A stretch of 35,909 bases of DNA, taken from assembly GCA_009692185.1 (NCBI GenBank), contig SHZT01000008.1:1-35909 (forward strand). Direction: 5' to 3'. Within the stretch, counting starts at the first letter, position 1. The number at the start of each line of letters is the position of its first letter. Made by a program: the position numbers and the translations under genes. This DNA is from Gemmatimonadota bacterium (GTDB taxonomy: Bacteria; Gemmatimonadota; Gemmatimonadetes; Gemmatimonadales; GWC2-71-9). This document shows, piece by piece, positions 1 through 35,909 of the stretch. The notes beneath the pieces are model-generated. The model ran no database searches. It saw only the letters and a list, made by a program, of their open reading frames with translations, and was not told where the DNA came from.

Positions 1-225
1 TTCGACAACATCGTCTTCGACATGGTCGGCACGAAGATTGCGTTGCAGCTCGAAGGGGACGATGCCAGAGTCATGGCGGATAACCTAGGCATTACCGACA
101 AAAGCGAGCGTGACATCGCCCGCGGGATGATCCTGCACAATCCGCCACACCGGGCCCTGATCCGCAGCAACCACTTCGAGCCCTACGTTCAACTGGACAT
201 CACGCCCTTCTTCAAGAAAGGCTAG
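1..225 (+). CDS. C-terminus of a possible HerA/VirD4-like ATPase (partial)
   Basis: The reading frame is open from the first base of the window, so only the last 74 residues are present and the start lies outside. The visible part contains VGTKIALQLEGDDARVMADN and ends LIRSNHFEPYVQLDITPFF before TAG. The 'GTKI.fqL...DA..ma' block followed by a short beta-rich tail resembles the end of HerA/VirD4/TraD-type DNA-pumping ATPases, where a conserved strand follows the Walker domains. No Walker motif is visible, so the assignment rests on general resemblance only. A truncated integrase lies 227 bp downstream, which would fit an integrated-element context, but nothing else of such an element is visible. 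Confidence 0.35.
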   Translation, partial: FDNIVFDMVGTKIALQLEGDDARVMADNLGITDKSERDIARGMILHNPPHRALIRSNHFEPYVQLDITPFFKKG

Positions 226-451
226 GGTGCTATCGACCGCGTAGCTCTTGCAGTATAAGGCCCCTAATCTTCACCAGGAGCGTATTCTCCACTGGTCCGC
301 GCTTTCCATGGCTGCCGAGAACGGTGAAACGCCGCAATCGCAGCCCCTACGCGACCGCGGTTTCCAAAGCTGCAACCTTGTCCCGCACCACGCGATAAAC
401 TCCCCATCGCACGCCGTTCTGGGAACATTGGACCGATGGCGTCCTGTCGAC
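226..451. other. Intergenic stretch with a possible coding remnant
   Basis: No intact gene is supported here. From about 245 to 345 on the plus strand a frame without a good start reads QYKAPNLHQERILHW and then continues plausibly for about 20 residues before losing protein-like character. This looks like a fragment of the HW(Q)SQ region that precedes the end of DUF3427-type proteins. The matching end of such a protein occurs on the opposite strand at 4965-5181. The link is a weak inference. No tRNA or attachment-site repeat was recognised. Confidence 0.2.
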
Positions 452-901
452 CTACGCCGTCATGATCGACTCCATCCGCTCCGCCGCCCCCTGCTGCATG
501 TCAGGCAGGACGTGACTGTAAACGTCCAGCGTTAGGGCGGCACTCGCGTGCCCCAGTCGTTCTGACACAACCTTGACGTTTTCACCGGCCCCGAGCAGGA
601 GCGTGGCGCACGTGTGCCGCAGGTCATACGGCCGAATCCTTCGAATCCCCGCCTCCCGGATGACCCTGTTAAAGTGCCGTTGAACCACGACTCGCCAATC
701 CAGAGGGCTGCCGTTCGTGGCTGCAAAGATGAGTCGGTGGTCCGTGTACCCTTCGCCGACACGCAGGCGCTCCTCAAGCTGTGCCTTGCGGTGGCGCTGA
801 AGCGTACCGATCACCGATTTGGGTACCGTGACCGTGCGCCGCGCCCGAGGCGTCTTGGGCTCTTTGAGCTCCCACGTTCCGTCCGAGTACCGCGCCAGCA
901 C
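452..901 (-). pseudogene. Tyrosine recombinase/phage integrase, catalytic C-terminal fragment
   Basis: This 149-residue frame is the C-terminal part of a phage-type tyrosine recombinase. It shows the PKTPRARRTVTVP strand segment, the catalytic H-x-x-R in DLRHTCATLLL, the second His region RLGHASAALTLDVYSH and the nucleophilic Tyr in VYSHVLP. The first catalytic Arg (the usual RRGE..aLrW block), the SAM-like core-binding domain and the N-terminal arm domain are missing. An in-frame stop lies eight codons upstream of the first GTG, so the truncation is real in this sequence. Full-length relatives have about 350-400 residues. It should not recombine DNA on its own and probably marks the edge of a lost or rearranged integrated element. 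Confidence 0.85.
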
Positions 902-1079
902 TCGATCCGAACGTCTGGATGCTCATGAAGCTGAAGTTCGCAAAACGCTGAAGGATCGGAAGTAGCGGGCCTGGGCCCGGATCGCTGCCGCTGGTGGGGC
1001 CGCGGGATTAGGGCTACTATTTTCAACGTCAGGGCTGGTCCGCCCCGATATGAAGCTGAGGTACTCCAAGGAGGCTGTC

Positions 1080-1694
1080 GTGATTGCCACATGCGCTGCC
1101 CGCGGGCTTGCCCTTTCTGTCCTGCTGCTCGCCGGTTCGTCGCTCGCGTTCGCCCAGGCCGGCGGGATGGCCGGGATGCCGGGGATGCACATGGCCAAGG
1201 TCGTGGTCAAGCCGGGTGCGGGAATCACCGTGGCAGACGTCGAGTTCATGCAGGGGATGATCGCCCACCACGCGCAGGCCGTCTACATGTCGCGGCTGGC
1301 CGGCGGCCACGGTGCCAATCCCAGGGTGCTCGCGCTTGCCAAGATGATCGACCAGTCGCAGATCCCCGAGATCATCATCATGCAGAACTGGTTGCGCCGC
1401 TACGATCAGTTCGTGCCCGACACATCGTCGTGGCACAACATGCCGATGCCGGGCATGCTCACGGACGACCAGATCAAGGCGCTCAATGCCGCGCAGGGCG
1501 TCGACTTCGATCGCAAGTTCCTTGAGTACATGATCCAGCACCACAGCGGCGCGATCAAAATGGTGAACGATCTTTTCGCCACTCCGGGCGCGGGCCAGGA
1601 AGTCGACACGAGCGTGTTCGCCAACGATGTCGTCACGGTGCAGACCGGAGAGATCGGCATCATGCTGAAATTGCGTAAGGACGAATTGCCTTGA
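1080..1694 (+). CDS. DUF305 family secreted protein
   Basis: The protein has 204 residues from the GTG at 1080. This start is preferred over an ATG at 1050 because AAGGAGG at 1068-1074 is spaced five bases from it and a clean signal peptide follows (hydrophobic stretch ending SSLAFAQ). The mature part has a Met/His/Gly-rich start (GGMAGMPGMHMAK) and the two DUF305 His-His motifs, MIAHHAQAVYMS (about residues 61-72) and MIQHHSGAIKM (about 151-161). DUF305 is a ferritin-like four-helix domain, and some members such as CopM bind copper. The Met/His-rich leader fits exported metal binding, but the metal and role are not shown here. It lies 47 bp upstream of the LVIVD gene on the same strand and may be co-transcribed with it. 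Confidence 0.85.
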   Translation: MIATCAARGLALSVLLLAGSSLAFAQAGGMAGMPGMHMAKVVVKPGAGITVADVEFMQGMIAHHAQAVYMSRLAGGHGANPRVLALAKMIDQSQIPEIIIMQNWLRRYDQFVPDTSSWHNMPMPGMLTDDQIKALNAAQGVDFDRKFLEYMIQHHSGAIKMVNDLFATPGAGQEVDTSVFANDVVTVQTGEIGIMLKLRKDELP

Positions 1695-1741
1695 CCCGGA
1701 GTACGCTGGCCCAACAATCACCCTCGCCGGAGCTTTCCCAC

Positions 1742-3622
1742 ATGTACAGAGCGCGCACGTTGGTCGCACTCGCAGCGACACTCATGCTGCCCCGCTTACT
1801 GGGGGCCCAGACGTACCCTACCACTGACGATCCACGGAATAACCTCAAGCCCGGCCGGTACGACGCCGCTCAGGCCATCAGCAACTTGCGCCTCGTGTCC
1901 GCGTCACCAAAACCGGCTGCGTTCGACACGGCGCGCGGCCTGACGTTCGCCAACTCCGATCTCACGTTCGGCACGCACTTCGTCTACCAGGGCAACTTCT
2001 CCGGCTTCACGGTATGGGATATCTCGAGCCCGGAGAAGCCCGTGGTCGCGTCGACGGTCCGGTGCGCCACGTCGCAAGGTGCTCCGTCCGCCTATGGCCA
2101 CCTCCTCTTCCAGACCGCAGAAGGCGCGGGCAACCGCACCGACTGCGGCAGCCAGGGTGTGCAGGACCCCAAGGACCACATGGCCGGGGTGCGTATCTGG
2201 GACGTGTCGAACCCGAGGGATCCCAAGCTCGCCAAGAACGTCCAGACCTGCAAAGGCTCGCACACGTTCACGATGATCCCGAGCCCGACGGACAAGAACA
2301 TCCTCTACCTCTATTTGTCGGGGGGCAGCGCGGCCCGGCCGGATTCCGAAGTCCCCGAATTGAAGTGCAAGAACGGAACCGATCCCGCGGACCCGACGAA
2401 CTCGCTGTACATGCTCGACATCGTCAAGGTTCCGCTCGACCACCCGGAAAACGCCAAGGTCATCCCGGGCGCACGCATCTTCACCGGCCTCGATCCGAGC
2501 CCGCCGTGCGCGAACTTCTGCATTCCGGTAGACCCGAACGCTCCCCCGCGTACCCAGCGCCCCGGCGCACCCGGTGCTGACTCGAGCGCACCGCCACCGC
2601 CGCCACCACTCCCCACGGGGCCGCGCAACTGCCACGACGTGACGGCGTACCCGGAGATGAACCTCCTGTTCGGCGCGTGCAACAACTCCGGCATCCTGGT
2701 GGATATCTCGAATCCCGAGAAACCGGTGCGGCTCGCCTCCATCAGGGACACCAACAACTTCCAGGGCCGGCACACGGCCGCGTTCAGCAACGACGGCAAG
2801 AAGCTCATCGTCACCAATGAATGGGGCGGTGGAACGAGTCCGATGTGCCAGAAGGACAACATGATGGAGATGGGTGGCAACACGCTCTTCACGATCAGCA
2901 ATGACAAGAAGACGCTCACCCAGCACGCGTACTACAAGCTTCCCGTGGCCCAGACGGCGCAGGAGAACTGCGTGGCGCACAATGGCTCGCCCCTTCCAGT
3001 GCCGGGGCGTGACCTCTATGTGCAGGCCTGGTACCAGGGTGGCATCAACATCATGGACTTCGGCAATGTGGACCACCCAACGGAAATCGCCTACTTCGAC
3101 CGGGGGCCGATCGACCAGCCGCCCGTCGTTGACATGCCGCTTCCCCCCGGTGTGCCGTCAACAGCCGGTGCCGGGGGGCGTACCCGCGGCACGACCGGCG
3201 GCTCGTGGGGTGCGTACTACTGGAATGGGTATATCTACTCGTCCGAGATCGACCGCGGCCTGGACATCCTGGAGCTGCAGCCGAGTGGCGCGCTGTCGGC
3301 GAATGAGATTGCGGCAGCGAGGCTCGTGACCTTCTCGGACTTCAAGCCGACGACCCAGCGGAAGATCGTGTTCCCGCCGGCGTTCGTCGTCGTGCGGTCG
3401 TATCTCGACCAACTGATGCGCAACAACGGCCTTTCGGCGGACCGCACGTCGGCGATCTCGACGGCGCTGGACGGGGCCGAGCAGAAGACGGGGCTGGCGC
3501 GCGGGACGGCCTTGGCCGCGCTCGCGACGCAGGTGGACAAGGATGTGAGCGGGGCGACGGATAAAGAGCGGGTGAAGACCATGGCTTCCGAGATTCGCCG
3601 GCTGGCGGCGGTTTCGAAGTAG
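1742..3622 (+). CDS. Secreted LVIVD-repeat protein
   Basis: The protein has 626 residues. I place the start at ATG 1742, after CGGAG, because it gives a normal signal peptide (MYRARTLVALAATLMLPRLLGAQ). The frame is open further upstream, from a TTG that overlaps the DUF305 stop. The body carries repeated beta-propeller-like blades of LVIVD type, such as GFTVWDISSPEKPVVAS, GVRIWDVSNPRDPKLAKN and GILVDISNPEKPVRLAS. A Pro-rich linker (APPPPPPPLPTGP) lies around residue 285. The C-terminal 100 residues are a separate helical region ending in RRLAAVSK. LVIVD proteins are predicted extracytoplasmic propellers of unknown function. Two shorter relatives lie at 15046-17936. A strong terminator follows. 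Confidence 0.8.
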   Translation: MYRARTLVALAATLMLPRLLGAQTYPTTDDPRNNLKPGRYDAAQAISNLRLVSASPKPAAFDTARGLTFANSDLTFGTHFVYQGNFSGFTVWDISSPEKPVVASTVRCATSQGAPSAYGHLLFQTAEGAGNRTDCGSQGVQDPKDHMAGVRIWDVSNPRDPKLAKNVQTCKGSHTFTMIPSPTDKNILYLYLSGGSAARPDSEVPELKCKNGTDPADPTNSLYMLDIVKVPLDHPENAKVIPGARIFTGLDPSPPCANFCIPVDPNAPPRTQRPGAPGADSSAPPPPPPLPTGPRNCHDVTAYPEMNLLFGACNNSGILVDISNPEKPVRLASIRDTNNFQGRHTAAFSNDGKKLIVTNEWGGGTSPMCQKDNMMEMGGNTLFTISNDKKTLTQHAYYKLPVAQTAQENCVAHNGSPLPVPGRDLYVQAWYQGGINIMDFGNVDHPTEIAYFDRGPIDQPPVVDMPLPPGVPSTAGAGGRTRGTTGGSWGAYYWNGYIYSSEIDRGLDILELQPSGALSANEIAAARLVTFSDFKPTTQRKIVFPPAFVVVRSYLDQLMRNNGLSADRTSAISTALDGAEQKTGLARGTALAALATQVDKDVSGATDKERVKTMASEIRRLAAVSK

Positions 3623-3659
3623 CGGGAGCCCGCGCGAAGTGTTCGCAGGCAACTGCGAC

Positions 3660-3691
3660 GAAGGGCCGGGCACTTCGCCCGGCCCTTCTTT
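3660..3691 (+). terminator. Rho-independent terminator after the LVIVD gene
   Basis: A perfect 12-bp inverted repeat, GAAGGGCCGGGC / GCCCGGCCCTTC (3660-3671 and 3677-3688), encloses the loop ACTTC and is followed by a short T run. It lies 38 bp after the stop at 3622 and would end the DUF305-LVIVD transcript. Confidence 0.85.
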
Positions 3692-3784
3692 ACGAGAGGC
3701 TGAAAAAGGGGCCGAGGGAATGGTGATGTGGCTGTTGGCTCGCGCTGACGCCCGCCGGGCGGCGCCACCTTTGGGAGTCGCCTG

Positions 3785-4891
3785 ATGCGGATCGACGCTA
3801 TTCGTGCCTACCAGGTGGACCTGCCCCTCCACGAGGGCAGCTACAAGTGGTCGGGCGGGAACGCCGTGTCGGTCTTCGATTCCACCGTGGTGGCGGTCCA
3901 CACCGACGACGGACTCACCGGCTGGGGGGAGGTCTGCCCGCTGGGTCCGGCCTACCTTCCCGCCTACGCCCGGGGCGCGCGGACCGGGATCGCGGAGATC
4001 GCTCCTCAGCTCTTGGGCGCCGACCCCCTCGCCCTCGGCGAACTCAACGAGCGCATGGATCGCGCGATGCGCGGCCACCCCTACGTCAAATCGGCGATCG
4101 ACATGGCCTGCTGGGATCTCCTGGGCCAGGCCAGCCGGCTGCCCGTCGCGACCCTCATGGGCGGTCACGTGGGAGACGATTTCGCGCTGTACCGCGCCAT
4201 TTCCCAGGAAGAGCCCGCGGCCATGGCCGCGCGCGTCGCGGAATACCGGAAACAGGGCTACCGGAAGTTCCAGCTCAAGGTGGGCGGCGATCCGGACACC
4301 GATATCGCGCGGATCCGCACGGTGGCCGCCGAGCTGAGCCCAGGCGATGTCCTGATTGCCGACGCCAATACCGGCTGGACCCAGCATGTCGCCCTGCGGG
4401 TCGCCGATGCGGTCAAGGACGTGAACGTCTACCTCGAACAGCCCTGCATGACCTACGAGCAGTGCCTGGCCGTCCGGCAGCACACCAACCGTCCCTTCGT
4501 GCTGGACGAAGTGATCGACAGCCTCGACATGGTGGTCCGGGGCGTGGCTGACCGGGCCATGGACGTCATCAACTTGAAGATCTCGAAGGTGGGCGGCCTG
4601 ACCCGGGCCCGCCTGATCCGGGACTTCTGCGTGTCGGCAGGCATCGCGATGACCATCGAGGACACCTGGGGCGGCGACATCACCACGGCCGCCATCGCCC
4701 ACCTCGCCCACAGCACTCCCGAGCGGTTCCTCTTCTCGGCCACCGATTTCAATTCCTACGTCACCGTGTCCTTCGCCGACGGCGCGCCCCGGCGCCAGAA
4801 CGGCCGTCTCGCCGCGTCGCGCGAGCCCGGGCTCGGTGTCCGGCCAAAGATGGACGTGCTGGGAAAGCCGGTCATAGACGTGCGGAGGTGA
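3785..4891 (+). CDS. Enolase-superfamily dehydratase, cis-3-hydroxy-L-proline dehydratase type
   Basis: The protein has 368 residues, normal for the mandelate racemase/muconate lactonising group. ATG 3785 follows GGGAG by seven bases. It has the N-terminal capping domain (about 1-120) and the TIM barrel. The catalytic set is visible: K165 in KFQLKVGG, metal ligands D193 (with N195) in ADANTGW, E219 in LEQP and D241-E242 in VLDE, and K265 (with K268) in NLKISKVGG. The [12 protein letters not shown] block (about 292-303) is shared with cis-3-hydroxy-L-proline dehydratases, which convert the substrate to delta1-pyrroline-2-carboxylate. Related racemases and epimerases share much of this pattern, so the exact substrate is inference. 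No proline-catabolism genes adjoin it. Its transcript is probably separate, because a terminator precedes it. Confidence 0.8.
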
Positions 4892-4964
4892 AGGGTCGCG
4901 GCTTCAGCGGTGGAGAAGTGGCAGCGGTCGGCGCCCTGGCCAGCCGGTCGGACCGCAGGTGCCG

Positions 4965-5181
4965 TCAGGGAACGCCCAACTTCCGGGAGATCGAATCCGA
5001 TAGCTCTGTTGCCAACCGCCATGTCACCTTCATCGGTTTGGTTCCCTCAGTACCCTCAAACAACAACTCCCCGCAATAGATGAATGGTGCTGACTTCCCA
5101 TCATGGGCGCGGGTCCGCCGGACAAACAGATGGATTTGATACCCCAGGGCTTGATGCTGCGTGATGATGCGGCCAATGGTG
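4965..5181 (-). pseudogene. 3' remnant of a DUF3427-type protein
   Basis: On the minus strand an open frame without a start encodes about 70 residues and ends in TGA at 4965-4967. It contains GRIITQHQALGYQIHLFVRR, then APFIYCGELLFEGTEGTKPM and VTWRLATELSD. The order 'I..H...GY.I.LFVR... PF.Y.G...F...G.KPM.V.W.L' matches the DUF3427 domain found at the C-terminus of DEAD/DEAH helicase-like proteins and in some stand-alone proteins. Upstream of about 5181 the frame stops looking like protein, and no helicase or nuclease part is present, so this is a broken end of a gene. The 5182-5460 stretch beyond it shows no gene that I can support. The family call is from memory of the motif pattern. Confidence 0.55.
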
Positions 5182-5460
5182 CCCCCCGGTAGGCGGCACC
5201 GGAAGCCTCCCGCCTTTGGCGGCGTTGCGGCGGTGGACCGCGCAGAGCTTCTTCCTCCGGAACCCCATGGGTGTGAGCGACCAGGTCATGACCCAGAAAA
5301 GCACGAAGCGTACTCGGGCGGATTCACTCCGGACCAGCGGCCGATGGGCGTTGGGTCCCAGGAGACGTCGTCTCGCCGGATTCCGCCTCAGTGACATTCC
5401 CCGTCGCCCTCGGACTCCTTATCCATGCTCGCGCGCCGTCGACGACGGTGGCCACCGGCA

Positions 5461-6180
5461 ATGACACAGCGGCCGATGACCGGGGAGGAGCGGAGCCAGC
5501 TCGAGGAATTGTTGAAGAGCGCTCTGGGAGCGGCGAAGCGGCTGGGCGTGGCGGCAGCGAACACCATGGTGGTCTGGCTCGTCGGGCTCGTGGTGCTGGT
5601 GTTCGCGTGGGCTGCGCTGGCGTGGGGCGTGCGGAAAATGTCCGGTCAGGACTTTGGGTTGGCCTCCTGGAGCGCACCCTGGATCGCCTGCGCCGGCGCG
5701 CTCGCCGCCCTGGTGCCGGCGATCAGGTCATCCAGCCGCTGGCTCCGTTCCTGGAAGGACCCCAAGGCACTGATCCGCGCGGACCTTGATGCGGGTGTGG
5801 TCGAGGAGGAGGCGCTCACTTTCACCTCGGCCAGGAGATTCCAGGAACCCGAGCATGGCGGTCTCTTCTACTTCTTGCGCGCCGGGAAAGGCAGAGCATT
5901 CGTGGTCTTCGATCACGAAAGCCAGGACCTCGGGGTCGCCGGGAAGGATCCTCTCGGCAGCAGCTTCCGGCCCTGCGTGGACCTCGTTGTCGCGCGCTCG
6001 CCGGCGAGCCAACTGGTGCTCGCGAAGAGCTTCCTCGGGGAACCGCTCGACGCGGGCATCCCGCTCAGGCTCAAGGCTCCGCCGGATGAGTGGCCGGCAG
6101 AGGACGAGTTCTGTGACATCCCGTGGGGGGAGCTGGAAGATCGTCTTGGCGCCGGCGCCGCTTCGCCCGGCCGCGGCTGA
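5461..6180 (+). CDS. Two-helix membrane protein of unknown function
   Basis: The protein has 239 residues from ATG 5461; an in-frame ATG at 5425 would add 12 mostly basic residues. Neither start has a clear ribosome site. After a short amphipathic helix (GEERSQLEELLKSALGAAKR) come two membrane segments, about residues 34-57 (VVWLVGLVVLVFAWAALAWG) and 73-90. A soluble C-terminal domain of about 140 residues follows, beginning near RSWKDPKALIRADLDAGVVE and including FYFLRAGKGRAFVVFDHES. Both ends of the polypeptide are probably cytoplasmic. I recognise no family. The 41-residue small protein starts 27 bp after its stop with its own ribosome site, so the two are probably co-transcribed. Confidence 0.6.
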   Translation: MTQRPMTGEERSQLEELLKSALGAAKRLGVAAANTMVVWLVGLVVLVFAWAALAWGVRKMSGQDFGLASWSAPWIACAGALAALVPAIRSSSRWLRSWKDPKALIRADLDAGVVEEEALTFTSARRFQEPEHGGLFYFLRAGKGRAFVVFDHESQDLGVAGKDPLGSSFRPCVDLVVARSPASQLVLAKSFLGEPLDAGIPLRLKAPPDEWPAEDEFCDIPWGELEDRLGAGAASPGRG

Positions 6181-6207
6181 GCGACGTGCTCGGAAGGAGG
6201 GTTGTCG

Positions 6208-6333
6208 GTGTACGGCCTGGGGCGCTTTCCCGTCACGCTCTACAAGGAGCAGTGGCGGAAGCTCCTGGATCTTGCCCCGGAGATCGAAGACTTCCTCTCG
6301 AAGCACGACGCCGAACTCAAGGCCAAGACGTAA
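6208..6333 (+). CDS. 41-residue conserved-looking small protein (YG.GRFPVTLYKEQW)
   Basis: This small frame starts with GTG 6208 after a near-perfect ribosome site (GGAAGGAGGG at 6192-6201, seven bases before the start) and ends in TAA at 6331-6333. It encodes VYGLGRFPVTLYKEQW, then a short Leu-rich amphipathic helix (KLLDLAPEIEDFL) and a charged tail ending LKAKT. The start motif YG.GRFPVTLY.EQW is one I recall from short hypothetical proteins in other bacteria; I cannot verify that here. It has no signal peptide or membrane segment and is probably a cytoplasmic soluble protein. It follows the membrane-protein gene at 5461 and may act with it. Function is unknown. Confidence 0.65.
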   Translation: MYGLGRFPVTLYKEQWRKLLDLAPEIEDFLSKHDAELKAKT

Positions 6334-6693
6334 GGCAATTCCCCCCCCCAGCCAGATCGCCGGGATTCAGACCATCGCTGCCGGCCGAGCGCTGACACAA
6401 TGCGTTTCGAGTGCGAATGGGCTGAGGTTTCCGGCCGAGGTGCGTTTAGTGTCGGCGCGAAAATGAGGTAGCGGGGGGCTCGGATCCCGGCGAAGTTTCC
6501 TGATTGTGCGGTATTAACAAGACGGTCGGTCTGGCGTAGAAGCTGGTGTGCCTTAGGAACACCGCCCGGACCAAAGGAGACTCGTATGACCCGCCGCCGA
6601 TCCCGCATAGCCGAAGGCCATGGGAGCGCTTTCCCGCTTCTTCGCCTTCGGTTCCTCCAACCGGCCGTGCCGGGATACACCGGGGAAGTGCCC
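6334..6693 (+). other. Leader region of the G8 lipoprotein gene
   Basis: This 360-bp stretch holds no recognised gene. It contains a poly-C run near 6343-6350 and the AT-richer segment GTGCGGTATTAACAAGACGG near 6506-6525, where a promoter for the downstream gene may lie. I do not see a convincing -35/-10 pair. The downstream frame stays open to an ATG at 6586, but the first 36 residues from there do not look like a signal peptide, so I treat 6586-6693 as untranslated. Confidence 0.4.
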
Positions 6694-9087
6694 ATGCGCT
6701 TCGTGGCTGGCCTTGCCGCTCCGGCGCTCCTGCTCTGGCTGTCAGCCTGCATACCGGGGGATCCCAATTCCCCCCAGCCGCCGTCGAACCCGCTTCCGTT
6801 ATCGGCCCAGTGGTCCGACCCCGCGGCATGGCCCAATGGGCGGCTTCCCGCGGCGGGCGCCGAGGTCGTCATTGAGCGGGGCCGCACTATCACGCTGGAC
6901 GTGTCGCCGCCGGCGCTCCGAGGCCTGATCGTCGAGGGCACGCTGGAGTTCGATCGAAAGGACCTCTCGCTCACCAGTGACTGGATTCTGGTCAGGGGAA
7001 CCCTGCGCATCGGGACCGAAGCCCAGCCCTTCACCCACAACGCGACCATCACGCTCACCGGACCCGCGACCGACCAGATCGAGGGCATGGGCGGCAAGGT
7101 ACTTGCGGTGCTCGGCGGCGCGCTGGAGCTGCACGGGACGAAGCGTGTGACGTGGACCAGGCTCGCCGCTACCGCGGCGGTTGGTGCGACCCGAATCAAC
7201 GTGCTCGGCCCGATCGACTGGCGGACCGACGATCACATCGTGGTGGCCTCGAGCGACTTCGATCCGCTGAGGGCGGAGGAGGGCTTCGTCACGGCGGTGC
7301 AGGGGACGCAGGTCACCCTCCGGAGTGCGCTGCGGTACCAGCACTGGGGAGACCTCCAGACCTTTGGTGGCCGTTCCCTGGATGAGCGCGCCGAGGTGGG
7401 CTTGTTGTCCCGCAATATCGTGGTGCAAGGGGATAGCGCCTCGCTCACCGCCGGGTTCGGCGGCCACATATTCGCTACCGGCCGGTCGACCATGCACGTC
7501 GAGGGTGTGGAACTTCGCCGGATGGGCCAGAAGCAGGTGCTGGCGCGTTACCCCATGCACTGGCACATGGAAGGCGACGTCAATGGGCAGTACTTCCGGG
7601 ACAATGCGGTGTGGAAGTCGTTCAACCGGTGCGTCACGGTGCACGGGTCCAACAACGCCGTGGTGGCCCGCAACGTGTGCTGGGATCACCTGGGCCACGG
7701 CTACTTTCTCGAGGACGGCGCCGAGACCGGCAACACCTTCGAATCGAATCTCGGGCTGGTGTCGCGACGAGCCGCGGCCGGGCAAGAGCTGCTCCCCTCG
7801 GATACCCGTCCCGCGACGTTCTGGATCACCAATCCGGCCAACACCTATCGCAATAACGTCGCGGCGGGAAGCCAGGGGTTCGGCTTCTGGTACGCGCTGC
7901 CCGCCGCTCCCACGGGGCACTCCACCGGGAGCCCGGCGCGACCCCGGTCGACGCCGCTCGGGGAATTCTCCGACAACGTGGCCCATTCGAACCAGAACAC
8001 CGGGCTCCAGGTGGATGACGGGCCCCGGGCCGACGGCACTACGGAGACGACGTCTTATGCGCCAAGGCAGACGCCGGGAAATACCAGTAGCCCGGCGGTC
8101 ACGGCGTTCTTCCGGAACTTCACGGGTTATAAGCATGCCGGCCGCGCCGTGTGGCTCCGGGGCGCTCAGTTGCGGCTGAGCGGCGCGATGCTGGCCGACA
8201 ATCACATCGGGGCCACCTTTGCATCCAACGAGACATTTCTCATGGATGCCGTCGTGGTGGGCTTCAGTGCCAACGCGGTGTCCACGTTCTCCGTTGGATT
8301 TCCGGTACGGGGCTACGAGTTCTATGACGGGCGGGTCGGCGCAGAGCAAGCCACGTTCGTCAACTTCCAGCCGACCCCTGCAAACCGGATGAGCGCGCTT
8401 GGCTTCAATCGCAGAAACTCGTTTTCGGTGGACACCAGGAACTACGTCAAGCTCCTGACATTTCAAAACGCGAACCAGGTGCTCATCGAGGATCCCGACC
8501 CGATCCGGGACGGCGACAAGGCGGCCGTCTTCCTGGATGAGGATGGCTCGGTCACCGGTACGGCCGGCAACTTCGTGGCCGCCAACAATCCGCTGTTGAT
8601 CACGCCCTCCTGCATCCGGCGTGATGCATGGAACGCCTACGTATGCACCAACCGCTTCGTCCGGCTGCATGTGCGGGGCGGCGACAACCAGGCGATCGCA
8701 CCGATCAGCATCGCGCGGGACGACGCCGCCACGGCCACATTCGTAGGGGTCCCCGACAGCCCGCATGCCGTGTACTCGTCGGTGCCTACCCAGCGTGGCT
8801 ACACGGTGAACTTCGCGTCCGGGACGCCGGCCAAGCCCCAGATCTATGTCTACGGGATGGCCCCGAGCGACTGGGTGCGGGTCTCATTCGCGTATCCCAG
8901 TGGTTCGATCAACGTCTACCGGGACAGCGACGTGTCCCGGTCAATCCCCGCCGCCGCGACCCTGGCGGAGCTGGACGCAGGCACGGGGGACCGGTACTTC
9001 TACGACACCCCGACCGGCACGGTGCATCTCAAGCTGTTGCCCAGGGCAGGTAGAGATCAGGCGACGATGTTCGTCCAGTCGAAATAG
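6694..9087 (+). CDS. G8-domain lipoprotein with right-handed parallel beta-helix (CEMIP/TMEM2-like)
   Basis: The protein has 797 residues. ATG 6694 follows GGGGAAG by five bases and gives a lipoprotein signal peptide with lipobox LSAC (MRFVAGLAAPALLLWLSAC); the mature Cys is residue 19. Residues about 35-160 form a G8 domain: WSDPAAWPNGRLPAAGAEVV, then LRGLIVEGTLEF and ILVRGTLRIGTEAQPF. The next 350 residues look like parallel beta-helix rungs, including MHWHMEGDVNGQYFRDNAVW and NNAVVARNVCWDHLGHGYFL. G8 plus beta-helix is the layout of the human hyaluronan-degrading or -binding proteins CEMIP and TMEM2. Bacterial members are uncharacterised, and the substrate here is unknown. The His-rich segment around RYPMHWHM could be a metal or catalytic site (inference). 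A DUF5916 gene starts six bases downstream and is probably co-transcribed. Confidence 0.85.
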   Translation: MRFVAGLAAPALLLWLSACIPGDPNSPQPPSNPLPLSAQWSDPAAWPNGRLPAAGAEVVIERGRTITLDVSPPALRGLIVEGTLEFDRKDLSLTSDWILVRGTLRIGTEAQPFTHNATITLTGPATDQIEGMGGKVLAVLGGALELHGTKRVTWTRLAATAAVGATRINVLGPIDWRTDDHIVVASSDFDPLRAEEGFVTAVQGTQVTLRSALRYQHWGDLQTFGGRSLDERAEVGLLSRNIVVQGDSASLTAGFGGHIFATGRSTMHVEGVELRRMGQKQVLARYPMHWHMEGDVNGQYFRDNAVWKSFNRCVTVHGSNNAVVARNVCWDHLGHGYFLEDGAETGNTFESNLGLVSRRAAAGQELLPSDTRPATFWITNPANTYRNNVAAGSQGFGFWYALPAAPTGHSTGSPARPRSTPLGEFSDNVAHSNQNTGLQVDDGPRADGTTETTSYAPRQTPGNTSSPAVTAFFRNFTGYKHAGRAVWLRGAQLRLSGAMLADNHIGATFASNETFLMDAVVVGFSANAVSTFSVGFPVRGYEFYDGRVGAEQATFVNFQPTPANRMSALGFNRRNSFSVDTRNYVKLLTFQNANQVLIEDPDPIRDGDKAAVFLDEDGSVTGTAGNFVAANNPLLITPSCIRRDAWNAYVCTNRFVRLHVRGGDNQAIAPISIARDDAATATFVGVPDSPHAVYSSVPTQRGYTVNFASGTPAKPQIYVYGMAPSDWVRVSFAYPSGSINVYRDSDVSRSIPAAATLAELDAGTGDRYFYDTPTGTVHLKLLPRAGRDQATMFVQSK

Positions 9088-9093
9088 AATCCC

Positions 9094-11829
9094 ATGACCT
9101 GCCCGCCGGATGGCAAAGCCTCGTCGATCTGGCTGACTGGTACAGGCCGAGCCCTTCGCGGGCGTCGGGGCGTCGCACCAGGCTGGGCCTCGCTGGGTTC
9201 TGCCGCCTTTCTTGGCCTCACTCTGCTGACCCGCACTGTCGGGGCCCAGAGCAGCGGAGGAAGCATCGAGCTGGTTGCCAGGAAGACCACTGAAGCCTCT
9301 CCCCTCAGGGGTGTCGGCCCGTCCGTCGACGGCCGACTCAACGATCCAGCCTGGCAGTCGGCGTCGGCAATCCGCGACTTCGTGCAGAAGGTGCCTGTCG
9401 AAGGCGCTCCGGCCTCCGAGCGCACCGAGATCACCATCATCTTCGACGACGACGCGCTCTACGTCGGCGCCCGGATGTACCGGGCCGACCCGCGTGCCAT
9501 CCGCACGTCCGTGACCCGGCGGGACGGCGACAGTGATGCGGAGGTCCTGACGCTGTCCCTCGACACGTTTCTCGACCGGCGCACGGCATACAGTTTCGCC
9601 ATTTCGTCCGGCGGGGTGCGCAAGGACTACTATCACGGCCAGGACTCGGAAGAGAGCCGGGAATTTCAGTTCGACCCCGTCTGGGTCGCGAAGGCCCGGG
9701 TGGATTCGCTGGGTTGGACCGCGGAGATGCGCATCCCGTTCTCGCAGCTTCGCTTTTCGGCGGCGGACGCTCAGGTCTGGGGTCTGCAGATCAGGCGCGC
9801 CATTCCGGACAAGAACGAGGATGACTACTGGGTGATGATTCCGCCGGCCGCGACCGGGTTCGCCTCGCACTTCGGCCTCCTGCGCGGGATATCCGGGATC
9901 CGGCCGTCCCGCCGCCTGGAGCTGGTGCCGTATGCCGGCGGCAATCTCACGCTTGAGGGAAATCCGGACCCGGCCAATCCGTTCAATCAGACGACCGGGG
10001 GCCGCGCGGGAGCGGACCTGAAGATGGGACTCGGGCCGAACCTCACGCTGGATGCGACCGTGAACCCGGACTTCGGCCAGGTCGAGGCCGACCCCGCGGT
10101 CGTGAACCTCACGGCGTTCGAAACGGTCTTCACCGAGCGCCGGCCCTTTTTCATCGAGGGCAGCGAGCTCCTGGCGGGTCAGGGACTCACCTTCATCGGG
10201 CGGCCTACCTACTTCTTCCCCCGCCGGATCGGCGCGCCGCCTCATGGCTCCGCTTCGGGCGATTACGTGCACCGGCCCACCGGCACCACCATCCTCGGCG
10301 CGGTGAAAGTGACGGGCCGACTGGCGTCGGGTCTCTCTATCGGGGCGCTCGGATCAGCGACCGCCCGGGAGGACGCCAGGACCTACACCAGCGCGGGAGG
10401 GCAATTCGGTTCCGTTCGGGTCGAGCCGCCCACCGGCTTCGGTGCGGTCCGGTTACAGCAAGAGGTGGGAAAAGAGCATTCAACCCTGGGCTGGACGCTC
10501 ACCGAAGTGCACCGGGCCTTCGGGGGGAGCGGCCTGCAAGCGCTGCTCGGCAGGGACGCCATTGCCGGCGGCACTGATTGGCGGATGCGGTTCCAGCAGG
10601 GCAAGTACGAGTTCACCGGCTTCGCGGGGTTCAGCCGCGTGAGCGGGGACACCGCCGCGATGCGGCGACTGCAGCGTTCCAGCGCGCACTACTTTCAGCG
10701 CCCCGATCAGGGCCACGTCGCGCTGAATCCGCTCCGCACGTCACTCTCGGGGTACACGGCGTCCGTCCGAGGGGACAAGAACGCGGGTCGCTGGACGGTG
10801 TGGGGCATTCAGACCACCTTCCGCTCTCCCGGGTTCGAGATCAACGACCTGGGGCAGATGCGACGCGCGGACGCCATCGATTTCAGCGTAACCTTCGTCC
10901 TTCGCGACACCAAGGCACACCGGATGCTGCGAGCCTGGCGCGTGAACCATAACGTTCGTGGCAGCGTGAACTACGGGGGGGCGCGGCAACCGACGGCGAT
11001 CACCCAGACGATCGACATGACGTTCCCCAACTTCTGGCGTTTCCAGCTTCGCACGACGCTCACGCCGCGTGCGCTCTCGGATGAGCTCACGCGTGGCGGC
11101 CCGCTCATGGGGACACCGCGCATATGGACTTGGCTGACGTCGCTCGCCAATCAGACGCAGGCGACGTACAGCTGGACCACCAGCGCGGCATACGGGAAAG
11201 ATGAGCTGGGCGCCTGGAACTACGTGCTGAACGGCGGGCTGACCATCCGGGCCGCGTCCCGCTGGCAGGCGCAGGTCAGCCCGCAGTACGCCCGGTCGGT
11301 GGACACCCGGCAATACGTGAACACGCTGGGCGGCGGGCCGGCCGCCACGTTCGGCTCCCGGTATGTGTTCGGCTCCATCGAGCGCAGCACCATTTCCGCC
11401 CAGCTCCGCCTCAACTATGCCGTCACGCCGGACTTCACGCTGGAGGCGTATGCCGAGCCGTTCGCCGCCAGTGGACGGTTCTACGCCCTGGGCGAGCTGA
11501 GTGCCCCGCGAAGCAGGATATTGCGGGTGTATGGAACCGGGGGGACGACCATCCTGCAGAACCCCGATCGGTCGTATACCGTGACGGATGCTGCCAGTGC
11601 GTTCAACATCGCGAACCTGGACTTCAACCGGTTGTCGCTGCGCTCCAATCTCGTGCTGCGCTGGGAGTGGAGGCGCGCGAGTACGCTTTTCCTCATATGG
11701 CAGCAAAGCCGGCAGGCGGCGACGGCGATGGGGAACCTGGTCCGGCCGGGCTCGCTGTGGGATGCGACCACAGCCGCGGGCGACAACTTCCTGGCGATCA
11801 AGATCAGCTACTGGCTGTCAGTACGCTGA
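9094..11829 (+). CDS. DUF5916 outer-membrane protein with N-terminal CBM9-like domain
   Basis: The protein has 911 residues. It has a long N-region and then a signal peptide whose hydrophobic core ends LLTRTVGAQ (about residue 52). The CBM9-like carbohydrate-binding-fold domain (about 75-260) shows VDGRLNDPAWQSA, ALYVGARMY and WTAEMRIPFSQLRF. The DUF5916 signature follows: LTLDATVNPDFGQVEADPAV, then ERRPFFIEGSELL. The C-terminal 500 residues alternate aromatic and polar residues as in a large beta-barrel and end in an aromatic strand (FLAIKISYWLSVR). Such proteins are abundant in Bacteroidota, Acidobacteriota and Gemmatimonadota and are thought to sit in the outer membrane; their substrates are unknown. 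It follows the G8 lipoprotein by six bases. A paralogue is at 26012-28477. Confidence 0.88.
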   Translation: MTCPPDGKASSIWLTGTGRALRGRRGVAPGWASLGSAAFLGLTLLTRTVGAQSSGGSIELVARKTTEASPLRGVGPSVDGRLNDPAWQSASAIRDFVQKVPVEGAPASERTEITIIFDDDALYVGARMYRADPRAIRTSVTRRDGDSDAEVLTLSLDTFLDRRTAYSFAISSGGVRKDYYHGQDSEESREFQFDPVWVAKARVDSLGWTAEMRIPFSQLRFSAADAQVWGLQIRRAIPDKNEDDYWVMIPPAATGFASHFGLLRGISGIRPSRRLELVPYAGGNLTLEGNPDPANPFNQTTGGRAGADLKMGLGPNLTLDATVNPDFGQVEADPAVVNLTAFETVFTERRPFFIEGSELLAGQGLTFIGRPTYFFPRRIGAPPHGSASGDYVHRPTGTTILGAVKVTGRLASGLSIGALGSATAREDARTYTSAGGQFGSVRVEPPTGFGAVRLQQEVGKEHSTLGWTLTEVHRAFGGSGLQALLGRDAIAGGTDWRMRFQQGKYEFTGFAGFSRVSGDTAAMRRLQRSSAHYFQRPDQGHVALNPLRTSLSGYTASVRGDKNAGRWTVWGIQTTFRSPGFEINDLGQMRRADAIDFSVTFVLRDTKAHRMLRAWRVNHNVRGSVNYGGARQPTAITQTIDMTFPNFWRFQLRTTLTPRALSDELTRGGPLMGTPRIWTWLTSLANQTQATYSWTTSAAYGKDELGAWNYVLNGGLTIRAASRWQAQVSPQYARSVDTRQYVNTLGGGPAATFGSRYVFGSIERSTISAQLRLNYAVTPDFTLEAYAEPFAASGRFYALGELSAPRSRILRVYGTGGTTILQNPDRSYTVTDAASAFNIANLDFNRLSLRSNLVLRWEWRRASTLFLIWQQSRQAATAMGNLVRPGSLWDATTAAGDNFLAIKISYWLSVR

Positions 11830-11902
11830 ATCTCTCGGCACGGGTGCCTCCCCTCCGGCCGTTCGAGGGGATTCGATGGTTGGGAGAATCGTGGGTGTAC
11901 GA

Positions 11903-13375
11903 TCAGCGAATCAGATACCAGCTCGTTTGATACGGCCGGAAATACTCATAGCCGTGGTCGGTCAGGAATGCGTCGTCCTCCATCGGGATCAGCAGCGAAT
12001 CGCCGTTCCACTCGGGCAGGGCGGTCTTGGCGCTGAACTCGACCGAGCGCCAGTTGCCGGGACGCAGCCTGCTCTCCCGGGCGGGACGGGGGCCGGGGAC
12101 GCCGTTGCGCGCGTCGATGCTCGATCCCAGGGCATGACCCTGGTAGCCGATCGGATGCGAGTACAATGAAGGCACGAACGGAGCGCCTGCCAGTTTCCTG
12201 ACGATCGCACCAGCGGCTTCCCAGCCCGTCATACCGGCGCGGGGCTCGGAGCGGAACAGTTGGTGGATCCGGTTCGCATTCGCGAGCGCGAGCTTCATGC
12301 CGGCGGACGCGTCGGTCTCCCCGTCGCGCAGGATATACGCGACTTTCTGCCAGTCGCTGGCGAAGCCGAGGTAATCGAACCCGCAGTCCAGGTGAATGAC
12401 GTCCCCCCGTTGAAAGGTCAGCGTATCCGGCGCCGGATGCGCGTACGGGATGGCCTTGCCGGTGGCGGCATCGAAACGCTGCACCGCCGTGTGGATCTCG
12501 AACCACGGTTTTCCACCGACTCCCAGCGAGGCGATCTGCTCGTCGAAAAACCATTTGACGTCAGCCGCCTTCGTGACGCCCGGCGTGATGACTTCATTGG
12601 ACAGTGCCCGCTGGGCGATGATGTCGGTGGCCAGTACCAGGGCGCGATAGTATTCGAGCTCGTCCGGCAGGCGGGTGTCGAAATAGTCTTCAATCAGATC
12701 CCGGGCCGGAACGAAGCGCTTCTCGCCGTCAGGCCCCAGCAGGCGCACGAGGCGCTCATAGTCGTCGTGGGTGAGGCCCGATTCCTGGCCCCGCTCGCTC
12801 CGGAAGTCGAGGCCGATGGTGCGCGGCTGGTATCGCTGGTAGAGGATGCGTAATCCGGCGGCCGCATCCTGCTGGCCCCGCTCGTCCCGTGGCACCGGCA
12901 ACGGCTCGAACAGGCGTGCGTAGTCGAGCTTGGGACGGCGCCAGCTGGAAAAACGCTTGAGTCCTTCGTTTCCGGCATCGACGAAGACATGGACGAGAAA
13001 AGCGTCGGTGTACGACTGGTCCGGGGCCACGTATGCCGTGACCGGATCGGGATGAAATTCGTGATTGGTCACGATCCACATGGCGATGCCATGTTTCCGC
13101 ATCATGGGCAGCAACTGCCGGTGCTTGTCTTCGAGCCACTTGAACCGCAGCTCGTACTGCTGCCGGACGCCCAGGAGCCGGGGAAGCGCGGGTATTACGC
13201 GACCGCCAAACACCTCCATTGACCCGTCGGCGCGCCTGCGCGCGAGGGGATTGACGGGGTCCTTTGCCGAGCCATCGCCCGAGGCACAGGCGGTGAGAAT
13301 GGACAGGAACAACGCCGCTGATCGGATGCCGCGCGTCGGTGTGTCCCGTTCGTTTGATCGCCGGGTGTGAGCCAA
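11903..13375 (-). CDS. M24 family metallopeptidase (Xaa-Pro dipeptidase-like), lipoprotein
   Basis: The 490-residue protein is taken from TTG 13375, which has GGAGG nine bases upstream; the frame is open to 13432. A lipoprotein-type signal peptide ends ILTAC (Cys about residue 30). Residues 60-230 are an aminopeptidase-P-like N-terminal domain, and residues from about 240 are the pita-bread M24 domain. The five metal ligands of M24 can be placed: D330 and D341 in the block HLDCGFDYLGFASDW, a His in YSHPIGYQGHALG (H407 or H414), E446 in SVEFSAK and E466 in IPMEDDAFL. All are present, so the enzyme is probably active. It should remove N-terminal residues from proline-containing peptides in the periplasm. 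Its 5' end is 67 bp from the broken DUF885 gene on the other strand. Confidence 0.88.
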   Translation of the reverse strand: MAHTRRSNERDTPTRGIRSAALFLSILTACASGDGSAKDPVNPLARRRADGSMEVFGGRVIPALPRLLGVRQQYELRFKWLEDKHRQLLPMMRKHGIAMWIVTNHEFHPDPVTAYVAPDQSYTDAFLVHVFVDAGNEGLKRFSSWRRPKLDYARLFEPLPVPRDERGQQDAAAGLRILYQRYQPRTIGLDFRSERGQESGLTHDDYERLVRLLGPDGEKRFVPARDLIEDYFDTRLPDELEYYRALVLATDIIAQRALSNEVITPGVTKAADVKWFFDEQIASLGVGGKPWFEIHTAVQRFDAATGKAIPYAHPAPDTLTFQRGDVIHLDCGFDYLGFASDWQKVAYILRDGETDASAGMKLALANANRIHQLFRSEPRAGMTGWEAAGAIVRKLAGAPFVPSLYSHPIGYQGHALGSSIDARNGVPGPRPARESRLRPGNWRSVEFSAKTALPEWNGDSLLIPMEDDAFLTDHGYEYFRPYQTSWYLIR

Positions 13376-13442
13376 GGTAGTCGGCCTCCACGGGTTGGGT
13401 TCCCAGTCCTGCGTACCTGCCGGTTCCGCCACGATCGCGTGA

Positions 13443-13943
13443 CTCCAAAACTACGTCAAAGAAGCCTTCAACACCTTCGTCACCCGGACCGAGGGGCTGG
13501 CGACCGGTTGGGAAGAATCCATGATGCACGCCGGCCTGGTGGACGCGCGGCCCCGCTCACGCGAGCTGATCTACATCCTCCTGGCCGAGCGCGCCGCCCG
13601 CGCCCTGGGAGACCTGATGATGCACGGCCAGGGCTACTCGCTGGAGGAGGCGGCGAAGTTCGCCTCCGACTGGACGCCCCGCGGCTGGCTCCGCCTCGAC
13701 GGCCGGACCGACCGGCACGAGCAGCACCTCTACCTGCAGCAGCCGGCCTACGGCACGAGCTATGTCGCGGGCAAGATCGAGATCGACCGGCTGATGGCCG
13801 AACGGGCGCGCCAGATGGGCGACCAGTTCACGCTCAAGCGGTTCATGGCGGAATTCGATGCGGCGGGACTGATCCCGATCTCGCTGGTCCGCTGGGAGCT
13901 CACCGGCCTGGATGACGACATCGCCCGCATGACCGCCCGCTGA
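13443..13943 (+). pseudogene. DUF885 protein, C-terminal remnant
   Basis: After an in-frame TGA at 13440-13442 the frame reads LQNYVKEAFNTFVTRTEGLA and continues for 167 codons to TGA at 13943. The pattern, TEGLATGWEE, LMMHGQGYSLEEAA, QQPAYGTSYVAGKIEID and GDQFTLKRFMAEF, matches the last third of DUF885 proteins (EGWALY.E ... gys.eeA ... Y..Gk..i..l ... FdLr.Fh). Full-length members have about 550-620 residues and a putative metal-binding HE..PGHH motif just upstream of this part. That motif and the whole N-terminal half, including the signal peptide, are missing. An internal ATG at 13521 could give a 140-residue product, but it would lack the active centre. The break lies next to the start of the divergent M24 gene. 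Confidence 0.8.
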
Positions 13944-13966
13944 CGGCCAAGCGGCTGCGTGAAGCG

Positions 13967-14391
13967 GTGTCACATCCGGCAAGTAGCCATCAGCCTATCC
14001 GTCTAGCGCTCGTGATCGGCTGCCTGCTGGTTCCTGCCCGGAATCTTTCCGCCCAGGCGCTCGCGCTTCCCGGCATGCAAACCGGCCCGGCCCCGTGGAC
14101 CGAGGGGCACACCGGCCTGACGGCACGGCTCAAGGCAATCGGGCTTCCGGCCATGCCGGCCGAGGCGTTCGCGAGTCGGCCACCCTCGACCGGTTTACGC
14201 TGGGACAATTCTTCGATGTCTGGGGCGTGCGATTGACGGGGCAATGCATCGGCGGGTACTGCAACCGGGCTGGGGATACCCTTCGGGTGAGGGTCAACGG
14301 TCGCGCGTCAGCCAACCCGCGGAACGTTCCGCTGGTGGATGGCGAGGAGATCGCGATTAGCTACGGCGCGGCGGGGAAGAAGGGGGGGTAG
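13967..14391 (+). pseudogene. Secreted His-rich-family protein with deleted middle and frameshift
   Basis: The first frame (GTG 13967) encodes a signal peptide ending NLSAQ and then GLTARLKAIGLPAMPAE. At about 14165-14180 the coding signal moves to another frame reading ESATLDRFTLGQFFDVWGVR, then CIGGYC, LRVRVNGRA and EEIAISYG, ending at 14391. I recall a family in which GLP.LP.EG is followed by HIHQHLD and THD..GIIHVES and then FTLGQFFD.WGV. Here the His-rich middle of about 60 residues is gone and the two ends are out of frame. Both ends keep good family resemblance, so the loss looks recent. No functional product is expected. Confidence 0.7.
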
Positions 14392-14459
14392 GCTAGGCCG
14401 CCCGTGAGGAAGACCTATCCGCTCCCCCGCCCGTCGCTGAGAGGGGAAGGGGTGAGGCC

Positions 14460-14903
14460 CTACGGCCGGGTTTCCACCAGGATCACCGCGCGCCGATTGC
14501 CATACACGCCATACCAGTTGTTCGGTGCGTCGGCATCGAGGTAACGGACCTCGGCGATCTTCTCCGCGGGAATCGTGGTGAGCCCCGCGACGCCGCTGGC
14601 GAGGAACAATCCGTCCACGTACACGCGAGGCACACTGGCGAAGGCGGCAACCGGCTCGCCGGGCGCGGCCACGCCGTCATGCAGGTACTCCGGGCACAGG
14701 CGCTGGACCAGGTCGTACGCATTCCGCGCGCGCGCATCCTGGATTTCGTCCCGCGCGATCACGGTGCGGGCATTGCGCGGGTGTGGGCGCGAGGACGCGG
14801 GCGCGGCTCCAACGGTGTCGAGCCGGGCGAGTGATGTGCAGGCGGTCGTCAATCCGAGGATCGCGATCGAAGTCGCGAGTCTGACGGCGTGCGTCGTGTG
14901 CAT
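14460..14903 (-). CDS. Small lipoprotein with TonB-plug-like domain
   Basis: The protein has 147 residues from ATG 14903, preceded by GGGAGGG about four bases upstream. The signal peptide has a lipobox (IAILGLTTAC, Cys about residue 22). The remainder is a small alpha/beta domain of the type seen in TonB-dependent receptor plugs: ARNAYDLVQRLCPEYL, then VPRVYVDGLFLASGVAGLTT, IPAEKIAEVRYLDA and GNRRAVILVETRP. There is no barrel. Such stand-alone plug-like lipoproteins recur in Gemmatimonadota-type genomes, and their role is unknown. It is divergent from the LVIVD paralogue at 15046, with about 140 bp between the starts, room for promoters of both. Confidence 0.75.
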   Translation of the reverse strand: MHTTHAVRLATSIAILGLTTACTSLARLDTVGAAPASSRPHPRNARTVIARDEIQDARARNAYDLVQRLCPEYLHDGVAAPGEPVAAFASVPRVYVDGLFLASGVAGLTTIPAEKIAEVRYLDADAPNNWYGVYGNRRAVILVETRP

Positions 14904-15045
14904 GGGGCCCTCCCTTTCCCCTATCCAGACGCGCGCTCGTTCCGCTTGGTTGCGTTCACCTTGCACCGTTGATGCAACCCGCGACGCGTGCGAGGCGGGG
15001 CCGCGCACCTTGACTCACCCAAATACCCGGCGCTACGTCCTGTGT

Positions 15046-16479
15046 ATGGCGAATATTTGTCTCGGGATTGCCGGCTTCGCGCTGACCGGCGTGGTGGCCG
15101 CCGCTGCGCCCGCGCAGAGCCAGGGTCCATGGAAGCCCCCCGGCTCACCCAACGTTCACGTCCTGGCGCACGTTCCCCTCGGTCGAGCCTTCACCGTCGC
15201 CGGCATCGAGGTCGAGCAGGACCTGGCGCGCCCCTTTGCCTACGTCTCCCGCAAGATCGGCGGCACCAGCGACCCGGGCTTCGACATCATCCAGATGAAG
15301 ACGCCCGGCGGCGCGAGGAGGATCTATTCCTGGCGCATTGATCACCCCGAGCTGCACACGGGGCTGGGCGCATTGGAAGGGAAGTACTTCAAGACGCGCG
15401 GCCGGTATTACTACGTCGAAGTCTTCCAGTTCCTGCCGTCCGGGCCGGATGCCGAACTCGGGGCGATCATCTTCGACGTCACGAGCCTGCCGGATACCAC
15501 GGGCATTCGGGAGGTCGGGCGGATCATGGCGCCCAATTCCGCGCGCGAGGCGGCGGGCGACGTCACCACCGCCCAGCGGCGCGGCTCCGCGGCGGCAACG
15601 CCGGGCGGGTTCCACAACGTCTTTCCGTACAAGCACTCCGACGGACGCGTGCTGATGCTGGCCAACACGCTCACCGGGACGGATGCCAAGATCTATGACA
15701 TGAACAAGTTCCTGAGCGGGGATTCGGTCCATGCGCTGGTCGGCATCGTGCCGGTGCCGGGCGCGACCGGCCGCTATCACGACTACTACGTCGGATACGA
15801 TCCCGCGACGCACCAGGACAAGTTCTACGGCGGCGTGCAACCGGGAGGGTATTTCGTCTTCGACATCACGAGGCCCGAGGCGCCGATCCTGATCACGTCC
15901 GTGACGATGGGCTATCCCTCGATCACGTCGCCGTTTGGGCGGGGTCATACGACCACGCCGAGTCCGGATGGCCGCTATCTCGTCACCGAGACCGAGTATC
16001 AGTATGCGCCGCTTCGCATCTTCGACCTCAAGCCCGGCCTCGACAAGACGGTCGAGACGATCACCCGGCCGATTGGCGCGTGGACGGCGCGCTGGAAAGG
16101 CCTGCCGCACAATCACGAAGTGCGCTGGCCCTACGTCTTCGCGTCGGCGTACGAAGACGGCCTGCAGATCTTCAATCTCATGGATCCGACGAATCCCTAC
16201 ACCGTGGGCTACTACGATACCTATGCCGGCCCGCTCCAGGCGGGAATCGCGGCGGCAGGGCAGAACGAAGGCACGCTCCGCGCGGGCACGGGTGGGGTGC
16301 TGAACGGGGCGTGGGGCATCGATGTACGGAACGCGGACGGGATCATCGTGATCAGCGACGAGGTGACCGGCTTCTGGGCCTTCTCACTCGATGGGTTCGA
16401 TCACTGGAACGGGAAGGATTGGGGAATGCCCAACATCTCGTCGGTGCAGGACTGGGATAAAGGGCCGGGCGGCGGATAG
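15046..16479 (+). CDS. Secreted LVIVD-type beta-propeller protein, first of tandem pair
   Basis: The 477-residue protein is taken from ATG 15046, which gives a signal peptide (MANICLGIAGFALTGVVAAA). A TTG at 15010 is also possible, and the frame stays open much further upstream only as an artefact of GC-rich sequence. The body has repeated propeller-like blades: AIIFDVTSLPDTTGIREVG, GYFVFDITRPEAPILITSV and YAPLRIFDLKPG. The block WPYVFASAYEDGLQIFNLMD and the ending GFWAFSLDGFDHWNG are shared nearly word for word with the next gene. It is an extracytoplasmic protein of unknown function. Adjacent duplication followed by divergence is the simplest origin of the pair. Confidence 0.75.
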   Translation: MANICLGIAGFALTGVVAAAAPAQSQGPWKPPGSPNVHVLAHVPLGRAFTVAGIEVEQDLARPFAYVSRKIGGTSDPGFDIIQMKTPGGARRIYSWRIDHPELHTGLGALEGKYFKTRGRYYYVEVFQFLPSGPDAELGAIIFDVTSLPDTTGIREVGRIMAPNSAREAAGDVTTAQRRGSAAATPGGFHNVFPYKHSDGRVLMLANTLTGTDAKIYDMNKFLSGDSVHALVGIVPVPGATGRYHDYYVGYDPATHQDKFYGGVQPGGYFVFDITRPEAPILITSVTMGYPSITSPFGRGHTTTPSPDGRYLVTETEYQYAPLRIFDLKPGLDKTVETITRPIGAWTARWKGLPHNHEVRWPYVFASAYEDGLQIFNLMDPTNPYTVGYYDTYAGPLQAGIAAAGQNEGTLRAGTGGVLNGAWGIDVRNADGIIVISDEVTGFWAFSLDGFDHWNGKDWGMPNISSVQDWDKGPGGG

Positions 16480-16565
16480 GCGGATGGACGGATAGACGCG
16501 GCTCCTTGCCGCTAGCTGGCCCTGGCCTTTTCTTAGCTGCACCCCTCTCACATCGAGCCCGGTCC

Positions 16566-17936
16566 ATGTCCCGATCCCTCCGCCTGCCCTCGCTCCTGCT
16601 TGCCCTCATGACGCTGGTGGCGCGCGACGCCGTGGCCCAGCTCTTCACGCCGGGCGAACAGAACAGCTCCAACGTGAAAGTGCTGTCGCACATTCCGACC
16701 GGTGGGCCGTTCCACCTGAACAGCATCGACATCGAGCAGGAACTGTCGCGGCCCTACGTCTACGTGTCGCGCCGGAAAGACGCGGGGTTCCACGCCATCA
16801 GCGTCAAGGACCCGGCCAAAGCACAGGTCCTCTATTCCTGGCAAATCGAGAACCAGCCCCTGCACGAGGGCCGCGCGCTGGGCGCGGTGGACATCAAATA
16901 CTTCAAGGCCCGCGGTCGCTATTACGTGGCGCTCGGGCTCCAGTTCGACGCCACCGGCCCCGATACGGACCTCGGCGCCGTGATCTTCGACGTCACGAGC
17001 CTTCCCGACACGACCAGGGTCACGGAAGTGGGCCGCATTCGCGCGCCGGCCACGCCCGGTGGGTTCCACACGGTCTACTCGTACAAGCACTCGGATGGCC
17101 GGGTCCTGCTGTTCACCACCACGTCCGGGCCGCACTACAACGTCTATGACATGGACAAGTTCCTGGCCAAGGGTGCCAACCAGGGCCTGGTGGCGCAAAT
17201 CCCCCTGCCGGAATCACCGGGCATGAGCCGGGCCGGTTACCACGACACGTACGTCGGCTACGACCCGGCGACTCACCAGGACAAGTTCTACGGCGCCGGC
17301 GCGGGCGGTTACTACGTGTTCGACGTCACCCGGCCGGAAGAGCCCAAGCTGCTGACCAGCGTCACCGGGATGTCAGGCATGACCCGCGGGCACACCTTCA
17401 CGCCCGATCCCACCGGCCGCTACGCGGTGATCGAGTCCGAGTACCAGTACGCGCCGCTCCGGATCATTGACCTGAAGCCCGGGCTCGACGGCACCGTGAA
17501 GAACATCACGCGCCCGGTTGGCGCGTGGACGGCGCGCTGGAAAGGCCTGGCGCACAACACCGAGGTGCGGTGGCCCTACGTGTTCGTCTCGGCGTACGAG
17601 GATGGCGTGCAGGTGTTCAACATGATGGACCCCACGAATCCTTACACCGTGGGCTTCTTCCACACCTACGACGGCCCGACCGAGATCAACAAGCCGAACC
17701 CGATGGAACCGAAGGCCAAGCCGGGGGAGGGCGACGTGGACAACGGCTCGTTCGGCATCGACGTGCGGAACGCCGACGGGCTCATTGTTACCGCCGACAT
17801 GTATACCGGGTTCTGGGCGTTCAAGATGGAGGGCTTCGATGGGTGGAACGGCCACCAGTGGGGCCTGCCGAACGTCTCGAGCGCCCAGGACTGGGACAAT
17901 GGCCCGGAGGGTGTGCCGAAGAACAAGGTGAGCTAG
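16566..17936 (+). CDS. Secreted LVIVD-type beta-propeller protein, second of tandem pair
   Basis: The protein has 456 residues from ATG 16566, with a signal peptide ending RDAVAQ (about residue 25). It follows the first paralogue on the same strand by 86 bp. Shared blocks are VIFDVTSLPDTTRVTEVGRI, YYVFDVTRPEEPKLLTSV, the motif GAWTARWKGLAHN and WPYVFVSAYEDGVQVFNMMD. Compared with the first copy it lacks the roughly 20-residue insert near AREAAGDVTTAQRRGSAA and has a longer Lys-rich loop before the last blade (INKPNPMEPKAKPGEG). Function is unknown. The stop is four bases from the stop of the convergent exonuclease gene, and the short inverted repeat GCTAG-GCGT-CTAGC spans the junction. Confidence 0.78.
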   Translation: MSRSLRLPSLLLALMTLVARDAVAQLFTPGEQNSSNVKVLSHIPTGGPFHLNSIDIEQELSRPYVYVSRRKDAGFHAISVKDPAKAQVLYSWQIENQPLHEGRALGAVDIKYFKARGRYYVALGLQFDATGPDTDLGAVIFDVTSLPDTTRVTEVGRIRAPATPGGFHTVYSYKHSDGRVLLFTTTSGPHYNVYDMDKFLAKGANQGLVAQIPLPESPGMSRAGYHDTYVGYDPATHQDKFYGAGAGGYYVFDVTRPEEPKLLTSVTGMSGMTRGHTFTPDPTGRYAVIESEYQYAPLRIIDLKPGLDGTVKNITRPVGAWTARWKGLAHNTEVRWPYVFVSAYEDGVQVFNMMDPTNPYTVGFFHTYDGPTEINKPNPMEPKAKPGEGDVDNGSFGIDVRNADGLIVTADMYTGFWAFKMEGFDGWNGHQWGLPNVSSAQDWDNGPEGVPKNKVS

Positions 17937-17940
17937 GCGT

Positions 17941-18687
17941 CTAGCCTCCCAGCGTCGTCACCACCGGCGCATGGTCGCTCGTCCCGACGGCCGCCTGGAC
18001 CACGCACCCCGTGGCCCGCGCGGCCGTCGAGTTTGACGCCAGCACGTAGTCAATGCGCCACCCAATGTTTCGCGCCCGCAGATTCCTCCACGGCGCCCAC
18101 CAGCTGAACATCTCGCCGTTGTCGGGATTCAAGGCGCGCCCGGTGTCCACCAGTCCGGCGCCAAGAAGTGCGTCGAACAGATCACGCTCCTCTCGCCGCT
18201 GGCCGATCGCGTCCGCCTTCCGCTCCTTGGGATGCACGTCCATATCGGTGTGCGCGATGTTGATGTCGCCGCAGAGCACCAGCGGCCGGGCGTCCGATTG
18301 AAGAGCCTTCGCCCATTCGACCAGGTCCCTCACGAAACCCAGTTTCGCGGGGTAGTCCTTTCCGCCGTTCGGCACATAGACCGACGCGATGATCAGTCCG
18401 TCGTATTCCGCCTGAACGATCCGCGACTCCATGTCGAACGCGGGGTGAGCGAACACCGGCAGGGCGGGGGACAACTCTTTCCTTATGAGCAGGGCGACGC
18501 CGGAGTAGCCCTTTCGGCAGTGCCAGTAGGCGTGGTAGTCGGCCCGCTTCACCTCCTCGGGAATCTGCCCCACCTCGGCCTTGAGTTCCTGGAGGCACAC
18601 GACGTCCGGCCGGTCCCGTTCCAGCCACTCGGCCAGTTGCGCCGCGCGGGCACGAATGCCGTTCACATTCCAGGTGGCGATTCTCAT
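17941..18687 (-). CDS. xth: Exodeoxyribonuclease III (AP endonuclease)
   Basis: The protein has 248 residues from ATG 18687, the usual length for the ExoIII/AP-endonuclease family. All core motifs are visible: MRIATWNVNGIRAR at the start (Asn 7), CLQELKAE (metal-binding Glu), SVYVPNGG (Tyr), LCGDINIAHTDMDVH (Asp and Asn), GWRIDYVLAS and the final TSDHAPVV with the catalytic Asp-His. It cleaves the DNA backbone at abasic sites and trims 3' ends in base-excision repair in the cytoplasm. A longer open frame to 18999 has no family similarity and is not used. It is convergent with the LVIVD gene and divergent from the aspartyl-protease-like gene. Confidence 0.95.
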   Translation of the reverse strand: MRIATWNVNGIRARAAQLAEWLERDRPDVVCLQELKAEVGQIPEEVKRADYHAYWHCRKGYSGVALLIRKELSPALPVFAHPAFDMESRIVQAEYDGLIIASVYVPNGGKDYPAKLGFVRDLVEWAKALQSDARPLVLCGDINIAHTDMDVHPKERKADAIGQRREERDLFDALLGAGLVDTGRALNPDNGEMFSWWAPWRNLRARNIGWRIDYVLASNSTAARATGCVVQAAVGTSDHAPVVTTLGG

Positions 18688-18718
18688 CGAAAGACTGGCT
18701 CCAGCAAACGGAGATGGA

Positions 18719-18748
18719 TTGACACACTCGGCAAAGGAATGGTACAAC
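18719..18748 (+). promoter_or_regulatory. Sigma70-type promoter for the aspartyl-protease-like gene
   Basis: A perfect -35 TTGACA (18719-18724) is followed after 18 bases by TACAAC (18743-18748), four of six matches to the -10 consensus. Transcription would start near 18755. The ribosome site AAGGAG (18761-18766) and ATG 18772 follow directly. Confidence 0.6.
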
Positions 18749-18771
18749 TCGGTAGGGCTTAAGGAGCGACC

Positions 18772-19158
18772 ATGACCGACGACATGGGCACATTCCGCGT
18801 GGACATCGAAATCGAGAACCCGGCCCGGCCGGGTGATACGCGGACAATCAAGCCCGTTCTCGTGGACACCGGTGCGGAACTGTCGTGGGTTCCCGCGACC
18901 GTTCTCGAATCCCTGGGCATCGAGCGGCACAACAAGTGGCGGTTCCGGCAGGCGGACGGGACGATCCTGGAGCGCTGGGCAGGGGGTGCGTACGTCCATG
19001 TTGCCGGCAAGCGAACGGCGGATGACATCATTTTCGGGGAACCGGGTGATCTCGTGTTGCTGGGCTCACGTACGCTCGAAGGACTCAATTTTCGCGTAGA
19101 GCCCGTGACGAAACAGTTGGTGGACGCCGGACCCGCTCCCGCGGCCACAGCCGCGTAG
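18772..19158 (+). CDS. Retroviral-type (clan AA) aspartyl protease-like protein
   Basis: The protein has 128 residues, with AAGGAG five bases before ATG 18772 and a good promoter upstream. The signature KPVLVDTGAELSWVP (about residues 27-41) carries the D-T-G-A catalytic motif of retropepsin-like single-domain proteases. A later hydrophobic-hydrophobic-Gly element, LVLLGSRTLEGLNF, matches the second conserved strand region of clan AA. There is no signal peptide, so it should be cytoplasmic and active as a dimer. Bacterial members are mostly uncharacterised and may process or bind partners. The Ala-rich tail (GPAPAATAA) looks disordered. The decayed gene at 19162 begins four bases after its stop. 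Confidence 0.75.
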   Translation: MTDDMGTFRVDIEIENPARPGDTRTIKPVLVDTGAELSWVPATVLESLGIERHNKWRFRQADGTILERWAGGAYVHVAGKRTADDIIFGEPGDLVLLGSRTLEGLNFRVEPVTKQLVDAGPAPAATAA

Positions 19159-19161
19159 CCC

Positions 19162-19603
19162 ATGCATTCCTCTCGTCTGTTCGCCCCCGCCAGCCTCATC
19201 CTGGTCCTCCTGGTAACAATGGCGCCGAGCCGGTCGGCGGCGCCCGCCGATCCCGCGGCGCTGCGGGAGGTGAGCCGGATCCGGGCCCACTTCGATAGCG
19301 TGCTGGCCGAGCTGGGCTCCCGCGACATTGCCGCGCTCAGCGAGACTCAACGGGCACGGCGGGGACACCTGATGGTTACGCTCAAGGGCTACCGCGACGG
19401 GGGGGTGTTTCCGCACAACTACGATTTCCCCGGGGCCCCCACACCCTACTTCATAGATCGCAAGACCGGCACGCATCTACCATCATGCGTATGTGGTGAG
19501 TGCCAGGCGGGAGGCCGCGCGACGGCTGGCGAGCGCGCAGGTCAGCGTGGCGCCGTTCGTGACCGGGGACGGGGGTGGCGTGGGGATGACGATCGAGTTC
19601 TGA
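19162..19603 (+). pseudogene. Secreted FPHNYDFPG-family protein, internally deleted
   Basis: ATG 19162 opens a signal peptide (MHSSRLFAPASLILVLLVTM, ending SAA). It leads into a helical region and the block YRDGGVFPHNYDFPGAPTPY followed by FIDRKTGT. In the family I recall, RKTGT continues CAVA(H/Y)LL..TGR..(I/L)V.RVA. Here the frame instead runs into Gly/Arg-rich non-family sequence until 19626. A different frame from about 19469 reads ARIYHHAYVVSARREAARRL and ends GGGVGMTIEF with TGA at 19601-19603, which looks like a genuine C-terminus. I read this as a gene whose middle has been deleted with a frame change. A product of the first frame would be 154 residues and probably non-functional. Confidence 0.6.
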
Positions 19604-19622
19604 AGCCTTCGACGACGATGCG

Positions 19623-19928
19623 CTAATGCCGACCCTTCGAGGGCACAAGTTCGCGCAGTCCGCGGGCTGGGACGCGTACCGCTGCTCTTGAGGGTTTGGT
19701 CACGGCTGGCTCGTTCAGTGTCCGTTCGAGCCACTCGCTCAGGCGCCGGTCCGTATCCGCAGGTTCTTCCCCGACGATCTGAAGTGCTGCCTCCCACCTC
19801 GTCCCGGCACTCATCAGGAACCAGGTATTGACCGAGCCCGGAAGATGCCGAGCCGGGTTGGCTCGCTGTCCGCCCAACGAGACGAAATGGAAGAGCCGAC
19901 CGCGACACTTGATGTGTCGCTGTTCCAC
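19623..19928 (-). CDS. Hypothetical protein, about 100 residues
   Basis: GTG 19928 opens a 101-residue frame starting EQRHIKCRGRLFHFVSLGGQ, with ARHLPGSVNTWFLMSAGTRW in the middle and a helical region DTDRRLSEWLERTLNEPA near the end. Residue composition is protein-like (aromatic and hydrophobic alternation, then an amphipathic helix), and the final 25 residues are Arg-rich. There is no signal peptide, membrane segment or clear ribosome site. I do not recognise a domain with confidence. It is the only coherent frame across 19623-19928 and faces the decayed gene at 19162. Confidence 0.45.
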   Translation of the reverse strand: MEQRHIKCRGRLFHFVSLGGQRANPARHLPGSVNTWFLMSAGTRWEAALQIVGEEPADTDRRLSEWLERTLNEPAVTKPSRAAVRVPARGLRELVPSKGRH

Positions 19929-20045
19929 GCGATAAGAGGCGATGACAGGCCTGACCTTTCCTGAACTATCGAGAAGGAGGGGAGTTATTGCGGTAGACTA
20001 TGCTAGTCGACTGCTGATGAAGGAATCTACACTGGTTCGGGGTTT

Positions 20046-20079
20046 GTCGCGGGCTGAGAGCGCCCTCTCAAGGCGCGAT
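20046..20079. repeat. Short REP-like repeat unit (copy A)
   Basis: The unit reads GTCGCGGGCTGAGAG then CGCCCTCTCAAGGCGCGAT. It carries the imperfect hairpin GCGCCCT-CTC-AAGGCGC (20060-20076). The ends form an imperfect inverted pair: the left end GTCGCG matches the CGCGAC/T at the right end. Its last base is the first base of the msrB stop codon complement (TCA 20079-20081), so it lies immediately after msrB. Confidence 0.75.
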
Positions 20080-20516
20080 CACGAGGGCTTCTCGAAGAGC
20101 TTCTCGAATTCGCCGTATCCCTCTTCCGCCAGCGTGGCCACGGGAATGAACCGCATCGCCGCCGAGTTCATGCAGTAGCGGTGGCCGGTGGGGCGCGGGC
20201 CGTCATCGAACAGGTGCCCGAGGTGCGAATCGGCGCCCGCCGAGCGCACTTCGACCCGCTTCATCCCAAGCATGTGGTCCGTCTCCGTGCGGACGTTCTT
20301 CTCCACCAGCGCCCGGCTGAAACTCGGCCAGCCCGTGCCTGAATCGAACTTGTCGAGCGAGCTGAACAACGGCTCGCCCGAGACTACGTCCACGTAGATC
20401 CCCGGCTCGTGATTGTCCCAGTACTCGTTGCGAAAGGGCCGCTCGGTGCCGGCTTCCTGGGTGACCTGGTACTGGATCGGCGTGAGCTTGTTGAGGTCGG
20501 TCTTGGTTGGCTTCAT
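20079..20516 (-). CDS. msrB: Peptide-methionine (R)-S-oxide reductase MsrB, zinc-free type
   Basis: The protein has 145 residues, normal for MsrB. It reduces the R epimer of methionine sulfoxide in proteins. Visible motifs are [19 protein letters not shown] (about residues 48-66), [11 protein letters not shown] (97-107) and [11 protein letters not shown] with catalytic Cys115. The two Cys-x-x-Cys pairs that hold zinc in many MsrBs are absent (YVDVVSG and RSAGADS occupy those sites), so this is the zinc-free form. There is no signal peptide, so it is cytoplasmic, whereas the upstream MsrA appears exported. The repeat unit at 20521-20640 fills the gap to msrA and comes within four bases of the start codon. 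No Shine-Dalgarno sequence is visible, so translation may be weak or structure-dependent. Confidence 0.95.
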
Positions 20517-20520
20517 AGTT

Positions 20521-20640
20521 GATCGCGGGCTGAGAGTGTTTGACGATCGTCAGTCGCGGGCTGATAGCCCGCGCTCGGCATGTCCTGAAGGACTGCGTGC
20601 GCTTCAGCGCCGCGCCGAGCGCGCCCTCTCAGGGCGCGAC
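20521..20640. repeat. Long REP-like multi-hairpin repeat (copy B)
   Basis: This 120-bp unit fills the msrA-msrB gap. The left part has GATCGCGGGCTGAGAG, then TTTGACGATCGTCAG. The core has these pairings: CGCGGGCT-GAT-AGCCCGCG (20555-20573), GTCCT-GA-AGGAC (20582-20593), GCGCT-TC-AGCGC (20599-20610) and GCGCCCT-CTC-AGGGCGC (20621-20637). GCTCGGC (20573-20579) pairs with GCCGAGC (20614-20620) and encloses the two middle hairpins, a cloverleaf-like fold. It ends one base before the msrA stop complement. Copy 25735-25854 is almost identical in the core. Confidence 0.85.
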
Positions 20641-21255
20641 TCATTCGGTGGTCGCGTCCCGCCACAGCGCCGGGAAGGCGTGCTTGAGGAACGCGAGCTT
20701 GGGAAGATCGTTGTACACGATGTAGGGCTCGTTCGGGTGCAGGGCCAGGTAGTTCTGGTGATACCCCTCCGCCTCGTAGAACTCGCCGAGTGATTCCATC
20801 GTCGTGACGATGTTCTTCTTGTATTGCTTGTCGGCGTTCAGCTTGGCCACGTATCGGTACGCCGCCATCCGCTGCTGCGTGTTCGCGTAGAAGACCGCCG
20901 AGCGATAGCTGGTGCCCACATCCGGTCCCTGGCGGTTGAGCTGGGTCGGGTCGTGCACCGCGAAGAACACTTCCAGGAGCTGATCGTAGGTGATGACCGA
21001 CGGGTCAAACGTGACGCGCACGGACTCGGCGTGACCGGTCGTCTCGGTGGTCACGTCCCCGTACGTCGGGTTCTTCAGGTCGCCCCCGGTATACCCCGAG
21101 ACCGCCGCGAGCACGCCCTTCGTGTGCTCGAACACGGCCTCGATGCCCCAGAAACAGCCGCCGGCGAAAACCGCGGTCTCCGTCTTTGCCTGGGTGTGAG
21201 CGGGAGCAGGGAAGAACAGGAGGGCCGACAGGGCTGCGATAGCGTTGCGTGTCAT
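20641..21255 (-). CDS. msrA: Peptide-methionine (S)-S-oxide reductase MsrA, exported
   Basis: The protein has 204 residues. ATG 21255 is preceded by AAAGGA. A signal peptide (hydrophobic ALSALLFFPAPAHTQ, cut after about residue 22) suggests export to the periplasm. The catalytic motif GGCFWG gives Cys34. Other family blocks are VSGYTGGDLKNPTYGDVTT, then TGHAESVRVTFDP, and FYEAEGYHQNYL. It reduces the S epimer of methionine sulfoxide using thioredoxin-like donors. It starts 14 bp after the decayed aldolase gene and 125 bp before msrB on the same strand, so the sugar-acid genes and the two reductases may be one transcript. The stop codon touches a long hairpin repeat that could act as a terminator or stabiliser. 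Confidence 0.95.
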   Translation of the reverse strand: MTRNAIAALSALLFFPAPAHTQAKTETAVFAGGCFWGIEAVFEHTKGVLAAVSGYTGGDLKNPTYGDVTTETTGHAESVRVTFDPSVITYDQLLEVFFAVHDPTQLNRQGPDVGTSYRSAVFYANTQQRMAAYRYVAKLNADKQYKKNIVTTMESLGEFYEAEGYHQNYLALHPNEPYIVYNDLPKLAFLKHAFPALWRDATTE

Positions 21256-21269
21256 GTGGAGTTCCTTTC

Positions 21270-21611
21270 TTAATCTAGCGCCTCGAACGCGGTCTTGAAC
21301 GCCCGCGCGGCCCGGCCCACGTCCGTCGCCTTCGCCCCCGGTTTGTAGAGCCCCGACCCCAGCCCGAATCCGCTCGCGCCCGCCGCCTCTGGCGTCAGCA
21401 CGGTGCCTCCGCCGATCAACGCCCGGCTCCCGAACTCGCGGGCAAGCAGCGTGATGCTTTCGAGTGCCTCCGGGGAGTTCAAAGGCACCTCGATCATCGT
21501 GAACCCGGCGCCCACCAACGCGCCGCCGACGTCGAGGGACTCATCGGGACGCATGCCGCGTAGAATGGCGATGAGCGGGCACGACTTCATTGCCGCGGCG
21601 AACGTGATCAC
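21270..21611 (-). pseudogene. dgoA: 2-dehydro-3-deoxy-6-phosphogalactonate aldolase, middle deleted in frame
   Basis: The 113-residue product starts at GTG 21611, overlapping the dgoK stop as GTGA. Residues 1-72 match the start of KDPGal aldolase: CPLIAILRGMRPDES, FTMIEVPLNSPEALESI and ALIGGGTVLTPE. The next residues, AAGASGFGLGSGLYKPGAKA, match the end of the same enzyme. Normal members have about 205 residues. The missing 90 residues include the Schiff-base Lys in the (L)KLFPAE motif and the barrel centre, so aldolase activity is not expected. The deletion keeps the frame, so a stable truncated protein is possible. The pathway would then lack its last step unless another aldolase exists elsewhere. 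Confidence 0.8.
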
Positions 21612-22486
21612 TTGGCGGTCACCTGGCGGGCGAGCGAGTACAGGCCGCGGGCAACCGAGTCGGAGTCGAGCCGGATCGCCTCGAAACCGAATACCGCCAA
21701 CGCCATGGCGTAGAGGTCCACCAATGCGTTCGCGCCGAGGAGGAAGACAGACGTGCCGGCATCCGCCGCGGCGGCGAGTTCGCCGCCAATGAGAATGCCC
21801 GAGAGGTAGGATGCCGCGGCGTTCGCGGGAAGGTCTCCGGTCAGCGCCCGCCCGCGTACGCCGAACAGGTGATGCAGCAGGCCGCCTTCGTCCTTTGCGC
21901 GCCGGACGCCGGCGGAGAACGCTTCAGGGTTGACCGGCCCATCGGTCATGGTGCGGCCGAGGATTGAATGATCCTTGAGCACGGCGTATACCTCGCCGGT
22001 CATGTGCGTGGCGAAACTGGTGATCTGGCCGTTGCGCACGCGGACCCATTTGCTGTGGGTACCGGGAAGGCAGACCTGCGCGTCGGTGGGCAACTGACCG
22101 AGGGCGCCCAGTAGCTGCGTTTCCTCTCCGCGCATCATGTCGGGCACTCCGTCGGGATCCTTCGCCGTTACGCCGGGGACGATCCAGGCCTTGTGGTTGC
22201 CCCAGCGAACCTCCTGCACGCCGGCCGCGATTTCCTGTATGCCCGCGGGGCAGGCGACATAGGGCACTTCGAGCCAGCCGTGCCGGCTGCCGACCATGCC
22301 GCTCAGCATGATCGGCCCCTGGTTCGTCGCGAGCCAAGCGGCGACCAGCTTCTCGAAAGCGCCGGGAAATGTTCCGGGCTGGACCTGGAGGACGCCGAGC
22401 GGCGCTTCGAGCCGGTCGAGTACGGCGCCCGTCTGGTCCACGCGGTAGGCGCGGAAGGTCGATATCCCCCAGTCTACGGCGATCAC
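21608..22486 (-). CDS. dgoK: 2-dehydro-3-deoxygalactonokinase
   Basis: The protein has 292 residues from GTG 22486, the family's normal size. It shows the N-terminal phosphate-binding strand VDWGISTFRAYRVD, then LSGMVGSRHGWLEVPYV, MMRGEETQLLGAL, CLPGTHSKWVRV and the C-terminal LLGANALVDLYAMAL typical of DgoK. The enzyme phosphorylates 2-dehydro-3-deoxy-D-galactonate with ATP in the DeLey-Doudoroff branch of galactonate catabolism, in the cytoplasm. It starts six bases after the SelA-like gene and overlaps the aldolase start by four bases, a tight operon. The next enzyme in the route, DgoA, is broken here. Confidence 0.92.
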   Translation of the reverse strand: MIAVDWGISTFRAYRVDQTGAVLDRLEAPLGVLQVQPGTFPGAFEKLVAAWLATNQGPIMLSGMVGSRHGWLEVPYVACPAGIQEIAAGVQEVRWGNHKAWIVPGVTAKDPDGVPDMMRGEETQLLGALGQLPTDAQVCLPGTHSKWVRVRNGQITSFATHMTGEVYAVLKDHSILGRTMTDGPVNPEAFSAGVRRAKDEGGLLHHLFGVRGRALTGDLPANAAASYLSGILIGGELAAAADAGTSVFLLGANALVDLYAMALAVFGFEAIRLDSDSVARGLYSLARQVTAK

Positions 22487-22492
22487 CCGGGA

Positions 22493-23743
22493 CTACACGA
22501 TCGCCTTGGTGAGGACCTCATCGAGCCGCTTGGCGACGACCAGGTCTTCACCGGGCTCCAGCATCCAGACGCCGACCACGATCGTGTTTTCGTCTGACGA
22601 GAGCCCCGCCGCGCCGGACGTGCGGCCCGTGGCGGGGTTGAGCTCGATGCTCGGCGTACCCTCGCGCAGGGCCTTGGCCACGTCGAGCGGCGCGATGTTC
22701 ACCTTCGCGCGGTCGTACCTGATGCGAAGATGCGGCACGTTGTTGGCGACCGGCGGCACCGTGATGTCGTACGTCACTGTCGGAATGCGCGAGAGACGCG
22801 TCGCAATGCGGGTGGCCTGCGCCTGCCACTCCATGCGCAACGCGTCTTCGTTCTGCGCCAGGAACCAGTCTACTGCCGCGACCATCCCCACGATCTGCTC
22901 CTTGGCCACTTTCATTCCGCGGCCGATGGCGCGGTCGTTCGGGACGTTGTTGGCGTGCCCGGCGTCAATGAGATCCTTCCGGCCGAGCAGGAGGCCGGCG
23001 TTCTGCGGGCCACGCATGCCCTTGCCGCCCGAGAAGGCCACCAGGTCGAAGCCCATCTTCGTGTAGGTCCACAGATTCGAGATGGGCGGGACGTCGGCGG
23101 CCGCATCGTTGAATGTCGGGACACCGTGCGAGCGCGCGACGCGGATCCACTCCTCGCGGCCGATCTGGCCTTCGTCCGCCGCATTGAAGTAGAACGCCAT
23201 GACGGTCATGGGCGTGAATGCCTTTTCGAAGTCAGCCGCGGTCTCGACGTCCACCAGCGTGGCCCCGGCCATCTCCAGCGCGTGCATGTGGCTCAGGGCC
23301 GCGTGATGCGCCTTCTGAACGATGACCTCATGGGGGAAGTTGCGGACGCGCGCGGGAACGTCTTCGGCCGCGCCTCTCCGGTTGAGCGTGATGCAGGCCG
23401 CCGTGGCGATCGAGAGTGCCGACGCCGCGCCACAGGTGACCATGGCCGCTTCGCATTGAAGGCGCTTGGCGAGGTAGTCGCCTGCGCCGCGCTGCAGCTC
23501 GCTGAGGCGGACGGGGTGGCGCGCGGCGAACGCGACGGCGTCCTGTACTTCGCGCGGCATGGTGGACGCCGTGAGGTAGGTGTACGTCCCGGCGGCGTTG
23601 ATGATCTTCGCGACGCCGAGCTTCGCGTAATAGTCGGGTTCCGGGGCGGGCGCCGCGAGCGGCGCACCAGCGGCCTCGAAGGGCAGGGCGGCGCCGGCGA
23701 CGCTGGCCAGCCCCAAAGCGGTGAACTGTCTGCGATTGACCAT
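22493..23743 (-). CDS. SelA-like fold-type I PLP enzyme with Tat-like leader
   Basis: The protein has 416 residues from ATG 23743; 16 more codons are open upstream. It begins VNRRQFTALGLASVAGAAL, a twin-arginine-like leader, followed by an Ala/Pro-rich stretch. The mature part is an aminotransferase-fold enzyme of the SelA / D-glucosaminate-6-phosphate ammonia-lyase type: INAAGTYTYLTASTMP, CGAASALSIATAACIT, FNDAAADVPPISNLW and the PLP lysine in AFSGGKGMRGPQNAG (about K241). Relatives eliminate ammonia or water from sugar-acid or amino-acid substrates. Its place before dgoK and dgoA suggests that it makes the 2-keto-3-deoxy acid used by the kinase (inference). Export of such an enzyme would be unusual, and the leader needs testing. 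Confidence 0.75.
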   Translation of the reverse strand: MVNRRQFTALGLASVAGAALPFEAAGAPLAAPAPEPDYYAKLGVAKIINAAGTYTYLTASTMPREVQDAVAFAARHPVRLSELQRGAGDYLAKRLQCEAAMVTCGAASALSIATAACITLNRRGAAEDVPARVRNFPHEVIVQKAHHAALSHMHALEMAGATLVDVETAADFEKAFTPMTVMAFYFNAADEGQIGREEWIRVARSHGVPTFNDAAADVPPISNLWTYTKMGFDLVAFSGGKGMRGPQNAGLLLGRKDLIDAGHANNVPNDRAIGRGMKVAKEQIVGMVAAVDWFLAQNEDALRMEWQAQATRIATRLSRIPTVTYDITVPPVANNVPHLRIRYDRAKVNIAPLDVAKALREGTPSIELNPATGRTSGAAGLSSDENTIVVGVWMLEPGEDLVVAKRLDEVLTKAIV

Positions 23744-23835
23744 CGTGTCCCCGGCGGCGAAGTGTGACGAGAGAATAACACCATTGGACATCCGTCGCGG
23801 GGCCCGGTATCTCTAGCCCCAACCAGAGGGGGCAG

Positions 23836-25122
23836 ATGTCTCGTTCGGGGCGTGGCGGTGTCCGGTGGATGCTCATCGGCTGGGTGTTCGTGCTGAGTGC
23901 GGTGTCCTACCTGGACCGCGTCAACATTTCCATCGCGGGCAAGTTCCTCGCGCAGGAATTCCAGCTCGATAACGTCCGGCTCGGCAACGTCTTCAGCGCG
24001 TTCATCCTGGGGTACGCCTTCTTCCAGGCACCGGGCGGGCGCCTCGCCGACCGCTTCGGGCCGCGAAAGGTCCTGACGTTCGGCGTGATCTGGTGGGGCG
24101 TATTCACGGCGCTCACCGGCGCCGTGCCCGCGGGCGCGGCCATGGCGCTGGTGACGCTGCTCGCGGTGCGGTTCGCCCTGGGCCTGGGCGAGGCCGTGAT
24201 GTACCCCGCGTCCAATCGGCTGGTGTCCCGCTGGATTCCGATGGGCGAACGGGGCCTGGCGAATGGATTGATATTCGCCGGGGTGGGTGTGGGCGCCGGT
24301 GTTACGCCACCGCTGGTCACGTATCTCCTTGAACACCACGGCTGGCGCTTCACGTTCTTCGTGTGCGCGGCGATCGGGATGGCCGCGGCGATCGTGTGGT
24401 ACCTGATCGGCCGCGATTCACCCGAGGAGCACCCGTGGGTGTCCCGCGAGGAAGCGGATCACATTCGCGCCGGGCTCCCGCCGGTGGCGGCCTCCGGCGC
24501 CCCGGCGGCCCAGCTTCGCTGGGGCACGATTCTCCGCGATCGCAACGTCCTGGCGCTCACGCTGAGCTACGTCACCTTCGGCTACGCGGCGTACATCTTC
24601 TTCAGCTGGTTCTTCATCTATCTGAATACCGTTCGCGGTCTCAACCTGCGGGCGAGCGGCTACTACGCGATGCTGCCGTTCCTCGCGATGGCCGTCTGCT
24701 CGCCGCTGGGTGGCTGGATCGGCGACCGCGTGAGCCGGACCCGCGGCCGTCGGGCGGGCCGGCGGGTCGTCGCGGTGTCGGGCATGGCGCTGGCGGCCGT
24801 GTTCATCGGGCTGGGATCGCGCGTCCAGAGCGCCGAGCTGGCGAGCGTCGTGCTGGCGGGTGGGGCGGGCGCGCTGTACCTGTCGCTCAGCTCGTTCTGG
24901 TCGGTCACGGCAGATATCGGCGGTGCGTCAGCCGGGTCGGTGTCTGGCGTGATGAACATGGGGAACCAGGTAGCGGGCGCCATTACGGCATCGCTGTCGC
25001 CGTGGATCGCCGACCGGTTCGGCTGGAATGCGTCGTTCCTGGTGGCCGCGGGGCTCTGCGCCCTCGGCGCAGTGGCGTGGCTCAGCGTGGACCCGGAACG
25101 ACCACTGCGGAATAGCACGTGA
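23836..25122 (+). CDS. MFS transporter, anion:cation symporter (sugar-acid) type
   Basis: The protein has 428 residues and about 12 membrane segments. ATG 23836 follows GAGGGGG. The family signatures are VSYLDRVNISIAGKFLAQEF in helix 1, GYAFFQAPGGRLADRFGPRK between helices 2 and 3, RFALGLGEAVMYPASNRLVS in helix 4 and GVTPPLVTYLLEHHGWRFTF in helix 5. These are typical of the ACS family (hexuronate, galactonate and phthalate carriers). It is divergent from the SelA-like/dgoK/dgoA genes with only 92 bp between starts, so it probably imports the sugar acid they degrade. The exact substrate is inference. Confidence 0.88.
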   Translation: MSRSGRGGVRWMLIGWVFVLSAVSYLDRVNISIAGKFLAQEFQLDNVRLGNVFSAFILGYAFFQAPGGRLADRFGPRKVLTFGVIWWGVFTALTGAVPAGAAMALVTLLAVRFALGLGEAVMYPASNRLVSRWIPMGERGLANGLIFAGVGVGAGVTPPLVTYLLEHHGWRFTFFVCAAIGMAAAIVWYLIGRDSPEEHPWVSREEADHIRAGLPPVAASGAPAAQLRWGTILRDRNVLALTLSYVTFGYAAYIFFSWFFIYLNTVRGLNLRASGYYAMLPFLAMAVCSPLGGWIGDRVSRTRGRRAGRRVVAVSGMALAAVFIGLGSRVQSAELASVVLAGGAGALYLSLSSFWSVTADIGGASAGSVSGVMNMGNQVAGAITASLSPWIADRFGWNASFLVAAGLCALGAVAWLSVDPERPLRNST

Positions 25123-25154
25123 TGGCAGCTAGTCTCGGTCGCTTTCGACGTCGC

Positions 25155-25229
25155 TGATCGCGGGGCTGACAGTTTCGACGTTCGTTGGTCGCGGGCTGAT
25201 AGCCCGTGCTCGGCGTGGCCCTGAAGGGC
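25155..25229. repeat. Left half of the long REP-like repeat (copy C)
   Basis: It matches the first 75 bp of the long unit: GATCGCGGGGCTGACAG, TTCGACGTTCGTTGG, then TCGCGGGCTGATAGCCCG and CTCGGC. It ends in hairpin GCCCT-GA-AGGGC (25218-25229). In the other long copies this hairpin is GTCCT-GA-AGGAC, so a T-A pair is replaced by C-G. The right half is absent; transposase leader sequence follows. Confidence 0.8.
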
Positions 25230-25307
25230 GTTTTTCTGGTACTGGTCGCTGGAAAATGGTGCAGCGCAGAAGCTGGGGCCCAGCATGTTCGGCCCGAGAA
25301 TCTGGCG

Positions 25308-25700
25308 ATGCCTTTCCTACTGCATGCCCTCATTACGTGGACGACCCGCGAGCGGGCTCCGCTCATCACCGCTCGGGTGGCCGACTACTTGCGCGAGGCA
25401 CTCCCCAAACTGGCGCGGCGCTACGGGGCGGAAGTGCTCGAGATGGGGATCGTGAACGACCACGTCCACGTCTTGGCGCGCCTCCCGGCCCGGTTCGATG
25501 TACCGCGTTTGGCGCAGGGATTGAAGGGTGCGACCGCTCGCGTGGCGAATCGTGACGGGACTGCCAAGAAGGGCGAATCGCTCTACTGGGCCTCGGGTTA
25601 CGACCTCCGAGCTGTGGGCGTGCATAGTCTGAAGGCAGCGAAGGCGTATCTCATGACCCAACGCGCTCGGCACCCCGGGCGGGAACCCCGTTCCACGTAG
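25308..25700 (+). CDS. IS200-like / REP-associated tyrosine transposase (Y1_Tnp)
   Basis: The protein has 130 residues from ATG 25308, the usual size of single-domain Y1 HUH transposases; the open frame continues upstream into the flanking repeat without family similarity. Key features are ITWTTRERAPLIT (about residues 9-21), the metal-binding HUH motif H52-V53-H54 in NDHVHVLARLP, QGLKGATARVANR, YWASGYDLRAVG and the probable nucleophile Tyr114 in KAYLMTQRARH. These enzymes cut and join single-stranded DNA at hairpins using one tyrosine and a divalent metal. All catalytic residues are present, so it may be active. It lies between related hairpin repeats, which are its likely substrates. No accessory tnpB/IscB gene is adjacent. 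Confidence 0.8.
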   Translation: MPFLLHALITWTTRERAPLITARVADYLREALPKLARRYGAEVLEMGIVNDHVHVLARLPARFDVPRLAQGLKGATARVANRDGTAKKGESLYWASGYDLRAVGVHSLKAAKAYLMTQRARHPGREPRST

Positions 25701-25734
25701 CGCTTCAGGGCGTCGAACGAGAACGATGAGCGCT

Positions 25735-25854
25735 AGTCGCGGGTTGCGTAGCTTCGACGCTCGTTGTCGCGGGCTGATAGCCCGCGCTCGGCACGGTCCT
25801 GAAGGACACGCAGCGCTTCAGCGCCGCGCCGAGCGCGCCCTCTCAGGGCGCGAT
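25735..25854. repeat. Long REP-like multi-hairpin repeat (copy D)
   Basis: The core (25767-25854) matches copy B at 20554-20640 except around the second hairpin's flanks. All four hairpins and the enclosing GCTCGGC/GCCGAGC pairing are kept. The left flank TTCGACGCTCGTTG matches that of the half unit before the transposase. It begins 35 bp after the transposase stop. Confidence 0.85.
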
Positions 25855-25871
25855 CGAGATCGTGCGGTTGG

Positions 25872-25903
25872 TAGCGGGCTGATTGCCCTCTCTAGGGCGC
25901 GAC
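25872..25903. repeat. Short REP-like repeat unit (copy E)
   Basis: TAGCGGGCTGATTG followed by CCCTCTCTAGGGCGCGAC. It has the same left end and right-end hairpin as the other short units, with a small loop change. It lies 18 bp after long copy D. Confidence 0.7.
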
Positions 25904-25948
25904 ATGAATCGCATTCGTTCGTCCTCCGACAGTGGTTTTGGGCCGACC

Positions 25949-25968
25949 GCGCCCTCTCAGCGCGCGAC
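25949..25968. repeat. Right-end fragment of the REP-like repeat (copy F)
   Basis: GCGCCCTCTCAGCGCGCGAC matches the terminal hairpin of the family with one base difference (AGCG for AGGG). No left end is present. It lies 43 bp before the start of the DUF5916 gene at 26012. Confidence 0.6.
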
Positions 25969-26011
25969 CGACATGCTACCTTAATGACGAACCCTTCGGA
26001 ACAGACCGGTC

Positions 26012-28477
26012 ATGTACCGAACCAGCCTCATCCTGTTGCTCGCCGTCGCACCCGGCCTGGCCGCCCAGCAGGCCGGGCCTGAGGCTCGTTCGGCCGTCGC
26101 GGCTCCGTCCGAACGCGTCGGGGCCTCCACCGCGCGGATCGTCGCATCCGGCACGGCGGGCCGCCTCGAGTTCCAGGCGCCACGCGCGACCGGCTCCGAG
26201 GCCACCGTCACCGTGGACGGCACGCTGGACGAAAGCGTCTGGCAGCGCGCAACCATCCTGACCGGTTTCTCCCAGTTCCAGCCGTCCGACGGCCAGCCGG
26301 CCGAAGACTCGACCCAGGTGCTCGTGTGGTACTCCTCGACCGCCATCTACTTTGGCGTGCGCGCCTTCGAGCTCCACGGGGCGCCCAGGGCGACACTCGC
26401 CTCGCGGGACAAGATCGGCGCGGACGACAAGGTCGAGGTCCTGATCGACACGTTCAACGACCGGCGCCGCGCGATGAGTTTCGGGGTCAATCCGTATGGA
26501 ATCCAGTCGGACGGAAACCTTGCCGAGGGGAGCCAGTCGCGATCCGAGACCCGGAACCGGTCTTCGGCGGCGGCGCGGGACACGGCGGACCTGAGCGCGG
26601 ACTTCGTCTATGCCTCCAAGGGCCATGTGACAGAGTATGGGTATGAAGTCGAGATCCGGATTCCGTTCAAGAGCCTGCCGTACCAATCCGTGGCGACACA
26701 GACGTGGGGGATCAACGTCATCCGGCAGGTGCAGCATTCTGGATACGAGGACACCTGGACGCCGGCCCGACGCGCCAGCAACTCCTTCCTGGCCCAGAGC
26801 GGGAAGCTGGTGGGTCTCACCGGGCTCTCGCGCGGACTCGTGCTCGACCTCGTTCCGGAAGTCACCAGCCGGGTCAATGGAACGCCGGCGGCCGTTCCGG
26901 CCACCGACTGGAACTACGACGCCGCGAGCCCCAAGATCGGCGGCAGTGTCCGCTTCGGGCTCAGCAACAACCTGACGATGTCCGGCACCGCGAACCCGGA
27001 TTTCTCCCAGGTCGAGGCCGACGCCCAGCAGGTGCAGTCCGACCCGCGGCGCGCGACGCAATACACCGAGAAACGGCCGTTCTTCCTGGAAGGGATCGAC
27101 CAGTTCCAGGTTCCTAACTCGCTCATCTATACGCGGCGGGTGGTGCAGCCGGTCGCCGCGGTGAAACTCGCGGGCAAGGCCGGGGCGACCAGCGTCGGGT
27201 TCCTCTCGGCCGTCGATACGCGGCTCCAGTCGTTGTCAGGCAACAAGAACCCCGTGTACAACCTGCTCCGCGTGCGGCGGGATGTCGGGAAACAGTCCAC
27301 GGTCGGCGTCACCTACACCGACCGGATCGAAGGAAGCGACTACAACCGCATGGCGAGCGCGGATACCCGCGTCGTCTTTGCCAAGGTGTGGACATTCCGG
27401 GCGCAGGGGGCGGGAAGCCTCACGCGGACGGCGGGGGTCTCACCCGCGAAGACCGACTTCTTGGGCTTGCGGACGGATATTGCGCCCATGTGGGATGTCG
27501 GGCTCGAGCGGGCGGGCCGCCGGCTCAACACCCGGTACTCGTTCAACGGCTTCAGTCCGCGGTTCCAGGCGCGCGGGGGGTTCATTGGCCGCACCAACTC
27601 GGCCAACCTGGGGTTCACCCACCGGTTCACGTGGTACGGGAAACCCAAGTCGCTGATCGAAAGCCTTACCTGGACCTTTCCGCTCTCCAGCACATGGAAC
27701 TACCGGCGCATGGTCGCGGGGTTCGGCGGGGACTACAAGAACGACAACAGCTGGGTCCTCGCGTTGCGTGGCGGATGGCGGGCCAGCTTCTCCTATTTCC
27801 TCGAGACGTTCAAGTACGATCCGGATCTCTACGCCACGTACAAGATCGAGCGGCACCAGGGAACGGTGGTGGACACGGTGGCCTTCGTCGGCACCGACCG
27901 GCTCACCAATCACGACCTGGGCGTCAGTTTCCAGACCCCACAGTTCAAGAAGGTGGACGCGTCTGCGAGCGTGTTTACCGGGTGGGACGAGAACTTCAGC
28001 GAGTGGTCGCGGTCGTGGTACTGGAACATGACGTACGCGATCAACGTCCGGCCGAGCAACAAGCTCCGGGTGTCGGGCAACGTGACCCGGCGGGAGTACC
28101 AGCGGCTCACGGACCGCACCAAGGTGCTGACGCGGACCATTCCCTACATCAAGACCGAGTTCCAGGTCTCACGGCCGATCTTCTTCCGCATCGTCGCCCA
28201 GTACGACATCCAGTGGCGCGACAGCCTGCGAGACGACTCCCGCACCAACCAGCCGCTATTGATCCGGAACGCGGCGGGGGTCTACAGGAAGGCGGGGGTC
28301 ACCCGGTCAAACGACTTACGGTTTGACGTGCTGTTCTCGTATCAGCCGAACCCGGGGACGGTGTTCTTTGCCGGGTACGGGAGCAGTCTGACGGAGACCA
28401 TGCCGTTCCGGTTCGACGACATCCGGAGGACGCAGGACGGGTTCTTCGTCAAGCTCAGCTACCTGTTCCGCATGTAG
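26012..28477 (+). CDS. DUF5916 outer-membrane protein with CBM9-like domain
   Basis: The protein has 821 residues with a signal peptide cut after LLLAVAPGLAAQQ. The CBM9-like domain (about 60-260) shows VDGTLDESVWQRA, IYFGVRAFE, FNDRRRAMSFGVNPYGIQSD and YEVEIRIPFKSLPY. The DUF5916 signature is NLTMSGTANPDFSQVEADAQ followed by EKRPFFLEGIDQFQ. The C-terminal half is barrel-like and ends in an aromatic strand, DGFFVKLSYLFRM, with a terminal Met rather than the classical Phe. It is paralogous to the protein at 9094-11829 but lacks that protein's long N-terminal extension. It is probably an outer-membrane channel or receptor of unknown substrate. The gene lies between repeat copies (25949-25968 and 28484-28512). 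Confidence 0.88.
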   Translation: MYRTSLILLLAVAPGLAAQQAGPEARSAVAAPSERVGASTARIVASGTAGRLEFQAPRATGSEATVTVDGTLDESVWQRATILTGFSQFQPSDGQPAEDSTQVLVWYSSTAIYFGVRAFELHGAPRATLASRDKIGADDKVEVLIDTFNDRRRAMSFGVNPYGIQSDGNLAEGSQSRSETRNRSSAAARDTADLSADFVYASKGHVTEYGYEVEIRIPFKSLPYQSVATQTWGINVIRQVQHSGYEDTWTPARRASNSFLAQSGKLVGLTGLSRGLVLDLVPEVTSRVNGTPAAVPATDWNYDAASPKIGGSVRFGLSNNLTMSGTANPDFSQVEADAQQVQSDPRRATQYTEKRPFFLEGIDQFQVPNSLIYTRRVVQPVAAVKLAGKAGATSVGFLSAVDTRLQSLSGNKNPVYNLLRVRRDVGKQSTVGVTYTDRIEGSDYNRMASADTRVVFAKVWTFRAQGAGSLTRTAGVSPAKTDFLGLRTDIAPMWDVGLERAGRRLNTRYSFNGFSPRFQARGGFIGRTNSANLGFTHRFTWYGKPKSLIESLTWTFPLSSTWNYRRMVAGFGGDYKNDNSWVLALRGGWRASFSYFLETFKYDPDLYATYKIERHQGTVVDTVAFVGTDRLTNHDLGVSFQTPQFKKVDASASVFTGWDENFSEWSRSWYWNMTYAINVRPSNKLRVSGNVTRREYQRLTDRTKVLTRTIPYIKTEFQVSRPIFFRIVAQYDIQWRDSLRDDSRTNQPLLIRNAAGVYRKAGVTRSNDLRFDVLFSYQPNPGTVFFAGYGSSLTETMPFRFDDIRRTQDGFFVKLSYLFRM

Positions 28478-28483
28478 AGAGGA

Positions 28484-28512
28484 TCGCGGGCTGACGCCCT
28501 GTCAGGGCGCGG
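28484..28512. repeat. Short REP-like repeat unit (copy G)
   Basis: TCGCGGGCTGACGCCCT followed by GTCAGGGCGCGG, with hairpin CGCCCT-GTC-AGGGCG (28495-28509). It lies six bases after the DUF5916 stop and ends one base before the cold-shock gene's -35 element. It may terminate or insulate the upstream transcript. Confidence 0.7.
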
Positions 28513-28513
28513 C

Positions 28514-28540
28514 TTGCACTCCGGCGGACCGTACTATACT
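28514..28540 (+). promoter_or_regulatory. Probable promoter of the cold-shock gene
   Basis: TTGCAC (28514-28519) and TATACT (28535-28540) are good -35 and -10 matches, but the spacer is only 15 bases, shorter than ideal. A transcript from here would have a leader of about 225 bases before the cold-shock ATG, as is usual for csp genes. Confidence 0.5.
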
Positions 28541-28604
28541 TTCCTCCCAAGCGTAAACGGGCGGCCGGTGGTCGCGCCAAGCAGATCCGAATGATTCGCA
28601 TTCC

Positions 28605-28640
28605 GGGACCTGGCTCAAACGCAGGTCCCGTCGTCGTTTT
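28605..28640 (+). terminator. Hairpin plus T run in the cold-shock leader (attenuator-like)
   Basis: GGGACCTG (28605-28612) and CAGGTCCC (28622-28629) form a perfect 8-bp stem with a nine-base loop. GTCGTCGTTTT follows. It looks like a rho-independent terminator or a structured leader element inside the untranslated region of the cold-shock gene, about 130 bp before its start. Confidence 0.5.
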
Positions 28641-28773
28641 AAGTACCAGTTCGCCGGCATTTGGCCGGCAAGCCCGACGCGGGGGCGTTTCCGCGGAGGT
28701 GGCGCGGGTGCCCGTCGGTACGAGTGATCGGACTCCGAGGACATCATCACCACACCAAGCAAGGAGTAGCATC

Positions 28774-28983
28774 ATGAGTACCAAGGGGACCGTGAAGTGG
28801 TTCAACGATCAAAAGGGCTTTGGCTTCATTACCCGTGACGATGGTGAAAAGGACGTATTTGTCCATCACACCGGGATCAACGCTTCCGGGTTCAAGTCGC
28901 TGAAGGAAGGCGACAAGGTCGAGTTCGACGTCGTGCAGGGCCAAAAGGGCCCGGCGGCGCAGAACGTGACCCTCGTCAGCTAA
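28774..28983 (+). CDS. CspA-family cold-shock protein
   Basis: The protein has 69 residues. ATG 28774 follows AAGGAG (28761-28766). It is a single OB-fold cold-shock domain with both nucleic-acid-binding motifs: RNP1 KGFGFI (residues 14-19) and RNP2 VFVHH (28-32), in the context [20 protein letters not shown]. It binds single-stranded RNA and DNA and melts RNA structure in the cytoplasm. The open frame extends upstream to 28591, but that part overlaps the structured leader and has no family similarity. The long leader with a hairpin suggests post-transcriptional control. A strong terminator follows. Confidence 0.95.
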
Positions 28984-29003
28984 GGGTAGTACCACATAAC
29001 GGC

Positions 29004-29047
29004 CGAGGGGCTGCTCCGGGTAACCGGAGCAGCCCCTCGTGCTTTGT
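29004..29047 (+). terminator. Rho-independent terminator of the cold-shock gene
   Basis: A perfect 16-bp stem (29004-29019 and 29024-29039, built on GAGGGGCTGCTCCGG) with loop GTAA is followed by TGCTTTGT. It lies 20 bp after the cold-shock stop and could also serve the convergent regulator gene. Confidence 0.85.
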
Positions 29048-29056
29048 CCAGGATGG

Positions 29057-29764
29057 TCAGCCCGCGAGGCGCGCGCGTCCCGTCCGGACAATCGGGTTCC
29101 GGCGGTGCCGCTCGGTGGCGTGGGCCGGCCGCAGGATCACCTTGAGCACGCCGGTGTCGAAGTCCACGTCCCAGGACGCGATCTGCGGCCGCACGAAGTC
29201 AATCAGGTCCTTGATCGACAGGGTCCCGGGTGACGTGTCGAGGAACTCCAGCACCCGCAGGCGCATTTCCGGGTAGCTGGCGCCGGTGCGGGTCGCCGCG
29301 ATGCGGAGCGGAATCTGGTCATCCAGCGACCGGCGCGCGTTGCCCTGCACGACGATCAATACCCGCCCGATGAGATCGATCATTTCCGCGTCGTCGTCCG
29401 AGCGCGCCCGCTTCTTGAGCGCCTTGGCCGTATCCACCGAACACAAGTCGAGAATCTGAGTCTGGACGTCCGCGTCCGGGGACTGCCGGTCGGCATTGGA
29501 CGCAGCCCGCTCGGCCCTGGCGCAATCCGCCAGGTCCGTGCGGCCCAGCTTCAGGAACCGGGTCATCTTCTCGTACACGTCGGTCCGCGTGGGCAACGGC
29601 GGGCGTCGCTTGCCGGCGAGCAGGTCCGTGACGTAGTGCGCGGGCAAGTCTACCGCCGCGGCCAGTTCGTCCGCGGACTTCTGCGTCTCCGTGAGCCGCT
29701 CCTGGAGCAGCTTCCGGACCGTCATGCCAGGCTTCATTCGGGACATGGGCTTCATGCAGGTCAT
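29057..29764 (-). CDS. HTH (XRE-like) regulator with uncharacterised C-terminal domain, copy 2
   Basis: The 235-residue frame from ATG 29764 overlaps the stop of the upstream paralogue by four bases (ATGA). Several in-frame Met codons follow (MKPMSRMKPGM), so the true start may be up to 14 codons later. The N-terminal HTH reads TQKSADELAAAVDLPAHYVT then DLLAGKRRPPLPTRTDVYEK. A linker rich in charged residues follows. The C-terminal domain includes YPEMRLRVLEFLDTSPGTLS and FVRPQIASWDVDFDTGVLKV. Both domains align with the neighbouring paralogue, and I know no name for the C-terminal domain. It is probably a DNA-binding regulator; target unknown. Confidence 0.75.
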   Translation of the reverse strand: MTCMKPMSRMKPGMTVRKLLQERLTETQKSADELAAAVDLPAHYVTDLLAGKRRPPLPTRTDVYEKMTRFLKLGRTDLADCARAERAASNADRQSPDADVQTQILDLCSVDTAKALKKRARSDDDAEMIDLIGRVLIVVQGNARRSLDDQIPLRIAATRTGASYPEMRLRVLEFLDTSPGTLSIKDLIDFVRPQIASWDVDFDTGVLKVILRPAHATERHRRNPIVRTGRARLAG

Positions 29765-30651
29765 CCCTCGCGGTTGGAGGTCGGTTTGCCGTTCGGCGGG
29801 CCGCGAAAGTGCAGCGGGTCCCGGATATTCTGGAGCTCCCGGTAGTAGTACAGGGCGGTCGGCTGGCGCCCGGCGAGCCGGAGGCGCCGGAGAAACGCGA
29901 GTTCCTCGCCAGTCGCTGTGCCGCTCAATGCCGGGTCGTCGAGAAACTCGCGCAACCCGGGCTCTTCGCTCGGTGAGCGAGGATTCTCCTGCTGGGTGAA
30001 CTCGAATCGCTTGACCGGCCCGGAGACGACGCGATCGGTCAGGACGATGTCTAGCGCAAACGTTGACAGGTCGATGTCCCAGGACGCGATCAGCGGGTCA
30101 AGGAACGAGACGCACTGCTTGCTGGAGACGTGGAAAATGTCCGTGTCGAGAAACTCGAGCACGATGACGCGCATCTCTTCGTAGCTCCGGCGACCCAGTT
30201 CGGCGACCGTGCGGAGCCACGCCTCGTTTTCCAGTTCCCGCTGGGCCAGCTCTTTGACCACGTCCAGTATTTTCTGCGTCACCAGGCGCTCGACCTCGCC
30301 GAACGGCTGCTGCTCGAACACGGAACGAATGTGCCGGCCGGTGCGGATGTTGCACTTGCGGAGCACCAGCTCGCGGACCTCCCGGAACAGGGGCGCGGGC
30401 TCGTTCCCCAGCGACTTCTTCAGGTGTTCCTTCCGCTGGTGGGTGGCCAGCGTCGCCAGCTCGCCACTGGGCAGCTTCAGGAACTTGTCCATCTTGTCGT
30501 AGATATCGGTGCGGTTGGGCGCCGGCGGTGTCCGCTTGCCGGTGAGCAACTGGGAGATGTACGAGTCGGTTACGTGCGCGGCCTTGGCCAGCTCACGCTG
30601 CTCGAGCCCGAACTCCTCCAACCGGCGCCTGATCAGGAGTGATACATCCAC
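29761..30651 (-). CDS. HTH (XRE-like) regulator with uncharacterised C-terminal domain, copy 1
   Basis: The 296-residue protein is taken from GTG 30651, with GGGAGAG nine bases upstream; the frame is open to 30705. The HTH is ELAKAAHVTDSYISQLLTGK followed by RTPPAPNRTDIYDKMDKFLK. This GKR.PP.P.RTD.Y.KM..FLKL block is shared with copy 2. The middle is helical and charged. The shared C-terminal domain reads YEEMRVIVLEFLDTDIFHVS and then FLDPLIASWDIDLSTFALDI. A further 80-residue tail (RRLRLAGRQPTALYYYRELQ) is unique to this copy. It is the first gene of a two-gene operon and divergent from the 61-residue gene at 30806, whose promoter carries palindromes that could be its operators (inference). 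Confidence 0.78.
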   Translation of the reverse strand: MDVSLLIRRRLEEFGLEQRELAKAAHVTDSYISQLLTGKRTPPAPNRTDIYDKMDKFLKLPSGELATLATHQRKEHLKKSLGNEPAPLFREVRELVLRKCNIRTGRHIRSVFEQQPFGEVERLVTQKILDVVKELAQRELENEAWLRTVAELGRRSYEEMRVIVLEFLDTDIFHVSSKQCVSFLDPLIASWDIDLSTFALDIVLTDRVVSGPVKRFEFTQQENPRSPSEEPGLREFLDDPALSGTATGEELAFLRRLRLAGRQPTALYYYRELQNIRDPLHFRGPPNGKPTSNREG

Positions 30652-30698
30652 GTGCGCGTTCTCTCCCTGTGACGTAGCGACTTCACAAGGAAAGTTAA

Positions 30699-30717
30699 CC
30701 CGCAATCGTCATGCGGG
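30699..30717. promoter_or_regulatory. Inverted repeat in the divergent intergenic region (possible operator)
   Basis: CCCGCA-ATCGTCA-TGCGGG, flanked by GTTAA and CAAC that partly extend the symmetry. It lies 48 bp upstream of the regulator start (GTG 30651) and 18 bp before the -35 of the opposite promoter. It is a candidate binding site for one of the two HTH proteins. Confidence 0.45.
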
Positions 30718-30734
30718 CAACGGTGGACGTTGGT

Positions 30735-30763
30735 TTGACAGGCCTAGTAAACCGGCCTATATT
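30735..30763 (+). promoter_or_regulatory. Near-consensus sigma70 promoter with palindromic spacer
   Basis: TTGACA (30735-30740), a 17-base spacer and TATATT (30758-30763) form the best promoter in the window. The spacer begins GGCC and ends GGCC; with the flanking bases, AGGCC and GGCCT form an inverted repeat covering the space between the -35 and -10, a classic place for a repressor. Transcription would start near 30770 and reach ATG 30806. Confidence 0.75.
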
Positions 30764-30805
30764 GTTGTTGGGGAATCAGCTATCCGATCCACGAATCGGG
30801 GGTAC

Positions 30806-30991
30806 ATGCGCCGTTTCATGCTGAAGAAGAACGCCAGTCTCGACCGGGCAAAGTGGTTGGATCGCAAGACGATCTACGAAGGCCAGCTCATCTCGATGAC
30901 CCAGCGCATCGTCCGTCTCTTCGCCCCAAATCCGATGGAATCGCAGCAGCACGTTGACCTCTCGTATGATTGGGTGATCCCGGTTCGCTGA
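30806..30991 (+). CDS. 61-residue protein under a strong promoter
   Basis: ATG 30806 follows GGGGG and a near-consensus promoter about 45 bp upstream. The product begins MRRFMLKKNASLDRAKWLDR and continues KTIYEGQLISMTQRIVRLFA, ending YDWVIPVR. It is basic at the N-terminus and has no signal peptide or membrane segment. I recognise no family. Its divergent position next to two HTH regulators, with palindromes in the shared control region, suggests that it is their regulated partner, but this is inference. A second in-frame Met at 30818 could be used instead. The open frame upstream of 30806 overlaps the promoter and is not used. Confidence 0.65.
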   Translation: MRRFMLKKNASLDRAKWLDRKTIYEGQLISMTQRIVRLFAPNPMESQQHVDLSYDWVIPVR

Positions 30992-31023
30992 CGCCCCGGT
31001 TTCGTCTGGATGTTGGTGTAGCG

Positions 31024-31515
31024 TCAAAGCCCCGACAGGGCAGCGATATCGGGAACCACCAGCGCCAGCGTCAGGCCGACTACGTTGTCCCAGAAGCGAA
31101 GCGGCAGCCCGATGACCAGCATTCCCAGGACCCAGTACATCGAACCACCGATGCCGTACACGAGGCCGCCGTCGAGCCTCCGCAGGATCGCCAGCCAGAA
31201 CGCCACGGTCCCGAGGACACAGGCGTACAGCAGAAATGTGAATCCGAGGGCGCCGACCTTTTCCGACCTGAGCGCGAAGATGCAAGGCAGGAGGCACGCC
31301 GCCATCCCGATGCGGAGCAGGAGCGTCCCCGGGGCTGCCGTCGCGTCAATCACCCAGTCCCACAGCCAGAGTCCCATGATGAGCGGCGGAAGCGTGTACA
31401 TCGTGCGGAGCGAATAGCGCCGGAGCTCTTCGAACTTCCGGGTGTGATAGGTGTCTTCGTCGGGGCCTTCGAAGCGGCCGCTTCCGCGGGGAGTGGACTG
31501 AGAAGGCGTCGTCAT
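31024..31515 (-). CDS. Polytopic membrane protein, possibly a lone sensor membrane domain
   Basis: The protein has 163 residues from ATG 31515. After a hydrophilic N-terminus (DTYHTRKFEELRRYSLRTMY) come about five hydrophobic segments: LPPLIMGLWLWDWVI, LLLRIGMAACLLPCIFAL, ALGFTFLLYACVLGTVAFWL, GGSMYWVLGMLVIGLPL and VGLTLALVVPDIAAL. It stops abruptly after the last one. The layout resembles the N-terminal membrane sensor region of some GGDEF-type diguanylate cyclases, but no output domain follows, and I find none downstream in other frames. It could be a complete small membrane protein or a truncated sensor. No ribosome site is clear. Confidence 0.55.
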   Translation of the reverse strand: MTTPSQSTPRGSGRFEGPDEDTYHTRKFEELRRYSLRTMYTLPPLIMGLWLWDWVIDATAAPGTLLLRIGMAACLLPCIFALRSEKVGALGFTFLLYACVLGTVAFWLAILRRLDGGLVYGIGGSMYWVLGMLVIGLPLRFWDNVVGLTLALVVPDIAALSGL

Positions 31516-31587
31516 GGGGTAGGGTCAGCAATCTTGCGATATGGCGCCGGGTCGGCAACCGCGTGCCGGGTTCTGGTAAGTTTCCGA

Positions 31588-32985
31588 ATGTTGACCGGCG
31601 ACCTTCCGCTTCCCCGCGAGCCCCACGGGTTCAAGGCCGAACTGGCCGCCATGGTGCGGCTGGCGGTGCCGATCGTCACGGTCCAGCTCGGACAGATGAC
31701 GATGGGCGTGGTGGACACGGTCATGATCGGGCGGGTGTCGGCGGAAGCCCTCGCGGCGATCGCGCTCGGCAATTTGTATTTCTTCGGCGCGGTCATTTTC
31801 GGGTGGGGGGTACTCCTCGGGCTCGATCCCGTGGTCGCGCAGGCGGTTGGTGCCGGGGATACCGTCGCGGTGCAGCGCGGCGTTCAGCGGGGCCTCGTCC
31901 TCGCTCTGGGCCTGGCCGTCGTGGCATCGCTGTTCCTGTTGCCGGCCCGCTTCGTCATTGGGCTCCTGGGCCAGCCGGATGGTGTCGCGGGGCTCGCGGC
32001 GTCGTACGCGATCGTCTCCATCCCCGGCATCCTGCCGTTCTACGGGTTTACCGCGCTGCGGCAGTGTCTCCAGGCCATGCGGCGCCTGGCGCCGATCGTG
32101 TGGACGAGCGTCCTCGCGAACCTGGTCAACCTTGGCCTCAACTACATCCTCATCTTTGGCAAGCTGGGGGCACCGGCCATGGGCGTCGTCGGTTCGGCAA
32201 CGGCCACGGCCGTGAGCCGGTGGTTCATGATGTTGTTGCTGCTGGTATGGTCGTGGCGTGACCTCCGGCCCTATCTCGTCCCGTTCCGCCCGGACTCGCT
32301 CGCGTGGGCGCCGCTCCGGAGAATGGTTTCCATCGGGGCACCCATCGGCGCGCAGTTCCAGCTGGAGTATGGCGTCTTCGCGGTGGTCGGCTTGATGATG
32401 GGGTGGATTGGGACCGTGGAGCTGGCGGGTCACCAGGTGGCGCTCAACCTCGCGTCGCTCACGTTCATGGTTCCCATGGGCATTGCCAGCGCGGCGGCCG
32501 TGCTGGTCGGGCACGCGGCGGGGCGGGGTGATGCAGCCGAGGCCCGTCGCGCCGCGGCCGCAGGGCTCGTGTGCGGCGTCGGGTTCATGGCCGTGAGCGC
32601 CGCCGCGATGCTCTCGTTTCCGATGTTTCTCGCGAGGCTCTACACCTCGGACGCCACGGTGGCCGCCCTGGCGGCAACGCTCATACCGATTGCCGGCGTG
32701 TTCCAGGTGTTCGATGGCACGCAGGTCGTGTCGATCGGCATCCTCCGCGGCGTGGCGGATACGCGGACACCCATGATCGTGAACGTGCTGGGCTACTGGC
32801 TGGTGGGACTCCCGATCAGCGCCGTGCTCGGATTCTCATTGGGAGCGGGTCCCCGCGGGTTGTGGTGGGGACTCGTGGTGGGACTCGTGCTGGTGTCGCT
32901 GGTACTGGTCCTGCGGGTGCGGCGGCGGCTTGCCGGGGACATCGGCCGGGTCGCGATTGATCGCGACCCGGCCCCCCTGACCTAG
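31588..32985 (+). CDS. MATE-family multidrug/cation efflux transporter
   Basis: The protein has 465 residues from ATG 31588, with 12 membrane segments as expected for NorM/DinF-type MATE carriers; the longer open frame upstream is not protein-like. Family motifs are PIVTVQLGQMTMGVVDTVMI (helix 1, with the conserved Asp and Met-Ile-Gly), GLDPVVAQAVGAGD, RQCLQAMRRLAPIVWTSVLA, LGLNYILIFGKLGAPAMGVV and the mirrored GHQVALNLASLTFMVPMG in the second half. It exports drugs or toxic compounds using a sodium or proton gradient. Its last codons contain a strong hairpin, and its TAG stop shares CTAG with the stop of the convergent DUF5666 gene. Confidence 0.92.
   Translation: MLTGDLPLPREPHGFKAELAAMVRLAVPIVTVQLGQMTMGVVDTVMIGRVSAEALAAIALGNLYFFGAVIFGWGVLLGLDPVVAQAVGAGDTVAVQRGVQRGLVLALGLAVVASLFLLPARFVIGLLGQPDGVAGLAASYAIVSIPGILPFYGFTALRQCLQAMRRLAPIVWTSVLANLVNLGLNYILIFGKLGAPAMGVVGSATATAVSRWFMMLLLLVWSWRDLRPYLVPFRPDSLAWAPLRRMVSIGAPIGAQFQLEYGVFAVVGLMMGWIGTVELAGHQVALNLASLTFMVPMGIASAAAVLVGHAAGRGDAAEARRAAAAGLVCGVGFMAVSAAAMLSFPMFLARLYTSDATVAALAATLIPIAGVFQVFDGTQVVSIGILRGVADTRTPMIVNVLGYWLVGLPISAVLGFSLGAGPRGLWWGLVVGLVLVSLVLVLRVRRRLAGDIGRVAIDRDPAPLT
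32944..32973. terminator. Perfect 14-bp hairpin inside the 3' end of the MATE gene
   Basis: GGCCGGGTCGCGAT (32944-32957) and ATCGCGACCCGGCC (32960-32973) are perfectly complementary with only TG between them. It ends 12 bp before the MATE stop and starts just beyond the stop of the convergent gene, so it could terminate transcription from both sides. No T run follows, so intrinsic termination is uncertain. Confidence 0.5.
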
Positions 32986-34760
32986 CGAATCGAGAACTTC
33001 ACCCGGACGATGATACCCTTGCACGTCCCGCCCGCCGGCGCGGCCATCGCCGTACCGTCGGCTTTCAGGTTCTTGTGGTCTGCCAGCGCGGCGGCCACGC
33101 TTGCGAGGGTGCGGAAGTCGCCTTCCTGCACGATCAACGACTGCTCGTTCATGCAGAGCAGGATGTCATTCGAGAGGGTGACCGTCTTCGCCGTCACATT
33201 CACGGCCTTCACCCCTTCGTGGACCTCGGTGACCGGTGGGGGTGGAGGGGGCGGAGGCACCGCCACCACGAACCGGACTTTGAGCACCAGGGCGGCGCAG
33301 CCAGCGCCGGTGGTGGGAACCACCCCACCCGCAGCATAGACCCGCTTGCCGGCGGCGATCGCCGCCGCCACGTCGGCCAGCGTCTTGGCATCACCCTCGG
33401 AATCGATCACCGAGTGGTCGTCAAAACACAGCACCAGGTTGCTGTTCAGCGTGACCTTCTTGCCCGCCGCATCCGCCGACTTCACGACGTCGTGGAACTC
33501 CGTTACCGGAGGCGGTGGGGGCGGCGGGGTGGGCGCTTGGGTGAACTTCACCTTGAGCGCGAGCGCGCGGCAGCCGGATCCGTCGGGAGCCGGGCTGGCC
33601 GCTCCGGCGGCGCCCACGGCTTTCCCTGCGGCGAGGGCCGCGGCAACCTCGGCCAGTGTCTTCTGGTCTCCGCTGGTGTCGATGACCGAGTTCGCGTCGA
33701 GGCAGAGTACCGCGCCGCTCGACAGCGTGAACTTCCTGCCCGCGACGTCTACTGACTTGACCAGCTCCCGGAACTCGGTGACGAGGCGGTGCTTCTCGAA
33801 GCGGACCTTGCTCGCGTTGATGACCCGCGGAGTCGTGGACGTGACCGCCCCAGCACCCCTGGATTCCACCACGAACCCGGCCTTCATCGCGTCCGCCACG
33901 TCCGCCAGTGTCTTGAGGTCGTCACCTTCGATGACCGTCTTGTCGATGATCTGCACGGCGAGGCCGCCCACGACGACGAAGGCGTTGTGCTGGAGGTCCA
34001 CCCATTGCACCGGGCCCGCAAATTCCACCGACTGGCCGGGCTGGTCCTGCCGGTGCCCGATGCGGGTCGTGCCGTCGCTGATCCGTATCTCGATCTGGAG
34101 GCCGAGGAGCCGGAGGAACGCGTCCGGCGGCGGCGCCTGGTTGAGCGCCAGGTGATCCTTGCCGACGTTCAGGTCGATCTTGAGTGCGTCGCTCGTGCCG
34201 CCGACCGTGACCTGCGTGGCCAGGAAGGAGGCGTCGTTCGGGGCCTGCGGAGCAGCCAGGGGCGCGCGCCGGGCACGAAAATGCGGATGCCGGCCGGCGG
34301 CGAGTTCCACGGCGACAAACGCGGCGAACGCGTCAGCCGTCAGGGCAACAGCCCCTTCGTCCCGCGTGAACGCCGTGTTTCCGTCAAACGCGACCTTGAG
34401 GGTCCCGATGTCAGTGGAAATCGTCCCACCCGACCCGTTGCGGTCCACCGCCTGGATGTTCGCCTGTACCTGCTCGGCGTCGCCCGCCACGCTCGCCGGG
34501 TCGAGCGCCAGCTCGGACGCCACCAGCGGTGAGCTCTTCGGCTTGATCCGGACCTCGATGCGGAGACCGGCCCCGGGGGCCGCGGTTTCGGCCGCGGCCT
34601 GCGACAGCGAAATGGAACTGAACCCGGTCGAGTCCGGCGCGACGGCCGTCTCGGGTGTGGTCAGTCCGGTTTCGGTCTGACAACCGCCGAACAACAGCGT
34701 GAACCCAAGGACCCAGGAACGGGCACGGGCAGAGCGAGTCGGATGTGCCAGGTGTCGCAT
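32982..34760 (-). CDS. Lipoprotein with repeated DUF5666-like domains
   Basis: The protein has 592 residues. ATG 34760 follows GGAGAGA by six bases and gives a lipoprotein signal peptide with lipobox FGGC (VLGFTLLFGGC, Cys about residue 27). After a unique region of about 200 residues there are four DUF5666-type beta domains. The last three are nearly identical in layout: EFHDVVKSADAAGKKVTLNS, LCFDDHSVI, TLADVAAAIAAGKRV and GCAALVLKVRF. Pro-rich linkers (TPPPPPPPVTEF and VPPPPPPPPVTEV) separate them. Each of the three has one Cys in the L-C strand and one in the G-x-C strand, possibly a disulfide. Function is unknown; the protein should sit in the outer or inner membrane facing the periplasm. 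Confidence 0.8.
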   Translation of the reverse strand: MRHLAHPTRSARARSWVLGFTLLFGGCQTETGLTTPETAVAPDSTGFSSISLSQAAAETAAPGAGLRIEVRIKPKSSPLVASELALDPASVAGDAEQVQANIQAVDRNGSGGTISTDIGTLKVAFDGNTAFTRDEGAVALTADAFAAFVAVELAAGRHPHFRARRAPLAAPQAPNDASFLATQVTVGGTSDALKIDLNVGKDHLALNQAPPPDAFLRLLGLQIEIRISDGTTRIGHRQDQPGQSVEFAGPVQWVDLQHNAFVVVGGLAVQIIDKTVIEGDDLKTLADVADAMKAGFVVESRGAGAVTSTTPRVINASKVRFEKHRLVTEFRELVKSVDVAGRKFTLSSGAVLCLDANSVIDTSGDQKTLAEVAAALAAGKAVGAAGAASPAPDGSGCRALALKVKFTQAPTPPPPPPPVTEFHDVVKSADAAGKKVTLNSNLVLCFDDHSVIDSEGDAKTLADVAAAIAAGKRVYAAGGVVPTTGAGCAALVLKVRFVVAVPPPPPPPPVTEVHEGVKAVNVTAKTVTLSNDILLCMNEQSLIVQEGDFRTLASVAAALADHKNLKADGTAMAAPAGGTCKGIIVRVKFSIR

Positions 34761-35058
34761 GGTGGATCTCTCCGTGGAGTAGAGTCGTGTTGCTGACGGT
34801 ACAATCTTGCGGGCGGTGCCGAATCCCGCTGTGGTCTTCGACACGTGACGCGCGTGGGCCCCCCGCAGTAACGTTGGTGTGCGCCGCATCACTGTGACGC
34901 AGGACACCTGCGAGTGCGTGGTTTGTTCGGGTAGGTTGTTTCCCCTTCATCATTTCCTGTAGACACGAGGGCCGCCCGCGCGTGCCACGCGAGACGAGGT
35001 GGCCGCCAGCGAAACGCGCGACTGTTGTAGGGCACCGGGACATCATAGATTCGAGTCC
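34761..35058. other. Divergent control region, DUF5666 lipoprotein and peroxidase
   Basis: About 300 bp without a gene between two divergent lipoprotein genes. Open frames crossing it lack family similarity. I see no convincing -35/-10 pair or operator, though promoters for both genes must lie here or nearby. Confidence 0.4.
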
Positions 35059-35909
35059 ATGATTCTGTCTCTCCGAACGGTCTGTGTCCTGGTGCTGGTC
35101 GCCAGCGCGTGCGACTACAAGTCGGCCGCTGAACTCGGCTTGCCGGTTGAGCCGCCGCCACCGCCGCCCTCGCTCGATGAACAGGTTCGCAACCTGTTGC
35201 TCGCCATTCCCCAGCCTCCACCTCTGTCGCCGCAGGACCCGGCAATGGTGGCGCTCGGCCAGGCCCTCCTGTTCGACAAGATCCTGAGCGGTAACCGGGA
35301 CATTTCCTGCGCCACCTGTCATTTCCCGACGGTGCACGGCGGCGATGGACTCTCCCTTTCGATTGGGACCGGCGGCATCGGCCTGGGCCCCCTGCGCACC
35401 GTTGGAGCCGGGCGTCAGTTTATTCCGCGCAGTTCTCCGTCCTTGCTCAACCAGGGGCTCCTTCCCCCGCAGGTGTTTTGGGATGGCCGCGTGTCCGGGA
35501 ACCGGAATGGGCCGTTCAACACCCCCGCGGGCCCGGCGCTGCCGCCCGGCTTGCCGAATATCCTGGCCGCGCAGGCCATGTTCCCGGTGCTCAACCGCCA
35601 GGAAATGCGCGGCCAAATCGGCGACAAGGATGTGTTCGGGAACCCGAACGAGCTGGCCGCGTTCACCGACGCGCAAATGGCGGAGACGTGGCAGGCCATC
35701 ATGCAGCGGGTCCGGGCCATTCCGGAGTACGTCACCCGGTTTGCCGCGGCCTTCCCTGGCATTCCGAGCGCATCGCTCGGATTCCAGCACGCGGCCACGG
35801 CGATGGCGGCGTTCGAGATCCAGGCATTCAGCCGACTCTCGTCACCGTTCGACCGGTACCTGGCCCGGGACAACGCCGCGATGACTGTTGAGCAGAAGCG
35901 CGGAGCCCA
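35059..35909 (+). CDS. Di-haem cytochrome c peroxidase/MauG-family lipoprotein (partial, 3' end outside)
   Basis: The frame starts at ATG 35059 and runs open to the window end (283 codons). The lipoprotein signal peptide has lipobox VASAC (Cys18). A Pro-rich spacer (EPPPPPPSLDEQ) precedes the first cytochrome c domain, which has the family block LGQALLFDKILSGNRDISC continuing to the haem-binding CATCH (C84, C87, H88). Further family features are SPSLLNQGL followed by VFWDGRVSGN, and a helical segment with PEYVTRFAAAFPG. The second haem site should lie beyond the window. Members reduce hydrogen peroxide with electrons from small carriers or modify proteins in the periplasm; which one applies is not visible. 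Confidence 0.85.
   Translation, partial: MILSLRTVCVLVLVASACDYKSAAELGLPVEPPPPPPSLDEQVRNLLLAIPQPPPLSPQDPAMVALGQALLFDKILSGNRDISCATCHFPTVHGGDGLSLSIGTGGIGLGPLRTVGAGRQFIPRSSPSLLNQGLLPPQVFWDGRVSGNRNGPFNTPAGPALPPGLPNILAAQAMFPVLNRQEMRGQIGDKDVFGNPNELAAFTDAQMAETWQAIMQRVRAIPEYVTRFAAAFPGIPSASLGFQHAATAMAAFEIQAFSRLSSPFDRYLARDNAAMTVEQKRGA

Follow-up and report, generated by a model that had tools for sequence, protein, structure and literature searches.

A Y1 transposase with a probable REPIN-like repeat family of its own in Gemmatimonadota

The Gemmatimonadota contig analyzed here encodes a Y1 single-strand transposase that likely possesses its own REPIN-like repeat family, in which loss of the gene between two inner hairpins would yield dispersed gene-less repeats. 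The best reading of this arrangement is a new REPIN-forming lineage that plausibly stands between the IS200 elements and the RAYT systems. The stretch of DNA under study (35,909 bp, hereafter the window) represents contig 17 in a genome of 2.63 Mb with a completeness of 99.94%. Its attribution to Gemmatimonadota, considered probable in the initial annotation, is right: MAGs of Gemmatimonadota make up all of the nearest named relatives except three, namely, one Deltaproteobacteria/Myxococcota, one Ca. Eisenbacteria and one distant Planctomycetota record. These odd-phylum relatives are possibly MAG binning errors.

An IS200-class transposase distinct from canonical RAYTs

The transposase gene (positions 25308-25700, plus strand, ATG start) encodes a 130 aa protein with the IS200-class motifs. 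The catalytic residues read initially from the translation, H52-V53-H54 and Y114, are exact and are accompanied by W94 and Q118. The protein matches the Pfam family Y1_Tnp (E=5e-20), passes the NCBIfam cut-off for IS200/IS605 (62.6 vs 55 bits) and is assigned to a transposase family in PHROGs. In the structural comparison, the predicted fold (pLDDT 88.5, pTM 0.82) best matches the ISDra2, IS608 and IS200 transposases, followed by the E. coli RAYT (4ER8). No other Y1 protein above the Pfam cut-off is encoded in the window's genome, and no tnpB adjoins the gene.

Judged by published motifs, the protein is IS200-class, whereas its arrangement is REPtron/REPIN-like. It displays the features of subclass 1.1, that is, DH[VI]H, Y---Q and a protein confined to the core, with the conserved tryptophan followed by A, not T/S. 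The tyrosine motif reads Y114-LMT-Q118, and Y---Q is found in all aligned members of the clade. Subclass 1.2, which is described as having WQ and no REPs (PMC6006769), is further marked by Y---Q--HH; the window protein has WA and Y---Q--RH, and REPs are present.

The identification of the enzyme as a RAYT in the initial annotation was not supported. The protein carries Y---Q instead of Y---NP, its score against the NCBIfam REP_Tyr_transpos model (39 bits) is far below the cut-off of 80, and the foot of the associated repeats is GCCGAG, not GTAG. In a tree of 50 proteins, all Y---Q proteins, the window protein included, are separated, with support of 99/95, from the class 2 RAYTs, represented by E. 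coli RayT and two Planctomycetota proteins; the long branches call for caution. The clade of the window protein received modest support (79/80) and is placed apart from the six IS200/IS605 references, which form their own branch (98/94).

The same tree sets apart (100/98) a second Gemmatimonadota Y1 clade (loci L021, L026, L027 and L030), whose genes lie amid tandem CCCCGGGG-type palindromes; these palindromes are a separate REP-like system. A Planctomycetota relative (L133) followed as a possible route to class 3 turned out to be class 1.2-like. The Planctomycetota genome G118 encodes at least four subclass-1.2-like Y1 proteins (L134, L136, L138 and L140; WQ.GY, Y---Q--HH), the gene for each located between nested inverted hairpins, in contrast to the description of subclass 1.2 as devoid of REPs.

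Gene-less repeats and a split repeat in the window

Two gene-less repeats of about 88 bp in the window share the same build: two outer hairpins, CTCGGC and GCCGAG arms able to pair, and two inner hairpins. Copy 1 (20553-20640, plus strand) consists of an outer hairpin, CTCGGC, GTCCTGAAGGAC, GCGCTTCAGCGC, GCCGAG and the second outer hairpin; its right end adjoins TCAT, which is the msrA stop region (GAATGA) read on the opposite strand. Copy 2 (25766-25854, plus strand), about 66 bp 3' of the transposase gene, has the same architecture, with GTCCTGAAGGAC and GCGCTTCAGCGC as the inner hairpins. Single-strand folding of both copies is far stronger than that of shuffled sequences (z of -5.7 and -4.3, 0/200). 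These repeats had been recognized initially at 20521-20640 and 25735-25854; they are real and join both halves without the gene, but the wider bounds take in about 30 bp on the 5' side that are shared more weakly.

Upstream of the gene, the left half-repeat noticed initially is present at 25171-25227 (88% to the repeat, E=5.8e-13). It includes an outer REP half on the minus strand (25186-25214), with the GCCGAG foot and an 8-bp hairpin with one mismatch (R1 match of 42.3 bits), and, closer to the gene, the left inner hairpin GCCCTGAAGGGC (25218-25229, plus strand), identified by sequence and fold. On the right side, the reported start of the other half holds in part. Ten nucleotides, AGCGCTTCAG, are identical to the repeat, and a remnant spanning the stop codon, CACGTAGCGCTTCAG (25694-25708, plus strand), matches it in 14/15 positions; in gene-less copy 2, the matching string comes straight after the left inner hairpin. 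Among random 60-mers of the window, 10 identical nucleotides were reached in 1.1%, and at most one mismatch in 15 in 49/20,000 (about 0.25%), so the match is probably not due to chance. Downstream of CACGTAGCGCTTCAG, the similarity degenerates, and the right outer half (GCCGAG and hairpin) is missing, with a complete gene-less copy starting about 57 bp further on.

On its own, the window is suggestive of a transposase nested in a split repeat. Having lost the right outer half, its gene-bearing copy can probably no longer move as a whole, but the gene is intact, and its product could still work on the copies without the gene. Degenerate pieces, all on the plus strand, accompany the repeats: a lone right half-unit (25942-25974), a left hairpin fragment (25867-25886), another left hairpin fragment adjoining copy 1 (20518-20537), and a left and a right outer hairpin fused together (20042-20085), possibly the scar of an internal deletion. 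The copy number in the window's genome is low: 12 half-units were detected at E<=0.05, and repeat pairs amount to about three near-complete ones and some degenerate ones.

Elsewhere in the window (14575-17936), two adjacent related genes without a Pfam match contain DNA stretches that are 77-85% identical. Compared with a genome of the same genus (G001), which is not collinear with the window, this region matches dozens of paralogous places on many contigs (most of 81 matches), a large family expansion.

Nesting of the gene in related genomes

The nested arrangement is clearest in a related genome, G048, where the left half TTGGACAGGCTAAAGCCTGTGCTCGGCTAACACTGTCCTGAAGGACA on contig 14 is followed by tnpA and then by TGTCCTTTAGGACAGTGTCTGCCGAGCACACCCTTTAGGGTGTGA. 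The intact element reads [outer hairpin-CTCGGC-inner hairpin]-tnpA-[inner hairpin-GCCGAG-outer hairpin], and a copy without the gene, located 2 kb away, agrees with its left half in 44/47 and with its right half in 41/45 positions. Both alignments end within one shared inner hairpin, so that the gene-less form corresponds to the gene-bearing one with the whole stretch from one inner hairpin to the other left out; the borders of the element are those of the repeat. In genome G018, the element matches its own gene-less copy (L106) in 55/60 and 55/59 positions, and its matches to other genomes are shorter or poorer. A gene-less copy that keeps both ends, a MITE-like trait, is therefore seen in G048 and G018 and, more weakly, in the window. 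The proposed pairing of transposase and repeat, with both halves shared by gene-less copies, is supported, clearly in these two genomes and suggestively in the window. The shared halves also agree with the view, put forward from the start, that the long repeats are deletion derivatives; we infer the direction, from gene-bearing to gene-less.

Nesting is not the rule across the clade. Among the 18 loci with half-units on both sides, the gene lies inside a split inverted pair in nine and between complete repeats in five; the remaining four, including the window, are mixed. The nearest half-units around the gene showed no significant orientation bias when either side was taken alone (p 0.82 and 0.26), and the notion that they are always inverted about the gene was dropped.

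Filled and empty sites

Gene-less repeats are polymorphic for insertion or loss among congeners, at sites often located just 3' of stop codons. An 88-bp repeat of G048 (C85:1217-1304, L177) is absent from G041, G042, G044, G047, G049 and G050, all of which contain at the empty site a single ATGA that forms the overlapping stop and start of two genes; in G045, the match coordinates give the same 4-bp overlap. At the filled site, ATGA is present on both sides. Genome G043 (L194) carries an 85-bp copy at this site in the opposite orientation, which reflects either inversion or independent insertion. A second gene-less copy of G048 corresponds to a 15-bp spacer in G042, with the left flank 98% identical. 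A fixed target site duplication or target was rejected, as ATGA is present on one side only at a second site. Because ATGA at the first site is the overlapping stop/start, its presence there may reflect selection.

At the site of the second G048 copy, where G048 contains a full repeat, G045 (L239) and G046 (L211) retain short chimeric single hairpins, apparent remnants of a repeat lost through internal deletion from one outer hairpin to the other. The genomes of the G048 genus also contain a different dispersed intergenic repeat (GTCATCCTGAGCG...AGGAYCT; L177:3583-3660 and 5611-5710), with up to 43 nt identical between species.

The gene-bearing unit is absent from the G048 junction in G047 and occupies a different junction in G045, where the gene has an internal deletion. 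Likely, this unit moves as well, but because G045 and G048 also differ in gene order, these observations fall short of proof. They bear on the strongest competing explanation, an ordinary REPtron, in which a stationary, domesticated gene accumulated cognate REPs around it, the nested appearance came from chance REP pairs, and the gene-bearing unit never moves. Such a REPtron would account for the one gene copy per genome that is the rule in the clade and for the 5/18 loci with complete repeats on both sides and the 4/18 mixed ones; moreover, published REPtrons are said not to transpose as a unit, tnpAREP being without evidence of mobility (PMC6006769, PMC8266576). Nevertheless, we consider it unlikely, given that, in G048 and G018, the two flanks of the gene each make up one half of a gene-less repeat, up to the inner hairpins, and that the same bordered unit is found at another junction in G045.

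Structure and distribution of the half-units

On either strand, the outer half comprises GCCGAG and a hairpin of 7-8 bp, or of 6-7 bp in a variant, centred on T(T)NNA, most commonly followed by an AAC or ACC tail. In the hairpins of 16 and 10 distinct halves, standard pairing amounts to 97.7% and 100%, and covariation to 0.461 and 0.717, compared to 0.134 and 0.142 in shuffled alignments; slid controls were exceeded as well. The invariance of the foot is partly by construction because the search required GCCGAG and a hairpin. The foot includes the CnGA characteristic of class 3, as CCGA, one base from the stem, and differs from the GT[AG]G foot of RAYT REPs. As in REPINs, two inverted REP units separated by a short spacer are dispersed between genes; the high copy number of REPINs is not reached in the window's genome.

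A profile built from eight homologues was run on 102 genomes of the window's family, with the cut set by eye at a gap in the scores. The clade transposase was found in 38 of these genomes, as a clearly separate set (at least 124 bits). Half-units were counted with two covariance models: at least five are present in 35/38 genomes with the transposase vs 20/64 without it (Fisher odds ratio of 26, p 7e-10, without phylogenetic correction and with often incomplete assemblies). The repeat is thus co-distributed with this transposase clade. The highest counts (model 1) are 56 in G054 and 42 each in G018 and G061. A scarcity of further copies, which the initial annotation took as grounds for rejecting the link, is half apparent in the window's own genome, with its 12 half-units, and not in the relatives, with up to 56. 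Nearly all clade members examined have units beside them, with the same foot and with genome-specific hairpin letters, and the near-identical multiple transposase copies of IS200/IS605 are not seen, one copy per genome being the rule.

These patterns make it very improbable that the transposase is that of an IS200-type insertion sequence inserting into REPs already present, without any part in making the repeats. The protein does score above the IS200/IS605 cut-off, and some insertion sequences are known to target REPs (PMC1525189; ISPpu9, PMC8450116). An element of this kind would, however, be at odds with the lack of multiple near-identical copies, the same foot beside nearly every clade member despite differing hairpin letters, the repeats tracking the presence of the transposase, and the coincidence of element and repeat borders in G048. 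The strong hairpins and the insertions just behind stop codons could also suggest host RNA or terminator elements with the transposase as a passenger, but species-specific covarying letters, clean-site polymorphism and co-distribution with the gene fit mobile DNA, leaving this the least credible explanation, even if the repeats may have a secondary RNA role.

Relation to known systems

The window system combines traits of several described ones. With IS200/IS605 TnpA (subclass 1.1), it shares DHVH, Y---Q, a short core-only protein, the NCBIfam and PDB matches and a hairpin-bordered gene; it differs in the inverted end hairpins with feet pointing inward, the single copy, the lack of an adjoining tnpB and the separate branch (98/94). 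Like the MITEs and palindrome-associated elements of IS200/IS605, it has a gene-less derivative with both ends, but its ends form inverted pairs of REPs, and gene-less copies are far more numerous than gene-bearing ones.

The RAYT/TnpAREP systems with REPINs in E. coli, Pseudomonas and Stenotrophomonas likewise combine a single-copy Y1 gene with dispersed inverted pairs of foot and hairpin in lineage-specific letters. RAYTs, however, have Y---NP and a GTAG foot, and in the REPtrons described in the literature examined, the gene is located beside the REPIN rather than inside it. The closest published architecture is that of TIRtrons (Di Nocera et al. 2013, PMC3733652), where a Y1 gene is enclosed by inverted, partly self-complementary repeats, which are also found without the gene as dimers or clusters; the TIRYT proteins are RAYT-type, mostly of subclass 2.1 with a C-terminal HTH, and the repeat consensus is GGGGWSAS, unlike here.

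Quentin et al. 2018 (PMC6006769) distinguish class 3 REPtrons, reported from Planctomycetes, Acidobacteria and Proteobacteria and regarded as a possible evolutionary intermediate, by the motifs NHVH and Y----Q, by a core of greater length and by atypical hairpins with a CnGA foot. A Y1 gene between atypical hairpins, the CnGA foot, W[TA] and REP-like dispersal are common to class 3 and the window system; compared by published motifs, the proteins differ, with NHVH, Y----Q and an N-terminally extended core profile of 155 aa in class 3 and with DHVH, Y---Q and a total of 130 aa in the window protein. The literature searched, mostly outside subscription journals, contains no Gemmatimonadota case of such a system.

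Proposed origin of the repeats

From the established biology of Y1 enzymes (IS608, ISDra2, TnpAREP), the enzyme of the window clade would be expected to work on hairpins in DNA left single-stranded at replication forks, guided by the foot. It probably recognizes each end as single-stranded DNA, with GCCGAG as the candidate guide next to the near-perfect, T(T)NNA-centred hairpin, and the candidate cut region beside the AAC/ACC-like tail. The full element would have the architecture of the intact G048 copy, and loss of the gene between its two inner hairpins would produce the two-armed gene-less repeat of about 80-90 bp. Gene-bearing or gene-less copies would then have moved into intergenic regions, often directly behind a stop codon.

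A broader proposition, for and against which we see the chances as roughly balanced, is that an IS200-class lineage founded a REP/REPIN system independently of RAYTs. Its autonomous form would carry the gene inside the REPIN and shed it by deletion between the inner hairpins, so that these REPINs would be the MITEs of a Y1 transposon that can still be recognized, an intermediate on the way from IS200 to domesticated RAYT systems.

The origin and spread of REPs are described as unresolved (PMC6006769, PMC8266576). In the present case, one genome contains the element both with and without its gene, the halves matching, and close relatives provide clean filled and empty sites; the route from an autonomous IS200-like element to a REPIN family therefore becomes directly testable outside Proteobacteria. 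In relatives, the gene-less repeats come and go as discrete units, a pattern suggesting that ordinary jumping genes and the domesticated REP repeats of bacteria are connected.
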